Shown here: positions 1-64,000 of the stretch, piece by piece
Layout of the letters: every line of letters starts with the position of its first letter
Position numbering within the stretch: position 1 is the stretch's first letter
Assembly (NCBI GenBank): GCA_945875335.1
Contig: CAMCKD010000001.1
Location: forward strand, 294,643-358,642
DNA length: 64,000 nucleotides
Direction: 5' to 3'
Source of the DNA: an uncultured Clostridia bacterium
Lineage (GTDB): Bacteria > Bacillota > Clostridia > Oscillospirales > Oscillospiraceae
Made by a program: the position numbers and the translations under genes
The notes under the pieces: generated by a model
Database searches by the model: none
What the model saw: only the letters and a program-made list of their open reading frames with translations
Told to the model about the DNA's origin: nothing

Positions 1-969
1 AATCCTCAAACTTTCTGGGGAATGAATCTGGAATTCAAACATCTGTCCTTCTGGAGACTTTATAGCCAAATGAATGCCTTTGTAAGTAGCTCCTTTTTTC
101 ATGTACTTGTTATCACATTCAACTACTACATATCCCATTTCTGAGAATTTTTTCATCACATCCTGTGTTTTATCCGCAAGTTCTTCATGCTTGGCCATTC
201 CTGTGTATCTGACCAAATCCCACATATCAGCTACAATTTCCTCATCTGAAGAATTCAGTCCGTGTTCTCGTTCATCCTTACGTTTTCTTTCAATTTTATC
301 TGCAACGGAACTTCCTGTTTTTACGGAGAATTCCAGTCCAGACATTTCCATTCCGGTTGCTTCTGCAAGAGATACACAGTCCTGGGTAATCTGCTTTTCT
401 TTTCCCCGAATCTCATCATACTTCTTCTGTGCTTCCTTAGAAAACCGCTCCCCGATTATATGGTCTTTCTCCGCTGCCGTAGCAGACACAATCTTTCTAG
501 GAGCCTTTTCATTCCCACGTTTTGCTTCTTTTTCCTTCGGGGCAGGCTTTTCTGCTTTCCCGCTCTTGTTCGGCACACCGCCTTTTTCGTTAATTGCCTT
601 CCATACTTCTTTCGGTGACATTCCTTCCGTGTCGATACCTTTATTCTTTGCAATGGCATAAGCAACTGCATTATTGGCATCATCACGAGTGTCATCACCC
701 GACGCATCTATTATACCATATTTTTCAGATTTGTCAATATCTCCGCATTTATCTGAAGGATCGCTATTCAGCTTCAACTCCATATGCCTTTGGGCAATAT
801 ACTGGAGCAATATACAAGCCATATTCTCCAATTTCTTTACATTCGCAAAACAGAAATCAAGGCACTCAACAACCTTGCGCTCGGTTTCTTCGTCCCGGAA
901 GACGATGCTGTCAAATTCCTCTTGGGTCATTCCGAGTACTTCTATTGTGTTATTGTAAACATTATTCAT
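1..969 (-). CDS. Late-operon protein with RelA/SpoT-like domain (3' end beyond window)
   Basis: The frame is open from an ATG at 969 (SD GAGGTGG three bases upstream) to the window edge, giving 323 residues without a stop. Residues 1-110 are an unrecognised phage-type region. Residues 110-200 are a Lys/Glu/Pro-rich linker. From about residue 215 the pattern resembles a RelA/SpoT (p)ppGpp synthetase fold: a basic SVKTGSSVADKIERK stretch, then ADMWDLVRYT (compare the D..R.. core), then YKGIHLAIKSPEG followed by FEFQIHSPES, which parallels the YRSLHT...EVQIRT end of synthetases. Similar domains occur as toxins (ToxSAS, CapRel). Whether it makes alarmone or pyrophosphorylates tRNA cannot be told. 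It is last in the visible packaging operon. A promoter-like sequence lies inside it. The fold call is by motif only. Confidence 0.6.
   Translation of the reverse strand, partial: MNNVYNNTIEVLGMTQEEFDSIVFRDEETERKVVECLDFCFANVKKLENMACILLQYIAQRHMELKLNSDPSDKCGDIDKSEKYGIIDASGDDTRDDANNAVAYAIAKNKGIDTEGMSPKEVWKAINEKGGVPNKSGKAEKPAPKEKEAKRGNEKAPRKIVSATAAEKDHIIGERFSKEAQKKYDEIRGKEKQITQDCVSLAEATGMEMSGLEFSVKTGSSVADKIERKRKDEREHGLNSSDEEIVADMWDLVRYTGMAKHEELADKTQDVMKKFSEMGYVVVECDNKYMKKGATYKGIHLAIKSPEGQMFEFQIHSPESLRI
710..737 (-). promoter_or_regulatory. Intragenic sigma-A-like promoter
   Basis: Perfect TTGACA (732-737) and TATAAT (710-715) hexamers with a 16-bp spacer lie within the RelA/SpoT-like gene, ahead of its C-terminal domain. 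The sequence resembles the phage's other promoters but has no operator element downstream. Confidence 0.5.
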
Positions 970-987
970 GTTCCACCTCAATCAAAG

Positions 988-1026
988 ATAAAGGAGAGTT
1001 GCCTATATCAGTCAACTCTCCTTTAT
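988..1026 (-). terminator. Intergenic hairpin, probable terminator
   Basis: A 14-bp perfect inverted repeat (988-1001 and 1013-1026) with an 11-nt loop lies between the CPCC gene and the RelA/SpoT-like gene. The minus-strand transcript continues CTTTGATTG, so the U-tract is weak. It may be a partial terminator or an RNA processing site. It also lies 19 bases upstream of the next start codon. Confidence 0.55.
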
Positions 1027-1047
1027 AGTTATCATTTTGCTACGAAA

Positions 1048-1305
1048 TTATTTCTCACTACTGTTATCATCCGATGAATTGTCTTGAACACTATAAAAAG
1101 CATAGGCATCCCCAGTTGCCTTATAGCTTTCTCTCGCTTCATTAAGGCTTATGGGGTTGAAACCTGTTTCATCGGGATGTCGGACCTGATATGCACTATC
1201 CATCCATCCACAAACAGGACACTCATTATAAGAATCGTATTCCTTAAACTCATGCTTTCCACATACCGGGCATTTGAAATCCCAATTATCAATTATTCCG
1301 GCCAT
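1048..1305 (-). CDS. Cys_rich_CPCC family protein, candidate immunity protein
   Basis: An 85-residue protein. The ATG at 1305 was chosen because GAGGAGG lies nine bases upstream. Two CPVC knuckles (CPVCGKHEF and CPVCGW) are followed by NPISLNEARESY, matching the Cys_rich_CPCC pattern of two Cys pairs and a GxNxxSLxEAR segment, so it probably binds zinc. It overlaps the end of the portal-fusion gene by 17 bases. It therefore sits directly after a toxin-like C-terminal domain, the usual position of an immunity gene. An internal promoter upstream and a hairpin downstream could express it alone. The immunity role is inferred from position, not from homology to a known immunity protein. Confidence 0.75.
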   Translation of the reverse strand: MAGIIDNWDFKCPVCGKHEFKEYDSYNECPVCGWMDSAYQVRHPDETGFNPISLNEARESYKATGDAYAFYSVQDNSSDDNSSEK

Positions 1306-4051
1306 CCACAAGCGCCTCCTCAGATTTGCATTTCTCAAAATACTTTATCGCCTTTTCTATATCAAAGTCTTTTCCTTTGTCATATTTTGCAATAAAGTAA
1401 GTCTTAATTCTTTTCCCCGGAATTCCTTTTGCATACTCTCCAGTTTTCCTGTTGAATCTACAGACTTCTGGTTCCTTTGTACCATCTGGATTTATACAAT
1501 ACGAGAGATAACCGTCTATGTCACCACCGCAAGGCTGCTTCAGAAATTCCTCTGCGCCTTTCTGGTACTCCATCGCATTCTTGTAATCCGGGAACTGCCA
1601 TCCATGCCCTTTTTCAGGATGTTCCCAATGCCTACTCAAGAGCTCTTCATTCTCAAACTCCTTGCAGCTTACATTTGTTCCTCTAGCAGACGGTTTTTCT
1701 ATCGTCCCAACTTCGTTAGAAAACGGTATGTCCCTCTGCTCAGTTTTTGCGTCGGAGAAGTCTTTTCCTGCAAGCGGAGAACCCTCCTGCGCTTTCCCTT
1801 CCTCATCTATCGGGATGTGAACTCCATTTTTTGTGGTAATCCACGAAACATCCCCATCTGAAGTCTTTCCGCTTCCTCCAGTATTTGATTGCTTTTTCCT
1901 CTTTTTTGAAGCATCAAAGTTGGATTCAGCATCCAAGCCTCTTATGAAATCTCTCAAGGATATTATATCACAAATTCCAATTTTGTCAATATGTTGCGAT
2001 TCACCCTGATTCTGTTCTTTCTCTTCCTTATCAAGAAGAAGCCTGAGGATATTCACGCTATCGGCAAACGGCTGGAATAGTGACGGCTTCAGCTTCTCTA
2101 TGGTTTCCAAATCCAGGAAAACAGGGCTGCTCATTTCTTCGTCATCTGTAAGAAGTTCTCCCTCATACTCTGTACACAAGAAAATGACAGGCTGCAATCC
2201 GCTCTCAGGTTCCCATGGACCTTTACCAATCTCAATAATATTGGTAGGTGTAATCCCGAATTCTTCCTGTGTTTCCCGAATTGCCGCAGTAAGCGCATCC
2301 TCTCCAGGCTCTATATGCCCACCAGGTCCACAAATCAATCCTCTTCCTGTATCATTCTTTCTAATCCCTACCAGGATTTTCCCATCCTTCTCCACGAGAA
2401 CGCCAACAGAACCTCTTGATTCTGCATCGGTCTTAGTGGTTTCTTGTTCTGCCGGACTCATATCCTGGGGAAGTTTTGTGGCTGTTGGAGCTGCATCAGG
2501 CGCATTTCCTTCAGGCATTGTCTGGGGATTTTCATTACCACCCATCCCTGGCATTTCTGCCGGATTTCCAGCCTCCATTCCAGGCATACCCATCTGAGGC
2601 TGATTTTGCTTTTGCTCAATCTCCATCATTGCCTTGACATAATCGTTTTCAATGTCAGAAGCATCAATTATCGTATCAATTGTAAATTCATCCTCAGAAG
2701 CAAGCTTATCCCTTACCTCAGTGGAATCCAATGCGCCCATGCTCACATAAGTCTGTGCTGTTTGTGCATTGGTCAACTGAACTTGCGCTTTCTGCTGTGC
2801 AAGAGCTACCTTCTCTGTCTCAGTCATAGACCAAAGCGGAGAAAACTCTATGTCAATCTTCGGAACCTTATCAATCTCTCCAGTATGCTTTCCAGCCTGG
2901 AAGATGATAGATAAAAGATACCTCAAATTCTTTCTGACCACTCTCTTTTGGATTCTCTCTACATAATTGTAGTAATTCTCCATATCTCCCTGCCCGGTAG
3001 CATTCATTCCAGCAGGTGAACGGCCAAAAAGAACAGTCTGCGGAATAGAAGTCACCGCAGACAAGAAATTACACGTTGTATCTATGACATCCTTTACGCC
3101 AGCATATGAAAACGACCTGAAATCATAGTCCTCTCCTTCAGAATCAATGGCAATGCTATTCAACAGCCCCCTTGCCATATCAATGACCTGGAGCCTTCTG
3201 AGCGCTAAATCTTCTCCTTCTTCTGTCATCATCAATTCAGAAAGACCCTTCATTCTATATACAGCCTGAACAGATCTATCCAGCATTTTCGGAGCTGTCC
3301 CATGCGCTATCTCAGCATTTTTGATAGCCCGGTTAATTCTTACATACTCAGGCATTCCCCACATCAGATAGTTACTATTGGAGCAATTCTCCGGGAGAAC
3401 TCCATTTGTGAATACAAGGCATCTGCTATCATGGACTCGAAAACTTCCGAATCTGCTATTGATGTCATAGAACTCAGGTGTTCCAAGTCTACTCGCTCTG
3501 CTTCCAAACGGATTTTTAGGGTCATATGTAAACATGGATTGATAATCCGGCTGAATAACAGACCTATCATAAACCCTAATATCATCAATGGAACGAATTG
3601 CTCTCCAATTGACAGGCTCTTCCAGCCCTCTCCCATCATTGATGAGCATAACCGCTATTGACCCGCCAAATAGTCTCGACCACTTCAACGCAGTCATGGC
3701 AGTCTCTTCCCAGTCTAGTTCATCAAGCGCCTCTGTATAAAATTTAATGATTTTCTCATCCGTTACACCCTTCAACTCAAACCCGTGCTTGATAGCTTCC
3801 TCTGCAGGTGTATCAATTATTTTTGCAAAGATTCCATTCCCTTCATAATTGATGGTTAGCTCAGAATCATCAACTATTGGCTCTTGAGCAAAAATGTACT
3901 GCTCAGAAGAATCTTTCTGTGTTCCATACCTATTCATCATATTCACATATCCATCTGAACGGTATGACTTAACAGTTTTCCCGGTCTCTCGCTCTATAAT
4001 TCTCTCATAGTGCTTTATCCGGGATAGCCTTTCTTTATTCTGCTCTGTCAT
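1289..4051 (-). CDS. Portal protein fused to Nudix hydrolase and BECR-like toxin domain
   Basis: 920 residues from the ATG at 4051 (SD GGAGG ten bases upstream; an earlier GTG at 4069 overlaps the SD). Residues 1 to about 470 resemble phage portal proteins of the DUF1073/HI1409 type, which form the dodecameric DNA gate of the head. A Met/Pro/Gly-rich linker runs from about 480 to 535. Residues 545-665 are a Nudix domain with a complete box (GGHIEPGEDALTA through RETQEEFG). Next is a Lys-rich linker, then NGVHIPIDEEGKA near 742, a phrase common before effector domains on phage head proteins. Residues 790-920 contain CRFNRKTGEYAKG and IKTYFIAKY, resembling Barnase/EndoU/colicin-like nuclease (BECR) toxins. 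Simple portals are about 450-550 residues, so this is a large fusion. The portal and Nudix calls are firm; the toxin call is moderate. Confidence 0.85.
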   Translation of the reverse strand: MTEQNKERLSRIKHYERIIERETGKTVKSYRSDGYVNMMNRYGTQKDSSEQYIFAQEPIVDDSELTINYEGNGIFAKIIDTPAEEAIKHGFELKGVTDEKIIKFYTEALDELDWEETAMTALKWSRLFGGSIAVMLINDGRGLEEPVNWRAIRSIDDIRVYDRSVIQPDYQSMFTYDPKNPFGSRASRLGTPEFYDINSRFGSFRVHDSRCLVFTNGVLPENCSNSNYLMWGMPEYVRINRAIKNAEIAHGTAPKMLDRSVQAVYRMKGLSELMMTEEGEDLALRRLQVIDMARGLLNSIAIDSEGEDYDFRSFSYAGVKDVIDTTCNFLSAVTSIPQTVLFGRSPAGMNATGQGDMENYYNYVERIQKRVVRKNLRYLLSIIFQAGKHTGEIDKVPKIDIEFSPLWSMTETEKVALAQQKAQVQLTNAQTAQTYVSMGALDSTEVRDKLASEDEFTIDTIIDASDIENDYVKAMMEIEQKQNQPQMGMPGMEAGNPAEMPGMGGNENPQTMPEGNAPDAAPTATKLPQDMSPAEQETTKTDAESRGSVGVLVEKDGKILVGIRKNDTGRGLICGPGGHIEPGEDALTAAIRETQEEFGITPTNIIEIGKGPWEPESGLQPVIFLCTEYEGELLTDDEEMSSPVFLDLETIEKLKPSLFQPFADSVNILRLLLDKEEKEQNQGESQHIDKIGICDIISLRDFIRGLDAESNFDASKKRKKQSNTGGSGKTSDGDVSWITTKNGVHIPIDEEGKAQEGSPLAGKDFSDAKTEQRDIPFSNEVGTIEKPSARGTNVSCKEFENEELLSRHWEHPEKGHGWQFPDYKNAMEYQKGAEEFLKQPCGGDIDGYLSYCINPDGTKEPEVCRFNRKTGEYAKGIPGKRIKTYFIAKYDKGKDFDIEKAIKYFEKCKSEEALVDGRNN
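1962..1989 (-). promoter_or_regulatory. Intragenic sigma-A-like promoter upstream of CPCC gene
   Basis: Perfect TTGACA (1984-1989) and TATAAT (1962-1967) with a 16-bp spacer lie inside the portal-fusion gene, between the Nudix and toxin-like parts. A transcript would cover the toxin-coding end, but I see no well-placed in-frame ribosome binding site for it. It would then carry the CPCC gene and reach the hairpin at 988-1026. Confidence 0.55.
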
Positions 4052-4073
4052 CTCTGAACAGCCCTCCACATCA

Positions 4074-5479
4074 TCAAATCAAGTAAGCAGGGTTGAATGT
4101 TGTCTTTATTGCTATTTCATCAAATGCATTTGCAGAAGCATCAACCATGTCCTTGAACTTCCAATCCGGGAAATTCTCTAACTGGTATAGATATTCTTCA
4201 TTCCATTTCCCAAACAGCAAATCAAAATTCCCTGCCTGCCACTGTGCTGCCATCGGTTCAGCTCTTGATTGTTTACTTCCTGATTCTCTCACAGCGGTAA
4301 TATCAAACCCTGCGAGCATCTTTATATATGACTGCGCTTGCTCTTTTCCAGCTTGCCCAGGGTCTTGAGGAATCCTGATTCTTACTCTTTTGTATTTTGC
4401 TCTATCCGCTTGAGCTGTTAGCTTAATCGTATTTCTAACATCCTGTGCTGACATCTGTCTGTTAATGACATCTATTACAACATATCTGCCATTTTTTCTT
4501 CTTCCCATTAAGACTCCAGCTGTATATGCAGGGTCGCCTTTTTCATCCTTCTCAGATGCCGCCAAATCCCAACACCTGCAAAAATACGTTATGTCATCAG
4601 GTAGAATCTCCAGGATATTCCCAAGTTGAGTTCTCTTGAAGAACAATCCGGCAGATGCCTTTATCTTCCAGTTACCAGAAAGAAGTCTTTCTCTTTCAAT
4701 TTCAGGTAGTGCTTTCAGGTTTGCCAAATAGCCCGGGTCTTTCGCCAGCAATTCTTTGTTGTCATATATAGACGAAGGAATAAACGTAACAGATTTTGGT
4801 TCTGCTCTTTCCTCCGGTGTTACCAGCCCAAACTTTTCCCACAACTCTTCCTGTGTATCACCCCAGGTTATTACTCCATTTCTTCGCATCATCCATCGGA
4901 TAATCCCGCTTCTCTCTGGAATCGGATATCCGGTGTCTTGGTTAATCCACCATTCAATAAATTTTGCAACCCAGCTATCAGCATCCGGGTTGCAAGTTGC
5001 TCTGATATAAGGTTTTATTCCACAGGTGGAGCGGTTACGGGAAAGCATATAGAAAAACTGATACTCAGAAAAATGGCACAACTCATCCCAAAATATGGCA
5101 CAAATCTGACCGCCTTGATAATTCTGAACCTCCTGGTCTCTTTCTATATGCTTGAATGTGATTTTTGACGTTATTTCATTCTTCTTATTCCGAAACGTCC
5201 ATTGACCATTTGCAATACTCGCAGTCGCTCTTTTGCAGGATGAATATAAATCAACTGATGAATCCCACAAGCCACCAGCCTGAAATATCTGGTTGTAATT
5301 ATGACGGAAAATCGTACAGGTAAACCCTTTTACATTCTTGTGTCTCATGGGGTCCATCAGCAAAGAAAATGTTTTACCAGAACCAGCTGATCCTAACCAC
5401 CAAAGATTGCAATGTCAGCCTCAGTCGTCAAGAACTGCATCTGAGGACCAGGCTGTGGCCATATTTCTCTCTTTGGCAT
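4074..5479 (-). CDS. terL: Terminase large subunit, reading frame interrupted
   Basis: The DNA-packaging ATPase and nuclease that works at the portal. It starts at the ATG at 5479 (SD GAGGTGG) with MPKREIWPQPGPQ, continues to ...AIFGG and then meets an in-frame TAG at 5393-5395. In the -1 frame the protein resumes with GSAGSGKTFS (Walker A) and runs to the stop at 4074. Further motifs are AIFWDE (Walker B) and CWDLAAS...GDPAYTAG (nuclease domain acidic site). Compared with the expected GGSAGSGKT, about five extra bases sit right at the P-loop. The remainder, about 430 residues, is intact and uninterrupted. This could be a real disabling mutation, a sequencing error or recoding. SD spacing and overlap with neighbours look normal for a packaging operon. 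Confidence 0.85.
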
Positions 5480-5506
5480 AAGACCACCTCGCTTTCAAAA
5501 TGTTGC

Positions 5507-6010
5507 TTATACATTCAACTCAGATTCTGGAATCGCAATGACTCCATCTCTATGATTATCTGGAATGTAAAAAACAACATCATCATCTTCTTCATCATCA
5601 TTCTCAGCACCCATTATCATCTGAAGCTTTTGCATGGCTGCATTTTCCTCAATCTGCTGTATCGGGCTCATGCCTGACCACTCAATAATTGTCCTCGCAG
5701 CATTCAAATCACCACTCTTTAATACCTTCATAAAGAGCGCTCCCAGAATTGCCGCAAGGTTCGTCATATCCTCTTGGTCAAATCCCATCCTTTTGAGATT
5801 TGCCTTTACCTCTCCTATTGCCTCTTGCTGAAGGAAGTCTTTTGTAAGCTCTCGAAGCTCCTTTTTCTTCCTTCTCGCTTCTCCTGAAGCGATGCCTCCC
5901 TCTCTCGCAATACGCCGTTGTTCTTCCTTAGTTCTGCTGCTAAGAGGTATCAGGTTCTCATGTCCAGTTCTTTTCCCACTTTTCTCTGTTTTTTTCTCTT
6001 TTTCACTCAT
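5507..6010 (-). CDS. terS: Terminase small subunit
   Basis: A 167-residue protein directly upstream of the large terminase. The basic N-terminus (KKTEKSGKRTGHENL) and the segment LSSRTKEEQRRIAREGGIAS, followed by a Lys/Arg/Glu helix, are typical of Clostridia small terminases that recognise the packaging site. The acidic tail has an EDDDVVF run. Family assignment rests on position and this N-terminal pattern. The SD (GAGGTG) is unusually far, about 19 bases, from the ATG. Confidence 0.75.
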   Translation of the reverse strand: MSEKEKKTEKSGKRTGHENLIPLSSRTKEEQRRIAREGGIASGEARRKKKELRELTKDFLQQEAIGEVKANLKRMGFDQEDMTNLAAILGALFMKVLKSGDLNAARTIIEWSGMSPIQQIEENAAMQKLQMIMGAENDDEEDDDVVFYIPDNHRDGVIAIPESELNV

Positions 6011-6038
6011 ATTTTAGGCTATTGCCATTCACCTCTAT

Positions 6039-7175
6039 TCATCGTGGATAAGCATAAGATGATGAGCATGACGCTGATGAATCATTTCTTGTAATTCTAT
6101 CTACACACTTCATAGCATTCTCAATGGTTTCAGACATATCTGTATATTTGTACTCTGCCATTCTCCCACAACAAATAAGACCTTCTTTATCGGCTTTGTC
6201 CCGATATTTCTGGTATTTTTCATTATTCACTCTATCATTAACCGGGTAGAAAGGCTCCATTCCTCTCTTCCATTTGACTGGATATTCCTTGGAAATAACA
6301 CTCTTCGGAGACGTTGTATCAAACACAAAATGCTTGTGTTCAATCGTTCTTGTATAGGGAACATCCTTATCCGTGTAATTCACAACTGCTACTCCCTGAA
6401 CGTTCTCACAGTCATGGCTTTCCAATTCAAATTCCAACCCACGATATTCAAGTTCTCCAAATTCATATCCATAATACTCATCCAATGGACCAGTATAGAT
6501 CACTCTCTTTGCTGACTTTGAGATAGATCTATTCTTGGTATAATCAATGCCAGTAAGAACATAGCTATTTTCAAGCAGCTTTTCAATCAGCGCATTGTAC
6601 CCAATTTCGGGAATGCCCTGCCATCTGTCATTGAAATAGTTGTTATCATAGGTAAATCTCAGAGGGATTCTACGCATAATATCTGGGGGAAGCTCTTTGC
6701 AGCTCTTCCCCCATTGCTTTTCCGTATATCCCTTTATCAGCTTCTCATAAATCTCTCTTCCAACGAGATTTAATACATGCTCTTCAAGATTCTGTGGGTG
6801 TTCATTCTTGACCCGAGTTTCCTCTATGAACCTCTTTGCTTCTTCAGGTGTCGTTGCACCCCAAAGCTGGTTGAATGTATTCATGTTAAACGGGAGGTTG
6901 TACATTTCTCCTCGATAATTCGCAACAGGACTGTTCACGAATTTATTAAAGGAAGTGAATCTATTTACATACTCCCAAACCTGAGGATTGCTCGTTCTAA
7001 ATATATGCGCTCCATACAAATGCACATCAATCCCATGAATCTTTTCACACCTCAGATTGCCTCCAACGGATAACCTTCTGTCAATCACACAGCATTTACT
7101 TCCCCGACTTGTGAGAAGGTTGGCACATACAGCTCCACTTAATCCAGCTCCGACTATCAGATAGTCAAACTTCAT
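6039..7175 (-). CDS. glf: UDP-galactopyranose mutase (Glf-like)
   Basis: 378 residues. It converts UDP-galactopyranose to UDP-galactofuranose using reduced FAD. The N-terminal dinucleotide motif VGAGLSGAVCANLL is followed by VGGNLRCEKIHGIDVHLYGAHIFRTS, diagnostic of the family (active-site His/Gly region). PFNMNTFNQLWG and YTEKQWGKSCKELP are also characteristic. The ATG at 7175 overlaps the stop of the glycosyltransferase gene by four bases (ATGA), so the two are translationally coupled. Carriage between a glycosyltransferase and the terminase genes suggests a furanose sugar for modifying phage DNA or virions. Related mutases also act on other UDP-sugars, so the exact sugar is unknown. Confidence 0.92.
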   Translation of the reverse strand: MKFDYLIVGAGLSGAVCANLLTSRGSKCCVIDRRLSVGGNLRCEKIHGIDVHLYGAHIFRTSNPQVWEYVNRFTSFNKFVNSPVANYRGEMYNLPFNMNTFNQLWGATTPEEAKRFIEETRVKNEHPQNLEEHVLNLVGREIYEKLIKGYTEKQWGKSCKELPPDIMRRIPLRFTYDNNYFNDRWQGIPEIGYNALIEKLLENSYVLTGIDYTKNRSISKSAKRVIYTGPLDEYYGYEFGELEYRGLEFELESHDCENVQGVAVVNYTDKDVPYTRTIEHKHFVFDTTSPKSVISKEYPVKWKRGMEPFYPVNDRVNNEKYQKYRDKADKEGLICCGRMAEYKYTDMSETIENAMKCVDRITRNDSSASCSSSYAYPR

Positions 7176-8077
7176 GTCTTTTTCCACCTTTGGTTAAGAA
7201 TCTTCGGAGTGCAATTATTCCACTCTATTTCATGGTGAATACGATAGTTCGTAATTCCCTGCTTTCCAACCTTCACGAAACTAGGGCAGCATAGTACGGA
7301 GTAAAATGACTTTCGGTATGTACCATTGTCCTGGTATATATCTGTCATCCCACCTTTTGCCGATTGGGTTTCAGGAGTCTGTACTTGTAAATCCATCACG
7401 GAAAAACAAATGTTACCTCTGTGCCAATTCAAAATGGTAGTGGTTATATCATCATTCATTCGCATCCTGAACCAGACAGGATGGTCTCTACGCATAAGAA
7501 ATGACCCCATTGTTTTGGGAATCAGTTTCTTCTCCCAATTCTTTGACTTCACGCCCCCTAAATAATAAGAACTCAAAGATAGAGACAACCAGGTTATAGG
7601 AGCTGCATCCATATAATCACACAATACTGAAAACAATTTATCCAGGTTTGTGCAATTCGCATGCCTTACCCTCTGGCCCTCCTGATACCGATATGAGATG
7701 GCTGTGAAGTCGTCATCCAACTGGAGGTGATATTTGTATCCTAATTCATTTGCGAACTCTTGAATTTTGTTTCTGGCGAATACACCAACTCTTCTATCAG
7801 TGTCCATATCCCCAGTGTCTGTTCTGTCTGCTATTTCTTTTTTGTTAAACTGCAATACTCTTCTTCCAAATTTCTCTCTATAGATTGGCTCCTGGCTGTC
7901 CTCATCATCAATCACAACATACCAATCTCCATGATAGTTATACTTCTCAAGCATAACCGCAGTTTTGAGGTCATTCGCTCTGCCATGGGACAAAATAAAA
8001 ACCGCAAATCTCTTTTCTTTTCCTTCATACGGTTTCACGCTTTCATGGTATTTTCCATCAATATATCTGTCATCCAT
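7172..8077 (-). CDS. Glycosyltransferase, TET-associated (TAGT) type
   Basis: 301 residues. The N-terminus FAVFILSHGRANDLKT, then YVVIDDEDSQEPIYREKFG, ARNKIQEFANELGY and LQLDDDFTAI, follows the pattern of the TET/JBP-associated glycosyltransferases described in phages (GT-A fold, SxGR start, RN...G..., DDD metal site). Such enzymes are predicted to add sugars to modified bases in DNA. No TET/JBP dioxygenase or hydroxymethylase is visible in this window. It lies between a ParB-like gene and UDP-galactopyranose mutase, and is coupled to the latter. It could also glycosylate virion protein. Confidence 0.75.
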   Translation of the reverse strand: MDDRYIDGKYHESVKPYEGKEKRFAVFILSHGRANDLKTAVMLEKYNYHGDWYVVIDDEDSQEPIYREKFGRRVLQFNKKEIADRTDTGDMDTDRRVGVFARNKIQEFANELGYKYHLQLDDDFTAISYRYQEGQRVRHANCTNLDKLFSVLCDYMDAAPITWLSLSLSSYYLGGVKSKNWEKKLIPKTMGSFLMRRDHPVWFRMRMNDDITTTILNWHRGNICFSVMDLQVQTPETQSAKGGMTDIYQDNGTYRKSFYSVLCCPSFVKVGKQGITNYRIHHEIEWNNCTPKILNQRWKKT

Positions 8078-8096
8078 ATTTATTGCCCCAAATCCA

Positions 8097-8819
8097 TTAT
8101 TCTGACTCTCTCAGCTTGGTAATTTCATCGAATAGCGTGCAATAACCATTCGCAATCGCATCATCAATGTCAATTATAACCAGTGCTGACTTTTCAAATA
8201 GCTCCTGTACCTCTTTGCTGGCATTGGCATAATACTCTGCGATGTTCCTATAATTGAATACATTATGTCTCATAGCACCCAGCTTCAGAAACTCTTTCAC
8301 ATCATCAGGTATGTCAGCTTCCTCAATTTCTTCAATCAAAACCTCAGACTTGGATGTATCTACCAACTCAGAAAGCTCAACTTCATTCCCTGTTGGCTCA
8401 TACTGGGGTATCTTCACCTTCAGGCTGTATGTATCTGACAAAGCATTCTTATCATCATCAAAAGAAAATCCAAATAATTCCATGTCAATGCCCTGAATAT
8501 CAAACAGCTCTCCATCCAACAGCCCTAAATCCCAGCTGGAGAACTCGGCTGTCTTATTATCAGCCAGTCGGAATGCCTTTATCTGTTCATCTGATAGGTC
8601 ACTAGCCACAATTGTCGGAACCTCTGTCATCTTCAGCTTTTTGGCTGCCTCAAATCGTGTATGTCCGGCAACAATCACATTGTCCTTGTCCACAATGATA
8701 GGATTCTTGAATCCAAACTCTTTGATACTATTCTTGACATAATCGATTGCTTTCTTATTCTTTCTTGGATTCTTCTCATACGGGATAATGCTGTCAATGC
8801 TTTGCATTACGATATCCAT
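8097..8819 (-). CDS. ParB/Srx-fold (ParB N-terminal-like) protein
   Basis: 240 residues from the ATG at 8819 (SD GGAGGT, five bases). Residues 5-100 are a ParB-like domain: IIPYEKNPRKNKKAI, FGFKNPIIVDKDNVIVAGHTRFEAAKKL, VPTIVASDLSDEQIKAFRLADN. Free-standing forms of this domain are frequent next to phage DNA methylases and hypermodification genes, and near terminase. The C-terminal 130 residues show no recognised domain; the usual fused methyltransferase is missing. It is the first gene of the late block, downstream of a terminator-like hairpin. Confidence 0.88.
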   Translation of the reverse strand: MDIVMQSIDSIIPYEKNPRKNKKAIDYVKNSIKEFGFKNPIIVDKDNVIVAGHTRFEAAKKLKMTEVPTIVASDLSDEQIKAFRLADNKTAEFSSWDLGLLDGELFDIQGIDMELFGFSFDDDKNALSDTYSLKVKIPQYEPTGNEVELSELVDTSKSEVLIEEIEEADIPDDVKEFLKLGAMRHNVFNYRNIAEYYANASKEVQELFEKSALVIIDIDDAIANGYCTLFDEITKLRESE

Positions 8820-8837
8820 TTTTACCTCCAAAATAAA

Positions 8838-8867
8838 ACCAGAGCGCCGTTATTTCAGCGCTCTGGT
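8838..8867 (-). terminator. Terminator or attenuator before the late block
   Basis: A 10-bp perfect GC-rich stem (8838-8847 and 8858-8867) is followed on the minus-strand transcript by TTTATTTT, then the ParB-gene SD. It would end early transcription, or attenuate transcription from the promoter at 9024-9051. Confidence 0.75.
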
Positions 8868-8950
8868 ATGAAAATGACATATTCGGGAATAGCAACTTTT
8901 CCCTTCCTCATCCTCTTTTTTGCTATGCTACACACTACCACATTCACCGT

Positions 8951-9000
8951 AGGAACTACAAGGAACTTTATGGAACTTATAGGAACTTTATGGAACCATT
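8951..9000. repeat. Five 10-bp phased iterons
   Basis: Five consecutive 10-bp units, each (A/T)GGAAC(T/C) plus three variable bases, at 8951, 8961, 8971, 8981 and 8991. The period is exactly 10 bp, so every site faces the same side of the helix. An A/T tract (about 9002-9020) follows. It lies between the 9024-9051 promoter and the late genes. Likely a protein-binding array. Confidence 0.8.
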
Positions 9001-9023
9001 TCAAAAAAATTTTTTAATTTTAA

Positions 9024-9051
9024 GCTATAAATACTACAGGAGCTTTGTCAA
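9024..9051 (-). promoter_or_regulatory. Candidate late promoter
   Basis: TTGACA (9046-9051), a 16-bp spacer and TATAGC (9024-9029). It reads into the iterons, the terminator and the ParB-to-portal block. The sequence between 8868 and 9084 holds no convincing gene. Confidence 0.45.
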
Positions 9052-9084
9052 TACCCTTTTCACTGCACCGTGTCATCATTGTTT

Positions 9085-9426
9085 TTATTCTTCCTCTCCA
9101 CAATCCACTTCGTTTATAGCAGATGACGGATGCTGCCAGTCACAGTAACAGAACAACCGATAGGCAAGAGCTTCGTTACCTCCCGCCTCATCTATGAAAT
9201 CCCGCCCAGTATAACAATTGGACAATATGTAGTCATACTCCTCTGGGTCTGGTGTCCGATATGCGGTTATTTCATTGAGACACATATCCGGGATGTATAT
9301 GACTTCATCATCTGTTCGGAACTTATCTGCTTTGAATATCATACAGTCCTGACCAGGAATAAGTGTTAGCATATCATCCAACGAAAATCCCTGGTGGAAT
9401 CCTTCTTTAAGTTCTTCTTTTGTCAT
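9085..9426 (-). CDS. Hypothetical phage protein
   Basis: 113 residues, ATG at 9426 with AAAGGT upstream. Acidic. Segments YIPDMCLNEITAYR and YDYILSNCYTGRDFIDEAGG suggest a small folded protein; no family is recognised. Last gene of the unit that starts near 12,504. Confidence 0.7.
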   Translation of the reverse strand: MTKEELKEGFHQGFSLDDMLTLIPGQDCMIFKADKFRTDDEVIYIPDMCLNEITAYRTPDPEEYDYILSNCYTGRDFIDEAGGNEALAYRLFCYCDWQHPSSAINEVDCGEEE

Positions 9427-9465
9427 TATACCTTTCCATTTCATCTATACTTTAATCTTAATTCT

Positions 9466-9771
9466 CTATCTTTCATCATTGGCAATTAGCCAAATAAACC
9501 TCACATAATTGATTATATCCTGGCATTTCTCCAGCAAATCCTCTCTGTCAGAGAAGTTATTCCTCTGAACCTTATCCCGAAGTGCAACCAAATGTTTTGT
9601 CATATATCCCCATGCGCATTGTGCCGATGTTCCACCCATTATCTCAGCTCCGGCATCAAAGTTATGTAAACAATCATCTGGTGAAGCATATTTCGCATTT
9701 TTCTGTTTTAAGGTTTCGAGTGAATTCCCATCCAACTCATCCAGCAATTTATCGAACCTTTCTCTGTTCAT
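9466..9771 (-). CDS. Small helical phage protein, possibly nucleotide-modification-associated (Nmad1/DUF1599-like)
   Basis: 101 residues, all-helical pattern. The phrase QKNAKYASPDDCLHNFDAG followed by YMTKHLVALRDKV recalls DUF1599/Nmad1 and MazG-like folds with a K..KY...NF...KH pattern, linked by others to modified-nucleotide metabolism. This is a resemblance only. Confidence 0.65.
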   Translation of the reverse strand: MNRERFDKLLDELDGNSLETLKQKNAKYASPDDCLHNFDAGAEIMGGTSAQCAWGYMTKHLVALRDKVQRNNFSDREDLLEKCQDIINYVRFIWLIANDER

Positions 9772-9784
9772 ATTATGAACCTCC

Positions 9785-10162
9785 TTATTCCATTATTGAT
9801 TTCATAAATTGATACTTTTTATTCAGTGCATCATATAGCTCCTCAATCATTTTTTCTATTTCTTCTGCATCTTTTACTAAAACGGACGCCTTAGGAACTC
9901 CTTTTACTCTCTGCCTTGCCAATATCCACATTTCAACGTGTTCATCAACGTCAAAATCTTCGTATTGCTCCCACACTTTATGAACAAAGTCAGCTGCATC
10001 TTCATAGAAAACAGTCAGGATAAAATCTTCTCCTGCTGGGGAGTATTTTTCTAATTCAGCAATTTTTTGATTATTTCCATGTCTATCTTCCTGTTCGCTT
10101 AAATCAACCTTCCATCCCAAATTCTCAGCAACATCGATTAGTTTTTTCATTGCTATTTCCAT
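9785..10162 (-). CDS. Hypothetical acidic phage protein
   Basis: 125 residues, SD GAGGGG 11 bases before the ATG. Mixed alpha/beta with a helical C-terminus (AEEIEKMIEELYDALNKKYQ). No recognised domain. It sits in a run of small genes from 12.5 to 9.1 kb. Confidence 0.7.
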   Translation of the reverse strand: MEIAMKKLIDVAENLGWKVDLSEQEDRHGNNQKIAELEKYSPAGEDFILTVFYEDAADFVHKVWEQYEDFDVDEHVEMWILARQRVKGVPKASVLVKDAEEIEKMIEELYDALNKKYQFMKSIME

Positions 10163-10189
10163 TTACAATGTCCCCTCTTTTTATTTTCT

Positions 10190-10399
10190 TCACCCTTTTA
10201 TATAAATCATTTCTTCATCGAGCTTATCACTTTCAGGTACATAGTCTCCGTCGGGAAGTGGAATATCATCCCAAATCGATTCTATGTATTTTTTTACAGC
10301 GTTCAAGTCATTAGAATCAATATCATCTGGAAGTATAATTGTTTGCATTCCGTATACTTGCCAAACCATTCCAAATTTAACTTCTTTCAACAGTTCCAT
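10190..10399 (-). CDS. Hypothetical small phage protein
   Basis: 69 residues, very acidic, with a LPDDIDSNDLNAVKKYIESI segment. The start is uncertain: an ATG at 10399 lies just after GGAG, and a TTG at 10405 abuts the stop of the upstream gene. It is probably translated by coupling to the preceding gene. Confidence 0.6.
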   Translation of the reverse strand: MELLKEVKFGMVWQVYGMQTIILPDDIDSNDLNAVKKYIESIWDDIPLPDGDYVPESDKLDEEMIYIKG

Positions 10400-10405
10400 C
10401 TCCAA

Positions 10406-10687
10406 CTACATATTATCGTTATCATCTTCTGCATTAGGGCAATACTCCAGGTAAAAGGTGAAATCAAATCCATCATTAGGATTATCGCTATAATAGAGGT
10501 CGCATATTGCAACTCCATATTTCTCATACACTTTGTTAACTATTTTATCAAGTAGTCTGTAATCCTTCGGAAGATAACATCCAAAATCTTGGTTGATTCC
10601 ATCATACCGGAAAAAGTAGTTACCGGAGCTTGTATTATTTATTCCGGTTTCCACCATGTAATCTGCAATCTTTTCAGCTATATCCAT
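10406..10687 (-). CDS. Hypothetical small phage protein
   Basis: 93 residues with SD GGGGGGTG. Starts MDIAEKIADYMVETGI and has an aromatic-rich middle. No family recognised. It is preceded by a 95-base gap without a visible signal. Confidence 0.7.
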   Translation of the reverse strand: MDIAEKIADYMVETGINNTSSGNYFFRYDGINQDFGCYLPKDYRLLDKIVNKVYEKYGVAICDLYYSDNPNDGFDFTFYLEYCPNAEDDNDNM

Positions 10688-10781
10688 ATAAACACCCCCC
10701 CATCTTTCAAGCCGACAAACCTATAAACTAGATAAGCCACTTGATTGCAGGAATATGGTTTTCTAGATCCTACTGAAGCAG

Positions 10782-11342
10782 CTAATCTTTCATTGCTTTC
10801 TCTACAGCCACTACAGCCGCTGTAAGAGATGGGAACCATTCTGCAAATATATCCTTATCTCCTTTTGAAAGACTAACATTCAGAGGCGGCTTATCTTGAA
10901 ATACTGTATCTGTTATATCCGCACTAACCACCCCAGAACTATTTACGGTTGTGACAACACAAAACCAGTTTCTCTTCTGCGGAAAACATGGACCAAAATA
11001 CAGCCCAGCAGCAGTAAGACGCTGGAGCATTTTTGTTTGCGCTTTATTCGGTATTCCATAGGACATATTATTCCATACAGCGATGTACCCGGTTTCTTGT
11101 GTAAGCCATTCCATCATATCGCAATAAAACTGTTTTGGAACAGCATTGTCCACATCAGCACGGCTCCAGTTATTCTTTTCCATCAGCACAGAAATCAGCT
11201 TTCCCTGGTGGGATGGAACTGCATACTCTACTACACCTTCAGGAGAAATCACGACCTCAAGGTAGTTATCAAACAGTTCTTGGTGGGTTTTTATCTTGAA
11301 TCTACTGTGAAGCGCTTGCTGCTGCATATTATATTTGTCCAT
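10782..11342 (-). CDS. Hypothetical phage protein
   Basis: 186 residues. The ATG at 11342 is preceded by GGAG at nine bases; an earlier ATG at 11360 lacks a site. Contains WLTQETGYIAVWNNMSYGIPN and FGPCFPQKRNWFCVV. No domain recognised. Confidence 0.7.
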   Translation of the reverse strand: MDKYNMQQQALHSRFKIKTHQELFDNYLEVVISPEGVVEYAVPSHQGKLISVLMEKNNWSRADVDNAVPKQFYCDMMEWLTQETGYIAVWNNMSYGIPNKAQTKMLQRLTAAGLYFGPCFPQKRNWFCVVTTVNSSGVVSADITDTVFQDKPPLNVSLSKGDKDIFAEWFPSLTAAVVAVEKAMKD

Positions 11343-11377
11343 ATAGATTTTCTCCCACATATCACATTCTATGAAGC

Positions 11378-11860
11378 TCAGTCTTCGAGAGTTTCCACAC
11401 CTTCCAACGCAAAAGGTTCACCATTCTCATAGGTGTCTTTTAGCACTGCTCGGATAGCATTATAAATCGAAGAGCTTCTTACCTCTGCGCTTTTCCCACC
11501 ATTGAAAAAGACACGATAGTTTCTCTCTTCCCCTTCTTCAGGAAACATCAAGTTTTCCTTTGCCCACTCCACGTCCAGAGTAGGTCTGTTCTCACCATGG
11601 CACTGGATGACAACCTCGCTTCCAATCATAAGTTGTCCGGCAAAATTCAACGGGTCATTCAATAGAATCGCACTGATTTTTCCAGTGAATTTATCATCAG
11701 CCCACTTTTCTTTATCTTCTGGCGAGAGCCAACCCCATACGCCTTCTCCATTTATCCCTCTCATCCCATTCTCCGGGTTCGGGATATTGAACTTAATCCA
11801 GCCCTCTCTCTGCTGCTCATTGGTCAAAGACATATAGAAATCAGTTTTGTTCATCATCAT
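11378..11860 (-). CDS. Hypothetical phage protein
   Basis: 160 residues, SD GGGAGG five bases before three consecutive ATGs. Contains GVWGWLSPEDKEKW and the C-terminal RSSSIYNAIRAVLKDTY. Possibly beta-rich. Function unknown. Confidence 0.72.
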   Translation of the reverse strand: MMMNKTDFYMSLTNEQQREGWIKFNIPNPENGMRGINGEGVWGWLSPEDKEKWADDKFTGKISAILLNDPLNFAGQLMIGSEVVIQCHGENRPTLDVEWAKENLMFPEEGEERNYRVFFNGGKSAEVRSSSIYNAIRAVLKDTYENGEPFALEGVETLED

Positions 11861-11907
11861 TTTTTCCTCCCTTTATTTTTTCCTCATGGTCTTTCCAGGA
11901 CAGACAA

Positions 11908-12504
11908 TTACTTTTCTGCATCACGCGCCACATAAAGGCTCTCATTATAAGCCCTTCCATTCTTCTTTACTTGAACATTTACTTCTTTTGAGTCTTTTGC
12001 TTCAACAATGAACACTTTAACAACGGAAGAATATGGAATATTTTTCATTCCCTTTTGCTTCTTCAAAACCTTCCATGCCGCTTTCTTCACTTCTTCGGAT
12101 TCCATATCCTTGCAAATATATCGGCTGGTCATTCTGCTCATTCTTTTTTTGCGGCTTTCTTCTGCCTCACTCTTTGAGCCAAAGTATCTTTCCCCATTTT
12201 CCTTGACTCCCAATTCGTAGAACTCAATTCTTTTAATAATTTCAATGTCATCATTCCAGATAATTTCACGCAAGCTGTTTGACAAAACATTTTTCGCTTT
12301 ACCAACTGTAATCACAATTTCCCAATCCCAGTCAATCATCTTGTGTTCAGTCAAAACACGGATTATTTCAGTCCCTTTTCGCAAATCAATCTTGCAAATT
12401 TCGCCCTGGGAGCCACCCATTGTATTGAAGTTAACCGCATAACCATCCGCTAAGTAACCATTCACAATATCAGTATATACCCTTTCAATTTCATGCAATT
12501 TCAT
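11908..12504 (-). CDS. Hypothetical phage protein
   Basis: 198 residues, the ATG at 12504 chosen for SD GGGAGGA eight bases upstream. Lys/Glu-rich, with FNTMGGSQGEICKIDLRKG and EEVKKAAWKVLKKQKGMKN. First gene of the unit driven from 12583-12611. No family recognised. Confidence 0.72.
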   Translation of the reverse strand: MKLHEIERVYTDIVNGYLADGYAVNFNTMGGSQGEICKIDLRKGTEIIRVLTEHKMIDWDWEIVITVGKAKNVLSNSLREIIWNDDIEIIKRIEFYELGVKENGERYFGSKSEAEESRKKRMSRMTSRYICKDMESEEVKKAAWKVLKKQKGMKNIPYSSVVKVFIVEAKDSKEVNVQVKKNGRAYNESLYVARDAEK

Positions 12505-12527
12505 AGAAAGTCCTCCCATTCAATAAT

Positions 12528-12611
12528 CCATCTGGTTAAGTTTCACTCTCAAAACAATCGGGGCTTCAATCCCGACAGTTGTATTATAACACAATATTGT
12601 TATTTTGTCAA
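12528..12611 (-). promoter_or_regulatory. Promoter with leader hairpin and operator-like element
   Basis: TTGACA (12606-12611), 17-bp spacer, TATAAT (12583-12588). The leader has a TCGGG/CCCGA hairpin, then the shared element CCATCTGGTTAAGT (plus-strand reading, 12528-12541) about 20 bases before the SD of the 12504 gene. Confidence 0.8.
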
Positions 12612-12622
12612 TATTTCAGCAT

Positions 12623-12928
12623 TTATTCCTGAAGTAATCTCACTTCTAGCTCTTCGGTTTCCTGCTCTCTGAAAAAATCCCACTCTTCCGGCTCAAATCC
12701 AGCCATCACGCAGCCATCAATCATGCTGCTGGTCTGCTCTAAGGCATCAGGGTCAGCATCAACCATGTCACCCCAGGTCAAGGCACCATCTCTGGTTACC
12801 ATGTATTCTCCAATCTGGTAGGCAGCACTAGGCATTCCAAGGTACTTAGCTTTGATGCCTAGGCTGTTCTCGATGGCTTTAACCAGTTCCTTCCTGAGTT
12901 CTCCTGTTGCATTAAAATGTAAAATCAT
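12623..12928 (-). CDS. Small conserved mobile-element protein ('virulence-related' type)
   Basis: 101 residues. The start MILHFNATGELRKELVKAIE followed by LGIKAKYLGMPSAAYQIGEY matches a small protein common on Firmicutes mobile elements, often labelled virulence-related without evidence. The function is unknown. Last gene of the J-domain unit. The 123 bases after the next upstream gene contain no convincing gene. Confidence 0.72.
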   Translation of the reverse strand: MILHFNATGELRKELVKAIENSLGIKAKYLGMPSAAYQIGEYMVTRDGALTWGDMVDADPDALEQTSSMIDGCVMAGFEPEEWDFFREQETEELEVRLLQE

Positions 12929-13051
12929 GCTGTTTTCCTCTTATTCTGCAGGAGTGATTGCCCCCTTTGTGTGACACATATAAAGTGACAGGCTATTTCC
13001 CATCCTCCATCTTGTTCGGCAGCTTCTAATCAAATGCTGAATTACTCTTCT

Positions 13052-13330
13052 CTAAATATCATAATGTGTCGTCGTTTCCCATGCAACATATTTGTTAACA
13101 GTATCAACACAAAGATTCCAATACTGAAATGGTTTTTCCTTACGAGCATGAAAGGCCGTAATTCCGACTCTTGCGTACTCATTGAAATGAATATATTCGA
13201 CTATCTCAATCCGATCTGTCTTGGACAACCGACCAGTATCAACCATAGCCTGAAAAATCAGTGCTTTTATATCAATCACACTCAGACCTCCATCATCATC
13301 ACAACCGGATTTTTTTGCCAGTAACAACAT
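13052..13330 (-). CDS. Hypothetical small phage protein
   Basis: 92 residues, ATG at 13330 with GGAG about 12 bases upstream; a TTG at 13354 is the alternative. It overlaps the end of the 13299-13670 gene. Contains LSVIDIKALIFQAM and FQYWNLCVDTVNKYV. Not recognised. Confidence 0.6.
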   Translation of the reverse strand: MLLLAKKSGCDDDGGLSVIDIKALIFQAMVDTGRLSKTDRIEIVEYIHFNEYARVGITAFHARKEKPFQYWNLCVDTVNKYVAWETTTHYDI

Positions 13331-13670
13331 CGACCACAGTTTCTCCAGCTCCAAAAGCCGCTCTCATTTCAGCCACATCTTCGGCACTATAGGGGAGTTT
13401 ATTATTTCGGTATTCCATAAGCTCTTTTTCTACTTCCAAATCCCGTGCAGTGGCAGTTGCTTCGACATCGACGTTATCTGTAACAAGAGCAATTTTTTCC
13501 AGCATATCAGACATCACTACTCTACCAATGCAATTCCTGGCAACGCCTTTGTCATCAATGGTAACCAGACCTGCTTCGAGGTCATTTCTCACTTTTTCCA
13601 ACTCCTTCTCAGCATTAGCCTTCCAATACGCACCGAGCTTTCCGCTGAGTTCCATCATGAATCTTGTCAT
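13299..13670 (-). CDS. Hypothetical helical phage protein
   Basis: 123 residues, SD GGAGG. Largely helical: YWKANAEKELEKVRNDLEAG near the N-terminus and a C-terminal DVVTGKKIRL. It overlaps the next gene. Function unknown. A degenerate copy of the operator-like element lies just upstream (about 13701-13717). Confidence 0.7.
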   Translation of the reverse strand: MTRFMMELSGKLGAYWKANAEKELEKVRNDLEAGLVTIDDKGVARNCIGRVVMSDMLEKIALVTDNVDVEATATARDLEVEKELMEYRNNKLPYSAEDVAEMRAAFGAGETVVDVVTGKKIRL

Positions 13671-13714
13671 AGAACTTCCTCCTACTCAATCCTCATTTAT
13701 CCATCTAAATTTGG

Positions 13715-14575
13715 TTACGCAGCCAGCGCATTTGCCAGCTGCTCAACCCTTTCACTTCTCTTGCTATACCAACATTTCTTGGTGTTATGCCACCGGAAGC
13801 CATTCTCCTTCAGCTTGTTAATCACTGTGGCATCAGGTTTTTCCTTAAAATACAACTCAATGCCATTCTTCTCCTCGTTGTGGACAATCATTACACGCCC
13901 AGAACCTTCAACAGGAACAACCACACTGGAGGAAGTCTCACCAGAAATCTTTTTCACCTTATTGTTCACGGTATAGGGCTTATTCCACTTTCCAATTTCG
14001 AGGTCGTACCAGAAGTTGACATCAAAATAGTCAATCATTCCATCGCAATCACTGAAGCGGTAACTCTTAATGAAGTCGTTTACATCCATCATTACGGCCT
14101 TTGCCCACTCAGTAGCACGATCTTCCCTCTCAACATAATAGGTATTTATCTGAATGCGCTTTGCTCCATTCAGAAGAGCCTCATACGGGCCGGAAACAAG
14201 AGCCACGCTAATGGTGCTTCCGCCAGAATAAGAACTGAAGGAAACAGAGAACTTGCAATCTGGATATGCTTTCTTCACATACTCACGAATCTTTGCCGTA
14301 ATCTCCTTCGTTGTCAAATACAGATTGTAATTCTTGCCTTTCCATCCATTCTGCGTGTAAAACTCATTTCGTGTGCTCTCAGCAGTCTCGTGGGTAGGCT
14401 CAGACGCAACCTTATTGTATGCCATCTTCAAGATGGGGAAAGTGCGGTCATATTCATCGTTAATCTTCTTCATGGTGTCTTCATCGCCGCCTCTATCGGG
14501 ATGATTCTCCATCGCAAGCTTCCGGTACTTCTTCTTCAATTCATCCAAGGTGCTGCAATCACTAAAGAATTTCAT
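13715..14575 (-). CDS. J-domain (DnaJ-like) large-polyvalent-type protein
   Basis: 286 residues, ATG at 14575 after GGAGG; an ATG six bases earlier touches the SD. Residues 1-50 are a J domain with the diagnostic HPD (MENHPDRGGDEDTMKKIN), which stimulates Hsp70 ATPase. The middle (NGWKGKNYNLYLTTKEITAKIREYVKKAYP) resembles LPD29-like domains of large polyvalent proteins. The end (LKENGFRWHNTKKCWYSKR) is a short module repeatedly found at the C-termini of such proteins. It may recruit host DnaK during infection. First gene of its own promoter unit. Confidence 0.85.
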   Translation of the reverse strand: MKFFSDCSTLDELKKKYRKLAMENHPDRGGDEDTMKKINDEYDRTFPILKMAYNKVASEPTHETAESTRNEFYTQNGWKGKNYNLYLTTKEITAKIREYVKKAYPDCKFSVSFSSYSGGSTISVALVSGPYEALLNGAKRIQINTYYVEREDRATEWAKAVMMDVNDFIKSYRFSDCDGMIDYFDVNFWYDLEIGKWNKPYTVNNKVKKISGETSSSVVVPVEGSGRVMIVHNEEKNGIELYFKEKPDATVINKLKENGFRWHNTKKCWYSKRSERVEQLANALAA

Positions 14576-14596
14576 AAACATCCTCCATTCAATTAT

Positions 14597-14695
14597 CCGT
14601 CTGGTTATTCCAGGAGCAAAAAAATTAACGAACCTATTCTTTTCTTGGCCATCCGACCACGTTGATATTATACCACATTATTATATATTTGTCAA
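14597..14695 (-). promoter_or_regulatory. Promoter and operator-like element of the J-domain unit
   Basis: TTGACA (14690-14695), 17-bp spacer, TATAAT (14667-14672). The element variant CCGTCTGGTTATT is at 14597-14609, near the SD. The leader has only a weak GGTC/GGCC hairpin. Confidence 0.8.
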
Positions 14696-14711
14696 TATGT
14701 CGTTATTTATA

Positions 14712-15251
14712 TCAGGCCTGTCTCATTTTTCCATCCATCATGAAATCATACAATTGTGCTTTCAATTCCATAATCTTCATATCCCTATCGTGAAGTTCTG
14801 CCTCCATTTTGAGCTTTTCAGACTCTGCATCATTGGCCCTTCTCCGTTCAGCCAAAGCAATCTGGTGCTGCTCTTCTGTCTTCTTCAACTGCTCTTTCAG
14901 AGCTTTCTTAGTGTCGGAATGCTCACGCATTTCATCCTTCAGCTTATTTTCCTGTTCCTTTATTCTCGGAATTTCAGGATTTGTATGGCAATTATAGAAA
15001 CGGATTGCATCTTCCCAATTCCAAACCTGGAAAAGAACCATGTAAAACGTGTTCTGTGTTCCCTTTTTTCCAGTTGACCCTTCATCATCTTTACCATTAT
15101 CATTTGCGAGTTCAACAAGCCTTCCAACACTACTATGCCCGAAAATATCTTGCACTCTGCAAATATCTTCCTGCTTTGTGCTCAAACCGTGGATGGAAAC
15201 GTGTTCCAGAAGGTCTTTTGCATTTGTGATGTTGTCGTAAATACTAGCCAT
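14712..15251 (-). CDS. Coiled-coil phage protein
   Basis: 179 residues, SD GGAGG. Residues 1-95 form a small domain (TFYMVLFQVWNWEDAIRFYN). Residues 98-170 are a long charged coiled coil (KEQENKLKDEMREHSDTKKA onward). No family recognised; a structural or scaffolding role is possible. Confidence 0.75.
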   Translation of the reverse strand: MASIYDNITNAKDLLEHVSIHGLSTKQEDICRVQDIFGHSSVGRLVELANDNGKDDEGSTGKKGTQNTFYMVLFQVWNWEDAIRFYNCHTNPEIPRIKEQENKLKDEMREHSDTKKALKEQLKKTEEQHQIALAERRRANDAESEKLKMEAELHDRDMKIMELKAQLYDFMMDGKMRQA

Positions 15252-15272
15252 ATCATTACCTCCATTTATCCA

Positions 15273-15437
15273 TCATATATTCTCACACAACCATTGACAT
15301 ATCTCTTGCGTTGGACATTTCCCACAATCACAATCGTGTGGACTAACATCTTCGCAAAGCGCCCGCTCATCTTTCTCAAATACTTCTTGAATCTCAAAAT
15401 ACGACATCCCAGATACATCGTGTCCAGATAGAATCAT
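15273..15437 (-). CDS. Short Cys-rich phage protein
   Basis: 54 residues, ATG at 15437 with AAGGG nine bases upstream. Upstream in-frame ATGs fall in the promoter or touch the SD. The C-terminus has CDCGKCPTQEICQWLC, so metal binding is possible. First gene of the 15516-15544 promoter unit. Confidence 0.65.
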   Translation of the reverse strand: MILSGHDVSGMSYFEIQEVFEKDERALCEDVSPHDCDCGKCPTQEICQWLCENI

Positions 15438-15458
15438 ACATTCCATCCCTTCAAATAA

Positions 15459-15544
15459 CCTATTGGTTAATTGCAGCCTATTACTTTTGTCAGATTCCTT
15501 TCCTCCGACGAACACATTATACCACATATTTACTTTTTTGTCAA
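15459..15544 (-). promoter_or_regulatory. Promoter, leader hairpin and operator-like element
   Basis: TTGACA (15539-15544), 17-bp spacer, TATAAT (15516-15521). Leader hairpin GTCGGA/TCTGAC. Element CCTATTGGTTAATT at 15459-15472 shows the dyad as TAACC-TAT-TGGTTA. Confidence 0.78.
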
Positions 15545-15564
15545 TATGTCATTATAAAGTATAA

Positions 15565-15595
15565 GCCCCGTCAGCTCTTCTCGAACTAACGGGGC
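15565..15595 (-). terminator. Terminator of the long accessory operon
   Basis: A 7-bp stem (GCCCCGT 15565-15571 and ACGGGGC 15589-15595) lies after the 15647 gene, followed on the transcript by TTATACTTTAT. It separates the accessory operon from the next promoter. Confidence 0.65.
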
Positions 15596-15646
15596 CTATC
15601 CAATGTACTCTATTCATTTCTATTTTTTCTCCATTCAAGCACCACT

Positions 15647-16075
15647 CTATGTATTTCCCAAATTATTATGTGTGATGACCTGATTATAATCATCATGATT
15701 TCTTGGCAGCTTTCTGACCTTTCTCCACTTTGTGATTGTCGTTTTATCCACATCACATACTCTGGCTATCTGCGCATCGCTGAATCCGTCTCGATACATT
15801 CTGAAACGCCTTTCATTCTCTTCAAATGAGAGGAATCCTTTTTCCCTCGTATTCTTCTGAGGCTTTCTTTCCCTTGGTGTCTTGATAGTAATCGGTTTCT
15901 TTTCCTTTTCCCTTTTCAGATACTCACTTCTCGATACCTTTTTATCACATCCAGTCCCTGGGTCACATCCCCTTAATTTGTCTTCATTGAATACATAGTC
16001 ACAGCATTTTGAATAGCTGCTATAATGAGCGCATCTGTAACAATATGAATCGCAAATCTTGTCCTTCTCAGCCAT
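15647..16075 (-). CDS. Zinc-knuckle and HTH phage protein
   Basis: 142 residues, ATG at 16075 (SD GGGAG). The N-terminus has CYRCAHYSSYSKCCDYV, a likely zinc site. The C-terminal third is a Hin/sigma-like HTH (FRMYRDGFSDAQIARVCDVD, then TTITKWRKVRKLP). A DNA-binding regulator is likely. Last gene of the accessory operon; it overlaps the preceding gene. Confidence 0.78.
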   Translation of the reverse strand: MAEKDKICDSYCYRCAHYSSYSKCCDYVFNEDKLRGCDPGTGCDKKVSRSEYLKREKEKKPITIKTPRERKPQKNTREKGFLSFEENERRFRMYRDGFSDAQIARVCDVDKTTITKWRKVRKLPRNHDDYNQVITHNNLGNT

Positions 16076-16454
16076 CTTTACTCTCCCGCTTATCATATTG
16101 GAATCCTTCTACCTCATACCCGGCTTCATCATATGCAAGCTGGATGAGTTCTTTAAGAGTGGAACCATCATCATTTATAGCCTTAATCCAGGTGGTAGCA
16201 TACCCTAAAAATCTATCGATTCTTATTCTTCCAAAGGCAAATTTGTCTCGGAGTATTACAATAGGAACAGAAAGCATAAGTGCCATCACGTTCTCCGTGG
16301 CTTCTGCTTTTATTGAGGCAATCCTCTTATCAAGCTCATTTTTTATGGCTTCTTCAGCGGCCACTTTCTTAATGAACTCAATCTGTTCCTCAGTCATAAC
16401 ATATGTTTTGGGCTTTGTCTTGTCCTTATTTTTTCTTCTCTCATCTCTGCCCAT
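16068..16454 (-). CDS. Hypothetical phage protein
   Basis: 128 residues, SD AGGAG. Basic N-terminus (RRKNKDKTKPKTY), then a helical core with VMALMLSVPIVILRDKF. This resembles small phage proteins next to sigma-like regulators; function unknown. Confidence 0.7.
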   Translation of the reverse strand: MGRDERRKNKDKTKPKTYVMTEEQIEFIKKVAAEEAIKNELDKRIASIKAEATENVMALMLSVPIVILRDKFAFGRIRIDRFLGYATTWIKAINDDGSTLKELIQLAYDEAGYEVEGFQYDKRESKDG

Positions 16455-16464
16455 CGCTTATCTC

Positions 16465-16893
16465 CTAGTCTGAAATCTTCTCGCATTTTGCTAATGGCTC
16501 AGAACTGACAATGAAAGGTTTATTTCCATCTACAGACCATTCCAAGCGTTTTTCATCATCTAACCATTGCTGATGCTTTATAACCTGCCAAATATCACAC
16601 GCAATATTCTCATCATCATCACGGCTGCAATTCCAATAAGGCCAAAGTATTCTTCCAATCTCTTCAAACTTTTCTTTGACAGTATCACGTCTATTTATCA
16701 TCTCATCGAATATCTCTCTATGGTTCGGATTTTCAGGAGATAAATCGACATTTTTCATTGCAAGCCTATCTGCTATGTCTATCCATTGATTCATACCAAC
16801 CCTGAAATATTCCTCTAAAGCCATTTTGATGATTTGCAACTGGGTATCTGTGATGGTGAGTCTATACATAACCCTATCTTTCTTTTTAACCAT
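16465..16893 (-). CDS. Hypothetical phage protein
   Basis: 142 residues, SD GGAG nine bases upstream. Contains LQIIKMALEEYFRVGMNQW and HQQWLDDEKRLEWSVDG. Helical; no family recognised. Confidence 0.7.
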   Translation of the reverse strand: MVKKKDRVMYRLTITDTQLQIIKMALEEYFRVGMNQWIDIADRLAMKNVDLSPENPNHREIFDEMINRRDTVKEKFEEIGRILWPYWNCSRDDDENIACDIWQVIKHQQWLDDEKRLEWSVDGNKPFIVSSEPLAKCEKISD

Positions 16894-16917
16894 TTCATTC
16901 GTCTCCTTACCGTGAAA

Positions 16918-17130
16918 TTATCTCGACTTCTTAAACGGTCTTTGCCTATCATACACATCCCATTGGGAATTGTTCAGATATTTGTTTTTCTTCGCAATCC
17001 TTTCTTTGAACCCTAGATACATCTCACAACTGTCATGGCATCCAGGATTCCTTTTCTTGCATCCCAAACAGGGAGCAATCAGTTCTTTTCTTTGGCTCCC
17101 ACATCTGGGATTTTCAAGTCCATCTATCAT
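16918..17130 (-). CDS. Small Cys-rich phage protein
   Basis: 70 residues, SD AAGGAG. The pattern CLGCKKRNPGCHDSCEMY suggests one zinc site. Basic C-terminus. A common type of phage accessory protein with unknown function. Confidence 0.7.
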   Translation of the reverse strand: MIDGLENPRCGSQRKELIAPCLGCKKRNPGCHDSCEMYLGFKERIAKKNKYLNNSQWDVYDRQRPFKKSR

Positions 17131-17168
17131 TGTTGCTCCTTATGTTCTATCCATATCTAGCGATATTT

Positions 17169-17363
17169 TTACTTCCTTTTGGCAGCTACAGCTGATAACA
17201 AGCATCCAGTATCAGCTCCTCCAAACAAATAGCTGTAATCAGTATGTTTCTTCACCTGATGTAAAGCATTTTTTCTGATAAAGTGTAGTTCGCTTTTTCT
17301 TTCCTTCCCATATGAAGTCCCAAATCCATTTTTTGGATGACACCTAAGTGTTTTCTTGCTCAC
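17169..17363 (-). CDS. Hypothetical small protein (GTG start)
   Basis: 64 residues, GTG at 17363 with AAGGA upstream. Basic; contains FGGADTGCLLSAVAAKRK. Not recognised; weaker gene support than its neighbours. Confidence 0.5.
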   Translation of the reverse strand: MSKKTLRCHPKNGFGTSYGKERKSELHFIRKNALHQVKKHTDYSYLFGGADTGCLLSAVAAKRK

Positions 17364-17388
17364 AAATATTCCTTCTTTCTATTGTTCA

Positions 17389-17589
17389 TTACCATCCAGT
17401 GTATTTCTCTTCTTTTGGACCTTCTTCACCATTCGTCTTATTACCAATCTTCCAGGAACTTGCAGCCAGGAATTTGTAATAAACCGCTTTTACAATCATT
17501 CTGAACAATCTCACCAGAATGTACAGAACATAAGCTACAGTAATACAGAAATAGATCCAATACAGGATTTTGCAAATAATCGCTATCAT
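17389..17589 (-). CDS. Small membrane protein
   Basis: 66 residues, SD AAGGAGG. Residues 2-27 form one hydrophobic helix (ICKILYWIYFCITVAYVLYI) followed by a charged cytoplasmic tail. It shares its first base with the stop of the next gene. Confidence 0.68.
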   Translation of the reverse strand: MIAIICKILYWIYFCITVAYVLYILVRLFRMIVKAVYYKFLAASSWKIGNKTNGEEGPKEEKYTGW

Positions 17590-17945
17590 TATGATTCCTC
17601 CTTAGGCGGTAACGGCATTTCTTTCCAATGTGTTACCTCTCCTTTTTCTCTCTTAAACAATCCTGCAACCCATGTTCCATCATCAGCCATATATCCTTCT
17701 CTGACAGTCGGAAGCGGCTCTTCTCCAGGCATATATGTCAAGACGGAGATAAAGGGTTTCGGCTTTTTCATGGAAACAGGAATCCATTGTTCTCGGATTT
17801 CATTGTTTAATGCTTCAATTGCTTTATCCAATGCAATCTTTATAAACTCATGCGGATATTCTCCCATTTTATGCACTCTCATGTGGGTAGCAATTCTTCT
17901 GATTGCTTCGCTGTTGTCCATAGTGTAATTCCTCAAATCATCCAT
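17589..17945 (-). CDS. DUF551 domain protein
   Basis: 118 residues. The C-terminal part has WIPVSMKKPKPFISVLTYMP and ends VTHWKEMPLPPKE, the DUF551 signature. DUF551 proteins are frequent on phages of Clostridia; their function is unknown. Overlaps the next gene upstream. Confidence 0.8.
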   Translation of the reverse strand: MDDLRNYTMDNSEAIRRIATHMRVHKMGEYPHEFIKIALDKAIEALNNEIREQWIPVSMKKPKPFISVLTYMPGEEPLPTVREGYMADDGTWVAGLFKREKGEVTHWKEMPLPPKEES

Positions 17946-18129
17946 TTTGTTTCCTCTTTTCAGCTACCTTTTTTGAGTAAGCCTCATATCCCAACTTATT
18001 CAGTCCACGACCTCTTGCAGCTTCACTCAATCTCTTCCGTCTGCAAGCAGGGCAATAGAATGATTTCGGACCTCCCGTGTAAGTCTTTTCACAGTCAGAG
18101 CATACCGTTATGCACTGTTCATATTTCAC
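17938..18129 (-). CDS. Zinc-ribbon small protein
   Basis: 63 residues with CSDCEKTYTGGPKSFYCPACR, a four-Cys ribbon, then a basic helix. Overlaps both neighbours by a few bases. Confidence 0.72.
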   Translation of the reverse strand: MKYEQCITVCSDCEKTYTGGPKSFYCPACRRKRLSEAARGRGLNKLGYEAYSKKVAEKRKQNG

Positions 18130-18728
18130 TCTGATTCACTCCTTTTTGCATAGAATTGAGAATTGTATTGACCATATCTCTCGGCCCAACTAATCATTTC
18201 TTCTTTACTGAGATTTTTCACATAATTCTCAAAGAATCCGCAAGGAGTCAGCTCCGGGCAGAATCCTCTGTAGATGCAATTCGGGACAAGAACATCCGCA
18301 AGCTCAGGTTCTATGGTGCGAATGGTCATTTTCAGATCTTCCGCATACATTCTGGTTTCAGCCGACGCCTGGAAGCAAAGCCTCTTCCGCATGACATCAA
18401 TAAGAGACTGGCAATTTGCATCACCTGTGAACGTAACAGGAGCATCCTGCGGGAGCTTATCTCTGTTTACTCCAGTTCTGTCAGTCCTCTGGGTCTTTAT
18501 AAAGCACTCAAACTTGTGCCTTGACCAATGTGTCGCAATCCAGCTTTTAATGTTTTCCCATTTCCACTTGATGGAAATGTCCCGAATCGGACTATGTTCC
18601 GAAATCAGAATCTTTTTCTTCCACTCTGTAGATGGCTGCTTCTGAAGCTCTGACTTTCCTACTGTAGCCCTGCAATCATCCAGAACTTCATCCCATGTAC
18701 CTTTTACTTTAATGATTTTCGTTTTCAT
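18126..18728 (-). CDS. thyX: ThyX-like flavin-dependent thymidylate synthase homologue
   Basis: 200 residues, SD GGAGG. SEHSPIRDISIKWKW, then WSRHKFECFIKTQRTDRTG (in place of the RHR...NE.S.RY ThyX motif), then LIDVMRKRLCFQASAETR and CIYRGFCPELTPCGF are characteristic of the phage ThyX-like branch. True ThyX makes dTMP from dUMP with FADH2. The canonical motif is altered here, so activity on dUMP is uncertain; a role in thymidine or modified-pyrimidine supply is plausible. Confidence 0.8.
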   Translation of the reverse strand: MKTKIIKVKGTWDEVLDDCRATVGKSELQKQPSTEWKKKILISEHSPIRDISIKWKWENIKSWIATHWSRHKFECFIKTQRTDRTGVNRDKLPQDAPVTFTGDANCQSLIDVMRKRLCFQASAETRMYAEDLKMTIRTIEPELADVLVPNCIYRGFCPELTPCGFFENYVKNLSKEEMISWAERYGQYNSQFYAKRSESE

Positions 18729-18761
18729 TACAAATCCTCCTGTTAGTAATCCTATACTACG

Positions 18762-19037
18762 TTAGTGTTCCATACCCGCCTGTCTATGTGGCCTTCCCGG
18801 AATCCAAACTTGCTCTCTGCAAGCAAAGCATATCCCATCATCTTTCCATTCTCCATTTCCGTAGGTGCAACTTTTACACATAGGCATTGCGGTCATTTTC
18901 TTTCCGCAATATGGGCAAAAGTCTGTAATACTTCTTGCGTTGGTACCCTGCCCACGGCGGTATCTAGCAAATGGCATCCACATCCCGCAGTGCGTGCATT
19001 GCGGAGTGTCATCCTCCCACACTTTCCACTCAGCCAT
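18762..19037 (-). CDS. Double zinc-ribbon protein
   Basis: 91 residues from the ATG at 19037. Cys pairs CTHCGMW, CPYCGKK, CKSCTYG and CFACREQ suggest two zinc ribbons. First of the Cys-rich block that runs to 23.6 kb. It overlaps the next gene by eight bases. Confidence 0.72.
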   Translation of the reverse strand: MAEWKVWEDDTPQCTHCGMWMPFARYRRGQGTNARSITDFCPYCGKKMTAMPMCKSCTYGNGEWKDDGICFACREQVWIPGRPHRQAGMEH

Positions 19038-19338
19038 TCCCACCATTTTCCTTTCTTACCCCGTAGGAGCAGAAATCGTCATTATAGACAATTCCAACCA
19101 TTGCACAAGGATTTTTACATCTTCCGTATCCACAAGGTTTTCCAGAATCAATCCCAAGCACTTCTTTATAGTTTATACAATCCTCACACCGAACAGGGAT
19201 TACAACACCATCCTTAATAAGGCGGTCTGCTATCCCCCCTATGAAAAGTTCTGTGAACCTTGACCCAATAGTTACTCTTACACCTTTTACTGGTTCAAAG
19301 TCAGCCCTAGAAATAATATCCATCAGTCTTTTACGCAT
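19030..19338 (-). CDS. Cys-rich accessory protein, CxxC plus DDFCSYG type
   Basis: 102 residues. The ATG at 19338 was chosen for AAAGGTGG upstream; longer reading lacks a site. RCEDCINYKE...CGYGRCKNP...YNDDFCSYGVRK is the repeated C-terminal module of this block. Confidence 0.72.
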   Translation of the reverse strand: MRKRLMDIISRADFEPVKGVRVTIGSRFTELFIGGIADRLIKDGVVIPVRCEDCINYKEVLGIDSGKPCGYGRCKNPCAMVGIVYNDDFCSYGVRKENGGNG

Positions 19339-19423
19339 TTGTTCCACCTTTCTTCTATACTTACAAGAGCTCAGGGTTATCGTGTATGTTAGATGAATTG
19401 TACAAGCCCATGAAGTTGACATA

Positions 19424-19708
19424 TTATTTCTCACCATCCAATCTTGCCATACATACTGGACAGCAATTTGGTGAAATCAAATCTCTGTGCTCGTCAATTA
19501 TCATGAATCGGCTCCCGCACTCCATGCAGATGAAATAATAGTCATACCATTCATCCAGCCAATCTGAGGTTTTATACCTACCATGCTTCACAGGTGCGAC
19601 ATCAGCAGCTGGAAATGCGTTTTTATCACTTAATCTATTTGATACATATACGGCTCCGCAATTATACGCAAATGCAGCAGCGCTATCTCGCTCTATGTAC
19701 TCTGCCAT
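19424..19708 (-). CDS. Cys-rich accessory protein, MAEYIER plus zinc-ribbon type
   Basis: 94 residues. N-terminal MAEYIERDSAAAFAYN module, FPAADVAPVKHGRYK hinge, then a four-Cys ribbon (CMECGSR...CCPVCMARL). Shares modules with the next four genes. Confidence 0.75.
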   Translation of the reverse strand: MAEYIERDSAAAFAYNCGAVYVSNRLSDKNAFPAADVAPVKHGRYKTSDWLDEWYDYYFICMECGSRFMIIDEHRDLISPNCCPVCMARLDGEK

Positions 19709-19711
19709 GCG

Positions 19712-20029
19712 CTATTCCTCCAAATCCATAACGGCTCCACAGTTGGGACAGTATTTGTATTGTTCCAAATGATTTCTTTTTCCATACTCCATGGATAAAT
19801 CTACATTATGTGCCACGACACATCCACAAGCTGAACAGATCGCTTTCGTTGTCCAAATCATTTTGGTATCATCCTCGAATTTCCACTTTCCATGCCTAAC
19901 CGGAGCAACATCGGCGGCAGGCTGCCGTGCAATTAGTGTCTTTACTCTTCCTGGAGTCCATTTGGGATTATTGTCATTGCACTTCTCAAAATCACCGTAG
20001 AACAATTCACGCTCTACGTACTCAGCCAT
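19712..20029 (-). CDS. Cys-rich accessory protein, MAEYVER plus zinc-ribbon type
   Basis: 105 residues. MAEYVERELFYGDFEK module, PAADVAPVRHGKWKF hinge, ribbon CSACGCVV...CPNCGAVMDLEE. The closest resemblance is to the 19424 and 20271 genes. Confidence 0.75.
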   Translation of the reverse strand: MAEYVERELFYGDFEKCNDNNPKWTPGRVKTLIARQPAADVAPVRHGKWKFEDDTKMIWTTKAICSACGCVVAHNVDLSMEYGKRNHLEQYKYCPNCGAVMDLEE

Positions 20030-20032
20030 CTG

Positions 20033-20278
20033 TCATTCCTCCATATCCATCCTCGCTCCGCAGTTGGGGCAGTATGTAAAAGTTGGGAGTTGTTTTACAA
20101 TAGGTGAAAGTGTCAGTCTACTACAAATGGAACAAACAACATAAACGCCGTCTATAATCCATTGCCCGTGTTTTTGCACTGTAACACCGTTATCAATTAG
20201 ATAGTCAACCATATCTATAACACGGTATCCAGAAAAATATGAAGATGTTAAACCAATTAGTTTTTCACGATCAGTCAT
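20033..20278 (-). CDS. Cys-rich accessory protein, zinc-ribbon type
   Basis: 81 residues, ATG at 20278 after GGAGG. N-terminal MTDREKLIGLTSSYFSGYR differs from its neighbours, but the hinge VQKHGQWI and end CPNCGARMDMEE are shared, indicating an exchanged N-terminus. Confidence 0.73.
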   Translation of the reverse strand: MTDREKLIGLTSSYFSGYRVIDMVDYLIDNGVTVQKHGQWIIDGVYVVCSICSRLTLSPIVKQLPTFTYCPNCGARMDMEE

Positions 20279-20525
20279 TTGGTTCCTCCAAATCCATCCG
20301 TGCGCCGCAGTTGGGGCAGTATGCTGTGCAAGTTCTGTGCGTATTTTTACAGCACGAACATCTATAACCGTATAAAATCGGCTCATAATTACCCCACTTC
20401 CCATGCACCACCGGCACAACATCAGCGGCTGGAAACTGATTCAAGATTTTAATGCCAGTCATTGTGATAGCGTCAGCATCATAAAGTGCGTCTCGCAATG
20501 CTTTTCTATCAATGTATTCAGCCAT
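20271..20525 (-). CDS. Cys-rich accessory protein, MAEYIDR plus zinc-ribbon type
   Basis: 84 residues: MAEYIDRKALRDALYDAD, FPAADVVPVVHGKWG hinge, CSCCKNTHRTCTAYCPNCGA ribbon ending RMDLEEPND. Overlaps both neighbours by eight bases. Confidence 0.74.
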   Translation of the reverse strand: MAEYIDRKALRDALYDADAITMTGIKILNQFPAADVVPVVHGKWGNYEPILYGYRCSCCKNTHRTCTAYCPNCGARMDLEEPND

Positions 20526-20823
20526 CGGTTTTTACCTCTCCATAAGAACAGAAGTCATCAGGATGGCAATTATGCTGTTCATTACCAAATGGATACCATT
20601 TCGCACATCTGCCAAACCGCTTTAATGTGGAAGAACCAACTCCCTCATAAGTCCAGAAAGTGCAATCTTTACATCGCACAACATAAACTGCGTCCACGGT
20701 TGGAGCATCGTTGATAGCGTTACAGAATACGCAGTCACTTGGTTCACACGGTTCATCGGAATATTCATCATTGCACTTGTAGCACATTGCTTTTTTCAAC
20801 GGCTCTACATCAATCAGCCTCAT
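20518..20823 (-). CDS. Cys-rich accessory protein, LIDVEPL plus DDFCSYGE type
   Basis: 101 residues, ATG at 20823 (SD AAGGAG). MRLIDVEPLKKAMCYKC start, AINDAPTVDAVYVVRCKDC hinge, end PDDFCSYGEVKTD. Combines the LIDxxxL N-terminus with the C-terminal module also in 19030, 20893 and 21179. Confidence 0.74.
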   Translation of the reverse strand: MRLIDVEPLKKAMCYKCNDEYSDEPCEPSDCVFCNAINDAPTVDAVYVVRCKDCTFWTYEGVGSSTLKRFGRCAKWYPFGNEQHNCHPDDFCSYGEVKTDG

Positions 20824-20892
20824 ATTTCTCCTTTCTTCGTTGAAAAATGTCACAAAAAGCTCAAAAATTTGTGGAATTATGTTACATACAAC

Positions 20893-21195
20893 TTATTTTT
20901 CTCCCTGTGAGCAGAAATCATCGTCGTTGAACATATCCCATTCCAATTTGTTATGATAGAATCTGGAATGTTTTTCGCAGAAACCAGTTTCCGAATCCCA
21001 GAACTTACAATCTCGACATCTGACTACTCTAACAGCATCAACCTCTGGAATCCTCTGAATAACTCTATCTGCTTCCAAAAACCCTTCTGCCAGGTTGTCA
21101 AGATGCCCTTGCCCATTATGGATAAGCTTTGCTGTCTTTTTGTACTGTTCATTAAACAACCTTCTTACTTCATCATAATCAATCAGCTTTACCAT
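20893..21195 (-). CDS. Cys-rich accessory protein, KLIDYDEV plus DDFCSQGE type
   Basis: 100 residues, ATG at 21195 (GGAG upstream). MVKLIDYDEVRRLFNEQ, hinge IPEVDAVRVVRCRDCKFWD, end NDDDFCSQGEK. Overlaps the upstream gene. Confidence 0.73.
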   Translation of the reverse strand: MVKLIDYDEVRRLFNEQYKKTAKLIHNGQGHLDNLAEGFLEADRVIQRIPEVDAVRVVRCRDCKFWDSETGFCEKHSRFYHNKLEWDMFNDDDFCSQGEK

Positions 21196-21424
21196 TGATT
21201 CTCTTTTCTCCATAGCTACAGAAATCGTCGAATTTGCAAGTAAACCCCATTGATTCACAATATCCGCATTCCTCGTCATATGATTTGCACTCCCGACAAC
21301 GAACTACTTCCACGGCATCCACTCTCGGTATTGTATCGATATCTGCAACATGAAGTCTTGCGAATCCGCTTTTGTCGAACAACGAATAAACATCATTTGC
21401 ATCAATAAGCCGCTTCTCTGCCAT
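21179..21424 (-). CDS. Cys-rich accessory protein, RLIDANDV plus DDFCSYGE type
   Basis: 81 residues, ATG at 21424 (SD GGAGGT). MAEKRLIDANDVYSLFD, hinge IPRVDAVEVVRCRECKSYD, end FDDFCSYGEKRIN. One of four tandem relatives with this C-terminus. Confidence 0.74.
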   Translation of the reverse strand: MAEKRLIDANDVYSLFDKSGFARLHVADIDTIPRVDAVEVVRCRECKSYDEECGYCESMGFTCKFDDFCSYGEKRINGKAD

Positions 21425-21597
21425 CAATTACACCTCCGAAACCATCTTGTAGGAGCGTGATACAATCTTCCATCTGGACATATAATCATTGTCTGCTGTT
21501 CACAAGCTGTTGGAAAATACTGTTTAACCACAATTCCACGAACTCCGCTACAATAGCAAACAACGGTGTTTCCAATTTCGATTTTTTCATTTTCCAT
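21424..21597 (-). CDS. Small hypothetical protein
   Basis: 57 residues, second of two adjacent ATGs, seven bases after GGAGG. Beta-rich pattern IEIGNTVVCYCSGVRGIVVK suggests a small barrel (KOW/SH3-like). Not recognised. Confidence 0.6.
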   Translation of the reverse strand: MENEKIEIGNTVVCYCSGVRGIVVKQYFPTACEQQTMIICPDGRLYHAPTRWFRRCN

Positions 21598-21802
21598 CAT
21601 CAGCCCTCCTATTCCATGCTTCGATTGCTTCTTCCTGTGTTGCCATGTTTTCTGTCCGAATGCCATTAGTACGACATTTCAAATCATAATGAAATACATG
21701 ATACAGAACACATCCGTTTGATAAACACTTCGTCTGCATAAGTTCTGCTTCACCACCGCAGAACGGGCATTCACGCAATTTCTGCAAGTCGCTTTTCTGC
21801 AT
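21587..21802 (-). CDS. Lar-family restriction-alleviation-like protein
   Basis: 71 residues. LRECPFCGGEAEL at the start and EEAIEAWNRRAD at the end match the Lar/zinc-ribbon phage family. Lar of Rac prophage reduces type I restriction; most homologues are untested. One of three copies in the window. Confidence 0.8.
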   Translation of the reverse strand: MQKSDLQKLRECPFCGGEAELMQTKCLSNGCVLYHVFHYDLKCRTNGIRTENMATQEEAIEAWNRRADDGK

Positions 21803-22232
21803 ACTTTGCTCCTCTTGTCCTAATCCAGTAATATACGGTGTATGGGCTTACACTAATCGTTTCGCACCATTCAGCAACGCATTTCTTTTCACCATTTACA
21901 GTCAGGTACTTTGTATTTCTTTTATTTCTGCTGTTTTCCTTTGGCGTAACAAAGCGGCAGTTATCAGGTGAATATCCTTTGTCATTATCGACCCTGTCTA
22001 ATTGAAGTCCTTTTCTATACCCGTGGGATACGGCCCACTGAACAAAGTTCCATGAATTATGCCATTCTTCGCAGACTTCAATTCCACGGTTACCATAATC
22101 CTTAAATTTTGGTCTGTTTTGATTTTCACATCTTGCTTTCATGGAACACCATACACCATACAAATCAGGATGGTCGCAGCAGGCTCCATGTATCCTGTGA
22201 GAATATGCTTGATACGGTTTTAACTCATTCAT
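21771..22232 (-). CDS. HNH/AP2-like homing-type protein
   Basis: 153 residues, ATG at 22232. YGVWCSMKARCENQN, GIEVCEEWHNSWNF, LQLDRVDNDKGYSPDNCRFVTPKENSRNKRN is the free-standing HNH-like pattern of phage selfish genes (EVCEEW plus LDRxDN and NCRxVTP). Whether catalytic residues suffice is unclear. It sits in the Cys-rich block as an apparent insertion. Confidence 0.78.
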   Translation of the reverse strand: MNELKPYQAYSHRIHGACCDHPDLYGVWCSMKARCENQNRPKFKDYGNRGIEVCEEWHNSWNFVQWAVSHGYRKGLQLDRVDNDKGYSPDNCRFVTPKENSRNKRNTKYLTVNGEKKCVAEWCETISVSPYTVYYWIRTRGAKYAEKRLAEIA

Positions 22233-22244
22233 ACTCAACCATCC

Positions 22245-22448
22245 TTACAAGTAGCCATGATTTTTCTTCTTCGCTTCGATGTTACGCAAAACATCTTGCA
22301 AATCAAATGCACCGATAGGGCAATGCCAGTTTTCGCATCCATATAATCTAAAGATGCAGTTTTGGCAGGATTTCTGTTCTTTGCAATAGTCAGCTACTAT
22401 CTTTGCGGCCTCAACTACTCTCTTATTGCTTATTGCCATCTTTATCAC
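22245..22448 (-). CDS. Small Cys-rich protein
   Basis: 67 residues from a GTG at 22448 that overlaps the upstream stop (GTGA) with AAGGA six bases before. An ATG at 22439 is the alternative. CKEQKSCQNCIFRLYGCENWHCPIG suggests a metal site. Function unknown. Confidence 0.65.
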   Translation of the reverse strand: MIKMAISNKRVVEAAKIVADYCKEQKSCQNCIFRLYGCENWHCPIGAFDLQDVLRNIEAKKKNHGYL

Positions 22449-22642
22449 TCTTGTTCCTTATAGAAATCGTTCAAATCTTCCTGAGCGTGTGATACATGGT
22501 CAGGACAGACAAGGCATTCAGGAAGCATATCATCCGTCATTAAATCTACCCACCCCATGCAATAGATACGGTCTTTCACTCCGTCATTCCACTCATGTGA
22601 CGGTTTCCCTCTTTTTCTGAGTGGACATTTAACTTTTGGCAT
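22445..22642 (-). CDS. Small Cys-containing protein
   Basis: 65 residues, ATG at 22642 seven bases after GGAGG. KCPLRKRGKPSHEWNDGVKD and CLVCPDHV. No family recognised. Confidence 0.65.
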   Translation of the reverse strand: MPKVKCPLRKRGKPSHEWNDGVKDRIYCMGWVDLMTDDMLPECLVCPDHVSHAQEDLNDFYKEQE

Positions 22643-22844
22643 CTTCATGCCTCCTATTCCACGCTTTGATTACATCTTCCTCTTTCTCGAAATATTCTTT
22701 ACCAAGCATCGATGACACGATTTTCCTCCTTCTCCCAAGCATGGCCGGACAAGAATTACATTGAATATACACAATGCCATCATAAGGTGCATTTATTAGC
22801 ATTGCTTCACCACCGCAAAAAGGGCACGGTCTCAATTCATCCAT
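22629..22844 (-). CDS. Lar-family restriction-alleviation-like protein
   Basis: 71 residues: LRPCPFCGGEAMLI, CNSCPAMLG and a final VIKAWNRRHED, the same layout as the 21587 gene. Overlaps the downstream gene. Confidence 0.8.
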   Translation of the reverse strand: MDELRPCPFCGGEAMLINAPYDGIVYIQCNSCPAMLGRRRKIVSSMLGKEYFEKEEDVIKAWNRRHEDAKS

Positions 22845-22867
22845 TTTTTAATTCTCCCATCGAAAGA

Positions 22868-23179
22868 TTATCCTGCATTTATAGCAGGTAGAACTGTTAG
22901 AAATTCCCTAAACCTTTTAATCTGTTCTCTCTCGTCCTCATTACATGCTTCCTCTAAAGCCAAATCAATTTGAGATATTGCATAGGTTCTGCTGATATTA
23001 TCTTGATTATTTCGGAATACACCATGAATTCTTTTCAGGAATCCTTCGGGTGTCCACATCGCACATAACGGCGCAACCGTCTCCAAGATATCGGCACAGT
23101 CAGATAGGCTCATTGGATACATTTGCACTACGTTTGCTATCCTGTCTGCATATTCTTTATCAAATTCAAATTCGTTCAT
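22868..23179 (-). CDS. Hypothetical helical protein
   Basis: 103 residues. All-helical, with MSLSDCADILETVAPLCAMW and EDEREQIKRFREFLTVLP. No recognised family. Confidence 0.68.
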   Translation of the reverse strand: MNEFEFDKEYADRIANVVQMYPMSLSDCADILETVAPLCAMWTPEGFLKRIHGVFRNNQDNISRTYAISQIDLALEEACNEDEREQIKRFREFLTVLPAINAG

Positions 23180-23188
23180 AAAAACTAC

Positions 23189-23401
23189 CTAACCTTTCAT
23201 GTTTTTGATTTGCGAATCAATGGCCGAGAACGCTATGCGATATGCAGCGCATCTATCTGATTCCGCACCGCTACAGGTGAAGTCAAAACACTTCGGGCAA
23301 TCACCGCATAGCTTCCTGGTTCTATTCTCAAGCCATTTCAAAGCGTCTTGTTCCCCCACATATTCGTTCCTCCGGCTTATCGTCCATGTAAATAAATTCA
23401 T
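23189..23401 (-). CDS. Small Cys-rich protein
   Basis: 70 residues from an ATG at 23401 that overlaps the upstream stop (ATGA). A GTG at 23359 with GGAGG is also possible (56 residues). CGDCPKCFDFTCSGAESDRC indicates a metal site. Confidence 0.62.
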   Translation of the reverse strand: MNLFTWTISRRNEYVGEQDALKWLENRTRKLCGDCPKCFDFTCSGAESDRCAAYRIAFSAIDSQIKNMKG

Positions 23402-23604
23402 TCATCCTCTTTCTCTCTTTTCCTGTTCGGACACCAAGATGGAGAAGTATTGCCTCTCTCCTTTGATGGAATCCATTTTCTTCCGGTATATCTGTATAGC
23501 GTCCATATCGGATGATTGCACCAGTCATGGGGTGCGTGCCATCCATTTATAGCTCTTCTGGAGTAAAACTCACAGCTCCGGCAGCTTGGTACTCTATTCC
23601 TCAT
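23398..23604 (-). CDS. Small Cys-rich protein
   Basis: 68 residues. CRSCEFYSRR...WCNHP...SWCPNRK is a recurring phage pattern and decides this frame over the alternative frame across 23328-23546. It is coupled to both neighbours. Confidence 0.65.
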   Translation of the reverse strand: MRNRVPSCRSCEFYSRRAINGWHAPHDWCNHPIWTLYRYTGRKWIPSKERGNTSPSWCPNRKREKEDE

Positions 23605-24094
23605 TGTTTACTTCTCCTGATTGTTCCTGTCTTCTTCTCTTTACTAACTCTCTCCGAGAAGAACGCCACATCATAAGCAGCATTTCACTTACCGGACGAG
23701 TTCTGTCTTTACGATGTGCCTTTTTTATAACCCTCAATTGGTCATTTTCAGGGCAAATCACGCCAACGTTATATGGAATTGCTTCATGCACAACCTGAAA
23801 AACGTCTTTCAGCATTACATAGTAGTTCAGGTCTCCAATCATGTTGTGACCATTCTTTGACTCAAAATCCGAAACACTTGATTTGACTTCATAGCAATAG
23901 AAGTCTCCTTTTTCAATTCCAGAAATGGAGTTATTGACTGGCTTATACAGCATATAGTCCACACGCACGGAATGGCCTGAAGCATAATCAAACGTGACTT
24001 CTTTCGCCCAGTAGATCCGAGGGTCATTGTGAGGGTCTATGTATCTTTCAAGAAGTTCTGAAAGATACTTTGTTATATCAGGTCTACTACTCAT
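23594..24094 (-). CDS. PD-(D/E)XK-type nuclease-like protein (MmcB-like)
   Basis: 166 residues, ATG at 24094. VRVDYMLYKPVNN...GDFYCYEVKSSVSDFESKNGHNMIGDLNYYV fits a restriction-like fold with Asp and Glu-x-Lys metal ligands. The C-terminus is basic. It could be a repair or restriction-type nuclease. The fold call is by motif. Confidence 0.7.
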   Translation of the reverse strand: MSSRPDITKYLSELLERYIDPHNDPRIYWAKEVTFDYASGHSVRVDYMLYKPVNNSISGIEKGDFYCYEVKSSVSDFESKNGHNMIGDLNYYVMLKDVFQVVHEAIPYNVGVICPENDQLRVIKKAHRKDRTRPVSEMLLMMWRSSRRELVKRRRQEQSGEVNNEE

Positions 24095-24530
24095 ACATTC
24101 CCACACTTTGTGGCAGACTTTTCTTATCCACAAGGTACGACCTCAATTGCTCTGCGGAATCCTTTTTATCAGGATTCACCCCAACAAAGATAGCAGGAGG
24201 TCTGTTTATTTCTTTTCCTACTGGCCTCCAAAGGTGCAAACAATATGGATGGTTGTTGACATAATCACTCTTGGGAGGATGATACTGGACTACGGTTTCC
24301 TCTTCATCAAAAAACATATCTTTGATAGCGCACATCTCATCCCATGTCGGGCATTTTTTCCGATTGATGTTTCCAGGAGAAACACTTACATGCTCCCAAC
24401 CGCCTCCATTTGAGGCAATAACAAAAAAGGATTTCCCATTGACGAATACCTTGAACGCTCCATTTCCTCCATCTCCCATACTTCCGTAAATCGGAACTCG
24501 ATAATTGTCCAGGTAATGTAAATCTTTCAT
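24087..24530 (-). CDS. DUF7694-like phage protein
   Basis: 147 residues. WEHVSVS, CPTWDEMCAIKDMFF and HPPKSDYVNNHPYCLHLWRP are conserved in a widespread phage protein of unknown function. The C-terminal 40 residues extend beyond the usual end. Confidence 0.78.
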   Translation of the reverse strand: MKDLHYLDNYRVPIYGSMGDGGNGAFKVFVNGKSFFVIASNGGGWEHVSVSPGNINRKKCPTWDEMCAIKDMFFDEEETVVQYHPPKSDYVNNHPYCLHLWRPVGKEINRPPAIFVGVNPDKKDSAEQLRSYLVDKKSLPQSVGMYE

Positions 24531-24552
24531 ATGTATCTCCCTGCATCACTTC

Positions 24553-24798
24553 TTATTCCAGCTCACTTTTTTGGGCTTGCTTTTTTTCTCTTGCTTTGGC
24601 AAACCGTTCAGCTGCTTTATTCCTCTGTTCTTCCGTAAGAACCTTCTTTTTCCTGTAGGGATTCTTCCCCAATCTGAACATATACAGTGGGCAATCTTCC
24701 CCTGTGCATCTCTTAACTTCGGCATGGCTATCTCCACTACATCTGTAGCAATAAGCCTTAATTGCCTTTAATGGACTTACTATTTTGTTGTCTTCCAT
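24553..24798 (-). CDS. Conserved small Cys-rich phage protein
   Basis: 81 residues, ATG at 24798 (GGGAG). SPLKAIKAYCYRCSGDSHAE and CTGEDCPLYMFRLGKNPY are strongly conserved in phages of Firmicutes. Basic coiled tail. Overlaps the methyltransferase gene. Confidence 0.76.
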   Translation of the reverse strand: MEDNKIVSPLKAIKAYCYRCSGDSHAEVKRCTGEDCPLYMFRLGKNPYRKKKVLTEEQRNKAAERFAKAREKKQAQKSELE

Positions 24799-25640
24799 AA
24801 CGACTCTCCCATCATACATTGCTGCTCATTACTGAAATCCAGCATCTCATTTTTCGCTCGTTCGTAAAATGTACGGTCAATCTCAAACCCAAAGGAAGAA
24901 CGTCCTAGATTGTGAGCTGCCCGGAGAGTAGTACCAGAACCGCAGCATGGGTCAATCACTACGTCCCCAGGGTCTGTAAAAATTTCTATCAACTGCTCCA
25001 GTAGATTGACAGGTTTTTGCGCCGGATGGATTTTGGGAATCTCTTTTGGGTCACGCTTCCACTCGAACCAGTTGAATACCATATGCCCAGTTCCCCGGAT
25101 GTTCTTTCCGTTTTCATCAACCTGAAGCCCATTTCTGAACTTCGGAAGTCTGTCACGATACATTACCAGGGCATATTCGGTAGCTCCAACAATACGCATA
25201 TTGGCTTTTAGAACCTGGGGAGAATAGTTCTTAACAAAAACCAAAGGTATGTAATTCACAAATCCCTGTTTCTTTCCAGCATCAATCAATGTTGGCATCT
25301 GTTCAAAGGAGCAGAATACAATCATGCAAGGGCTATTACTGCTCCTTCCACGACCCACCGGCTTTGTATCATCCTTTTTCAGCATCCTGGAGCAGAAATG
25401 GAAATACTCATAAAGGTTGAAATTGAAATCAGAATGAAACGCTGCTTTTTTTGCAAGCTTGCTTTCCCCATTCTTGTTATCCCCACCGTTGTACCACATA
25501 GGATTGCTGCCATAAAAGTTTGTCCCGACATTATATGGAACATCGGCAATAATCAGCTGTGCCGGAGGAATCGCATATCTCTTGTAATTCTGCATTGAAT
25601 CCCGGTATATTTCACACTTAATCTTCCTTTGCGGATACAT
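24780..25640 (-). CDS. DNA methyltransferase (N4/N6, beta-class order)
   Basis: 286 residues, ATG at 25640 with AAGGGG seven bases upstream. Catalytic motif IV appears as ADVPYNVG (a DPPY variant) near residue 32. The C-terminal HPAQKPVNLLEQLIEIFTDPGD and DPCCGSGTTLRAAHNLGRS are the AdoMet-binding motifs, giving the beta permutation. It transfers a methyl group to an exocyclic amine of A or C. No partner restriction gene is visible, so it is an orphan, perhaps for anti-restriction. DVPY in place of DPPY is unusual. Confidence 0.9.
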   Translation of the reverse strand: MYPQRKIKCEIYRDSMQNYKRYAIPPAQLIIADVPYNVGTNFYGSNPMWYNGGDNKNGESKLAKKAAFHSDFNFNLYEYFHFCSRMLKKDDTKPVGRGRSSNSPCMIVFCSFEQMPTLIDAGKKQGFVNYIPLVFVKNYSPQVLKANMRIVGATEYALVMYRDRLPKFRNGLQVDENGKNIRGTGHMVFNWFEWKRDPKEIPKIHPAQKPVNLLEQLIEIFTDPGDVVIDPCCGSGTTLRAAHNLGRSSFGFEIDRTFYERAKNEMLDFSNEQQCMMGESLWKTTK

Positions 25641-25691
25641 CCATTTTCCCCTTTCATCAGTTAATTGAATAAATATCAATAACCTTTATTA

Positions 25692-25871
25692 TCAGACCTC
25701 CACAAGGTCCAGGCCATCGACGGCATATCCTCCAGATTTTCCCTCTAGTTTGACAATCATGGTGCCGCAACAGTCCCATGGCTCAGACCGTACCGTCCAT
25801 ACCTTCCCACGGTTTTCCTCGCTTACATGGTAGTGGTCGTTCATTACAACCTTATCTCCCGGTTTCAGCAT
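25692..25871 (-). CDS. Small beta-rich protein
   Basis: 59 residues, ATG at 25871 after GGAGG. MLKPGDKVVMNDHYHVSEEN start, RGKVWTVRSEPWDCCG, end YAVDGLDLVEV. This resembles a KOW/SH3-like barrel found in phages. Overlaps the next gene upstream by seven bases. Confidence 0.72.
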   Translation of the reverse strand: MLKPGDKVVMNDHYHVSEENRGKVWTVRSEPWDCCGTMIVKLEGKSGGYAVDGLDLVEV

Positions 25872-26266
25872 TTTGCTTCCTCCTTATTTCGTAGTACATC
25901 CATATCGTAACCACTGCGGATGAATTCGAGCGTTTTCTGATGTCTGATACAGTTTCCGAGTTTTGTGTAGATCATCTCCATATCCAACGGGGTAAATGCT
26001 GTGCCGCAAAACTGGTTGATACCTTCAAGGTGGTACTTATGTACCTGAGCATTCCTCCACACTGCATCAAAATGCTGGCTTTTGAAAGCATCACGGGAAA
26101 GCCATTCCAGCAGCTTTGCCACTACATCCTCTCTGGTTTCGCAGTTATCAAGCCGGAAGTAGGAATTGACCCTTCTATGTGGGTCAGCAACAAATTCAAG
26201 ATTTCTGTTCAGAATCGCATCCGGGAAAGCTACGAATAGTTCATTCAGGACTTTCTGTTCAACCAT
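25865..26266 (-). CDS. Hypothetical phage protein
   Basis: 133 residues. FPDAILNRNLEFVADPHRRV and YFRLDNCETREDVVAKLLEW recur in phage proteins without assigned function. Coupled on both sides to neighbours. Confidence 0.72.
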   Translation of the reverse strand: MVEQKVLNELFVAFPDAILNRNLEFVADPHRRVNSYFRLDNCETREDVVAKLLEWLSRDAFKSQHFDAVWRNAQVHKYHLEGINQFCGTAFTPLDMEMIYTKLGNCIRHQKTLEFIRSGYDMDVLRNKEEAKC

Positions 26267-26807
26267 TGCAGTTTACCTCCATCACATAGCACCAGCTCTG
26301 AGGCGGATGTCTCAGCTGCTTGCATCTATCCTTGCCTGTTTCTTCACATACTGAACAATTCGCTTCAGACGGCTTATCACAGGCGTGAAAAAAATTATCC
26401 AATCTGAGAGGCTTTTCATAGATTTTCAGATTAGAGATGTGCCATCCATAGCCAGTCACACCATTTCCCAAATAGTCGATAATCTGCTTGTCTGTTAGAC
26501 AAGTCAAAGGAAACTCCCTCAATGCAACATGGGAGTTTACATCGGAATACTTCACTGAAATTGGAACAATCACATCACATATGAACTCTCCGATAACCTT
26601 CCCATGTCCAAAAATGACCGTTTCCACCCATGCAAAAGATGGAAGTTTAGAAAGCAGCTTATATGGCCACTTTTTCTTTGTCTGGTAAATATAGCACCGA
26701 AAAGGAGACTCCAGCTTCGGGCTGGTCTTTCTGACCTCCAACGTTTTATCGCATAATGCAATACGTTCACACCATTGAGGATGTATACTGATAAGAACCG
26801 CTTTCAT
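26259..26807 (-). CDS. ASCH-domain protein
   Basis: 182 residues. MKAVLISIHPQWCERIALCDKTLEVRKTSPKL is the ASCH (PUA-like, RNA-binding) start. Cys pairs near the C-terminus (CSVCEETGKDRCKQL) add a possible zinc site. ASCH domains bind RNA and some cleave or deacylate modified nucleosides. One base separates it from the radical SAM gene. Confidence 0.85.
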   Translation of the reverse strand: MKAVLISIHPQWCERIALCDKTLEVRKTSPKLESPFRCYIYQTKKKWPYKLLSKLPSFAWVETVIFGHGKVIGEFICDVIVPISVKYSDVNSHVALREFPLTCLTDKQIIDYLGNGVTGYGWHISNLKIYEKPLRLDNFFHACDKPSEANCSVCEETGKDRCKQLRHPPQSWCYVMEVNCNG

Positions 26808-26808
26808 G

Positions 26809-27495
26809 TCATTTCTCCATTTCCTTTCTCAATGATTCTTTGATGTAATAATCCATGCCCAGCTTCTGGCAAAGCTGCTCCGCTTCATGCCCGAAGTCTT
26901 TCCAGTTGATCGTAGACGGATGGTAATTCAGCTTCCCAATTTTGATTTTATCGATGATGTCGTGGCAGTTCTCCAGGAATTCCAGCACGGCACCAGCATA
27001 AATTACAGGCTCGCAAGACACCCATGTTTTCAAGCCAGCATATTTCGCGTCAGCAAGGACAATGACCCGGTCAGACGGCTCATAAACCCCGTGCGGCATC
27101 CCATCGTATGTAATCCCGTACCAATCGTTCCCATCCAGCAGATCAAAGTCCCGGATTCCGTCTCCCTTGGTAAGAATCTGTACATGGTTTCCGCTTTCCT
27201 TGATTGCCTTGATGACCTCCCGGGTGACGGATGTGTCGTATCCTGTCGGGTATGGGTCACAGGTGAAGCACAGGTGGATCAGCTTCCCGGTCACGCCCTC
27301 CCGCTCCAGCTGCCGTTTCAGCGCTTCCACAATCCCTGGCCTCGGCTCCACATGGCTGTGAAATTCCTCCCTGTCCCGGTGCAGCACAGACGGTGCGAAG
27401 CAGTAATAGCATCGGTGCGGGCAGCCGGTGTAGATATTCACGGCATAATCGCCATATTCTTTCGCTTTTCCCTTCGGAACATACAAAGGCTTCAT
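26809..27495 (-). CDS. Radical SAM protein, SPL-like
   Basis: 228 residues. The cluster motif CPHRCYYCFAPSV (CxxxCxxC) binds the 4Fe-4S and S-adenosylmethionine. IHLCFTCDPYPTGYDTSVTREVIKAI and VQILTKGDG are typical of the SplB-related phage/plasmid group. True spore photoproduct lyase is longer, so the substrate is unknown; nucleic acid is likely. Forms a tight cluster with ASCH and methyltransferase genes. Confidence 0.85.
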   Translation of the reverse strand: MKPLYVPKGKAKEYGDYAVNIYTGCPHRCYYCFAPSVLHRDREEFHSHVEPRPGIVEALKRQLEREGVTGKLIHLCFTCDPYPTGYDTSVTREVIKAIKESGNHVQILTKGDGIRDFDLLDGNDWYGITYDGMPHGVYEPSDRVIVLADAKYAGLKTWVSCEPVIYAGAVLEFLENCHDIIDKIKIGKLNYHPSTINWKDFGHEAEQLCQKLGMDYYIKESLRKEMEK

Positions 27496-27497
27496 TG

Positions 27498-27803
27498 TCA
27501 GTCCTCCTCGTCGTAAATTGTGATTCCCAATTCCTGCCCCAGCCAGTCAAGCCCGGCCCGGGTGAGCCAGAATATGATGTTTCCAGGGTTATACCCATTG
27601 CGGCATTTTGCGTATCCTTTATCGCACAGGCCCTGCCATACGGAGAAATAAACACCTTTCCCATGGGTCGTGAAATAATTCCGATACGGCCTGTAGAAAA
27701 ACTTCCCATGGCGCTGGTATGGCCGCTTATTGTCAAGGCCGATTGTGTGCGCAGCCAGCTGTACTTCCTTCGTTTTATGGCTCAAATCGATGTATCTTGG
27801 CAT
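27498..27803 (-). CDS. Hypothetical phage protein
   Basis: 101 residues, ATG at 27803 seven bases after AAGGAG. HGKFFYRPYRNYFTTHGKG and WLTRAGLDWLGQELGI recur in phage proteins next to radical SAM genes. Function unknown. Confidence 0.72.
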   Translation of the reverse strand: MPRYIDLSHKTKEVQLAAHTIGLDNKRPYQRHGKFFYRPYRNYFTTHGKGVYFSVWQGLCDKGYAKCRNGYNPGNIIFWLTRAGLDWLGQELGITIYDEED

Positions 27804-27805
27804 TG

Positions 27806-28102
27806 TCATTCTCCTTCCGCTGGCTCCTGTAGCCACTTCAAAAGCCCGTTTGCTTTTCCTTCGTTCGGTTTACAGAGTTTGATTCCTGGACACGACTCTG
27901 ATCCACAGTCGAATTCTTCGCACAGAAACACGGAAAGTTCCTCATCGCTCATGGAGCGAATTTTCTGTGCGTTGGTATTTGGCTTTTCTTTGGTGATTTT
28001 ACAAGATACACCGTTAATGCAGATAAATTCCCTGTCCTTTCCAGCGTGTACGCATCTGCTGTGGCAACCTTTGCAATTATCGTATTTGATAGCCACAATC
28101 AT
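27806..28102 (-). CDS. Cys-rich phage protein
   Basis: 98 residues. [19 protein letters not shown] and [12 protein letters not shown] indicate two metal sites. Ends [12 protein letters not shown]. Coupled to the HNH gene upstream. Confidence 0.72.
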
Positions 28103-28668
28103 TCTCCTTTCGGCGGTTCAGGAAGCGGCCTATAATACCATACGCCATATTGATTTTTTACCTTTGCAGGCCTCCTTCTGTTTGATGCCTGCGTTTTCCA
28201 GTTTGTCCATCTGCAATTTGACGGTTCATAGTCACCATTGTTGTTTATCCTGTCAATTGTAAGAGTATCTTCATACCCATTTGCCAATGCCCATTCCAAA
28301 AAATTTATAAAACCATTTTCTCTGCTTTTCCATTCTTCGCAAACAGAAATACCACGACCTCCATAGTCCCCATAGCAATCTATATCTGGGTTATAGCATC
28401 TTGCAATCATACCTTTCCAGATTGAGTATATTCTTCTGTTGTCGGTTGAAAGACCGCCGTATTTGGCTTTTTGCCTTTTCACTTCAAGATTTAAGCATCC
28501 ACAAGTCTTTGTTTTCCCACTCACAAGATCACGACCATGCGTTATTGTATAAGAACCGCAATCGCACAGACATTTCCACAGAATTTTCTTGTATTTGTCT
28601 CTGCCAGCTTGTTCTATAACAGTTAATCTGTTAAACCTCATTCCGGTCAAATCCTTAAATGCTCCCAT
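28099..28668 (-). CDS. HNH-like homing-type protein with DUF551-like tail
   Basis: 189 residues. The N-terminus [15 protein letters not shown] is a NUMOD-like start. [27 protein letters not shown] is a zinc finger. [34 protein letters not shown] is the HNH-like core. The last 13 residues ([13 protein letters not shown]) match the end of DUF551 proteins, as if the gene entered a DUF551 gene and kept its 3' end. See the companion fragment at 28655-28735. Confidence 0.78.
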
Positions 28669-28735
28669 AGTTTCCTTTCCGCTTGAAAAGCAAACCCCGT
28701 GTGTCTAATGGCGCCAACTTTTCCCTAACATCCAT
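28655..28735 (-). pseudogene. Truncated 5' fragment of a disrupted gene
   Basis: 26 codons from an ATG with GGAGGAGG seven bases upstream. It starts [12 protein letters not shown], a start I associate with DUF551-type accessory proteins, then runs out of frame into the HNH gene's start. Together with the DUF551-like tail at 28099 it looks like a gene split by the HNH insertion. Confidence 0.5.
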
Positions 28736-28737
28736 TG

Positions 28738-29103
28738 TTACGCCTCCTCCGGCGGTTCCGGCAGCGGCATCCAGTGGGTAACATTTTCGTTTTGCAAGCC
28801 GTAAACAGCGGGAGAATGCCATTCCCCATCACTTCCTATATGTGCCTCATGCACCATAGGGAGCGGTTTTGCACTAGAAATGTAAACCAATACTGGAATG
28901 TAATTTTTAGGGAGACGTCTAGTCACCGGAATCCACCGCCGCTGCTCCTGCTCCCTGAGGGCGGCGACTGCCAGCACGCATGCATCCGAAACAGCCTGAA
29001 CAGCAGCCATCTTACCTCTGAACCCGCCATAGTATTCGATTTCCGCCAGTGCTTCCCCTGTTGTCTCCGGGTCGAGAATACGAATTGCTTCTTCTCTGTT
29101 CAT
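28738..29103 (-). CDS. DUF551 domain protein
   Basis: 121 residues. MNREEAIRILDPETTGEALAE start, RWIPVTRRLPKNYIPVLVYI core, end VTHWMPLPEPPEEA. The intact relative of the broken gene next to it. Confidence 0.8.
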   Translation of the reverse strand: MNREEAIRILDPETTGEALAEIEYYGGFRGKMAAVQAVSDACVLAVAALREQEQRRWIPVTRRLPKNYIPVLVYISSAKPLPMVHEAHIGSDGEWHSPAVYGLQNENVTHWMPLPEPPEEA

Positions 29104-29168
29104 TTTTCCTCCTTAGGATTGTCTAAGAATTCTTGTACTTCATTAAACCTTTTAAGAACTCGTTCCAT
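29100..29168 (-). CDS. Possible 22-residue peptide
   Basis: MERVLKRFNEV start, ends NPKEEK. Its start codon overlaps the upstream stop (TGATG) and its stop overlaps the next start, so coupled translation is possible. No other evidence. Confidence 0.35.
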   Translation of the reverse strand: MERVLKRFNEVQEFLDNPKEEK

Positions 29169-29377
29169 CAGTATGAATCCCCAAGGTCAAGAGGAATCCC
29201 ACCTTGTGCAGAACCTATCATCAGCCTGACTTCATCATATGTTTCATCGATATGCTGATTGTTTCCATGAATTCTAAGTACTGTTCTTTTCTCATCATTT
29301 CCACATACAGCCTCCACCTTATCCAGATTGATTAAAATGGGAGTTCCACCTTTATGAACCTCAATAAATTTCGCCAT
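29168..29377 (-). CDS. Small phage protein
   Basis: 69 residues, SD AAGGAG. FIEVHKGGTPILINLDKVEAV resembles small flagellar/RepA-like beta proteins (LINLDKVEAV). Function unknown. Confidence 0.7.
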   Translation of the reverse strand: MAKFIEVHKGGTPILINLDKVEAVCGNDEKRTVLRIHGNNQHIDETYDEVRLMIGSAQGGIPLDLGDSY

Positions 29378-29389
29378 TTTCTTTTCTCC

Positions 29390-29563
29390 TTACGTCAAAT
29401 TTCCATTTGCACAATTTGGAACCGGAAAGTAATTCTTCATCTCTCCCCATACCCATTTCGCATTTCCCTTTTCATCGATTCCTCCATACATGAGGAAGAA
29501 CAGCCCATTTATTCCATAGACGGTGTACTCATTCCCGGTTTCAATTTCTTTTACTTTGAACAC
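29390..29563 (-). CDS. Small beta-rich protein (GTG start)
   Basis: 57 residues, GTG at 29563 with AGGAAGGA eight bases upstream. VKEIETGNEYTVYGINGLFF and WVWGEMKNYFPVPN suggest a small barrel. It overlaps the upstream gene by 13 bases. Confidence 0.62.
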   Translation of the reverse strand: MFKVKEIETGNEYTVYGINGLFFLMYGGIDEKGNAKWVWGEMKNYFPVPNCANGNLT

Positions 29564-29994
29564 GATTTCAGTCCTTCCTCTATTTCAATTCTACGTCTCG
29601 TGATTTCATCGATGTAATTATTTGCTGCTTGGATTTCATCGTCCAGGGTTGTAATATACCCATATCCATAATCATTCACCACTACACGAATCCAACACGG
29701 AAATTTATCGAGTTCAAATTCCCACCCGCTTGCATCATAGACTGTGAAAGTTCCATGCTTTACTTTGTTTAGCTCCTCGATGCTGAAAACAAGATAAAAG
29801 CATACAGAATAGTCTTCATCTATATCACTGGAATACACAGAAAAGTGAGGCAATTGTCCGATTTCTTTCTTGCATTTTTCATATAGGCGTTCATTTTCAT
29901 AAATCACACAGTCTTCAATCTTATTGAACACTTCACCATCGTCTGAAACGAACACTTCCTCAATTACTTGTTTAGTTCTAGTTTCACGCCTCAT
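29551..29994 (-). CDS. Hypothetical phage protein
   Basis: 147 residues, ATG at 29994 (SD GGAGG). VSDDGEVFNKIEDCVIYE near the start, helical C-terminus DEIQAANNYIDEITRRRIEI. Not recognised. Confidence 0.72.
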   Translation of the reverse strand: MRRETRTKQVIEEVFVSDDGEVFNKIEDCVIYENERLYEKCKKEIGQLPHFSVYSSDIDEDYSVCFYLVFSIEELNKVKHGTFTVYDASGWEFELDKFPCWIRVVVNDYGYGYITTLDDEIQAANNYIDEITRRRIEIEEGLKSCSK

Positions 29995-30008
29995 ATTGAC
30001 CTCCGAAT

Positions 30009-30257
30009 CTACTTGTTTTTTGGATTGGCTGGACATTTTTCGCAACATTCAGACGGAGAACTGCAATAAATACGGGCCAATTCACTTACACCAGGATTTG
30101 GTGATGGTCTAAACGGATTCCTAGAAATACCACAAGGACCTATATCAACTTGCCTTCTTCGATTAAGGAAATAATAGTCCCCGCTTCTGTATTGATTCTT
30201 CCTATCATCTTCAGAAGCATAGATTGTTCCGTTTTTGTCTATCCAGGTTTCCATCAT
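30009..30257 (-). CDS. Small Cys-rich protein
   Basis: 82 residues, start at one of two adjacent ATGs (30257/30254) after GAGG. Ends CSSPSECCEKCPANPKNK. It overlaps the upstream gene by about 47 bases. Confidence 0.62.
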   Translation of the reverse strand: MMETWIDKNGTIYASEDDRKNQYRSGDYYFLNRRRQVDIGPCGISRNPFRPSPNPGVSELARIYCSSPSECCEKCPANPKNK

Positions 30258-30564
30258 CGACAACCTCATATCCGTTAATTGAAATAAGCTTCATGTCAAG
30301 TACCATATTGTTGTTTACCTCTTGTATTATTTCTCCTTTTATGTTTCTCCTTATAATTCCTGTCTCATGTGGCGTAAAAGACAAGTCTGCCACATACATT
30401 TTTGAAAGGAAAACCAAACCGTTGAACTTCAGCTTTATGAAACAAGGAGAAGAAATGTCAATAAGCGATAAATCATAGAAAATTGTACCGCAGTATTCGC
30501 ATTTTTCTCCTTGTATCGGAGCACCACAGTTCGGACAGTTTGTTTGACTCATTCTGTCATTCAT
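30211..30564 (-). CDS. Zinc-ribbon protein
   Basis: 117 residues. MNDRMSQTNCPNCGAPIQGEKCEYCGTIF is a clear N-terminal zinc ribbon. The rest is beta-rich (FTPHETGIIRRNIKGEI). Function unknown. Confidence 0.7.
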   Translation of the reverse strand: MNDRMSQTNCPNCGAPIQGEKCEYCGTIFYDLSLIDISSPCFIKLKFNGLVFLSKMYVADLSFTPHETGIIRRNIKGEIIQEVNNNMVLDMKLISINGYEVVDDGNLDRQKRNNLCF

Positions 30565-30568
30565 AAGC

Positions 30569-30682
30569 TCACCCAATTAGAGCAAAAAGCTCTTCATAGG
30601 GAAACATGAAGAAAATGGAGTAGCATACGGCACATAGAACCGATACCACGATTGCAATGGACAACCATGCTTTCCGTGTCAT
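30569..30682 (-). CDS. Small single-span membrane protein
   Basis: 37 residues, SD GGAGG. One hydrophobic helix (SIAIVVSVLCAVCYSIFFMF) after a short basic N-terminus. Spacing and SD make it a likely real gene. Confidence 0.65.
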   Translation of the reverse strand: MTRKAWLSIAIVVSVLCAVCYSIFFMFPYEELFALIG

Positions 30683-30685
30683 AAT

Positions 30686-31291
30686 TCAATCCTCCTTCTC
30701 ATCAATTTTCGATGCAAGCATATCTGCAAAGTGAGTAAAAAGTGCCAGCGGGTAAAGCTCAAAAGCTTTGCTTGCATTATTGGCTTCATCTTGTTGCCAA
30801 GGCCCCATATGGTATCGGATTGCAAATGCCTCTTCCCTTGTGAGCTTCATGAAACCAGAAATGATGTACACGCTCTTCTCTCCATGACCATAGGGAAGTT
30901 TGTCCTCAACGTCATAGCCCATGTAGTCCTCCCACTCAGGCTTTCCGTTCGGGAGCATTTTCCCTGTCTTTCTGCTCTTTTTCACTGGGGTGTAGTAATT
31001 GACTTTGCAGATGTCATGGAGCAGTCCACAAATCGCAATCGTTTGTTCTTGCTCAGGTGTAAGAGTTGTGATTCCATATCTTTTTTCAATATAATGCAGA
31101 AACTGATCCCGGAGCTGTTCATAAACATTTACACTGTGCTGGCACAAACCACCAGGGACAGCTAGATGGAACTTGCTGCTTGCAGGAGCAGTAAAGAAAT
31201 CTGAATTTATAAGAAATTCCAGAAGTTCCTCTGCACCAGCCCGCAAGATATGTTTCTTATATATCTCAATGAATTTCTCTCTCATGTTCAT
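30686..31291 (-). CDS. HD-domain phosphohydrolase
   Basis: 201 residues, SD AAGGAG. HD residues are visible: CQHSVNVYEQL (first His), AICGLLHDICKVNYY (HD), YGHGEKSVYIISGF and FAIRYHMGPW, ending with ALFTHFADMLASK. Acts on a nucleotide or nucleic-acid phosphoester. Common in phages of Clostridia, where nucleotide turnover or anti-signalling roles are possible. Confidence 0.87.
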   Translation of the reverse strand: MNMREKFIEIYKKHILRAGAEELLEFLINSDFFTAPASSKFHLAVPGGLCQHSVNVYEQLRDQFLHYIEKRYGITTLTPEQEQTIAICGLLHDICKVNYYTPVKKSRKTGKMLPNGKPEWEDYMGYDVEDKLPYGHGEKSVYIISGFMKLTREEAFAIRYHMGPWQQDEANNASKAFELYPLALFTHFADMLASKIDEKED

Positions 31292-31307
31292 GCAAATTCT
31301 CCTTTAT

Positions 31308-31754
31308 TTATGCGCTCTCTCCAATTGCATCAATCGCATCCCATACTTCCTTGAATTTAGTAATGGAATCATACTTTTTCCGAATGCTTCTCAACTCAGA
31401 GAGAACGCTATCCATCAACTTTTTGGAGCTATCCTCGCTTCGGATGATGGTATCAATGGAGAAATAGTTCCGTTCCTGCGCCTCCACCTTGAAATATGCT
31501 CGAACAGGTTCCTTATTCTCCACCTTTACAACCAGGCTGTTGATAATATTTCTTGCCTGATGGACTCTCCAATTCTCAGCAGCTTCAGTGTCATTCCACT
31601 CGAAGCATCCATGCAGCGGTGCTTCAGCCGGACGGTTTTCGTCCAGCAGAACTTGTGCCGTTAATCTTCCTTCCTGTTCCAGCCTTGCACACATCTCACC
31701 AGCAATCTGGGCATCTGCATTAACCCGGCTTCCAGTTCTCCACTCATAAATCAT
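31308..31754 (-). CDS. Hypothetical phage protein
   Basis: 148 residues. MIYEWRTGSRVNADAQIAGE, then HGCFEWNDTEAAENWRVHQARNIINSLV, a pattern frequent in phage proteins beside recombination genes. Helical C-terminus. Function unknown. Lies directly after the pentamer tract. Confidence 0.75.
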   Translation of the reverse strand: MIYEWRTGSRVNADAQIAGEMCARLEQEGRLTAQVLLDENRPAEAPLHGCFEWNDTEAAENWRVHQARNIINSLVVKVENKEPVRAYFKVEAQERNYFSIDTIIRSEDSSKKLMDSVLSELRSIRKKYDSITKFKEVWDAIDAIGESA

Positions 31755-31795
31755 TTTGATTTCTCCTTCTCATATAATCTGAATTTCTCAAGACT

Positions 31796-32199
31796 TTCCT
31801 TACCCCGCCTTACCGCAACTTACCAAAACGCACCTAAACAAGCCTTGCCATTCCTGCCAAACCCAAACATACCAAACCCCAACCAACAGCACCTTTCCCG
31901 ACCCAGCCACGCCATACCTGCCACACCTAGCCCCAACAATCCAAACCTTACCTGAACGCACCCCTCCTGCCACACCAGGCCATGCCCTACAGCATCCTGA
32001 CTCACCTAAGCTTACCACGCCTGCCTGACCAAACCAGACCATGCCGAACCAGGCCACGACTAGCCTCCCTTGCCTAGCCTGCCAAACCCCGCCTTGACAT
32101 ACACTACCTTACCGGAACTCGCCCATCCACACCTTACCTGCCCAAACACACCACGCCATGCCCTGACGCACCTTAGCCCGCCATGCCATTCCTGCCATA
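31796..32199. repeat. CCNNN pentanucleotide tract (about 80 units)
   Basis: A 404-bp stretch in which CC recurs about every five bases on the plus strand (units such as CCTTA, CCATG, CCAAA, CCACG; occasional CCTG four-base units). The complementary, transcribed-sense strand reads GG every five bases. Base composition differs sharply from flanking genes. No SD-supported frame crosses it. The unit sequence varies while the CC phase is kept, so this is not simple slippage. Role unknown. Confidence 0.85.
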
Positions 32200-32252
32200 T
32201 ACTTGAGAAAGCAAAGCCCTTTTATGAACCTTCTTGTGGAAGGTTCATATTA

Positions 32253-32906
32253 TCAGGCAGCTTCTACATGAAACATTCCATTCTGTCCATCCTTTTCAGG
32301 TCTCCACTCGCCAAGGCCACACACATAGCCACCAGCATTGATGATATTTACAATCTGCTCAATGCTGTACTGACCATTGGCATTATAGGAAATGGTCAGG
32401 TCTGCGTACCAGTTGCGGAACTCTCCCCGGAAACGGATGTCAGCAGTTCCCATGCCGACCTTCACCATGTCCTCCCGCATAATCGGGGTATCACTGTGAA
32501 CCTCAACCATCTGGTTTTCGTCCCCATCAATGAAGAACACGCCCCGCAAGGACATCTTGTCCTTCGACCATCCCATTCTGTATGCTGCACTAATCGCAGC
32601 CTGTTTAATTGCGGTGACAGGAAAACCAAACCTTGCCCCTTCCTCGATGGCCTTCTCAAATCCAGCCTCATTCATCTGGGTGGGCATCGGAGTGAGCCAG
32701 TACATAGAACGGATGAAATCTTCGACAGGGTTCTTTGCTTCCCTGGAAGTCGTCTTCGTCTTCTTCATCTGCTTGTCCAGAATTTCCCTCTTCGCCTTTT
32801 CGCTCCATGCGTGCATAATAAGAGGCGTATCCCCCACAATCCTGATTTTCGTCTTAACGATGTTGATAGGCTTAATCTCAATAGTCTCCACATTCTTCGT
32901 TGCCAT
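32253..32906 (-). CDS. Conserved phage protein, unknown function
   Basis: 217 residues. KTKIRIVGDTPLIMHAWSEKAKREILDKQ start, then GFPVTAIKQAAISAAYRMG and IRFRGEFRNWYADLTISYN. A widespread phage family whose beta-rich layout and GDTPLIMH phrase loosely recall RAMP/Cas7-like folds; that is only an impression. Its neighbours are recombination and nucleotide genes. Confidence 0.8.
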   Translation of the reverse strand: MATKNVETIEIKPINIVKTKIRIVGDTPLIMHAWSEKAKREILDKQMKKTKTTSREAKNPVEDFIRSMYWLTPMPTQMNEAGFEKAIEEGARFGFPVTAIKQAAISAAYRMGWSKDKMSLRGVFFIDGDENQMVEVHSDTPIMREDMVKVGMGTADIRFRGEFRNWYADLTISYNANGQYSIEQIVNIINAGGYVCGLGEWRPEKDGQNGMFHVEAA

Positions 32907-32954
32907 AATTCATTTTCCTTTCTATTCAATGTTTTTTATATTCAATCAGGAAGG

Positions 32955-33500
32955 TTAATACCATTCCCAATAGAACAATCCGCTTCCCTCTTCGTCTACG
33001 AGTGCAAATTCAGGAAATGCTTCGTTAAATTCTTCCAACAACTCTTCAGAAATCATGTACATTCCAGTGTTTTCAACGTGGCATCCCAGGTTTTCATGGA
33101 AGAAATTCTGAATGTCGTATCTTTTTCTCCAGCTCCTTACAGTCTCGGCAGCACATACAAAACGATCTTCGAATGTCTCCACTGTATACTTTTCTCTGAC
33201 TTCATCATTTGAAATCGTCACCCTCTTCCCTGAAGCGTCATCGATTACTTCCACGCTGTCAAGACTAAAATCGCCTATGTGAACATCTTCCCCAAATCCA
33301 TAATCTTTTGAAATTTTTGCGAAGTCAATTTCACTACTGCGGACCTTCAGGGGAGACGCATAAGGAGCAAGCTGTTTTGTATCTTCGTAACTCTCAAAAT
33401 CAACTCCAAGGATAATCCCATTCACATTTGAACGGTCATAAACAACATTGCTGTCATAATTGCCTTTTCTGACCCGAATAATTTCCATATCCAATCCCAT
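32955..33500 (-). CDS. Hypothetical phage protein
   Basis: 181 residues. MGLDMEIIRVRKGNYDS start and WRKRYDIQNFFHENLG are typical of phage proteins that monitor or modify host functions but are uncharacterised. Acidic C-terminus. Confidence 0.74.
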   Translation of the reverse strand: MGLDMEIIRVRKGNYDSNVVYDRSNVNGIILGVDFESYEDTKQLAPYASPLKVRSSEIDFAKISKDYGFGEDVHIGDFSLDSVEVIDDASGKRVTISNDEVREKYTVETFEDRFVCAAETVRSWRKRYDIQNFFHENLGCHVENTGMYMISEELLEEFNEAFPEFALVDEEGSGLFYWEWY

Positions 33501-33509
33501 AGCGATTCC

Positions 33510-33767
33510 TCACTTTCTAATTTCCAAATAACTGACATTTCCGATACAATCCAAGCACTTCAGCCGGATTCGACTCTCGTTCTCCTTGTCAAACAAAACC
33601 CTGCGGAGCAATCTCATATTGGTCAGCTTGACAAGCAAATCATCTACGTCCTTAGCGTCTTCAATCGCATCTTCAAGGTCCACAACGGAGTGGTCAAACC
33701 CGCAAAGGTCTTTAAGAGACAGCGGAATGCGGTTGGCAGTATAATAAAGAATTTTCTGGTATGTCAT
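33510..33767 (-). CDS. Hypothetical phage protein
   Basis: 85 residues, ATG at 33767 (SD GGGAGGGG). MTYQKILYYTANRIPLSLKDL; Leu-rich C-terminus. Not recognised. Confidence 0.68.
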   Translation of the reverse strand: MTYQKILYYTANRIPLSLKDLCGFDHSVVDLEDAIEDAKDVDDLLVKLTNMRLLRRVLFDKENESRIRLKCLDCIGNVSYLEIRK

Positions 33768-33780
33768 GTTTCCCCTCCCA

Positions 33781-34059
33781 TTAAAGCTTGTGAACTGCAA
33801 ATACCATCGAATTACGGAGCCTCGATACTTCCTCAAATCGTTCATCATCCATCGGAACCATGTAGTATCGAACTTCCTTCACCGAACCAGATTCATCATA
33901 AATCTTCCGTCCGTATACAACGTGTTCGCATCCAGTCTCTTTCATCAGTTTTCTGGCCTCAGTCTCCAGCTTTCTGAGGTTAGCCATAACCTCATCCATT
34001 CTCTGGTAACCAATAAACCTAGCCCCTGAACTATTCCATTCCATGCACGCAACCATCAT
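33781..34059 (-). CDS. Hypothetical phage protein
   Basis: 92 residues, ATG at 34059 eight bases after AAGGAG. MMVACMEWNSSGARFIGYQR, helical middle, then GCEHVVYGRKIYDE. Not recognised. Confidence 0.68.
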   Translation of the reverse strand: MMVACMEWNSSGARFIGYQRMDEVMANLRKLETEARKLMKETGCEHVVYGRKIYDESGSVKEVRYYMVPMDDERFEEVSRLRNSMVFAVHKL

Positions 34060-34071
34060 TCCATCCACTCC

Positions 34072-34389
34072 TTACGCAAGCAGTCTGCTTTCACGGTACT
34101 CTTCGTAGTATCTATCGCTTCCGTCATCCTCTTCGTCATAAACAACCTCAAGCCCATTTTGCTTCAGGAACTCAATCGGCTCAATCTCATCAATGACATA
34201 GACTTTTCCATCAACCCGGATTGCATCAGCAACTCCACCCTCTTCATCAGGTTCGGAATCACACAGCTCACCGCCCAGAAGCTCCTCAATCATTCCGGTT
34301 GCGTCATCTTCAACGCAATCAAAGCAGAAATACCGTCCATCAAATTCAAAGCCTCTATCAAATTCATAACCACAGCATTCGCACTTCAT
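34072..34389 (-). CDS. Zinc-finger acidic phage protein
   Basis: 105 residues. N-terminal MKCECCGYEFDRG...YFCFDCVEDD makes a four-Cys zinc site, followed by an acidic region (DEEDDGSDRYYEEYRE). First gene of the long accessory operon. Confidence 0.72.
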   Translation of the reverse strand: MKCECCGYEFDRGFEFDGRYFCFDCVEDDATGMIEELLGGELCDSEPDEEGGVADAIRVDGKVYVIDEIEPIEFLKQNGLEVVYDEEDDGSDRYYEEYRESRLLA

Positions 34390-34413
34390 AATCGTGAGCC
34401 TCCATTCACTTAT

Positions 34414-34519
34414 CCATTTGGTTAAGTCCTAACCAAAAATATTTCGAGCATCCACACGATACCCGGTGAGTTTCCCTCCTCACGCTATGTATTATACCAC
34501 ATATTTATCTGTTTGTCAA
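34414..34519 (-). promoter_or_regulatory. Promoter, leader hairpin and operator-like element of the accessory operon
   Basis: TTGACA (34514-34519), 17-bp spacer, TATAAT (34491-34496). Leader hairpin GTGAG/CTCAC. Element CCATTTGGTTAAGT at 34414-34427, close to the SD. I see no other strong promoter until 15.5 kb, so it may serve about 19 kb. Confidence 0.82.
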
Positions 34520-34522
34520 TAT

Positions 34523-35116
34523 CTATTTATGTATCTTTCTCTTTTCCTCACGAATCTCCCGATACAATCCCATCACTTCCTTGGCTCGTTCCCGCTCATA
34601 AAGCGCCATCGCTTCCTTGTATCTTGAAAGACCATGTTCTATAATCATTCGGGTTTTCTTGTCGCATCTTTTGATTCTTGTAATTTCATCCATGACAATC
34701 ACCTGAATCCGCTGCTTACTAAGATGTACAGCGGCTCCAACTTCTTCAAGAGACTTCCCATCGACATATCGAAGCAGCATAATCTTCTTTGTTCTTTCAT
34801 TCCGGTATTCTTTCTCGGTCAAAACAAACTTTACTGTTTCTGCGGAATCTTCTGGTATCTCTTCCAATTGTAAGTCATGGTAAAATCTAATATCAGCTTT
34901 CTCCCTATTCCCGATTCTACCAACAGGGCCAATCAAATTATCCTTCCTATTCGCTTTCAGTCCTCTGGTTCTTCTCCACTGGCTGATGCAATTCGGTGTC
35001 AACCCAAGTTCCTCTGCTATCTCTCTATCATTGAGGCCCTTCTTCCATAGCGGAAATCTCAAGTTGTCATTGACATCTGTAATTTGTTTATGATATTTCT
35101 TCTTATTTTCTTCCAT
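34523..35116 (-). CDS. HTH / sigma-region-4-like regulator
   Basis: 197 residues. An N-terminal HTH (WKKGLNDREIAEELGLTPNCISQWRRTRG) is followed by a sigma-70 region 4-like helix pair (MLLRYVDGKSLEEVGAAVHLSKQRIQVI). Charged coiled C-terminus. Probably binds DNA and regulates phage transcription. Confidence 0.82.
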   Translation of the reverse strand: MEENKKKYHKQITDVNDNLRFPLWKKGLNDREIAEELGLTPNCISQWRRTRGLKANRKDNLIGPVGRIGNREKADIRFYHDLQLEEIPEDSAETVKFVLTEKEYRNERTKKIMLLRYVDGKSLEEVGAAVHLSKQRIQVIVMDEITRIKRCDKKTRMIIEHGLSRYKEAMALYERERAKEVMGLYREIREEKRKIHK

Positions 35117-35119
35117 ATT

Positions 35120-35479
35120 TCAAATATAACCATCCTTTCTAGGTTTGTCTCGCTTTCTCATTTTTCCAAGGCTCATGTAAAATTTATATCCGAATAATGC
35201 AGCAGCCACGAGAAATACTGGAATTTTTGTGATATTCCACATCAAAGCTCCGGCATACATCACAAGCAGATAAACCGAAGCTACAGAACATTCAGAAGTA
35301 TCAACTGTGTTGTCTTCGATGTCTTTCTCTTCTTCTATTGAGACGGTTTCATGAGGACGCTTTCTGATAATCCTGATAGCATCCTCCATCGACTTCTCTA
35401 TAATGCTATCTTCCCGTTTCTTTCTCAGTCTCCCCTTCATTTCTTCGATATCCGTATTCGTAGCTTCTCTGGCAAGCAT
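35120..35479 (-). CDS. Membrane-associated hypothetical protein
   Basis: 119 residues, ATG at 35479 (SD GGAGGG). A charged cytoplasmic N-terminus of about 65 residues is followed by a hydrophobic stretch (ASVYLLVMYAGALMW, IPVFLVAAALFGYKF) forming one or two membrane spans. Confidence 0.7.
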   Translation of the reverse strand: MLAREATNTDIEEMKGRLRKKREDSIIEKSMEDAIRIIRKRPHETVSIEEEKDIEDNTVDTSECSVASVYLLVMYAGALMWNITKIPVFLVAAALFGYKFYMSLGKMRKRDKPRKDGYI

Positions 35480-35480
35480 C

Positions 35481-35783
35481 TTATTCCCTCCATCCATCTT
35501 TCAATATCTGAATGCTCTTCCACATTGGATGCCTCATTTTTTTGAAAGCCCTGGCCTCAATACCCCTGACTTTCTCAAGCGTTTCTCCAAATTCTGCCGC
35601 AATCCTATTTCTGCTCAAGGCATCTAAATACCGTTTCTGCATGAGGAGCCTTTCTTTATCAGTCAAAGCGGTGCAATACATGATAAGATATTCAATTCGT
35701 TCGTGGACATCATCAGGAATGTCTATTAGCTGGAAGTTTTCATAAAAATTCCTGGCTAATGTTTCTGCTTTCTTCGGTTCCAT
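35481..35783 (-). CDS. Sigma-70 region-4-like protein
   Basis: 100 residues. ALTDKERLLMQKRYLDALSRNRIAAEFGETLEKVRGIEARAFKKMRHP is a clear region-4 HTH. It could act as a late or middle transcription factor. Overlaps nothing but abuts the membrane protein gene. Confidence 0.8.
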   Translation of the reverse strand: MEPKKAETLARNFYENFQLIDIPDDVHERIEYLIMYCTALTDKERLLMQKRYLDALSRNRIAAEFGETLEKVRGIEARAFKKMRHPMWKSIQILKDGWRE

Positions 35784-35802
35784 TCTTTACATCCCCTTCA
35801 AT

Positions 35803-36174
35803 TTAACAATCACAGGCAATCCCATGATAACAAATCCATCTTCCATTTACGAAAAACAGCTCATAAGACCTGGTGAACCATTTCCCTGTGCAATCATACG
35901 GACTGCAAGGTTCTCTCATAAACTCATGTTCCATGAAATACTTTTCTGCTTCCTCATACGTCTCCAGGTAGTCAGGAAGAAGGATTTTCACAATAACGTA
36001 ATCCTCCATGTCCCGAACAATGGTTCTATCCTTGCTTTTCTCTTTATTCATAAACACACGGACAGCACGTTTTAGTTCTATCACATGGTCTTTGCATACC
36101 CCAGCTTTCTCACACATCCGAATTAAGAAATATGCTGTGGTTGCTTCTTCATAGCTTCTAATTGGCATCATCAT
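35803..36174 (-). CDS. Hypothetical phage protein
   Basis: 123 residues. Helical, with YFLIRMCEKAGVCKDHVIEL and WFTRSYELFFVNGRWICYHG. Not recognised. Preceded by the shared operator-like element. Confidence 0.7.
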   Translation of the reverse strand: MMMPIRSYEEATTAYFLIRMCEKAGVCKDHVIELKRAVRVFMNKEKSKDRTIVRDMEDYVIVKILLPDYLETYEEAEKYFMEHEFMREPCSPYDCTGKWFTRSYELFFVNGRWICYHGIACDC

Positions 36175-36195
36175 TCAATCATCCTCCCGAATATT

Positions 36196-36209
36196 CCATC
36201 TGGTTAAGT
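36196..36209 (-). promoter_or_regulatory. Operator-like element with upstream hairpin
   Basis: Exact CCATCTGGTTAAGT. A GCAAGG/CCTTGC hairpin lies just upstream in the transcript (about 36217-36236). No separate promoter is obvious; the unit is probably read from 36676-36704. Confidence 0.7.
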
Positions 36210-36251
36210 CTAATCCAATAATTCTGCAAGGACGGTTGCCCTTGCTATCAA

Positions 36252-36620
36252 TTATCCATCCAATTCAACTACCAGAATGCTGTTTCCCAATCTTACAAAA
36301 CCCTCTGGATGCTCATACTTCTTCATATACTTGGCAATGTATTCCTGAGGCAAAGAGCAGATATTATCTTCTCCAATACCTACAATCAGGAAATTACCAG
36401 CAATGATGTCATATGATACCCCATCTTCATCCCGCAATGCTCTGTTATAAGGGAGTCCCTGAATCTTACCCTCTTCATTCAAAACAACTGCTACCGGGTC
36501 AGTAAACGGATAAATCACTTCAATATATCCATCCACTTCATGCTGTAAAGACTTCAGGCCTTCCTCAATTACAACTACTTCAGGTTTCTTTCCTGGATGA
36601 ACTCTCAACACTGTCATCAT
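36252..36620 (-). CDS. DUF3846 domain protein
   Basis: 122 residues. LRVHPGKKPEVVVIEEGLKSLQHEVDGYIE, NEEGKIQGLPYNRALRDEDG and GNFLIVGIGED match DUF3846, common on phages and conjugative elements. Function unknown. Confidence 0.85.
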   Translation of the reverse strand: MMTVLRVHPGKKPEVVVIEEGLKSLQHEVDGYIEVIYPFTDPVAVVLNEEGKIQGLPYNRALRDEDGVSYDIIAGNFLIVGIGEDNICSLPQEYIAKYMKKYEHPEGFVRLGNSILVVELDG

Positions 36621-36675
36621 TATTCAATTCCCCCTTCAATCATCATCCGTCTTTTGCTCTGTCCTTACGGGAGAC

Positions 36676-36704
36676 ATTATACCATATATTTATGATTTTG
36701 TCAA
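36676..36704 (-). promoter_or_regulatory. Sigma-A-like promoter
   Basis: TTGACA (36699-36704), 17-bp spacer, TATAAT (36676-36681). A degenerate form of the shared element (AAGACGGAT on the transcript) is near 36640. Drives DUF3846 and the sigma-like genes. Confidence 0.8.
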
Positions 36705-36723
36705 TATATTATAATATAGAACA

Positions 36724-36755
36724 AGCCCGGATGAACTGATAAACTCATCCGGGCT
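36724..36755 (-). terminator. Terminator after the 36761 gene
   Basis: An 11-bp perfect stem (36724-36734 and 36745-36755), 10-nt loop, followed on the transcript by TTGTTCTAT. Confidence 0.8.
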
Positions 36756-36760
36756 AATTA

Positions 36761-37261
36761 TTATTTTTCACTATTCAGGATTGTGGCCATCTTTTTTACT
36801 GCTCTTCCATGTGCCTTGGTTGTTCTCCTTAAATAAGACTCAAATCTGTCCTCATAATCTTCTTTGCTGTCAAACATGGACTTACAAACGTCATTCCAAC
36901 TCAACAGAGGATACGATAAATATCTCAACGAAATAACCGAACGTTCATCTGAACTCCTTATTTGCCTAATGGTCATTTCAATAATTTCTCTTTGTTTATT
37001 ATGCAGCTCTTTTAAGGTGTCAAGTCTATTTAGTATTCTATCTTTCTGATCTAACATCAATGCCATTTTATCAGATGACACATCCCCAGAACGAGGCATC
37101 CCTGTCATTTCTTTGGCACTTGTTGATACCATGGCTTCGTTTAATCTATGGAGCATTTCATCCTGCGTCTCAATGTCTCCCCATCGCTCCCTGTACTCTA
37201 CCAGCCATTCCTTTATCATTCCAGGGTCATACACAGTTTTTTCTTGACATTCTTGCTCCAT
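36761..37261 (-). CDS. DUF1492/RinA-ArpU-like transcription regulator
   Basis: 166 residues. A coiled N-terminal half is followed by RQIRSSDERSVISLRYLSYPLLSWNDVCKSMF, a sigma-like HTH seen in late-gene activators of Gram-positive phages. It has its own promoter and terminator. The operator-like element covers its transcription start, so it may be tightly repressed in the lysogen and activate late genes on induction. The role is inference. Confidence 0.75.
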   Translation of the reverse strand: MEQECQEKTVYDPGMIKEWLVEYRERWGDIETQDEMLHRLNEAMVSTSAKEMTGMPRSGDVSSDKMALMLDQKDRILNRLDTLKELHNKQREIIEMTIRQIRSSDERSVISLRYLSYPLLSWNDVCKSMFDSKEDYEDRFESYLRRTTKAHGRAVKKMATILNSEK

Positions 37262-37290
37262 GACAACTCACCTCTCGAATGATAGTAATA

Positions 37291-37331
37291 TCCAACTGGT
37301 TAATTATAATATGTAATTATAAAAATGTCAA
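37291..37331 (-). promoter_or_regulatory. Promoter overlapped by the operator-like element
   Basis: TTGACA (37326-37331), 17-bp spacer, TATAAT (37303-37308). The element TCCAACTGGTTAA (37291-37303) begins at the -10 and covers the start site, unlike the leader position elsewhere. Confidence 0.8.
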
Positions 37332-37383
37332 CATACCAGTTCCGACCCTATGGGATAAGGTTGGTTCTGTCTATGTTGACATT
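37324..37383. repeat. 12-bp inverted repeat around divergent TTGACA hexamers
   Basis: AATGTCAACATA (37324-37335) is repeated inverted at 37372-37383. Each arm contains a TTGACA hexamer facing outward. The left one is the -35 of the 37303 promoter. No gene follows the right one. Confidence 0.7.
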
Positions 37384-37414
37384 TCCCCAATATTATGTTC
37401 ATATCCTACTTACG

Positions 37415-37564
37415 TTACTTCCCAATTTGCATCTGTTTTCCAAATCCATCATCGATTATTTCAACAATACGGACTTTTCCAGCTCCCTCCAACTTCATAG
37501 CAAGCAGCTCTTTTACCGCCTGTGCTTCCTCTATGGGAGCTTCAATTTGTACAATTATTTTCAT
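37415..37564 (-). CDS. Small phage protein
   Basis: 49 residues, ATG at 37564. MKIIVQIEAPIEEAQAVKEL suggests an alpha/beta ferredoxin-like mini-fold. Not recognised. Confidence 0.62.
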   Translation of the reverse strand: MKIIVQIEAPIEEAQAVKELLAMKLEGAGKVRIVEIIDDGFGKQMQIGK

Positions 37565-37580
37565 ATCACTTTCCTGCTTG

Positions 37581-37730
37581 TTACTCCTTATATATTCTCC
37601 CATCTACATAGATTTTATGTCCTCCGCTTCGGATGGCTTTCCTCTCTTCTGCTGATGGGAATGTATCTTTAGGCCCATGTGCTATCACAACTCCATCCCG
37701 TTTTACCTGCCAATAATCAGTGCTTGTCAT
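37581..37730 (-). CDS. Small phage protein
   Basis: 49 residues: MTSTDYWQVKRDGVVIAHGP, then PSAEERKAIRSGGHKIYVDG. A regular small beta protein. Its SD is weak. Confidence 0.6.
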   Translation of the reverse strand: MTSTDYWQVKRDGVVIAHGPKDTFPSAEERKAIRSGGHKIYVDGRIYKE

Positions 37731-37746
37731 TCATCCAGCTCCATCT

Positions 37747-37941
37747 CTATAAGATTTCAATGAAATTAACGTCATCATCAATCAACTCGACCTTTGGATT
37801 GTAAGCATACTGGTTTCCTTTATTGTCCCACAGAATATCAAGCGCTTCCTCCTTGCTTTTTGCCTTCAATATTCCTTTTGCTGTAAATACACACTCACCT
37901 CTCCGGTTTGCGTAATCAATTTTCCAGATATATGTTTCCAT
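37747..37941 (-). CDS. Small phage protein
   Basis: 64 residues, SD AAGGAG. METYIWKIDYANRRGECVF and AKSKEEALDILWDNKG. Not recognised. Confidence 0.66.
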   Translation of the reverse strand: METYIWKIDYANRRGECVFTAKGILKAKSKEEALDILWDNKGNQYAYNPKVELIDDDVNFIEIL

Positions 37942-37965
37942 AAAGTTTTCATCTCCTTCTATTTC

Positions 37966-38538
37966 TCAAAAAATATTTCTATATCTACCTGGAATCCGGC
38001 TTATTGTAATCCGCCTAATTTCTTTCTTCCGAGCATTCCCGGTGAGCATCCTCTGTTCCCAGTCAATTACTTCTACATAATTTGCTGGTACAAACACCTT
38101 TTCACCATTCGCTTCGATTCCTACTCTCTCCTCGTACTGTCCTGAATAATAGTTATAATTCTTTCCAATCCACCCAATTTTTCCTGTAGTACCCTTTGGA
38201 ACCTTTCGTCCCCTGACTACTTTCACAGAATCCCCCATCCGAATCTTTTTTGCCTGAGCCTCATTATAACGCCCATCAAAATCTTTTCGGGAGATACCTT
38301 TGTAGTATCGATAAACAGCTCTCATTGTTTCTTCTGTTGCATCAATCGTAGCCCAACTATCTGTTCCACCGAACCTCGTGGTATCATACATGACTTCACG
38401 CACTTCTCCACATTCAGCATCCCATACGATTGCATACCAGTCAGAATCCCAGGCCCCATTGTGTTCTCTCAAATCAATAACGCATCCCTCATATTCGACC
38501 TTTTTCTCTTCTCCATATCGTCCAAAACATACAGCCAT
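37966..38538 (-). CDS. Phage protein with KOW/SH3-like segment
   Basis: 190 residues. N-terminal CVIDLREHNGAWDSDWYAIV and a conserved DTTRFGGTDSWATIDATEE. Residues 100-155 (IRMGDSVKVVRGRKVPKGTTGKIGWIG) form a KOW-like barrel. First gene of the 38609 promoter unit. Confidence 0.74.
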   Translation of the reverse strand: MAVCFGRYGEEKKVEYEGCVIDLREHNGAWDSDWYAIVWDAECGEVREVMYDTTRFGGTDSWATIDATEETMRAVYRYYKGISRKDFDGRYNEAQAKKIRMGDSVKVVRGRKVPKGTTGKIGWIGKNYNYYSGQYEERVGIEANGEKVFVPANYVEVIDWEQRMLTGNARKKEIRRITISRIPGRYRNIF

Positions 38539-38554
38539 TCAATCACGTCCTTTA

Positions 38555-38637
38555 CCGTCTGGTTAATTATTCATCACAAATTATTCAGGCTCTTTCCTGA
38601 ACGTCGCTATTATACCACATATTTGAATATTTGTCAA
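38555..38637 (-). promoter_or_regulatory. Promoter, leader hairpin and operator-like element
   Basis: TTGACA (38632-38637), 17-bp spacer, TATAAT (38609-38614). A perfect TTCAGG/CCTGAA hairpin sits in the leader. Element CCGTCTGGTTAATT is at 38555-38568. Confidence 0.82.
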
Positions 38638-38654
38638 TATCTCACTATATAACA

Positions 38655-38677
38655 AGAGGGAGGTACGTCCTCCCTCT
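38655..38677 (-). terminator. Terminator after the 38683 gene
   Basis: A 9-bp perfect stem (38655-38663 and 38669-38677) with a 5-nt loop, then TTGTTATAT on the transcript. Confidence 0.75.
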
Positions 38678-38682
38678 ATCTA

Positions 38683-38874
38683 TTATGCAGCTTTCTTCGT
38701 TTCTTCCTTCAGCAGTTCCGAAAGCAGACAGGATAATCCAATCGCTACGCCCAAATCATCCAAGCTATCAGTTTTGGCATGGATGCTCTCAATCTTATCG
38801 AGTATCGCATCAGCTAAAGCAGACAACTCATAAATCCTCATGCTTTCAATTTCTACATAACTCTCAGTATTCAT
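38683..38874 (-). CDS. Small helical phage protein
   Basis: 63 residues, ATG at 38874 seven bases after GGAGG. IYELSALADAILDKIESIHAK and LSCLLSELLKEETKK. Function unknown. Confidence 0.66.
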   Translation of the reverse strand: MNTESYVEIESMRIYELSALADAILDKIESIHAKTDSLDDLGVAIGLSCLLSELLKEETKKAA

Positions 38875-38950
38875 TTTCATTCCTCCATCATTCAATCTAT
38901 CCGTCTTTCCGGTTGCCACCGTTTTTCTGCATTTGTCTCATTTGAGTTGC

Positions 38951-39019
38951 ATCTGTTCAGCTCAGGATTTCATCTCAACCTCACGAATACATTATACTTT
39001 ATCTGTTCAGATGCTTCAA
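38951..39019 (-). promoter_or_regulatory. Promoter with palindromic operator in its spacer
   Basis: TTGAAG (39014-39019), 17-bp spacer, TATAAT (38991-38996). The spacer contains the perfect palindrome-type site ATCTG-TT-CAGAT (39001-39012). A half copy ATCTGTTCAG lies downstream at 38951-38960. A further TTGACA at 39039-39044 lacks a good -10. Confidence 0.7.
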
Positions 39020-39067
39020 TTAGCTATATGTACAATTTTGTCAATATGGATTCATGTATATTATATA

Positions 39068-39096
39068 TGGACGATAAAACCATAATGTGCTATAAT
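39068..39096 (+). promoter_or_regulatory. Promoter of the plus-strand moron gene
   Basis: TGGACG (39068-39073), 17-bp spacer, extended TGC-TATAAT (-10 at 39091-39096). SD AGGAGG at 39147-39152 decides the ATG at 39161. Confidence 0.7.
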
Positions 39097-39160
39097 TGTT
39101 TTTAGAATGGATATGTGTTGTCTAATCATCCATTTATTATTATCGCAGGAGGTCATTATA

Positions 39161-40879
39161 ATGGGAAAACCAGAGAAACAATTTGGAGATACATTCACGC
39201 CATATCGAAATGCCGGAGGATTCTTTACGGTATCTTCTCGTCAATTCAAAAGGATTATTGCTTCATTCATTTCATTAGTGACAATTCTATTATCGCTTTC
39301 TCAGACTTCAGTTTTCTCGGAATCATTTTTCTCTTTCAATGCAAATGACATAAATGGATTCAATCCTGAAACGAACTCTTCATTTTCCTATAGCGGCATC
39401 AATTTTGAACTCCCAGACTACTACAAGAAATTTTCATTTGACTCTCAACCTGATAAAAGTGCTTTTTTTGCAGATAATCTTATAAATAAGGCTTTTCAAT
39501 TAGCCTTTTTTGAAGAAAATTCTGTCATAGCGCAAAATCCAGAACTCTATATTGATATTTATATCCAGTCGGGATATAAAGCATCAGATGATAATAAGAT
39601 TTCATATTCTTCCTATAATATGACAATAAATGGAATTGATTTGTATTTAGTCTTCCCAGAAAAAGGGCTCTTGGAAGAATTCTACACGATATATACATTC
39701 TTAATCCCTGAAAATTCTTCTAATTCCGTTATTCTTGTTTTTTTACAATCAAAATCCAGTCAAGTTAATTATTATCAGGATTTTATTAAGGTTCTTTGGA
39801 CAGCCACACCAACTAATTCTTCTATTCCACCCCTTACTCCATATCCTGCTGAGAACTTTCTTGACCTCCCATTACAGAATATTACCAGTCTTCAGTCTGA
39901 ATCATATCATTCTGCCGAAAAAGATTCCACCCTATCAGGCATGATATTCTATGTGGATGGCGTCGTGACTTCTGTTGGAACCTGGGAAGATACCTGTAAA
40001 TCAATCAAAGTAACATCCGACATTGAAAACAAGGACGGAACGTTTGTTACAATACAAAACGATCTCGGATATGCTATTTTCTCAGAACCAACAGAGAGCA
40101 ATATTACTCTTCCTACAGAAGGTTCAAATGTTAGGTTCTATGGTCAATATATCGGATATGATGAAGATGTCGGAGCTGCAATCCTTGATATTAACCCTGA
40201 TTACGACATCATGCCAGAGGGGAACAAACAACCAAAACCAGAAATTACATTCAGAAACATCCCTTGGGGAACAAGCTATCCAGATGCCACATCTGCTATC
40301 CCTGAGATAGCCTTTGCTCCCTTCAGCGGAGAAATCTTTAAGACTTATTCAATTGACCAAATTATCACAGGAAAAGGAATCACTTTTGAATACACCGACA
40401 TCAACATTTCTGCTTCGAGCATTGCAAGCTCGATTTCTGTCGCTGGATATGAAACGTCGAAAGTAGAACTATATTTTGCGTATACTCCTAAAAATGGAAA
40501 ATTGACAAAGAAAGAGGAAGATACGGCCCTATATGGAGCTATGTATGAATTTGAACCAGTCAATACCGAATCCATGAGCAAAGACCTATTGCAAAAACTC
40601 TCTTCTGTCTATGGAGAACCTGATTCTACTTCATATGACAGTAATATCTTCGGAGGCATAACCAAGTATACATATTGGTCTGGAGCAAATAATACGCTTT
40701 TGGTATTGTGTGTTCAGGATGAAAGTAACAGCTCCTGGAAATCCAGCGAGAAAGTCAGAATCATCTATGCCTGGAGGGATGGAGATGAACTCCTTCAGCA
40801 AGCAAGTGACTGTCTCAAGGAAGAAGCTATACGTTCAGAAGAATCAAAATATGGCAATGGAAATGTAAACGGCCTATAA
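39161..40879 (+). CDS. Exported or membrane-anchored moron protein
   Basis: 572 residues. A 28-residue cytoplasmic start is followed by one hydrophobic helix (IIASFISLVTILLSLSQTS) acting as signal anchor. The rest is extracellular, Ser/Asn-rich. Residues 270-365 (LSGMIFYVDGVVTSVG to VRFYGQYIGYDED) look like an OB-type barrel, and the C-terminal 200 residues form a lipoprotein-like domain starting IPWGTSYPDAT. It is the only long plus-strand gene between the repressor and the window edge, with its own promoter and terminator, which suggests expression in the lysogen and an effect on the host surface. No family recognised. Confidence 0.8.
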   Translation: MGKPEKQFGDTFTPYRNAGGFFTVSSRQFKRIIASFISLVTILLSLSQTSVFSESFFSFNANDINGFNPETNSSFSYSGINFELPDYYKKFSFDSQPDKSAFFADNLINKAFQLAFFEENSVIAQNPELYIDIYIQSGYKASDDNKISYSSYNMTINGIDLYLVFPEKGLLEEFYTIYTFLIPENSSNSVILVFLQSKSSQVNYYQDFIKVLWTATPTNSSIPPLTPYPAENFLDLPLQNITSLQSESYHSAEKDSTLSGMIFYVDGVVTSVGTWEDTCKSIKVTSDIENKDGTFVTIQNDLGYAIFSEPTESNITLPTEGSNVRFYGQYIGYDEDVGAAILDINPDYDIMPEGNKQPKPEITFRNIPWGTSYPDATSAIPEIAFAPFSGEIFKTYSIDQIITGKGITFEYTDINISASSIASSISVAGYETSKVELYFAYTPKNGKLTKKEEDTALYGAMYEFEPVNTESMSKDLLQKLSSVYGEPDSTSYDSNIFGGITKYTYWSGANNTLLVLCVQDESNSSWKSSEKVRIIYAWRDGDELLQQASDCLKEEAIRSEESKYGNGNVNGL

Positions 40880-40880
40880 A

Positions 40881-40923
40881 AATCCCCCCTTGCATTGAGG
40901 ATTCCTCAATACAAGGGGGATTC
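40881..40923. terminator. Bidirectional terminator between convergent genes
   Basis: A near-perfect stem of about 20 bp joins 40881-40900 with 40904-40923. It ends the moron gene (+) and the four-HTH gene (-). Confidence 0.85.
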
Positions 40924-40945
40924 TTCTTGCTCTTCATAACAGATA

Positions 40946-41860
40946 TTAGTTTGCTGACTTGTATTCAAACTCATACCCTAATATACCAATCAGTCCCAGG
41001 AAATCTCCTGCCCGAATACTTCTCTTTGTCAATCTTTGATTGAGCTGGTTTGTGTCCCATCCTACTTTCTTGCAAAGAGATGCCTTTGTCAATTCCTCTC
41101 TCTCCATGAGAGCTATCACAATTTCATTGCTTCCATATTCATTCCGCTTGAACAGCTTGGTAATGTCGATAATCTGTTCTCCTTGTTTCGTGATAGATAT
41201 TTCCATCCCGGCAAATACCATCATGTCGAAAAAGTCATCTGCCAGCATTGTATTCTTCCTGATTTTCTGGTTGAGCTGGCTCAAGGTGATTCCAAAATAA
41301 TCTGCAACCGCAGTCTGGGTCACTCCAACAGACTTTAATGAGCTGCGGATAATATCAGCGGTTTCTGCTCTATCGAGACTGTTTTTTTCACTTTCCCAAT
41401 TGTCAGAGATATATTCAACTTCGCCAGTTTTCTGATTCGTAACCACCAATTTGAAATTGTAGGTTGTCAGTATTTCAATAAATTCTTCCAGCCTGAAAGA
41501 ATCTCTCTCTATTTTGTGCATGAAGTGGTTAAGTGTCATTTTAGCGGCTCTTGCTATATCAATCTTTTTGTAGTTCCCTGCCTTGATAATGCTCTCTATC
41601 GTATTTCTGGTCGCACCACAGAAAGAATCTTCTTCTGTTCCACAATCAGAGATAACAGACTGAACCCCATCTGGGTTTAATATCGATACTGAATACCCAA
41701 CAGCATTCATCAGGAAAATAAACTCATCGGATTTGATTTCAGAATTGTTCATCCTTCCATATACCTTGAAATAAGTCCATCCAACGATAGATGCCAATTC
41801 TCTCATCCCGATATTCTTTTTTGTCATTATATTCCCTAAAATTTCCCTGGATAATCCCAT
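40946..41860 (-). CDS. Regulator with four tandem HTH-like repeats
   Basis: 304 residues, ATG at 41860 (SD AGGAGGA); upstream in-frame codons overlap the promoter region. Four related units of about 60-75 residues start near residues 5, 80, 160 and 240. Each has an XRE-like core (ELASIVGWTYFKVYGRMN; DIARAAKMTLNHFMHKIE; AVADYFGITLSQLNQKIR; SLCKKVGWDTNQLNQRLT) followed by a conserved ...F...G... ending. Single-unit relatives are common in Clostridia. Four linked HTHs could bind repeated operators. It has its own promoter and lies next to the moron gene. Confidence 0.8.
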   Translation of the reverse strand: MGLSREILGNIMTKKNIGMRELASIVGWTYFKVYGRMNNSEIKSDEFIFLMNAVGYSVSILNPDGVQSVISDCGTEEDSFCGATRNTIESIIKAGNYKKIDIARAAKMTLNHFMHKIERDSFRLEEFIEILTTYNFKLVVTNQKTGEVEYISDNWESEKNSLDRAETADIIRSSLKSVGVTQTAVADYFGITLSQLNQKIRKNTMLADDFFDMMVFAGMEISITKQGEQIIDITKLFKRNEYGSNEIVIALMEREELTKASLCKKVGWDTNQLNQRLTKRSIRAGDFLGLIGILGYEFEYKSAN

Positions 41861-41940
41861 GTTTTCCTCCTTCTTAAAATCTTTTTTACACAAAGTAAAA
41901 AAGCGTAGCATCCATTCCACACGCATCATCGTATGGAACA

Positions 41941-41968
41941 AGTATACCACGCTTTTATTTATTGTCAA
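41941..41968 (-). promoter_or_regulatory. Promoter of the four-HTH gene
   Basis: TTGACA (41963-41968), 16-bp spacer, TATACT (41941-41946). It sits just after the stop of the 41976 gene. A GCGTGG/CCACACGC-type partial repeat lies in the leader. Confidence 0.75.
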
Positions 41969-41975
41969 TATTTAT

Positions 41976-42173
41976 TCAATGACTGCCAAATTCCCATTCT
42001 CGGAGCAATCTTGCTATCGAAGTATATCTCAGTTCTTTTCCTGAACTCAGTTTCAAGAATAGTGTAGGCTTTCCTCTGAAATAAATAGCCTTTAATGTTG
42101 CATCAAATTTATCCCCGATTTCTATATCAGATTTCTCATCATGTATCAGAAATCCCTTAAATTTTACCAGCAT
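41976..42173 (-). CDS. Small phage protein
   Basis: 65 residues. LVKFKGFLIHDEKSDIEIGD and ATLKAIYFRGKPTLFLKLSSG form a beta-rich, OB- or barrel-like pattern. GTGG SD. Downstream of the tRNA region. Confidence 0.65.
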   Translation of the reverse strand: MLVKFKGFLIHDEKSDIEIGDKFDATLKAIYFRGKPTLFLKLSSGKELRYTSIARLLREWEFGSH

Positions 42174-42224
42174 ATTTTCACCACTTATCGATTCAATCTC
42201 AACTATTCACGCTTTCACATTGGA

Positions 42225-42327
42225 ATCTGCTGGAATAATCCATATGTCTTACTCAACGCCTAGACACAACATTCTGCGTTGCCTCTCCTTATCCACGCCT
42301 CAGACGTATAAGACGATTCCAGCAGAT
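42225..42327 (-). ncRNA. Candidate structured RNA element
   Basis: Nested complementary arms: a 12-bp outer helix (42225-42236 with 42316-42327), a 6-bp inner helix (GTCTTA with TAAGAC, just inside) and a CAACGC/GCGTTG helix in the centre. No coding frame is credible. It lies between the tRNA-Met and the 41976 gene. The remainder of 42174-42535 shows nothing else recognisable. Function unknown. Confidence 0.5.
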
Positions 42328-42535
42328 ACCCAACACGGAACTTTTCAGCCCTACGCCACTGCATTGGTCGTATCCGTTTCTTTATATATCCGGTGCCAGA
42401 TTCCCATGAAAAACAACATTGAACGGAAGGAAATTAGTAGGAGGTGATTTCTGGAGAAACCTCTGGCTCTTTGATGATGCAGCATCAAATCGTCTGGCAT
42501 TTCTGGATTTGGCTTCCACAGCATACCAAGCTGCA

Positions 42536-42611
42536 TGGGTGCGGAGGTAGGACTCGAACCTACGACATTCAGCTTATGGGGCTGACAAGCTTCCATCTGC
42601 TCTACTCCGCT
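42536..42611 (-). tRNA. tRNA-Met (anticodon CAU), phage-encoded, atypical
   Basis: A 76-nt cloverleaf with encoded CCA: D stem GAGC, anticodon stem UCAGC/GCUGA with loop CCCAUAA, T arm GUAGG UUCGAGU CCUAC. Oddities: C at position 33 in place of the near-universal U, A1 opposite A72, and C at the discriminator. The anticodon stem lacks the three G-C pairs of bacterial initiators, so it is probably an elongator, or an Ile tRNA if the anticodon is modified. Confidence 0.85.
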
Positions 42612-42616
42612 ATATA

Positions 42617-42706
42617 TGGAGGAGGGTGTGGGATTTGAACCCACGGATGGTTTAATCCATCAACGGTTTTCAAGACCGCATCCATAAGCCGCTCGGACAA
42701 CCCTCC
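42617..42706 (-). tRNA. tRNA-Ser (anticodon UGA), phage-encoded
   Basis: A 90-nt class II tRNA with a long variable arm (GAUGG/CCAUC), acceptor GGAGGGU/ACCCUCC, loop CUUGAAA with anticodon UGA, and encoded CCA. It lies five bases upstream of tRNA-Met, at the 3' end of the large noncoding transcript. Confidence 0.92.
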
Positions 42707-42714
42707 ATTATCCA

Positions 42715-43210
42715 ATAAGCGTGGGCCAGTCTCTCCCGGCTGTCAAGCTGCCGCTTCTGCCTCTGCTTCGAGTTCCGTAAACGAGCGGTTGCCCCATCCC
42801 CGTATTCCCCTCCGGTTGGATGGTACATCATGGGCTAGCTCCATGGGGGCCTGATACTGGGCCGGGATTTCGCTCCCAGCGGGCGGTCATGCCTTAAAGT
42901 CAAGCACAAACACAACTCAGTTTTAAGTCAAACTTGCAAACTCACGTTTTTTCTCTAACGTTTGAAAAAGGCGCAGCCCATCAGCGCTATTCACATCAGC
43001 GGCTCCTCGCCCTGCATTGCTGCATTGTTCCGCCTTGGGGCTGGTAGCTGGTTTCCGCCAGCCACGGGAATGTCTTTCCATTCTGTCTAGCGATTAAGGT
43101 GACGTATGAAGTTGTACCCCGACATTCGCACTTCATGTCGGTTATGAATAACCATCTGGTTAATTCATCTGGAATTAAAATAGCGGTTCTATGCCGCATC
43201 CCCTTCGGAC
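42715..43210 (-). ncRNA. Candidate large structured phage RNA (ROOL/GOLLD-like context)
   Basis: About 500 nt with no credible gene lies between SSB and two tRNA genes, behind its own perfect promoter (43217-43245). The minus-strand RNA has many strong local helices: GUGGCUGG/CCAGCUAC with a 6-nt loop (43044-43065), GGGA/UCCC closing GCGAAA (42864-42877), CAUGG/CCAUG (42829-42845), CCAUCC/GGAUGG (42794-42823) and a leader GCGG/CCGC hairpin. ROOL and GOLLD RNAs are giant structured RNAs of Firmicutes phages, typically placed beside tRNAs. Length and setting fit ROOL best. I cannot align to the published consensus, so identity is inferred. Confidence 0.65.
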
Positions 43211-43245
43211 AGATGAATTATACTCCATCTTTCGCCTTTTGTCAA
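43152..43245 (-). promoter_or_regulatory. Promoter and operator-like element of the large RNA
   Basis: TTGACA (43240-43245), 17-bp spacer, TATAAT (43217-43222). The element CCATCTGGTTAATT is at 43152-43165 with the full dyad TAACCA-TC-TGGTTA, inside the transcribed region. Confidence 0.85.
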
Positions 43246-43263
43246 TATGCTCTGAGATATTTT

Positions 43264-43695
43264 TCAGAACGGGAAGTCTTTATCTTCTCCAACAATGCTC
43301 CCATAGTCTTCCATCTCATTACTCTGTCCATAAGCATCATATTCGGAAGGCTCATCCTTAACGGATTCCTCTTTCCTTTTGGAGTCTCCAAAATAAATGC
43401 GCTCAACATTTATCTCACTGGCTCTGCGCTTATTCCCATCCTTGTCAGTATAGTTCCGTACCTGGAGTCTCCCGTATACTACCGCCATACTCCCTTTGGA
43501 GAAATACTTCTCGATGAATTCAGCGGTGTTTCTCCACGCAACACAATCAATGAAGTCAGTTCCCCTTTCCTGCCCTTCAGGAACGTAATCACGATCAACA
43601 GCGAGAGAAAAACTTGTGACAGCTACACCGCTCGGTGTCCTTCTCAGCTCGGGGTCTCTTGTAAGCCTTCCCATAATTGTAATGTTATTCAGCAT
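43264..43695 (-). CDS. ssb: Single-stranded DNA-binding protein
   Basis: 143 residues. MLNNITIMGRLTRDPELRRTPSGVAVTSFSLAVDRDY, FIDCVAWRNTAEFIEKYFSKGSMAVVYGRLQVRNY are the OB-fold signature. The acidic C-terminus ends EDKDFPF, the partner-binding tail. Last protein gene of the replication operon. Confidence 0.95.
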   Translation of the reverse strand: MLNNITIMGRLTRDPELRRTPSGVAVTSFSLAVDRDYVPEGQERGTDFIDCVAWRNTAEFIEKYFSKGSMAVVYGRLQVRNYTDKDGNKRRASEINVERIYFGDSKRKEESVKDEPSEYDAYGQSNEMEDYGSIVGEDKDFPF

Positions 43696-43717
43696 AATTA
43701 TCCTCCAATTTTATATT

Positions 43718-44443
43718 TCAGATTTCATTCAGGTCAGGCTCTCGTTCATCATATCCTTCAAACCTTCCCCTTGTTCCATTATATCCATATGTTTGTTTGA
43801 TTGCGTCATCGATGTAGATAGGTGCTATCTTGTATTTTTCATCAAAATCCTCCTGAATCATATCATGACATTCCATATGATGCTTCCTGCAAAGAGGCTC
43901 CATCCTCATTCCAGCCTGATCTACCAACTTCCGTTTGTGCCTGATTCCTATCCTATCCCAATGATGCCCCTCAGCGCTTAGTCCACATACGCAGCATTTC
44001 TTTCTGACTGCACAGGCATAAACGTAATCGTATATGTCATCTATGAAATCAATCACATTGAAAGAACATGGGATTTCATAATCCAGAATAAACCTAACTA
44101 GATATTTTTGAAAGGCACACGCCAAACTCATCGTGCAATCCGAAAGAGAAAACGTAAAGTCAGGCTTGAGTAATTCCTCAGAAGCAAAATTCTTCTTCAG
44201 AATTTCCTTCGTCCTTGTAGTCCCTTCCCCTGTGTATGAGGCAATCTCTCTGATAAATTTGTAACACGACTTTCTTTGTCCATCAGATATTCTTCGGTTG
44301 TCTATCAATTCGACTTTGCAAAACTTGTAATCTCTTTTGCACATCGTGAAGACATCTTCATACCTAGCTCGTATTAGTAACTCAGATGATTTCTCATCAT
44401 AGCCAACAATACGTCCGCTTATGACATCAATCGGACTTTTCAT
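43718..44443 (-). CDS. Putative HNHc nuclease
   Basis: 241 residues, ATG at 44443. The C-terminal half has CCVCGLSAEGHHWDRIG...AGMRMEPLCRKHHMECHDM, an HNH/zinc nuclease core of the type found with phage RusA and SSB genes. N-terminal 120 residues are helical. A recombination or repair role is likely. Overlaps rusA by 17 bases. Confidence 0.85.
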   Translation of the reverse strand: MKSPIDVISGRIVGYDEKSSELLIRARYEDVFTMCKRDYKFCKVELIDNRRISDGQRKSCYKFIREIASYTGEGTTRTKEILKKNFASEELLKPDFTFSLSDCTMSLACAFQKYLVRFILDYEIPCSFNVIDFIDDIYDYVYACAVRKKCCVCGLSAEGHHWDRIGIRHKRKLVDQAGMRMEPLCRKHHMECHDMIQEDFDEKYKIAPIYIDDAIKQTYGYNGTRGRFEGYDEREPDLNEI

Positions 44444-44876
44444 TATTTTCAAACCTTTTCATCATTGTCAGCTCCTTAATCAAGACATCAACTCTGGGCT
44501 GCTCATCATACCATTTGCAGACCATCAATTCTACCACTTGGGCATCATCATGGTATGCTATCTTATTTAAGGCATCCAGGATGATTTTTGCAATGTTATC
44601 ACAGTCCCTTTTTATAACTGGTCTGAGTTCCCCAGTCTCCATCATCTTCCGATTTTTCTTTGATGTTGATTTTGGGATTCCGAAATACGCATCCATTCTT
44701 ACAGATAAAGCGATATGGTTTGGAAAGAAATAATTCTCTGTGTTAGTACGATATGATAGACGTACCCAGTTCTCATATTCGACGGTCGCTTGTGGTGTAT
44801 ATGTATGCCCATTTCGCATGAATCGAGGTCGGCCTTTTCCTTTCGGCTCTCCTGGAATCGAAAACCTAACTTGCAA
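44427..44876 (-). CDS. rusA: RusA-like Holliday junction resolvase
   Basis: 149 residues. FSIPGEPKGKGRPRF at the start, then KRDCDNIAKIILDALNKIAYHDDAQV with the catalytic Asp cluster. Resolves four-way DNA junctions made by RecT-type recombination and replication. Confidence 0.93.
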   Translation of the reverse strand: MQVRFSIPGEPKGKGRPRFMRNGHTYTPQATVEYENWVRLSYRTNTENYFFPNHIALSVRMDAYFGIPKSTSKKNRKMMETGELRPVIKRDCDNIAKIILDALNKIAYHDDAQVVELMVCKWYDEQPRVDVLIKELTMMKRFENNEKSD

Positions 44877-44884
44877 ATTCTCAC

Positions 44885-45706
44885 CTACAATCCTAGTCTC
44901 AACTTAACGTCCATATAACTCTTTTTTGCTTCGTTCCTTCTTCTGCTTCCGCATTTAATTTCAACTGGGAAGCATCTTTCGAGGATTCTATCACAAATTC
45001 TCTCCATCATAATGCTATCAGGATTCTTAAAATCCTCTGATGTAAGGTTAGTCGTGATAATCATTGGCAGACCAGATGTGCATCGCTTGTCGATAATATC
45101 AAAAACAATCTCCTGCATATACTCACTTGTCCGCTCTGTCCCGAGGTCATCAATTATCAACAAATCATAACGATTTAGGCTGCTGATAAATTCATTCTTG
45201 TCTACTCCAGGAGCTTGAATGGAATTCACCAGAGTTGAAAAATTGCTCATATATGCTGAATATCCATTCTCAATAATCCGGTTGGCAATACAAGCAGCGT
45301 AGAAACTCTTTCCGGTTCCTACAGGCCCATACATAAGGATTCCTTTTGATTCTTTCAAAAAGTCCCCGAACTGGTCAGCATATCTAGCCATAGCATCTGA
45401 GAATCTTGGATTTGCCCTATCGTCATTCTCAAAGTTCCATTCCCTCATAGCTCTTTGAGGAAAACAGACCCGTTTCTTCCTGTCAATCAATTCAGCTTTC
45501 TCTCTGTCCTTGAATTCCTGAGACTTTTGTTCATCGCACTTGCAAGCACAATGGACTTCTATCTCTTTGTCAGAAAGCTTAATGATTGTCCGTGTTTTGG
45601 CATTGCATTTCAAACAACGGTATGTACCATCTTCGTCACGATATTCTGTTTCTGAAGGTTTTGTTTTTGCTGCAATCGAAGCAATCACACTGTCGAATCC
45701 ATTCAT
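44885..45706 (-). CDS. DnaC-like helicase loader ATPase
   Basis: 273 residues. N-terminal zinc-like Cys set (CLKCNAKTRT...CACKCDEQ), then GILMYGPVGTGKSFYAACIAN (Walker A), RYDLLIIDDLGTERTSEYMQE (Walker B) and a sensor segment TTNLTSEDFKNPDSI. Loads the replicative helicase at the phage origin. It directly follows the initiator gene. Confidence 0.93.
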   Translation of the reverse strand: MNGFDSVIASIAAKTKPSETEYRDEDGTYRCLKCNAKTRTIIKLSDKEIEVHCACKCDEQKSQEFKDREKAELIDRKKRVCFPQRAMREWNFENDDRANPRFSDAMARYADQFGDFLKESKGILMYGPVGTGKSFYAACIANRIIENGYSAYMSNFSTLVNSIQAPGVDKNEFISSLNRYDLLIIDDLGTERTSEYMQEIVFDIIDKRCTSGLPMIITTNLTSEDFKNPDSIMMERICDRILERCFPVEIKCGSRRRNEAKKSYMDVKLRLGL

Positions 45707-45715
45707 TCAACCACC

Positions 45716-46630
45716 TCACATGATGTCATCCAAATCATTCAATCTTCCTTTCTTTTCTTTCTTGAGGTAATTCCCTTCAATTACCTTCGGAAAATTATCA
45801 GGATGGATAAACCAATCAAACGGAACATGCCAACCACTCGGATTCTCTCCTTTTAACCACGGAGAATGCTCCACGATGCGAATTCCTTCTATTACAACAT
45901 CAAATCCAATTTTCGGATTTTCCAATAAAGCTTTTAGTCGTTTGTATCGTGAAGATTTTGGATTTATACTCCTAACTTGAGATATTCCATATACTGATAA
46001 AGAATTCCATTGTTCGACTACGCTTTCGATTTCAAATCTTCTCTTTGTGTTTTCTGCTTTCCTCTTTTCCTTCTGAGGCTCATTCTCTTCTTTTACTTTT
46101 TCTTGATCTTTTTCTAAAACTGCTTCTTCAACTACATATGAATCTGAGTCTAAGCCTGAATCTGAATCTAGGCCTGAATCTAAACCTAATCCTAAACCTA
46201 AACCTGAGTTTCCATTTTGGTTCCAAGGTGTTTCCATATTGTTTCCATCCCCAATTCCTTTTGTGTCTGGAGATACAGAATGGTTGTAAGTATCAGTATA
46301 CGACTTATTTTCTTTGATGCATAGTTGTGCAAATTCATCTTGATATACCGTAGGGTGATACCTGTCAGATTTAAGAGTATTGTGCATCCTCCAATGCTTG
46401 ATTACGATAACTCCATTGTCAAATCCTATAATGAATCTCTTTGCAAGCAATAACTTTATTTCATCCTCACTGGCACCAATCAATCGTGCAATTCTTTTGG
46501 GATTTCCAACAAACCCATCATCATCTGCCCTCATATTGAGATGAAAATATAATGCTTGTGTTGACAGCGGCATATCCAGAAAAGAGTCACTATCACATAT
46601 CTTCATAGTAAACATTCTTTTATCTGCCAT
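45716..46630 (-). CDS. Phage replication initiator / replisome organizer
   Basis: 304 residues. The N-terminus (DSFLDMPLSTQALYFHLNMRADDDGFVGNPKRIARLIGAS) is the winged-helix start of phage replisome organizers. A low-complexity linker (LGLGLGLDSGLDSDSGLDSDS, positions about 145-165 of the protein) contains tandem repeats. The C-terminal part ends in a DnaD-like segment (WLKGENPSGWHVPFDWFIHPDNFPKVIEGNY). The origin may lie within this gene, as in related phages. Confidence 0.85.
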   Translation of the reverse strand: MADKRMFTMKICDSDSFLDMPLSTQALYFHLNMRADDDGFVGNPKRIARLIGASEDEIKLLLAKRFIIGFDNGVIVIKHWRMHNTLKSDRYHPTVYQDEFAQLCIKENKSYTDTYNHSVSPDTKGIGDGNNMETPWNQNGNSGLGLGLGLDSGLDSDSGLDSDSYVVEEAVLEKDQEKVKEENEPQKEKRKAENTKRRFEIESVVEQWNSLSVYGISQVRSINPKSSRYKRLKALLENPKIGFDVVIEGIRIVEHSPWLKGENPSGWHVPFDWFIHPDNFPKVIEGNYLKKEKKGRLNDLDDIM

Positions 46631-46639
46631 ATTATGCTC

Positions 46640-46867
46640 CTATTTCCTTGTATTCCATTTATTTACAGCAATATATGCAGCCTCATCATCGAACTGATAA
46701 TCTTCATATTCAGTATCAGTATAAACTGATTGAGTTTTTGCCTTACATACTGTGCATTGCACATAGACAAATGAACCCCATGCATTTCCCCTTGATCTGT
46801 TCGCAGAGACATATAACGCTGCCCGCCCTCCGCAAAAAGGACACTCTTTCTTCTCATGTTTTTTCAT
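46640..46867 (-). CDS. Lar-family restriction-alleviation-like protein
   Basis: 75 residues: KECPFCGGRAAL, CTVCKAKTQSV and the final AAYIAVNKWNTRK. Third Lar-like copy. The 130-base gap after it contains no convincing gene. Confidence 0.8.
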   Translation of the reverse strand: MKKHEKKECPFCGGRAALYVSANRSRGNAWGSFVYVQCTVCKAKTQSVYTDTEYEDYQFDDEAAYIAVNKWNTRK

Positions 46868-46997
46868 ATGTTTTTTCTTACCTCATATTCATTCATGTTT
46901 ATATAACAATTATTTCTGTGTAACTTGCAGTATTCATTCATATTTTCTGTTCTTTATCTACAGACAACTTGCCATCATGGACGAATAACATTACATC

Positions 46998-47633
46998 CTA
47001 CTCTTCATGTTCGTGAAGGTAAACATACATACCATTTGGCCCGATGTTTCTATAAATGAAATCATCACATTTTGCTTTGCTCAAATGATTTCTCAGGACA
47101 TTATACTCATACGCATATTGCCCATTTTCTTTTTTTGAATCAATTCGAGACTGTATCTCTTCATCCGTATAATTGGATTCCACCAGATACAAATCATAGT
47201 TTTTGGCAACGATTCCATTCAGATTATTGGTGTCTGTCGCATAAAATACCTTCCCATCACCAAAATGCAGTTTATAGCCACAATTTGGTACATCATGTGT
47301 AAGCCTAACCGGAATGACAGTTACGATGCCATAGTCATATTGGTAATCCATCTCCAGAACGTCTATTTGCCGTTCAGGAACTCCAGATTTGATAAGGCTA
47401 TCCACTAACCACTTGCCACAAGAAAACCGAATAGATGGTCTCTCTGCGGCTATACGCCGTATTGTAGTCTCTTTGAAATGGTCGCCGTGAATGTGCGTGA
47501 GTAAAATCAGCTTAATTTGATGTAAAAATGGCTCAATTTTCTTGTAAGGAACCCCGCAGTCAATCAGGACTATGCCGTGAATTAACACGGCATTTCCCTT
47601 TGAACCTGTTGATATTACATGATAATCAATCAT
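46998..47633 (-). CDS. MBL-fold metallo-hydrolase
   Basis: 211 residues. THIHGDHFKETTIRRIA is the metal-binding HxHxDH motif. CGKWLVDSLI and VFYATDTNNL support the fold. This phage group sits beside RecT and is thought to be a nuclease- or phosphodiesterase-like partner. Overlaps recT by four bases. Confidence 0.88.
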   Translation of the reverse strand: MIDYHVISTGSKGNAVLIHGIVLIDCGVPYKKIEPFLHQIKLILLTHIHGDHFKETTIRRIAAERPSIRFSCGKWLVDSLIKSGVPERQIDVLEMDYQYDYGIVTVIPVRLTHDVPNCGYKLHFGDGKVFYATDTNNLNGIVAKNYDLYLVESNYTDEEIQSRIDSKKENGQYAYEYNVLRNHLSKAKCDDFIYRNIGPNGMYVYLHEHEE

Positions 47634-48574
47634 ACAGCATCGATGTCAATTACTTCGACCTCATTCCCCGCTGCCTGTGCATCCTGGAAGATATTCTCTG
47701 GTGCTTCAACGGGGATGTCTGCCTCAGGTGTCGTGACAATATCTCCATTGGCAATTTCGGACATCGAGCCATCAGAATCCATTGCACGAATCAGCTCGGT
47801 ACTCATAATTCCCCATTTGGAGATAAGCTGCCGGAGCATCGTTTTCTTTGCCATCCCATCAAAGTCCTTGTACCAGAACGAGCTATATTTCCACATCTCA
47901 GAATCGGGAATCTCGTGGTTCTGAATCTTGTTATAAGCAGATGCAGAAAAAGCCGGAGAATACTGGTCTGCATGGGAAAGCATCTTTTTCTTCGACCAAT
48001 ACAAAGTCTTTTTGAATCCGTTCAAGTACTCAAAATACGCCATATACCCAATAACAGGAAGCGTTTCACGAACATCATCATCTTCGATGAACGAGAACAA
48101 GTGCTTTCCGGTCATCTTATCCCGTCCTTGGTATTCTCCTTCACGGATTTCAAGGACATCAATATCAGAGTAAGAACCGCTCTTCAAAGCCATCTGGAGG
48201 TAGCCTTTATACCCAAGTACAAAAGTTGCCTTTGTCATTTCGGGACAGATGAGTTTCCCCATTCTGTCTTTCTTCTCCTTCTGCTTAAAGGGGACAAGGT
48301 AGTATTGTCCCAACTGGGGAGAGGGAGACAGGCCCAAAGATTCACCGAGCAAAGCTCCTGCAAGAATGGTTCCGGCATCACATTCCTGCAGAGCCGGATT
48401 TACGGCAACAGCAGATGTAATGGATGCAATGAAACGCTTGGCACGTTCGGGGTCTCCCAGCGTATTTCTTACCAGCTTCTGATACCCATCAGTAGTAATT
48501 GCCACGGAAAACTTCGGCTTCTGCTGGACTTGCTGCTTAGGCTGCGCTTGTGTCATTTCGTTTGTTCTGCTCAT
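47630..48574 (-). CDS. recT: RecT single-strand annealing protein
   Basis: 314 residues, ATG at 48574 (SD GGAGGT). GALLGESLGLSPSPQLGQYYLVPF, KATFVLGYKGYLQMALKSG and the C-terminal MWKYSSFWYKDFDGMAKKTMLRQL are diagnostic. Anneals complementary single strands in phage recombination. It overlaps the DUF1351 gene. Confidence 0.95.
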   Translation of the reverse strand: MSRTNEMTQAQPKQQVQQKPKFSVAITTDGYQKLVRNTLGDPERAKRFIASITSAVAVNPALQECDAGTILAGALLGESLGLSPSPQLGQYYLVPFKQKEKKDRMGKLICPEMTKATFVLGYKGYLQMALKSGSYSDIDVLEIREGEYQGRDKMTGKHLFSFIEDDDVRETLPVIGYMAYFEYLNGFKKTLYWSKKKMLSHADQYSPAFSASAYNKIQNHEIPDSEMWKYSSFWYKDFDGMAKKTMLRQLISKWGIMSTELIRAMDSDGSMSEIANGDIVTTPEADIPVEAPENIFQDAQAAGNEVEVIDIDAV

Positions 48575-49421
48575 AATGATAACCTCCATCATTCATAAAT
48601 TGCTTCAATGCTTTCAATTCTTCCAATGTGCCACGCACAGTAAAAGACACTTCATACAGTTTTTCCTGCTGCAACGGAGCTTTCACCACAGGAGCAGATA
48701 AATACTGCTCTTGGTTTTCTTCTTCCTCCTTGACAATTTGCTGAACTTCCATGTCGTGACGCTCATTCTGAACTTTCTCTTGGCAAAAGTTTTCTCTCGC
48801 TTGCCTCATACGTTCAAGTTCGGAATGTCTATCTGTCACAGTCTGGATTGCTTTGTAAACATCCATCGTCTTAGTGTATTCAACAAGAATTTCATCGGCA
48901 TATGAAAGAGTAGAAATCAGTTCAAGCTCTTTCATTATCCGGTCAAGATAATTCCGACATTCAGCTTTTGCAGACTTCTCTGTGGTGGACATATTCACCT
49001 TTATCCCAAAGTTTTCAAAGGTTGCAATGTCAGCTGAAACTCCAATGCTGTCTCGGTACTCTTCAAAGAAAGAACGTACTGCATCGGTTTTTTTTCGCTT
49101 CAGTTCTCCCTCGACAGCTTTAATTTTCTCAGAAAGCTGCTTATCTGCATCCTCAAACAAATCTCCGGCACAGGATTTGTATATGGCCTCAAACTCCTTG
49201 TAAGGAGCTTCAATTTTAGCCTTAACTTCTTTCCTCCTGGCCTCCAATTCCCTATACCGACTGTTAAGTTCAGCTCGGACTTTTTTCACGGCCTTTACGG
49301 TGTCCTCGTTGCACTCCATGGCAAGTGCTTCATCAACCATATCCTGGATATTCTTCTGTACAGTTCTCAGCTGTTCCTCGATAATCGGGAGCTGCCTTAT
49401 GACAATCAATTCATTCTCCAT
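48537..49421 (-). CDS. DUF1351 recombination-associated protein
   Basis: 294 residues. A helical coiled N-terminus (VKKVRAELNSRYRELEARRKEVKAKIEAPYKEFEAIY) and a C-terminal VSFTVRGTLEELKALKQFM match DUF1351, almost always just upstream of RecT. Likely assists annealing or acts with the missing exonuclease. Confidence 0.85.
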   Translation of the reverse strand: MENELIVIRQLPIIEEQLRTVQKNIQDMVDEALAMECNEDTVKAVKKVRAELNSRYRELEARRKEVKAKIEAPYKEFEAIYKSCAGDLFEDADKQLSEKIKAVEGELKRKKTDAVRSFFEEYRDSIGVSADIATFENFGIKVNMSTTEKSAKAECRNYLDRIMKELELISTLSYADEILVEYTKTMDVYKAIQTVTDRHSELERMRQARENFCQEKVQNERHDMEVQQIVKEEEENQEQYLSAPVVKAPLQQEKLYEVSFTVRGTLEELKALKQFMNDGGYHYEQNKRNDTSAA

Positions 49422-49425
49422 AATC

Positions 49426-49932
49426 TCACATTCTCCTTCCCTTGCTGCGTATTGCTCTTTCTGCCAAAATCTTCAACTCACTTGCTGCTTTTGAAATCTT
49501 GTCCAGATAATTACATACTTCCATGAGTTCCTCTACCTCAGAATCATCAATCATATTGTCTTCCCCAATATCCAGGAGTTTTGATGTAATCTCTGCACAT
49601 TTCTCCTGCTTCATGGAATAAAGAACCTTCACTATTGCTTCGTCCACAGTTCCGGCAGAATCAGCTATGGTTTCTTTTCTGCACAACGGACATTCATTGG
49701 CGCAGTAATTGTTTAACAGTTCAGGAGCATTGTAAAGTTCTGCCATCTGAAGGAGCAAGTCAAGATTCATCACCTTTACTGTTCCTCGCTCGATTCTCCC
49801 AAGGGTTGATTCATCAATGTTCAGCTTCTCAGCAGCTCCAGCCTGGGAAGATAGCGCATCCTGCCATTTTGCAGCTCTTTTTCTTGCATCTTTGTACAGA
49901 TTATCTATCACGATTCTTGTATCACTTGCCAT
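49426..49932 (-). CDS. XRE-family regulator heading the replication operon
   Basis: 168 residues. An HTH (SSQAGAAEKLNIDESTLGRIERGTVKVMNLDLLLQMAELYN) with a Cys-containing middle (CANECPLCRKE) and a coiled C-terminus. Position resembles Cro. The operator-like element lies between promoter and start codon. Confidence 0.85.
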   Translation of the reverse strand: MASDTRIVIDNLYKDARKRAAKWQDALSSQAGAAEKLNIDESTLGRIERGTVKVMNLDLLLQMAELYNAPELLNNYCANECPLCRKETIADSAGTVDEAIVKVLYSMKQEKCAEITSKLLDIGEDNMIDDSEVEELMEVCNYLDKISKAASELKILAERAIRSKGRRM

Positions 49933-49976
49933 TCAATTTCACCACTCTTCCAGCTATAATATCGGCGTTGTAAAAA

Positions 49977-50091
49977 CCATCTGGTTAAGTCAAAAAGAAA
50001 AATAAAGGAAAGGACAATTTACATGAAACAACTCATGCCAAATGGCTCCCATCGCACATCCGATTATAACACATATTTGCTTTTTTGTCAA
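49977..50091 (-). promoter_or_regulatory. Promoter and operator-like element of the replication operon
   Basis: TTGACA (50086-50091), 17-bp spacer, TATAAT (50063-50068). Exact element CCATCTGGTTAAGT at 49977-49990, preceded by AAA, about 80 bases into the leader. This is the early rightward-type promoter facing away from the repressor. Confidence 0.85.
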
Positions 50092-50122
50092 TATTTTTTC
50101 AGCTATTGCAAAAATGTCAATA

Positions 50123-50151
50123 TTGCATTTCAAAGGTTTTTCCCTTATAAT
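50123..50151 (+). promoter_or_regulatory. Repressor promoter
   Basis: TTGCAT (50123-50128), 17-bp spacer, TATAAT (50146-50151). It diverges from the replication promoter. TGTCAATATT occurs twice between them (50086 and 50115), a candidate pair of operators. Confidence 0.75.
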
Positions 50152-50181
50152 GAAATTGCATGAATGAAAGGAGAATTTTCT

Positions 50182-50532
50182 ATGGCAAGCAGAGAATTAT
50201 TTGAAATGGAAACCTATAATACCCTGAGATATAACATGGCTTATCTCATCAAAAGTCGTGGATATGAACACAATATCGTGGCAAGTGCTATTGGAGTTAC
50301 TGATGTGTCTCTTAGCAGATACCTCAATGGAGTAAGAAAGCCAGAACTCCAATACATCATCAAGTTTGCTCAGTTCTTCAACGTGAGCCTGGAATGGCTT
50401 GTTGGTTATAAACCAAAGACATCCAGATTATCTTCAGATGATTCTATGCTCGTTGACTGTTACAACAAAGCTACAGAAGATGAGAGAAAAGCTGTAGACA
50501 ATATCCTTTCTAAATATTCCGTGTCCGATTGA
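50182..50532 (+). CDS. Small XRE repressor (cI-like)
   Basis: 116 residues, ATG at 50182 after AAAGGAG. HTH NIVASAIGVTDVSLSRYLNGVRKPELQYIIKFAQFFNVSLEWLVGYK is complete. The short C-terminus lacks a protease-sensitive LexA domain, so induction must use another route. Divergent from the replication operon and overlapping the tail of the Xis-like gene. Probable lysogeny repressor and a candidate to bind the shared operator-like elements. Confidence 0.87.
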   Translation: MASRELFEMETYNTLRYNMAYLIKSRGYEHNIVASAIGVTDVSLSRYLNGVRKPELQYIIKFAQFFNVSLEWLVGYKPKTSRLSSDDSMLVDCYNKATEDERKAVDNILSKYSVSD

Positions 50533-50746
50533 AAGTATCTGGACGGACCGGAACATTATCCTGATCTCCATCTGCACAAGTCAGGAATTTTCGTAGATTT
50601 GGGAAATACACGAGGGAAGTATTGCCAGCTTTTCTAACAGGAATAACTCCTTGTTTTATCCATATTCGCAGAGCGTGTTCAGTAATATTCAGTCCCTCCA
50701 TTGATGCACGTTCAACAGTACGTTTGATAGTATCTAAATCTCTCAC
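50510..50746 (-). CDS. MerR/Xis-like DNA-binding protein
   Basis: 78 residues, GTG at 50746 with GGGGG seven bases upstream. A short winged-helix: LNITEHALRIWIKQGVIPVRKAGNTSLVYFPNLRKFL. Likely excisionase because of its position between repressor and integrase. It converges on the repressor gene. Confidence 0.8.
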   Translation of the reverse strand: MRDLDTIKRTVERASMEGLNITEHALRIWIKQGVIPVRKAGNTSLVYFPNLRKFLTCADGDQDNVPVRPDTFNRTRNI

Positions 50747-50780
50747 AAGAAATCCCCCTTAATTTTTTATCATGGTTATG

Positions 50781-50809
50781 ATTATACTTATCCAGATGGT
50801 TTTTGTCAA
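50781..50809 (-). promoter_or_regulatory. Xis promoter with operator-like element in the spacer
   Basis: TTGACA (50804-50809), 17-bp spacer, TATAAT (50781-50786). The spacer is almost wholly the shared element in reverse orientation (ACTTATCCAGATGG, 50786-50799), so binding would block polymerase. Confidence 0.85.
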
Positions 50810-50839
50810 TATATTTTCATTGATTGCGAGGAATTAAAA

Positions 50840-52120
50840 ATGGCTTCCATTGAGAAGAGAGGGAATTCATACAGAATTACTGTATCTATGGGGAGGGATA
50901 TATATGGAAAAAAGATATATCAAAAAACAACTTTCACCCCAGACCCTACTCTCTCTGAAAAAAAGAAGGATAGGGCAGTACAAGACTTTGCTAGGGAATT
51001 TGAGATGAAAGTTAAAAATAAACTCATAATGGATGGTAGAAATATCACTCTGAAAGAGTTTATTGAAACATGGAAATCAGATTATGCCAAGGAACACATT
51101 GAAGCAAGCACTCTACAAAGCTATAACGATGAATTTAACAGAATCCTCCCGAAATTAGGACATCTAAAACTTACGGAACTCAAGCCCCATATGTTAAACT
51201 CGTTTTTCTTATCACTTTCAAAAGATGGTTGCCGAATTGATGGGAAAAAAGGAGGATATTCCAAAAACACAATTGCAAAAACTCGTGGTGTTCTATCTTC
51301 TGTATTAGGAACTGCGGTTGATTGGGAAATCATTCCAAACAATCCCTGTGAAAAAATAAGATATAACGCAGAAGAATCGGCTGATAGGATTAAATATTTC
51401 ACACCAGAACAAGCCATCTCATTTATAGAATTTATCGAGGAACCATACTATATCACTGTCAAAGCATCTAAGCGGATTGATGATACGGGTAAACCGTATG
51501 AGGTTCCTGAGTATAAAAGCAAAAGAGAAATGAAAGAACAAATCAAAGTCTTCATTATTTTAGCTATCTATACAGGAATGAGAAAAGGTGAACTTGTAGC
51601 ATTAAAATGGTCTGATATTGATTTTGACAATGATTTAATCTCAGTTAATTCATCTACAACTATCATCAATAAGAAGCAAGGGATAAAAGCTCCCAAATCC
51701 AAGACATCACACCGGAAAATATCTATCCCCCACTTCCTCACGGATAGACTAAAAGCTATGTATGATGAAAGAGAAGAATACAAAGCCAGTCTGATGGATT
51801 ATTGGCAAGGCGATGATTGGGTCTTTATCCAGAAAAACGGAAAGCAGATAAACTATTACACCCCTTATTCAGCATTTCACGATGCCATATTAAGATACAA
51901 TGAGAGCCACGAGGAAAAGCTTCCAGTTATTCCCCTCCACGGGCTGAGACATACGTCTGCTACACTCTTGATTTCTAACAATATGGATATTAGGACAGTA
52001 TCGAGCAGGATGGGACACGCTCAAACATCCACAACTATGAACATCTACGCCCATGCCCTTGAATCTGCGGATAAGGAATCAGCCGGAATCTTAGCGAACG
52101 CATTGAAAAAGAAACCATAA
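50840..52120 (+). CDS. int: Tyrosine integrase
   Basis: 426 residues, SD GAGGAA. N-terminal AP2-like arm-binding segment (YRITVSMGRDIYGKKIYQKTTF), SAM-like core-binding domain, then a catalytic domain with the first Arg in YTGMRKGELVALKWSDID, Lys about residue 290, HGLRHTSATLL (HxxR) and HAQTSTTMNIYAHALE (His and Tyr nucleophile). Transposon/phage Int family of Firmicutes. Its stop lies 150 bases from tRNA-Ala, the likely attachment site. Confidence 0.96.
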   Translation: MASIEKRGNSYRITVSMGRDIYGKKIYQKTTFTPDPTLSEKKKDRAVQDFAREFEMKVKNKLIMDGRNITLKEFIETWKSDYAKEHIEASTLQSYNDEFNRILPKLGHLKLTELKPHMLNSFFLSLSKDGCRIDGKKGGYSKNTIAKTRGVLSSVLGTAVDWEIIPNNPCEKIRYNAEESADRIKYFTPEQAISFIEFIEEPYYITVKASKRIDDTGKPYEVPEYKSKREMKEQIKVFIILAIYTGMRKGELVALKWSDIDFDNDLISVNSSTTIINKKQGIKAPKSKTSHRKISIPHFLTDRLKAMYDEREEYKASLMDYWQGDDWVFIQKNGKQINYYTPYSAFHDAILRYNESHEEKLPVIPLHGLRHTSATLLISNNMDIRTVSSRMGHAQTSTTMNIYAHALESADKESAGILANALKKKP

Positions 52121-52173
52121 ATCAATTCTCTTGAGTACATACTGGAATCGTGTTTTCACGGAATTTTTAACCT

Positions 52174-52192
52174 GGTACCCATTCGGTACCCA
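52174..52192. repeat. Direct repeat, candidate integrase arm sites
   Basis: GGTACCCA occurs at 52174-52181 and 52185-52192, spaced 11 bp, between int and the tRNA. Repeats of this kind next to attL/attR can bind the integrase N-terminal domain. The flanking 52193-52233 shows nothing else. Confidence 0.55.
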
Positions 52193-52233
52193 CACATCAA
52201 AACTAGCAATTTTTAATGCATCTAAAAGTTAGA

Positions 52234-52269
52234 AAAACACCCTGATTTCCAAAGAAATCAGGGTGTTTT
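52234..52269. terminator. Terminator between int and tRNA-Ala
   Basis: A 16-bp stem (52234-52249 with 52254-52269) with A-runs and T-runs on both sides; works in both directions. It could serve int (+) and tRNA-Ala (-). Confidence 0.9.
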
Positions 52270-52270
52270 T

Positions 52271-52346
52271 TGGTGGACTTGAGGAGATTCGAACTCCCGA
52301 CCCCCACAATGCGAATGTGGTGCGCTCCCAGCTGCGCTACAAGCCC
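52271..52346 (-). tRNA. tRNA-Ala (anticodon CGC)
   Basis: A 76-nt cloverleaf, anticodon loop UUCGCAU, acceptor GGGCUUG/CAAGUCC, CCA encoded. Its 3' end faces the prophage, so the phage most likely integrated there and regenerated the gene. The distal prophage end is outside the window. Confidence 0.95.
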
Positions 52347-52364
52347 GGATTCACTTACCCGGAT

Positions 52365-52393
52365 ATTATAGCCGTTTCCACAAATAAAGTCAA
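52365..52393 (-). promoter_or_regulatory. tRNA-Ala promoter
   Basis: TTGACT (52388-52393), 17-bp spacer, TATAAT (52365-52370). Chromosomal side, showing that the tRNA promoter was not displaced by the prophage. Confidence 0.8.
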
Positions 52394-52490
52394 GCAAAAC
52401 CTGAAAATGGAGCGGGATTTTTTTGCGCCTGGTTAGATCAGGAACGATGCCTCCGCCAAAAGGCAGTGTTCGCTGAGTTGGCAATTCGGA

Positions 52491-52692
52491 AAATTGTTGT
52501 TTGAATCATTGAGCGCCACTGTAGGGGAGGCTCGTAGCCTCCCGCGCAGTACAGGCTTCCAGTTACCAACCAGGATGGGCGAATTCGTACCAGTTTACCA
52601 CATTTGTACCATTCAACCTAACACTCAGTTGACAAACCTGGCGGGAGGCTAAGAGCCTCCCCTACAGTGGCGTGTACGTCAAACAACAATTT
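52491..52692. mobile_element. MITE-like palindromic element, 202 bp
   Basis: Begins AAATTGTTGTTTGA and ends with its inverted copy. Inside both ends, CGCCACTGTAGGGGAGGCTC and TAGCCTCCCGC are repeated inverted, giving arms of about 55 bp. The central 90 bp is non-coding. A related end (AAATTGTTGTTTA) appears at 63951, supporting a dispersed element mobilised by a transposase not seen here. Confidence 0.8.
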
Positions 52693-52739
52693 AGCGGCAT
52701 GATAACAGTTGATAAGCCAGCTGAAAAGCGATGGTGGAA

Positions 52740-55700
52740 TTACTCCACGCTCTTTAAGGCCTCGGCCATGTTGATTTTATCCAGGCGGAAATAGAAGAGG
52801 AAATCCACCGCCAGGGCGGAGAAGAGGGTGAGGGCCACGGAGGTCAGCAGGGACGGGGTGCTGAGCAGGGGCTTGATCCAAATCAAATCGATTTTAATCT
52901 GGCTCATTACAAATTCCAGCAGCAGCTTGCCCAAGGGGATGCCAAACACCGTGCCGAAGAGGCTGAGCACCAGATTCTCCTTGAACACATACATGGCGGT
53001 CTCCCCTGCGTTGAAGCCCAGCACCTTGATGGTGGCGATTTCCCGGATGCGCTCGTTGATATTGATGTTGGTCAGATTATACAGCACGATCACCGCCAGC
53101 ACACCGGCGCAGAACACAACGACCACCACCACCAAATCCAGGGCGGACATCATCTCATTTACGGATTTCGCCATCTGCTGGCTCACCACCACGTTGGCCA
53201 CGCCTTCCAGCCCATTGGCAGCGCCGCCGGCCACGTTGGGATTACGGCCCTCCTTGACGGATATAAAGGCCATTTGCAGCTCCGGCTCCCGGTCCCACTG
53301 GGTGCGGATGGTTTCCGGCGTGACGATCGCATAATTATACACATGGTTTTCATAAATGCCGGATACCGTCAGGGAAAGACTTTCCATATCCGGGTTCCGA
53401 AGCTCCACCTGGTCACCCACCTGGAGTTTCAGAATATCCGCGATACCGGCGGAAAGCAGCACCTCATTGGTACCGGGCATGGGGATGGATTCTTCTCCTG
53501 TGTGGAAGTCGATGAAGTCCGTGATCTGCTCTCCTGCTGCGATGATGTAAATGTCCCGGGTCTGGTCACCGCTGTCGATTTCGCCGCTGACCTGGTGGAA
53601 GAACAGAATTTCATCGGCATAGTTTTCCATGCCCTCCCGGAAGGAGCGCTGCTCCTGCTCTGTCTGCCCGCTGCGGAAATAGACCTCCAAGTCATACCGG
53701 GTCACATCCCGGAACTGCACATCCACAATTTTGGAGATGGAGTCCCGGATGCCGAAGCCCGTCATCAGAAGCGCGGTACAGCCGCCGATGCCCAGCAGCA
53801 TCATCACCAGCCGCTGGCGGTAGCGGAAAATGTTGCGAATGGCCACCTTGTTCAGGAAGCTGATGTGCCTCCACAGAGGCAGCTTCTCGATGAGCAGGGC
53901 CTTCCCCGCCGCAGGTGCTTTCGGGCGAATCAGCTCCGCGGGCACCTCCCGCAGGCAGCGGCGGCAGCAATACCAGCTGACCAGCATCATGGCGGAGGTG
54001 TACAGCGCCGTTACTCCCAGCGCCATCTGCCAATCGAAGCGCAGCTGAATCATGGGCGTGAGGAAGAGTACGATTTTATAGGCCTGCCACAGCACCATGG
54101 GAAACACCACACTGCCCAGCCCTACCCCCAGGACACAGCCAACAATGGCGCTGCTGCCGGAGTATTTCAGGTACTTGGAGATGATGGCCCGGTTGCTGTA
54201 GCCCAGTGCCTTCAGGGTGCCGATTTGGGTACGCTCCTCCTCCACCATGCGGGTCATGGTGGTGATGCACACCAGAGCTGCCACCAGCAGGAAGAAGGCC
54301 GGGAACACCCGGGCCACACCGGCCACGATATCCGAGTTGCTGTCCAAATCCGCGTAGCCAAGGTTGGTGTTCCGATCCAGCACATACACCTGGGTATCGG
54401 TGATGTCCAGCACCGCCTCACGGGCATCGGCCAGCTTCCGCTTTGCGTCGGCCAGCTCCGCCTCCGCTTCGGCGAATTTTTCATCCGCCTCCTGCTGTGC
54501 TTCTTCCAAGTCTACCCAGCCGTCGGCGATTTTCTGGCGGTTTTCTTCCAGGGTCTGCTTTCCCTGTTCCAGTTCCTTTTCCCCGGACTTCAATTCCTTC
54601 TCATAGGCCTGAATCTGCTTCTGTCCCTCCAAAAGCTGCTGGCGGGCGGAAATCAGCTGATTGTTCATGGAGGTGCGCTGGTTGGAGATTTCCTCAAAGC
54701 CCTCCTTGATCTGCTGGCGTCCGGCCCGAATCTGCTCCTTGCCATCCAGCAGCTCCTGCTTCTGATTTTCCAGCTCTACCTGCTTAGCGGTCACCTCATT
54801 CAGCTTGGCGTTCAGTTCCTCCCGCTGGGCATAGAGCTCTGAGAGCTTGGCCTCGTATTCTCCCTTGTCCGCCTGGGCTTTTTCCAGGATTTTCCGTGCC
54901 TCTTCCAGATGGGACTCGGGCATGCCAAGCTTTTCCAGGTTTTCCAGGGTACGCTGGGCGGTTTCCTCGTTGATCTCGGCAATTCTCAGCATGGCCTCCA
55001 AGGGGCGAATCAATGCATCCAGCTGCGCCATGCCTGCCCGGATTTGGGTGATGCCGGACTTGATTTCTGTGAGACCAGTGTTAATCTGCACCAGATAGGC
55101 ATCCAGCTCTGCCTGCTTGGCGTCCAGCTCCGCCTGCTTGGCGGTGAGCTGGGAGCTGGCACCGGACAGAGCACCCTGACCGCCGGACTCAGAGGATTTG
55201 AGAAGCTGCTGGGACTGCTCCAGCTTTTCCTTGTTGGCCTCCAGCTCTCTCCAGCCATCGGCGATTTTCTGCTCCGATTCCTTCAGCTCTGCCTCTCCAT
55301 CGGCAAGCTCCTGTTCTCCATCCAGCAGCTCCCGGCGGGCATCCTCCAGCTTTTGAAGGGCATCGGCCTTCTCCCGCTGATAATCCAGAACGCCCTGGTC
55401 GTATTCCTCCTGCCCATCCAAAATGGCCCGCTCCGCCTGCTTCCGGGCGGAAATCAGGCGCTCCTGGGCATAGGGCTCCAGCAGCGGCTTCAATTCCTCC
55501 GCCGCTTGGGACAGGGCATCATTGTATTCCTGGGAATAAATGGCATAGTCCCCGGGAAGCACAGCATGGATTTCCGTGTAGTAGCTGACGTCGAAGGCTT
55601 CCTCGGGGACAAAATAGTAGTTGGTGATGCTGCCGCTGCCCACGGAGGTGTTGCCCCGGTTGGTGTCCATATACAAGGGGGTACTCACCAGTCCCACCAC

Positions 55701-56213
55701 GGTGAAGGTGTCCACCGTCAACTGGTCCAGGGCGGTATCCTCATTATCCGGGGAGATGGTGACGGTTTTGCCCAGAATGGATTTGGAATTTCGGAATCCA
55801 TCGGCCAGGCACTCCCCCGCAGTCTCCGGCATCCGTCCTTCCAGCAGCACCAGCTTGTTGATGCGCTCCGGGATGGTGTAGAACCGATAGACCGCCGCGT
55901 CCTCTCCCTTGTCGTTCTCCACAATCAGGTCGGAGTGAAACAGGCCCTCGGCATCCTCCAGCCCGCCCAGCTGAGAGATCGCCGCCAACTGATCCTTATC
56001 CCAGCCATAGGAGCTGAGCAGGCGCAGGTCAAACATATTCTGTTCATCGGTGTAGACCTGTCCCGTGGCCACCATGTCCATCTTTGTAGAGCGCAGGCCC
56101 ACAAAGATAGCAGTGCCCAGGGCAATAATCACCGCAATGGCAATGTAGCGCCCCAGGGATTTGAAAATCGAGCGGCGCAGATTCCTGCGCATCATATTCC
56201 GCTTCATTACCAT
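52740..56213 (-). CDS. FtsX-family ABC transporter permease with long coiled coil
   Basis: 1157 residues. N-terminal membrane helix (YIAIAVIIALGTAIFVGL), an extracellular portion, then about 350 residues of charged coiled coil (positions 260-620), FtsX-type membrane domains (FFLLVAALVCITTMTRMVEEERTQIGTLKALGYS; VVVVVVFCAGVLAVIVLYNLTNININERIREIATIKVLG). MacB/LolC-like two-FtsX layout. Pairs with the ATPase upstream, overlapping it by seven bases. Probably mechanical export or envelope stress function. Confidence 0.92.
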   Translation of the reverse strand: MVMKRNMMRRNLRRSIFKSLGRYIAIAVIIALGTAIFVGLRSTKMDMVATGQVYTDEQNMFDLRLLSSYGWDKDQLAAISQLGGLEDAEGLFHSDLIVENDKGEDAAVYRFYTIPERINKLVLLEGRMPETAGECLADGFRNSKSILGKTVTISPDNEDTALDQLTVDTFTVVGLVSTPLYMDTNRGNTSVGSGSITNYYFVPEEAFDVSYYTEIHAVLPGDYAIYSQEYNDALSQAAEELKPLLEPYAQERLISARKQAERAILDGQEEYDQGVLDYQREKADALQKLEDARRELLDGEQELADGEAELKESEQKIADGWRELEANKEKLEQSQQLLKSSESGGQGALSGASSQLTAKQAELDAKQAELDAYLVQINTGLTEIKSGITQIRAGMAQLDALIRPLEAMLRIAEINEETAQRTLENLEKLGMPESHLEEARKILEKAQADKGEYEAKLSELYAQREELNAKLNEVTAKQVELENQKQELLDGKEQIRAGRQQIKEGFEEISNQRTSMNNQLISARQQLLEGQKQIQAYEKELKSGEKELEQGKQTLEENRQKIADGWVDLEEAQQEADEKFAEAEAELADAKRKLADAREAVLDITDTQVYVLDRNTNLGYADLDSNSDIVAGVARVFPAFFLLVAALVCITTMTRMVEEERTQIGTLKALGYSNRAIISKYLKYSGSSAIVGCVLGVGLGSVVFPMVLWQAYKIVLFLTPMIQLRFDWQMALGVTALYTSAMMLVSWYCCRRCLREVPAELIRPKAPAAGKALLIEKLPLWRHISFLNKVAIRNIFRYRQRLVMMLLGIGGCTALLMTGFGIRDSISKIVDVQFRDVTRYDLEVYFRSGQTEQEQRSFREGMENYADEILFFHQVSGEIDSGDQTRDIYIIAAGEQITDFIDFHTGEESIPMPGTNEVLLSAGIADILKLQVGDQVELRNPDMESLSLTVSGIYENHVYNYAIVTPETIRTQWDREPELQMAFISVKEGRNPNVAGGAANGLEGVANVVVSQQMAKSVNEMMSALDLVVVVVVFCAGVLAVIVLYNLTNININERIREIATIKVLGFNAGETAMYVFKENLVLSLFGTVFGIPLGKLLLEFVMSQIKIDLIWIKPLLSTPSLLTSVALTLFSALAVDFLFYFRLDKINMAEALKSVE

Positions 56214-56908
56214 TCAATCTCCGCAATATCCAGGGGGTGATCGTTTCTTTCAATGCTGCATACCGTGCCGTTTTTCACCCGAATGACCCGGTCAGCCATG
56301 GCGGTCAGGGCGCTGTTGTGGGTGATGATCACCACGGTCATGCCGGTGCGGCGGCCGGTATCCTGCAAAAGCTTTAGGATGGCTTTGCCGGTCTGGTAGT
56401 CCAGAGCCCCGGTGGGCTCGTCGCACAGCAGCAGCTTGGGGTTCTTCGCCAAGGCTCTTGCGATGGCCACCCGCTGCTGCTCGCCGCCGGAGAGCTGGCT
56501 GGGGAAATTCTTCATTCTTTCCTCCAAACCAACGTCCTTCAAAACCTGGGCCGCAGGCAGGGGCTTTTTGCAGATCTGGTTGGCCAGCTCCACATTTTCC
56601 AGGGCATTCAGATTGCCGATGAGATTATAGAACTGGAACACAAAGCCCACGTCCATCCGGCGGTACAACGTCAGCTCCTTCCGATCCATGGCGGAAATGT
56701 CCTTCCCGTCCAGCAGCACCTTGCCGGTGGACAGGGTATCCATTCCGCCCAGGATGTTCAGCAGGGTGGTCTTGCCTGCGCCGGAGGGGCCCACGATGAC
56801 CACCAGCTCTCCTTTTTCGATCTGGAAGGTGGCATCATGAAGGGCGTTGATCTTCACCTCGCCCATCTGGTAGGTCTTGCCCACATTTTCAAATTCCACA
56901 AAGGCCAT
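56207..56908 (-). CDS. ABC transporter ATPase (LolD/MacB-type)
   Basis: 233 residues, [30 protein letters not shown] (Walker A), [39 protein letters not shown] (signature and Walker B), and a switch His in VIITHNSAL. Powers the FtsX permease next to it. Confidence 0.95.
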
Positions 56909-56911
56909 GGC

Positions 56912-57331
56912 TCAGTCCTCCTTCTTTCGGAACACCAGCAGCTTGCTTCCGATATAGTTCACAATCACCACAAACACGCTGGCCACGATTTTGCACCAAC
57001 CACTGCTCCAACCCAGCACATCCACGGCCAGATACAGCATCCCCGTCTCCATGGCCCCGGAGGCCACTCTGGTGAGGGCAAATTTCATCAGCTCCGGCCC
57101 TACCGTCGCCATGGACCAATCATGGCTGCCAAACACAAAGGGCTTGTTGGTCAGATAGGCAAAGACCACCGCAGCCACCCAGGCAATGGTATTGCTCACC
57201 ACCGCAGACTGCAAATAATGGAAACAGGGGTAGTAAACCAGGTAATTGACCAGCGTGGTAAGGACGCCGAAGATCAGATAGACGATCTCGGCCCGGTATT
57301 GATTTAATATGGCTTTCAGCTTAGCAAGCAT
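56912..57331 (-). CDS. GtrA-family membrane protein
   Basis: 139 residues, SD GAGGTG. Four hydrophobic helices; IVYLIFGVLTTLVNYLVY and YLTNKPFVFGSHDW are typical of GtrA, a flippase-like partner in glycan modification. It shares transcription with the ATPase. Confidence 0.87.
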   Translation of the reverse strand: MLAKLKAILNQYRAEIVYLIFGVLTTLVNYLVYYPCFHYLQSAVVSNTIAWVAAVVFAYLTNKPFVFGSHDWSMATVGPELMKFALTRVASGAMETGMLYLAVDVLGWSSGWCKIVASVFVVIVNYIGSKLLVFRKKED

Positions 57332-57360
57332 AATATCACCTCAAACGGATAAAATCCCTC

Positions 57361-57389
57361 TTGACAAATCCGTATTATATCAGTATAAT
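57361..57389 (+). promoter_or_regulatory. Promoter of the D-lactate dehydrogenase gene
   Basis: TTGACA (57361-57366), 17-bp spacer, TATAAT (57384-57389); SD AAGGAG before the ATG at 57421. Confidence 0.88.
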
Positions 57390-57420
57390 TATATCGATAA
57401 ATTTACAAGGAGTTGGTTCC

Positions 57421-58410
57421 ATGAAACTTGCATTCTTTGACGCCAAAACCTACGACATGCCCGGCTTTGACGCCTGCGCCAAGGATACGGGGCTGGAAAT
57501 CAAATATTTCGAGACCCGGCTGAACGAGGACACGGTTTCCCTGGCCTCCGGGTTTGATGCCGTGTGCGTGTTTGTCAACGACACCGTAAATGCGGCAGTT
57601 GTCAACAAGCTTTACAGCTATGGCATCCGGCTGATCGTCCTGCGCTGCGCGGGCTTCAACAATGTGGACATGGCCGCCTGCCAGGGGAAAATCCGGGTGT
57701 TCCGGGTTCCCGCCTACTCCCCCCATGCTGTGGCGGAGCACGCCATGGCCCTGCTGCTCACCATCAACCGCCGCACCCACAAGGCCTATATCCGCACCCG
57801 GGACTTTAATTTCAGCCTCCAGGGCTTTGTGGGCTTTGACCTGTACGGCAAAACCGTGGGCATTGTGGGCACCGGCAAAATTGGCCGGGTGTTCGCCGAC
57901 ATCTGCAAGGGCTTCGGCATGCAGGTACTGGCCTACGACAAATTCCCCAGCCCGGACAGCGGCCTGACCTACACCACCCTGAATGACCTGTTTGAACGGT
58001 CTGACATCATTTCCCTCCACTGCCCCCTGACGGAGGAAACCCGGCACCTGATCAACGCCGATTCCATCGCCAGGATGAAAAAAGGCGTGACCATCATCAA
58101 CACCTCCCGGGGTGCGCTGATCAACACCGAGGATCTGATTCAGGGCATCAAGGAAAAGAAGGTGGGCGCCGCCTGTCTGGACGTCTACGAGGAAGAGGGG
58201 GACTTTTTCTACGAGGACTACTCCGGCCATGTGGTGCAGGACGACAAGCTGGTGCGGCTGATCGCCATGCCCAATGTGATCGTATCCTCCCACCAGGCAT
58301 TCCTGACCAAGGAGGCACTGGACAACATCGCCGCCACCACCGTGGACAATGCTCTGAAATTCTTCCAGGGTACCCCCAACCAGGCCACCGAAGTCACGAT
58401 CTCCAAGTAA
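57421..58410 (+). CDS. ldhA: D-lactate dehydrogenase
   Basis: 329 residues. VGIVGTGKIGRVFADICKGFG is the NAD-binding Rossmann motif; LRCAGFNNVDMAA, LHCPLTEETRHLINADSIARMKKGV, NTSRGALINTEDL and LDVYEEE with VSSHQAFLT (catalytic His) identify the D-LDH branch of the D-2-hydroxyacid dehydrogenases. Reduces pyruvate to D-lactate. Fits a fermentative gut Clostridia host. Followed by a strong terminator. Confidence 0.93.
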   Translation: MKLAFFDAKTYDMPGFDACAKDTGLEIKYFETRLNEDTVSLASGFDAVCVFVNDTVNAAVVNKLYSYGIRLIVLRCAGFNNVDMAACQGKIRVFRVPAYSPHAVAEHAMALLLTINRRTHKAYIRTRDFNFSLQGFVGFDLYGKTVGIVGTGKIGRVFADICKGFGMQVLAYDKFPSPDSGLTYTTLNDLFERSDIISLHCPLTEETRHLINADSIARMKKGVTIINTSRGALINTEDLIQGIKEKKVGAACLDVYEEEGDFFYEDYSGHVVQDDKLVRLIAMPNVIVSSHQAFLTKEALDNIAATTVDNALKFFQGTPNQATEVTISK

Positions 58411-58419
58411 CGCAATCGA

Positions 58420-58446
58420 CCCTGCCGGACTCCGGCAGGGTTTTTT
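58420..58446. terminator. Bidirectional terminator
   Basis: A 9-bp GC stem (58420-58428 with 58432-58440) then TTTTTT. Serves the D-LDH (+) and, in reverse, the LUD gene (-). Confidence 0.92.
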
Positions 58447-58448
58447 CT

Positions 58449-59084
58449 TTACAGGCCCAGCTCCTCGCCCACAAGGATGAACTTGATTCTTCCTGCCGGG
58501 CGGCAATGGCGGGTGATCAGAAGCTGATTGCAGATGCAGTCCGGGCTGAGGCAATCGTGGCAGGAGCCGGTCTGCTTGCAGGGGGTTGCGATTTCAAAGC
58601 GTTGGGAATTTGCGGGAGCAGCCAGGGTGCGGGCCCGCTGAACCGCCCCTTCCAGGGTGTCGCAGACCTTGTTCATGCCCGCTACGACGATTACCGAATC
58701 CGGGCCGTAGACAATGGCCGCCACCCGGTTTCCGTTGCCGTCGATGTTCACCATCTGGCCGTCCAGGCTCAGAGCGTTGGCCCCGGTGAGGAACACATCC
58801 GCCGTCAGGCACTGCTTCATCAGGCCCGCCCGCTCCTGCTGGCTTGCGGCCTTATCCCGGTCAAGCAAAGTGACATTTCGCTCCTTCAATGCCTCCATCA
58901 GCCCGATCTGCTGCGCGGACATGGCGCCGCCCCAGCCAATGGTCACTCCATCGGGAATCAACTCCAGGGCCTTTTCCAGTGCTGCGGAACGGTCATCACA
59001 GTAGTATGCCTCAAAGTGCCGCTTCTGCAGATTTTTGACAAGCTGGGCTCCTCGTTTTGCGTACATTTCTTTCTTGGGATCCAT
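58449..59084 (-). CDS. LUD-domain protein (DUF162-like)
   Basis: 211 residues, ATG at 59084 (SD AAGGAAG). MDPKKEMYAKRGAQLVKNLQKRHFEAYY, VTIGWGGAMSAQQIGLMEAL, VFLTGANALSLDGQMVNIDGNGNRVAA match the LUD family (related to LutC of lactate utilisation). CKQTGSCHDCLSPDCIC at the C-terminus could bind an iron-sulfur cluster. Much longer in-frame extensions upstream cross its promoter and are not coding. Confidence 0.87.
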   Translation of the reverse strand: MDPKKEMYAKRGAQLVKNLQKRHFEAYYCDDRSAALEKALELIPDGVTIGWGGAMSAQQIGLMEALKERNVTLLDRDKAASQQERAGLMKQCLTADVFLTGANALSLDGQMVNIDGNGNRVAAIVYGPDSVIVVAGMNKVCDTLEGAVQRARTLAAPANSQRFEIATPCKQTGSCHDCLSPDCICNQLLITRHCRPAGRIKFILVGEELGL

Positions 59085-59112
59085 AAGAACACTTCCTTTT
59101 CTGAATGCAAAA

Positions 59113-59141
59113 AGTATACCAAAATTCCACGCCAAAGTAAA
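59113..59141 (-). promoter_or_regulatory. Promoter of the LUD gene
   Basis: TTTACT (59136-59141), 17-bp spacer, TATACT (59113-59118). Confidence 0.72.
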
Positions 59142-59209
59142 GCGTTTCCAGCTTTTGTTTACAGAATGGAAAAGAATCCCGCCTCCATTTGAGGGACAAG
59201 GAATTGGTC

Positions 59210-59238
59210 TGGACAAATACCACGGCGAATGGTATAAT
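59210..59238 (+). promoter_or_regulatory. Promoter of the kinase-like gene
   Basis: TGGACA (59210-59215), 17-bp spacer, TATAAT (59233-59238). SD AAGGGGG is followed by the ATG at 59271. Confidence 0.75.
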
Positions 59239-59270
59239 CGTACCAACGATTTCAGCAAGGGGGACGATTG

Positions 59271-59831
59271 ATGGGAAATGTGATTCATATTTTCGGGCCC
59301 TCCGGCTCCGGCACCACCACCCTGGGCCAGGAAATCTGCCGGGAATTGGGCTATTTTCTCATGGACACCGACGACTATTTCTGGCTTCCCACCAACCCGA
59401 AATTCACAACCAAGCGCCCTATTCAGGAACGCATCCAATTGATGGAGCAGCATATGACGGAACACGAAAATGTGGTTGTTTCCGGCTCCCTGACGGACTG
59501 GGGGGATGTGCTGATTCCCCGGTTCACTCTGGCCATTCGGATAGAGATGGAGCCCGGACTCCGACTGGAACGGATTCGCCGGCGGGAGCGGCGCAATTTC
59601 GGCTCCCGGATCGAGCCCGGCGGGGACATGTACGAAGCCCACTGCGCTTTCATGGAGTGGGCAAAAAGCTACGACACCGGCGGCCTGGAAATTCGCAGCA
59701 AAAGAAAGCACAACCAATGGCAAAGGCTTCTGCCCTGCCCGCTGCTGCTGCTGGACGGTGCAGACTCTGTGGAAGTAAATTATCAAACGGTTCTGCAATT
59801 CATGCAGCAAGAGAGGATGCTGCCATTTTGA
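59271..59831 (+). CDS. Adenylate-kinase-like P-loop protein
   Basis: 186 residues. Walker A FGPSGSGTTTLGQEICRELG; LMDTDDYFWLPTNPKF and VVVSGSLTDWGD follow. The lysine of the canonical P-loop (GKT) is replaced by Thr (GTT), a recognised variant in small nucleotide kinase-like proteins. Substrate unknown. Coupled to the hydrolase gene by a TTGA overlap. Confidence 0.8.
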   Translation: MGNVIHIFGPSGSGTTTLGQEICRELGYFLMDTDDYFWLPTNPKFTTKRPIQERIQLMEQHMTEHENVVVSGSLTDWGDVLIPRFTLAIRIEMEPGLRLERIRRRERRNFGSRIEPGGDMYEAHCAFMEWAKSYDTGGLEIRSKRKHNQWQRLLPCPLLLLDGADSVEVNYQTVLQFMQQERMLPF

Positions 59832-60499
59832 TCACTGTCTTTCTCCACGGCCTGGGGCAAACCGGTGCCAGCTGGGAAAAAACCATTTCCCTTCTTCCAA
59901 AGGATGGTGACTGCCGCTTCCCGGAGCTTTCCCAGCTGCTTGGAGGCAAACAGGCCAGCTTCCAGAATCTCTACGCCGGATTGGAAGCGTATTGCAGCAT
60001 AATCCCCGGAACGTTTTGCCTCTGCGGTCTGTCCTTGGGCGGGGTGCTGGCGCTGCAATATGCCGCCGATCACCCGGATAAGCTTCATTCTCTTGTGCTC
60101 ATCGGGGCTCAGTACCGCAGTCCAAAGCTCCTGCTGGCCCTTCAAAATCTGGTGTTCCGCTTTATGAAGGACGAAAGCTTTCAAGCCCTGGGATACAGCA
60201 AGGAGGATTTTATCCGCCTGTGCAAAACCACCGGCCAGGTAGATCTCACCGCCCGTCTGAGCGGCATCTGCTGCCCTACCCTGGTGCTCTGCGGCGAAGA
60301 CGACAAGCCCAACAAAAAAGCCGCCCTGAGTCTTTCCAAGGGTATCCCGGGCAGCGAGCTTCACTTCATTCCAGATTCCGGTCACCAGGTCAACCTGGAC
60401 AATCCCCGGGGGCTTGCCGACCTGCTTCAAGATTTCCTGGGCATGGGTTCTTCCCACAGCCCATCCTGTACCGATCAACCGATATCCACAAACAAATAA
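59828..60499 (+). CDS. Alpha/beta hydrolase
   Basis: 223 residues from a TTG at 59828 that overlaps the preceding stop. FLHGLGQTGASWEKTI (oxyanion region), CGLSLGGVLALQYAADHPDKL (nucleophile GxSxG), LVLCGEDDKPNKK (Asp) and PDSGHQVNLDNP (His) complete the triad. Substrate unknown. The TTG start is likely but not certain. Confidence 0.87.
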   Translation: MITVFLHGLGQTGASWEKTISLLPKDGDCRFPELSQLLGGKQASFQNLYAGLEAYCSIIPGTFCLCGLSLGGVLALQYAADHPDKLHSLVLIGAQYRSPKLLLALQNLVFRFMKDESFQALGYSKEDFIRLCKTTGQVDLTARLSGICCPTLVLCGEDDKPNKKAALSLSKGIPGSELHFIPDSGHQVNLDNPRGLADLLQDFLGMGSSHSPSCTDQPISTNK

Positions 60500-60511
60500 G
60501 GAGGACACAAT

Positions 60512-61546
60512 ATGAGATGCTTTGCAGGATTCCAAAAGGGCGTCAACCTGGGCGGCTGGATTTCCCAGTTTGCCAAGTATGACCATGATCACTTCCGCAC
60601 GTTTATCACAGAACAGGACATTGCCTACATTGCAAGCCTGGGCTTCGACCATGTCCGGGTGCCGGTAGACTACAACGTGCTGGAGGATGAAGCGGGCAAC
60701 GCACTGGAAACCGGCTTCGACTATCTGCGAAACTGCTTCCGCTGGTGCCAGGCCCACAAGCTGAACATGCTCATCGACCTGCACGAATGCTACGGCTACT
60801 CCTTCGACCCCCTGAAAAAGGACATGGACCGGAGCCGGTTCTTCTATGACGAGGCGCTGCAGGAACGGTTTTTGAAGCTGTGGAAGCGCATCGCCGCAGA
60901 ATTCAAGGACTACCCCGACCAGGTGGCCTTTGAGCCGCTGAACGAGGTAGTGCTCTGGGAGGTCAGCGACGCCTGGAATGCCCTGGTGCGCAAATACATC
61001 CAGACCATCCGCGCCATCGCCCCCAAAGCCTGGATCGTGGTGGGCGGCGTTTGCTACAACAGCGTGATGAGCGTAGCGCTGCTGGAAAAGCCCTATGACG
61101 ATCGGATCGTCTACAATTTCCACTGCTATGAGCCCATGATCTTCACCCACCAGGGTGCCTACTGGATGGAGCAGTTCCCCAGCGACTACCGCATCACCTA
61201 CCCCCAGCCCCTGGAGGTTTACCGCGCCGAGACCCAGCGGGTTCTGGGCGATGGCAGCCCGGTGTTCCTGCCCGAGGTCACCGGCATGGGCCCCGACTTT
61301 TTTGAGATCATCTTCAAGGCCGCCCTGGAAGCTGCGGAGAAAAACGACGCACCGCTGTACTGCGGAGAGTACGGCGTCATCGACCTGGCGGACAACCCCT
61401 CCAAAATCCGCTGGCTGAAGGATATCCACACCGCCTTCGCAAAATTCCAGGTGGGCCACGCCCTGTGGAACTACAAGGAGAAGGATTTTGGCTTTGTGGA
61501 TGACAGCTTCGCCGAGGTGAAGGACGATTTTATCGCCGTTATTTAA
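60512..61546 (+). CDS. Glycoside hydrolase family 5 (cellulase-like)
   Basis: 344 residues, SD AAGGAGG. MRCFAGFQKGVNLGGWISQF, LGFDHVRVPVDYNVLED, IDLHECYGYSF, VAFEPLNEVVLWEVSDAWN (acid/base Glu after Asn), YNFHCYEPMIFTHQG and APLYCGEYGVIDLADN (nucleophile Glu) define GH5. No signal peptide, so intracellular; acts on imported beta-glucans or glycosides. Confidence 0.93.
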   Translation: MRCFAGFQKGVNLGGWISQFAKYDHDHFRTFITEQDIAYIASLGFDHVRVPVDYNVLEDEAGNALETGFDYLRNCFRWCQAHKLNMLIDLHECYGYSFDPLKKDMDRSRFFYDEALQERFLKLWKRIAAEFKDYPDQVAFEPLNEVVLWEVSDAWNALVRKYIQTIRAIAPKAWIVVGGVCYNSVMSVALLEKPYDDRIVYNFHCYEPMIFTHQGAYWMEQFPSDYRITYPQPLEVYRAETQRVLGDGSPVFLPEVTGMGPDFFEIIFKAALEAAEKNDAPLYCGEYGVIDLADNPSKIRWLKDIHTAFAKFQVGHALWNYKEKDFGFVDDSFAEVKDDFIAVI

Positions 61547-61554
61547 CGAATCAC

Positions 61555-61583
61555 TTGACATTGGAGTCACTTTTCGTTAAAAT
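61555..61583 (+). promoter_or_regulatory. tRNA-Arg promoter
   Basis: TTGACA (61555-61560), 17-bp spacer, TAAAAT (61578-61583). Confidence 0.75.
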
Positions 61584-61595
61584 AGTCAGGCAAAT

Positions 61596-61672
61596 GCATC
61601 CGTAGCTCAGTTGGATAGAGCGACCGCCTCCTAAGCGGTAGGTCGGAGGTTCAAATCCTCTCGGATGTGCCA
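61596..61672 (+). tRNA. tRNA-Arg (anticodon CCU)
   Basis: A 77-nt cloverleaf: acceptor GCAUCCG/CGGAUGU, anticodon stem CCGCC with loop CUCCUAA, T loop UUCAAAU, CCA encoded. Confidence 0.95.
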
Positions 61673-61673
61673 A

Positions 61674-61718
61674 ACAGAGCTGTAGACCCCCTGCGGGTTT
61701 GCAGCTCTGTCTTTTTCG
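61674..61718 (+). terminator. Terminator after tRNA-Arg
   Basis: ACAGAGCTG (61674-61682) pairs with CAGCTCTGT (61702-61710), with an inner ACCC/GGGT pair, followed by CTTTTTC. Confidence 0.85.
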
Positions 61719-61788
61719 TCATTCCGCTCTTTCCATTCCGGGCAAGCTGTGCTATAATAACCCCATCAACGAAAAAAGGAGCATTCCC

Positions 61789-63024
61789 ATGAACTTTGAA
61801 GCAAGAAGACAATCCATTTTGAATCAGATGGCAGAGAATTCTCTTCTCATTCTCTACTCCGGCACACCGATACACATCAGTGCCGATGCTTATCATCATT
61901 TTGAAGCCAACAAGCATTTTTATTACCTGACGGGCTTGCGGCGGGAGAACATGATTCTGGTGCTGCGCAAATCCGAAAACGGAAACCAGAGTATGCTCTA
62001 CATTGAAAAATCCGACCCCAATGCCGAACGGTGGACGGGAAAAATGGTCACCGTGGAGGAAGCCAAAAGCATCAGTGGTATTGACGATGTGCGCTTTACC
62101 GCCAGCTTCCAGGCTCAGCTGGACTATCTGCTGGGCAGCTCCACCCTCTCCACCTGCTATTTCGACTGCTACCGCCACCAGCAATCCGATCTGCCGGACT
62201 ACAATCTTGCCAAGGCCCAGCAGTTTGCGGCGGAGCATCCCGGCATCACGGTGCGCAATCTCTGGCCCATGGCGGCAAAGCTGCGGATGCAGAAGGATGA
62301 GGACGAGGTGGCGCTGACGGAGCATGCCATTGACATCACGGACAAAGCCCTCCAGCGGGTTCTGACGACCTTAGAGCCGGGGATGAAGGAATACCAGGCC
62401 CAGGCCAATTTTGAGCACATGGTGCACTATCTGGGCGCGGAGGGCCCCAGCTTCCCCACCATCGCAGGCAGCGGCAAAAACGGCTGCATGCTCCACTACG
62501 AAACCAACCGGGACACCTGCCAGGACGGAACGCTTCTGCTGCTGGACCTGGGCGTTCGATATCAGGGCTATTGCTCCGACATCACCAGAACCTATCCCGT
62601 CAGCGGAAAATTCAGTGAGCGCCAGAGAAAGGTGTATGAAATCGTTCTGAAAGCCAACAAGGAAGTCGCCGCCCAGGCAAAACCGGGAATGACCACGAAA
62701 GAGCTGAACGAAATCTGCAAAAAGGTACTCACCCAGGGCTGCATGGAGCTGGGGCTGATCGACAAGGAAGAGGACATTGGAAAATACTACATGCACGGGG
62801 TATCCCACCATTTGGGTCTGGATGTGCATGATGTCACCGTGGAGGGCGTGAAGCTGGCTCCGGGCAGCATCATCACCGACGAGCCGGGGCTCTACATCGA
62901 CGAATGGGAAATCGGCATCCGCATTGAGGACGACCTGCTCATCACCGAGGACGGCTGCCGGGTGCTCTCCGCCGCCATCATCAAAGAGCCCGACGAAATT
63001 GAAGCTTTTATGGCAAATCGCTAA
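61789..63024 (+). CDS. pepP: Xaa-Pro aminopeptidase (M24B)
   Basis: 411 residues, SD AAAGGAG. N-terminal domain HFYYLTGLRRENMILVLR, catal­ytic domain with LLLDLGVRYQGYCSDITRTYPVSG (two Asp metal ligands), MHGVSHHLGLDVHDV (His) and TDEPGLYIDEWEIGIRIEDDLLIT (two Glu). Removes N-terminal residues before proline. Cytosolic. Upstream TATAAT at 61752. Confidence 0.95.
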   Translation: MNFEARRQSILNQMAENSLLILYSGTPIHISADAYHHFEANKHFYYLTGLRRENMILVLRKSENGNQSMLYIEKSDPNAERWTGKMVTVEEAKSISGIDDVRFTASFQAQLDYLLGSSTLSTCYFDCYRHQQSDLPDYNLAKAQQFAAEHPGITVRNLWPMAAKLRMQKDEDEVALTEHAIDITDKALQRVLTTLEPGMKEYQAQANFEHMVHYLGAEGPSFPTIAGSGKNGCMLHYETNRDTCQDGTLLLLDLGVRYQGYCSDITRTYPVSGKFSERQRKVYEIVLKANKEVAAQAKPGMTTKELNEICKKVLTQGCMELGLIDKEEDIGKYYMHGVSHHLGLDVHDVTVEGVKLAPGSIITDEPGLYIDEWEIGIRIEDDLLITEDGCRVLSAAIIKEPDEIEAFMANR

Positions 63025-63260
63025 AGAATTGCAAAAAACGCACCTGCTTCGGGCGTTGTTAGTAAGACAGTTAAACATGCAAAAGGATAGCCGCAAAGCA
63101 GCGCAAGGGATGCAGTCCCTTATTCAGAACACAGTGACGCACGACGCCCCGGACATTCATGTGCCCGGGGTGTTCAGTCTCACAGAGCGCATATACGGGG
63201 TTACCCCGTATAGAAGTGCGCCTTTGTTTTTGTCCGAAAAACTGGAATTTAGATCATGAT
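63025..63260. other. Intergenic region with three hairpins, no gene
   Basis: Contains three inverted repeats: GGGA-TGCAG-TCCC around 63108-63121, CCCCGG/CCGGGG near 63154-63177, and TATACGGGG/CCCCGTATA near 63190-63211. No SD-supported frame. Could hold terminators for pepP and the convergent 63261 gene, or a small RNA. Confidence 0.5.
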
Positions 63261-63626
63261 TCATTCATATGGATAGTAGTGTTCTGCCTTCGACTGAAAT
63301 TCACATAGTTTTAATATTCTCATATCCTTATCAAAATCTGCTATTGTAACACCATCAAAGCCATCTATCTTACCATCATAAATACATCTGAAGTACCATT
63401 CAACAATTAACGTTTGGTTTTGCTCGAATATTCGTTTGATTGTCCATTCCAATACTTGTCCTTTATTATTCCAATCTTCAAACCATGTTACAATTTGAGA
63501 TAAGCCATGATATTCAGGTCCATAACATTCACTATACAAGGCATTTTCAGAAAAAGTCTGTTTTACAATCTCAACATCGTTATCTAACCAAGACTGAAAA
63601 TATTTCTTAATGACATCTACTTTCAT
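63261..63626 (-). CDS. NTF2-like (SnoaL) protein
   Basis: 121 residues, ATG at 63626 (SD GGAGG). YFQSWLDNDVEIVKQTFSENALYSECYGPEYHG and a C-terminal WYFRCIYDGKIDGFDGVTIADFD are the cone-barrel SnoaL pattern. Ligand or reaction unknown. AT-richer than its neighbours, perhaps acquired. Confidence 0.85.
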   Translation of the reverse strand: MKVDVIKKYFQSWLDNDVEIVKQTFSENALYSECYGPEYHGLSQIVTWFEDWNNKGQVLEWTIKRIFEQNQTLIVEWYFRCIYDGKIDGFDGVTIADFDKDMRILKLCEFQSKAEHYYPYE

Positions 63627-63773
63627 ATTCTCCTCCATAAATTCCGATTTGTAGGTCTATTTGGTTCCATATTATCACATAACAGGATAAAATACAAGAA
63701 CAGACACAGCAGTGCAAACTACTGTGTCTGTTAACTGTCTTATGAACACCGCACTCTCGCAGATACATTTTTT

Positions 63774-63850
63774 TGGCGACCCGGAACGGACTCGAACCGT
63801 CGACCTCCAGCGTGACAGGCTGGCGTGCTAACCGACTGCACCACCGGGCC
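63774..63850 (-). tRNA. tRNA-Asp (anticodon GUC)
   Basis: A 77-nt cloverleaf: acceptor GGCCCGG/CCGGGUC, loop CUGUCAC, T arm CGACGG UUCGAGU CCGUU, CCA encoded. Confidence 0.95.
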
Positions 63851-63950
63851 ATATTCAAAACAGTGGGTTCATTATAGCAGACAATTCTCGATTTGTAAAG
63901 AGGAAATTTTCTTTTGTTCTGATCGGTTTGACGCAGCAGAGTGGTAAATT

Positions 63951-64000
63951 GTTGTTTATAGGGATGTTTCGTAGGGCGGGGTCATGACCCCGCCGAAACG
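63951..64000. mobile_element. Start of a second MITE-like element (cut by window)
   Basis: AAATTGTTGTTTA matches the termini of the 52491-52692 element. It is followed by GGGCGGGGTCATGACCCCGCC, a palindromic GC-rich block like the inner arms there but of different sequence. Confidence 0.55.

Follow-up and report, generated by a model that had tools for sequence, protein, structure and literature searches.

The stretch of DNA analysed here (the window, 64,000 nt) comes from an uncultured Clostridia bacterium of the Oscillospiraceae (GCA_945875335.1, contig CAMCKD010000001.1) and contains a prophage. Portal, large terminase, SSB, DnaD-like loader, RecT and integrase genes were located in this prophage, as listed in Table 1, and HNH and RusA genes are also present. 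On the minus strand, a sigma-70/sigma-A type promoter heads a unit composed of a non-coding leader, two tRNAs and a conserved structured RNA element. The original prediction had placed a giant structured RNA of the ROOL or GOLLD class in the leader, with its own promoter and two tRNAs. The exact promoter is indeed there, and both tRNAs were recovered by ARAGORN and Rfam.

Table 1. Features of the window and, in the last row, known RNAs on related contigs. Positions are those of the window unless a locus is named.
Feature	Position	Strand	Remark
Portal gene	1289-4069		prophage
Large terminase gene	4074-5363		prophage
Conserved RNA element, ~320 nt	42215..42535	-	both ends putative
Long 3' hairpin	42220..42333	-	closing stem P5, inner hairpin P6 (AACGC/GCGUU), then UGUGA
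Conserved core	42334..42402	-	models R1 and R2; covariation
Stem P3	ACGGA 42373-42377 / UCCGU 42335-42339	-	in conserved core
Unpaired conserved segment GGGCUGAAAAGU	42340-42351	-	in conserved core
Hairpin H3	42352-42372	-	loop L2 AUGCAG (42359-42364); in conserved core
Hairpin H2	42388-42402	-	in conserved core
Hairpin H1	42470..42489	-	loop L1 CUGCAU (42477-42482); located via the complement of L2
tRNA-Met (CAU anticodon)	42536..42611	-	ARAGORN, Rfam
tRNA-Ser (UGA)	42617..42706	-	ARAGORN, Rfam
Non-coding 5' leader, 509 nt	42707..43215	-	putative start point at 43211; main interval of the original prediction
Motif TTAACCAGATGGTTA	43149..43163	-	downstream of leader promoter
Exact promoter TTGACA-17-TATAAT	43217..43245	-	heads the leader-tRNA-element unit
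SSB gene	43264-43695		directly before the leader promoter on the minus strand
DnaD-like loader gene	45716-46630		prophage
RecT gene	47630-48592		prophage
Integrase gene	50840-52120		adjoins tRNA-Ala
tRNA-Ala	52271-52346		beside integrase gene
Exact promoters (first base of -35)	737, 1989, 12611, 14695, 15544, 34519	-	
Further exact promoters (first base of -35)	36704, 37331, 38637, 43245, 50091, 50809	-	
DUF3800-VIII; int-alpA; RAGATH-5 (Rfam)	L118:1155-1219, L121:8432-8496; L118:3657-3721, L123:4790-4854; L146:3001-3056		contigs that carry the element

The window has 13 exact TTGACA-(16-18)-TATAAT sites, all but one of them on the minus strand, compared to a mean of 0.017 expected from 60 first-order simulations. 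Therefore, the leader promoter is of a phage-wide type and is not the mark of an RNA. Several of the promoters share a longer consensus, and the resulting 32-nt pattern, which was derived from the very sites it was scored on, had 7 matches and none in shuffles. A TTAACC-type motif lies 42-74 nt past the -10 box in 7 of the 12 exact minus-strand promoters, the leader promoter included. The pattern taken from TTAACCAGATGGTTA had 14 matches at up to 3 mismatches, its own source among them, and a shuffle mean of 1.78. The shared promoters and the TTAACC-type motifs look like a phage-wide promoter/5'UTR regulon. In some cases, the motif stands just ahead of a GGAGG-like ribosome-binding site. A perfect 11-bp inverted repeat (43161-43171 / 43210-43220) was seen at the start of the leader, where it overlaps the -10 box. 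Also, a near-consensus promoter (11/12, TG before the -10 box) is present on the minus strand of the window at 41941-41968, and a terminator-like hairpin (41903-41922) follows it immediately.

The leader has no convincing gene, as had been claimed. Its 67-aa ORF (42996-43199) gave no Pfam match at E<=0.001 and no tblastn match at E<=1 in 50,697 phage records. The strong nested hairpins reported for the leader were not borne out: its fold scored z = -1.11 relative to dinucleotide shuffles, of which 15 in 100 folded equally well. The best z among 140-nt segments of the leader was -2.35, at its 5' end. Searches for homologues of the leader were negative in phages and plasmids (best E 0.5 in each), in 300 family genomes and in 144 of 148 loci; the other four (L001, L004, L085 and L103) were set aside as copies of the window itself. 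The SSB gene was also tried as a guide to the RNA and was abandoned, as the 80 SSB-linked loci yielded no convincing relative of the leader (blastn best E 0.073; nhmmer none at E<=10). With a fold at shuffle level and no relative in the searches made, the leader did not hold up as a giant structured RNA of about 500 nt.

The strongest local fold of the region is found on the 3' side of the tRNAs, beyond the interval of the original prediction. The segment 42205-42345 on the minus strand gave z = -5.52 (0 of 200 shuffles) and z = -4.78 in the sliding scan. This segment contains the long 3' hairpin of the conserved element, which is taken to run from the 3' end of tRNA-Met to the (U)GUGA behind the 3' hairpin. 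Thus, a structured phage RNA linked to tRNAs does exist here, but it sits 3' of the tRNAs (42215-42535) and not in the 5' leader, and the conserved element measures about 320 nt instead of the predicted 500 or so.

Relatives of the element were found by sequence, and tRNA context was not used. A blastn search with 41950-42540 returned two phage records from human faeces, which were the first link of the window to relatives; one shares 42399-42328, the other a shorter part, and in both the match comes after a tRNA. A third, weak match (E 0.6) was dropped. An 18-base pattern taken from the shared core led to 13 viral contigs, in which tRNAs were the sole Rfam matches at curated cut-offs. Two models of the core were built, R1 from 12 cores and R2 from 22, and all 13 of these contigs score with R2. 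The window core, which is among the building sequences of both, scored 83.6 bits with R1 and 78 bits with R2. With a pattern of the divergent type, 14 contigs belonging to a second subtype were picked up, 13 of which score, and the two last scans added 3 new member contigs. The total is 35 loci including the window, with 24 distinct cores, nearly all on phage contigs. R2 made 32 matches in 44 sources, the weakest at 51.8 bits and with nothing further up to E = 1, and 3 matches in 3 additional sources; its 22 building sequences match by construction. An nhmmer search with 42174-42535 also matched related loci. Terminase and portal types differ between loci and, therefore, the RNA occurs in dissimilar phages. 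The element is rare: R1 detected it in 3 of 400 genomes of the family and 2 of 391 of the class, the genome of the window being counted both times, and in the phylum sample that genome was the only match among 398. The three genomes other than that of the window scored 67, 42.6 and 36.7 bits with R1.

Several candidates were rejected as chance matches. An exact-pattern scan of 84,980 species genomes gave five stretches, all of which were discarded in this way. By their R1 scores, the lone match in the 80 SSB-linked loci (L062, 21.6 bits) and the pattern matches L101 (12.5 bits), L107-L111 (13.5-20.6 bits) and L115 and L126-L145 (16.2 bits at best, or no match) were also dismissed.

No Rfam 15 family matched the element in the 30 of 35 loci scanned; the remaining five (L112, L122, L124, L125 and L147) duplicate scanned ones over the core and flank. 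The suggestion that the RNA may be a new class if no known model matches it therefore stands for the element. It was not described in the title or abstract of any of the best matches in the literature, although most subscription journals lie outside the coverage of that search.

Read from the tRNA, the element consists of a variable 5' part, H1 with its loop L1, an AU-rich linker, H2, an A-rich linker and stem P3. P3 encloses H3, with its loop L2, and the conserved unpaired stretch, and is followed by P5 with an inner hairpin and usually GUGA. P3 is ACGGA/UCCGU, or ACGGU/ACCGU in the second subtype, and the stem of H3 occurs as UGCG/CGCA, UACG/CGUA and UCCG/CGGA. The unpaired segment ends in UGARAWGU, and between H3 and P3 the unpaired bases U, G, A, A, G and U are the same in all 22 cores.

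The four helices and the loop-loop (kissing) helix covary. In the core alignment (22 distinct sequences, 17 pairs), 97.0% of cells were paired and 7 pairs were changed on both sides. None of 500 shuffles reached these results on four of the five measures, and 4 did so on the fifth, which counts further pair types; slid controls were 33-50% paired. The alignment made with the model, which is fitted to the structure, was 98.9% paired with 8 pairs changed on both sides. When H1 and the kissing helix were added to the core (12 sequences, 32 pairs), 98.4% were paired and 13 pairs were changed on both sides, in sequences that were picked because H1 aligns in them, so that other members, including the window, are not in this count. 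Here, none of 500 shuffles did as well on four measures and 19 did on further pair types, and slid controls were 34-58% paired.

The kissing helix itself, between the loops of H1 and H3, was 100% paired in the 12 sequences, and 3 of its 5 pairs were changed on both sides. A run of at least five pairs between L1 and L2 was found in 12 of 14 distinct loop pairs, compared to a mean of 4.1 when the loops were permuted (0 of 10,000). With the window and L106 left out and L146 and L148 included, 10 of 14 members had a Watson-Crick run of at least five (permuted mean 2.8, 0 of 5000), and when one bulge was allowed, all 14 of the same members showed kissing (permuted mean 3.5, 0 of 5000). In these tests at the H1 position, the loop words were picked by eye. 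A loose search over all upstream hairpins found the contact in 15 of 21 real cases; with letter-shuffled loops, the mean was 12.0 and the maximum 18 out of 21, so that this search barely separates the two. H1 is 80 nt before the core in the window and 96 nt in L106, compared to 27-40 nt in the other loci with H1. Since H1 is distant in these two and L1 was located from its partner loop, the contact there rests on less. In the second subtype, the helix requires a bulged A. The loops of L087, GUAUG and CAUAC, are complementary to each other and not to themselves. Such loops can meet within one molecule or head to tail between molecules; the contact may be purely intramolecular.

The 3' hairpin is less firmly supported than the four helices and the kissing helix. 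The sequence of P5 varies between members. For 22 of 24 loci, the finder returned a stem of 10-15 pairs and no more than 3 mismatches, although in L086, L088, L099 and L100 its register seems wrong as judged by eye. On a simple score, P5 beat all 60 mononucleotide shuffles in 3 of 24 loci, and in 17 of 24 it was reached by at most 6 of 60. GUG lies within 3 nt behind P5 in 19 of 24 loci (GUGA in 17) compared to 8% of shuffles; L106 carries UGUAU there. P5 is thus supported as a set and by the trailing GUG and is weak locus by locus. As the evidence from the core and the kissing helix is independent of P5, the weak control leaves the odds of our reading unchanged.

In 21 of the 24 distinct loci, the core is preceded on the same strand by a called tRNA whose end lies 84-300 nt away. 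This count omits L112 and L116, where the core is 6 nt from the contig end; the distance is 133 nt from tRNA-Met in the window. The exceptions are L105, with its nearest called tRNA 827 nt upstream, and L118 and L146, with none called. The identity of the upstream tRNA varies (Ser, Met, Gly, Phe, Lys, Gln, Glu, Leu, Ala and Thr). In L089, L091, L093, L095 and L106, the next tRNA starts at most 10 nt past the end of the element. Each source had one match to the element, and the arrays carry up to eight called tRNAs upstream (L092). Intrinsic terminators were found behind the element in L092 and L104 and in no other locus in the same scan, and strong promoters (at least 10/12) upstream were found only in the window and in L106, where the promoter is inside the element. 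No reading frame is open across the roughly 240 nt in all 24 loci. There was also no recurring protein partner, as no Pfam or PHROG family occurred in more than two loci among 81 neighbouring ORFs of at least 95 aa from 13 of the 24 loci.

The setting resembles that of two known RNAs. In PMC12286853, ROOL and GOLLD are described as phage RNAs, often near tRNA islands, whose function is not known and whose cages form by kissing loops and A-minor contacts. ROOL is presented there as a structured RNA of phages and prophages with kissing loops and with no partner protein identified. Like the element, it is found in phages or prophages near tRNAs, but its model (RF03087) has 574 positions compared to about 320 nt. 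The model search that the original prediction had proposed, run over 41900-43800, gave no ROOL or GOLLD match at E<=10. The ROOL model also had no match at its gathering cut-off in the window and related loci and none in 14 records, and it does work elsewhere, with 370 bits in one of 118 class genomes. Conversely, R2 with filters off reached at best 2.2 bits on a genuine ROOL locus (L102). By model tests in both directions, the element is not ROOL.

For GOLLD, the same source (PMC12286853) describes a 3' region that is conserved and a 5' region that is less so, a linker that sometimes holds tRNAs and, for many of these RNAs, more than 800 nt. The element shares the phage and tRNA-island setting of that account, and its layout, with the conserved part on the 3' side, is similar, but the leader has neither structure beyond shuffle level nor relatives in the searches made. 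The element differs in its length of about 320 nt and in having no match to the GOLLD model (RF02032) in the window or the related loci scanned, a model for which there was no positive control. That model was also silent in 249 phylum genomes, 14 control genomes and Lactobacillus phage LBR48. According to PMC9241854 and PMC7567579, phage K and ICP1 make abundant long non-coding RNAs of unknown role, and where the phage K RNAs sit with respect to tRNA genes is reminiscent of GOLLD and ROOL. These come from other hosts, ICP1 has no tRNAs, and the likeness to the element is one of description. The ROOL and GOLLD assignment was thus not upheld. The element shares their setting, not their sequence or size, and perhaps works like them.

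What these loci have in common is a phage RNA element that is conserved and linked to tRNAs, with helices that covary and a contact between two loops. The best explanation as a whole, to which we give a probability of about 0.6, is a structured non-coding RNA of about 320 nt, from a family that is not in Rfam 15, within phage tRNA operons. Judging from the layout, it would be co-transcribed with the tRNAs. Its place within tRNA operons, where in some phages it takes up the entire spacer from tRNA to tRNA, makes excision by tRNA processing probable, and cuts at the 3' and 5' ends of the tRNAs would set it free as a separate RNA. It would then fold into H1, H2 and a P3 that holds H3 and the unpaired segment, with the kissing helix between H1 and H3 and the 3' hairpin after these. 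It would presumably act as a folded, non-coding RNA without a dedicated partner protein encoded nearby. By analogy with ROOL and GOLLD, it would most likely be a stable RNA that is made alongside phage tRNAs and assembles within or between copies through kissing loops, and perhaps it acts as an oligomer. It may be a third kind beside the two giant cage-forming phage RNAs. The fullest version of this idea is a third, compact class of RNA-only homo-oligomer, in which units of about 320 nt, cut out by tRNA processing, build rings or cages by head-to-tail pairing of H1 and H3 loops between copies; we hold this version tentatively and consider it rather unlikely.

Another possible explanation is that the element is a cis-acting 3' trailer with no independent life, which protects the preceding tRNA or times its maturation by blocking 3' exonucleases or recruiting a processing enzyme. 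That it follows a called tRNA at 21 of the 24 distinct loci, and that this tRNA varies in identity, would fit such a role. However, there is one element per source in arrays with as many as eight upstream tRNAs, the distance from tRNA to core is variable, and a covarying loop-loop contact with a long 3' hairpin seems more than a trailer would need, so we judge this explanation unlikely. Doubts are stronger for the view that the leader, tRNAs and element together make up a single giant RNA like GOLLD, whose 5' half is poorly conserved, whose linker holds the tRNAs and whose conserved 3' domain is the element. The layout is that of GOLLD as PMC12286853 describes it, yet the leader folds no better than shuffled sequence and no relatives were found for it, the stretch before the tRNA in many relatives holds further tRNAs with mostly unlike spacers, and the GOLLD model, though lacking a positive control, had no match.

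The invariant unpaired bases between H3 and P3 could be read as the active site or binding site, together with bulged nucleotides, of a compact catalytic or ligand-sensing RNA (self-cleaving or riboswitch-like). This is very improbable considering that the ORFs tested share no downstream gene family, that the core lies 84-300 nt away from the tRNA end and that no Rfam ribozyme or riboswitch matched the element. As for the leader being a ROOL or GOLLD RNA itself, its length, its position beside tRNAs and its own promoter had made the case. The promoter type is common to a dozen other sites, the z of -1.11 is that of shuffled sequence, neither model matched at E<=10 and no homologue turned up in phages, plasmids, the 300 family genomes or the 144 of 148 loci, which makes the proposal scarcely credible. 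Returning to the structured non-coding RNA of about 320 nt, a shorter family with a covarying kissing contact, dissimilar phages as carriers and likely boundaries set by tRNAs would ease testing of what ROOL and GOLLD do. The finding also suggests that the spacers of phage tRNA arrays may hold more unrecognised RNAs.

Other RNAs were noticed on the contigs that carry the element. On a viral contig of 114 kb, a tmRNA (RF00023, 114.9 bits, also called by ARAGORN) lies at L114:3203-3612, some 1.1 kb past the element, and ARAGORN gave one at L125:9552-9961 as well. DUF3800-VIII, int-alpA and RAGATH-5 RNAs were also present; the first two share some contigs with the element but are separate Rfam models of 64 and 71 positions, found at other positions. 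ARAGORN reported tRNAs with 2- or 4-base anticodons in the arrays of L113, L117, L121 and L123. Finally, the motif GGCGGCYCGGAAAGACG is common to the tRNA-array loci L086 (2773-2789), L088 (2361-2377, minus strand), its copy L097, and L104 (677-693), and it may be part of a further spacer RNA.
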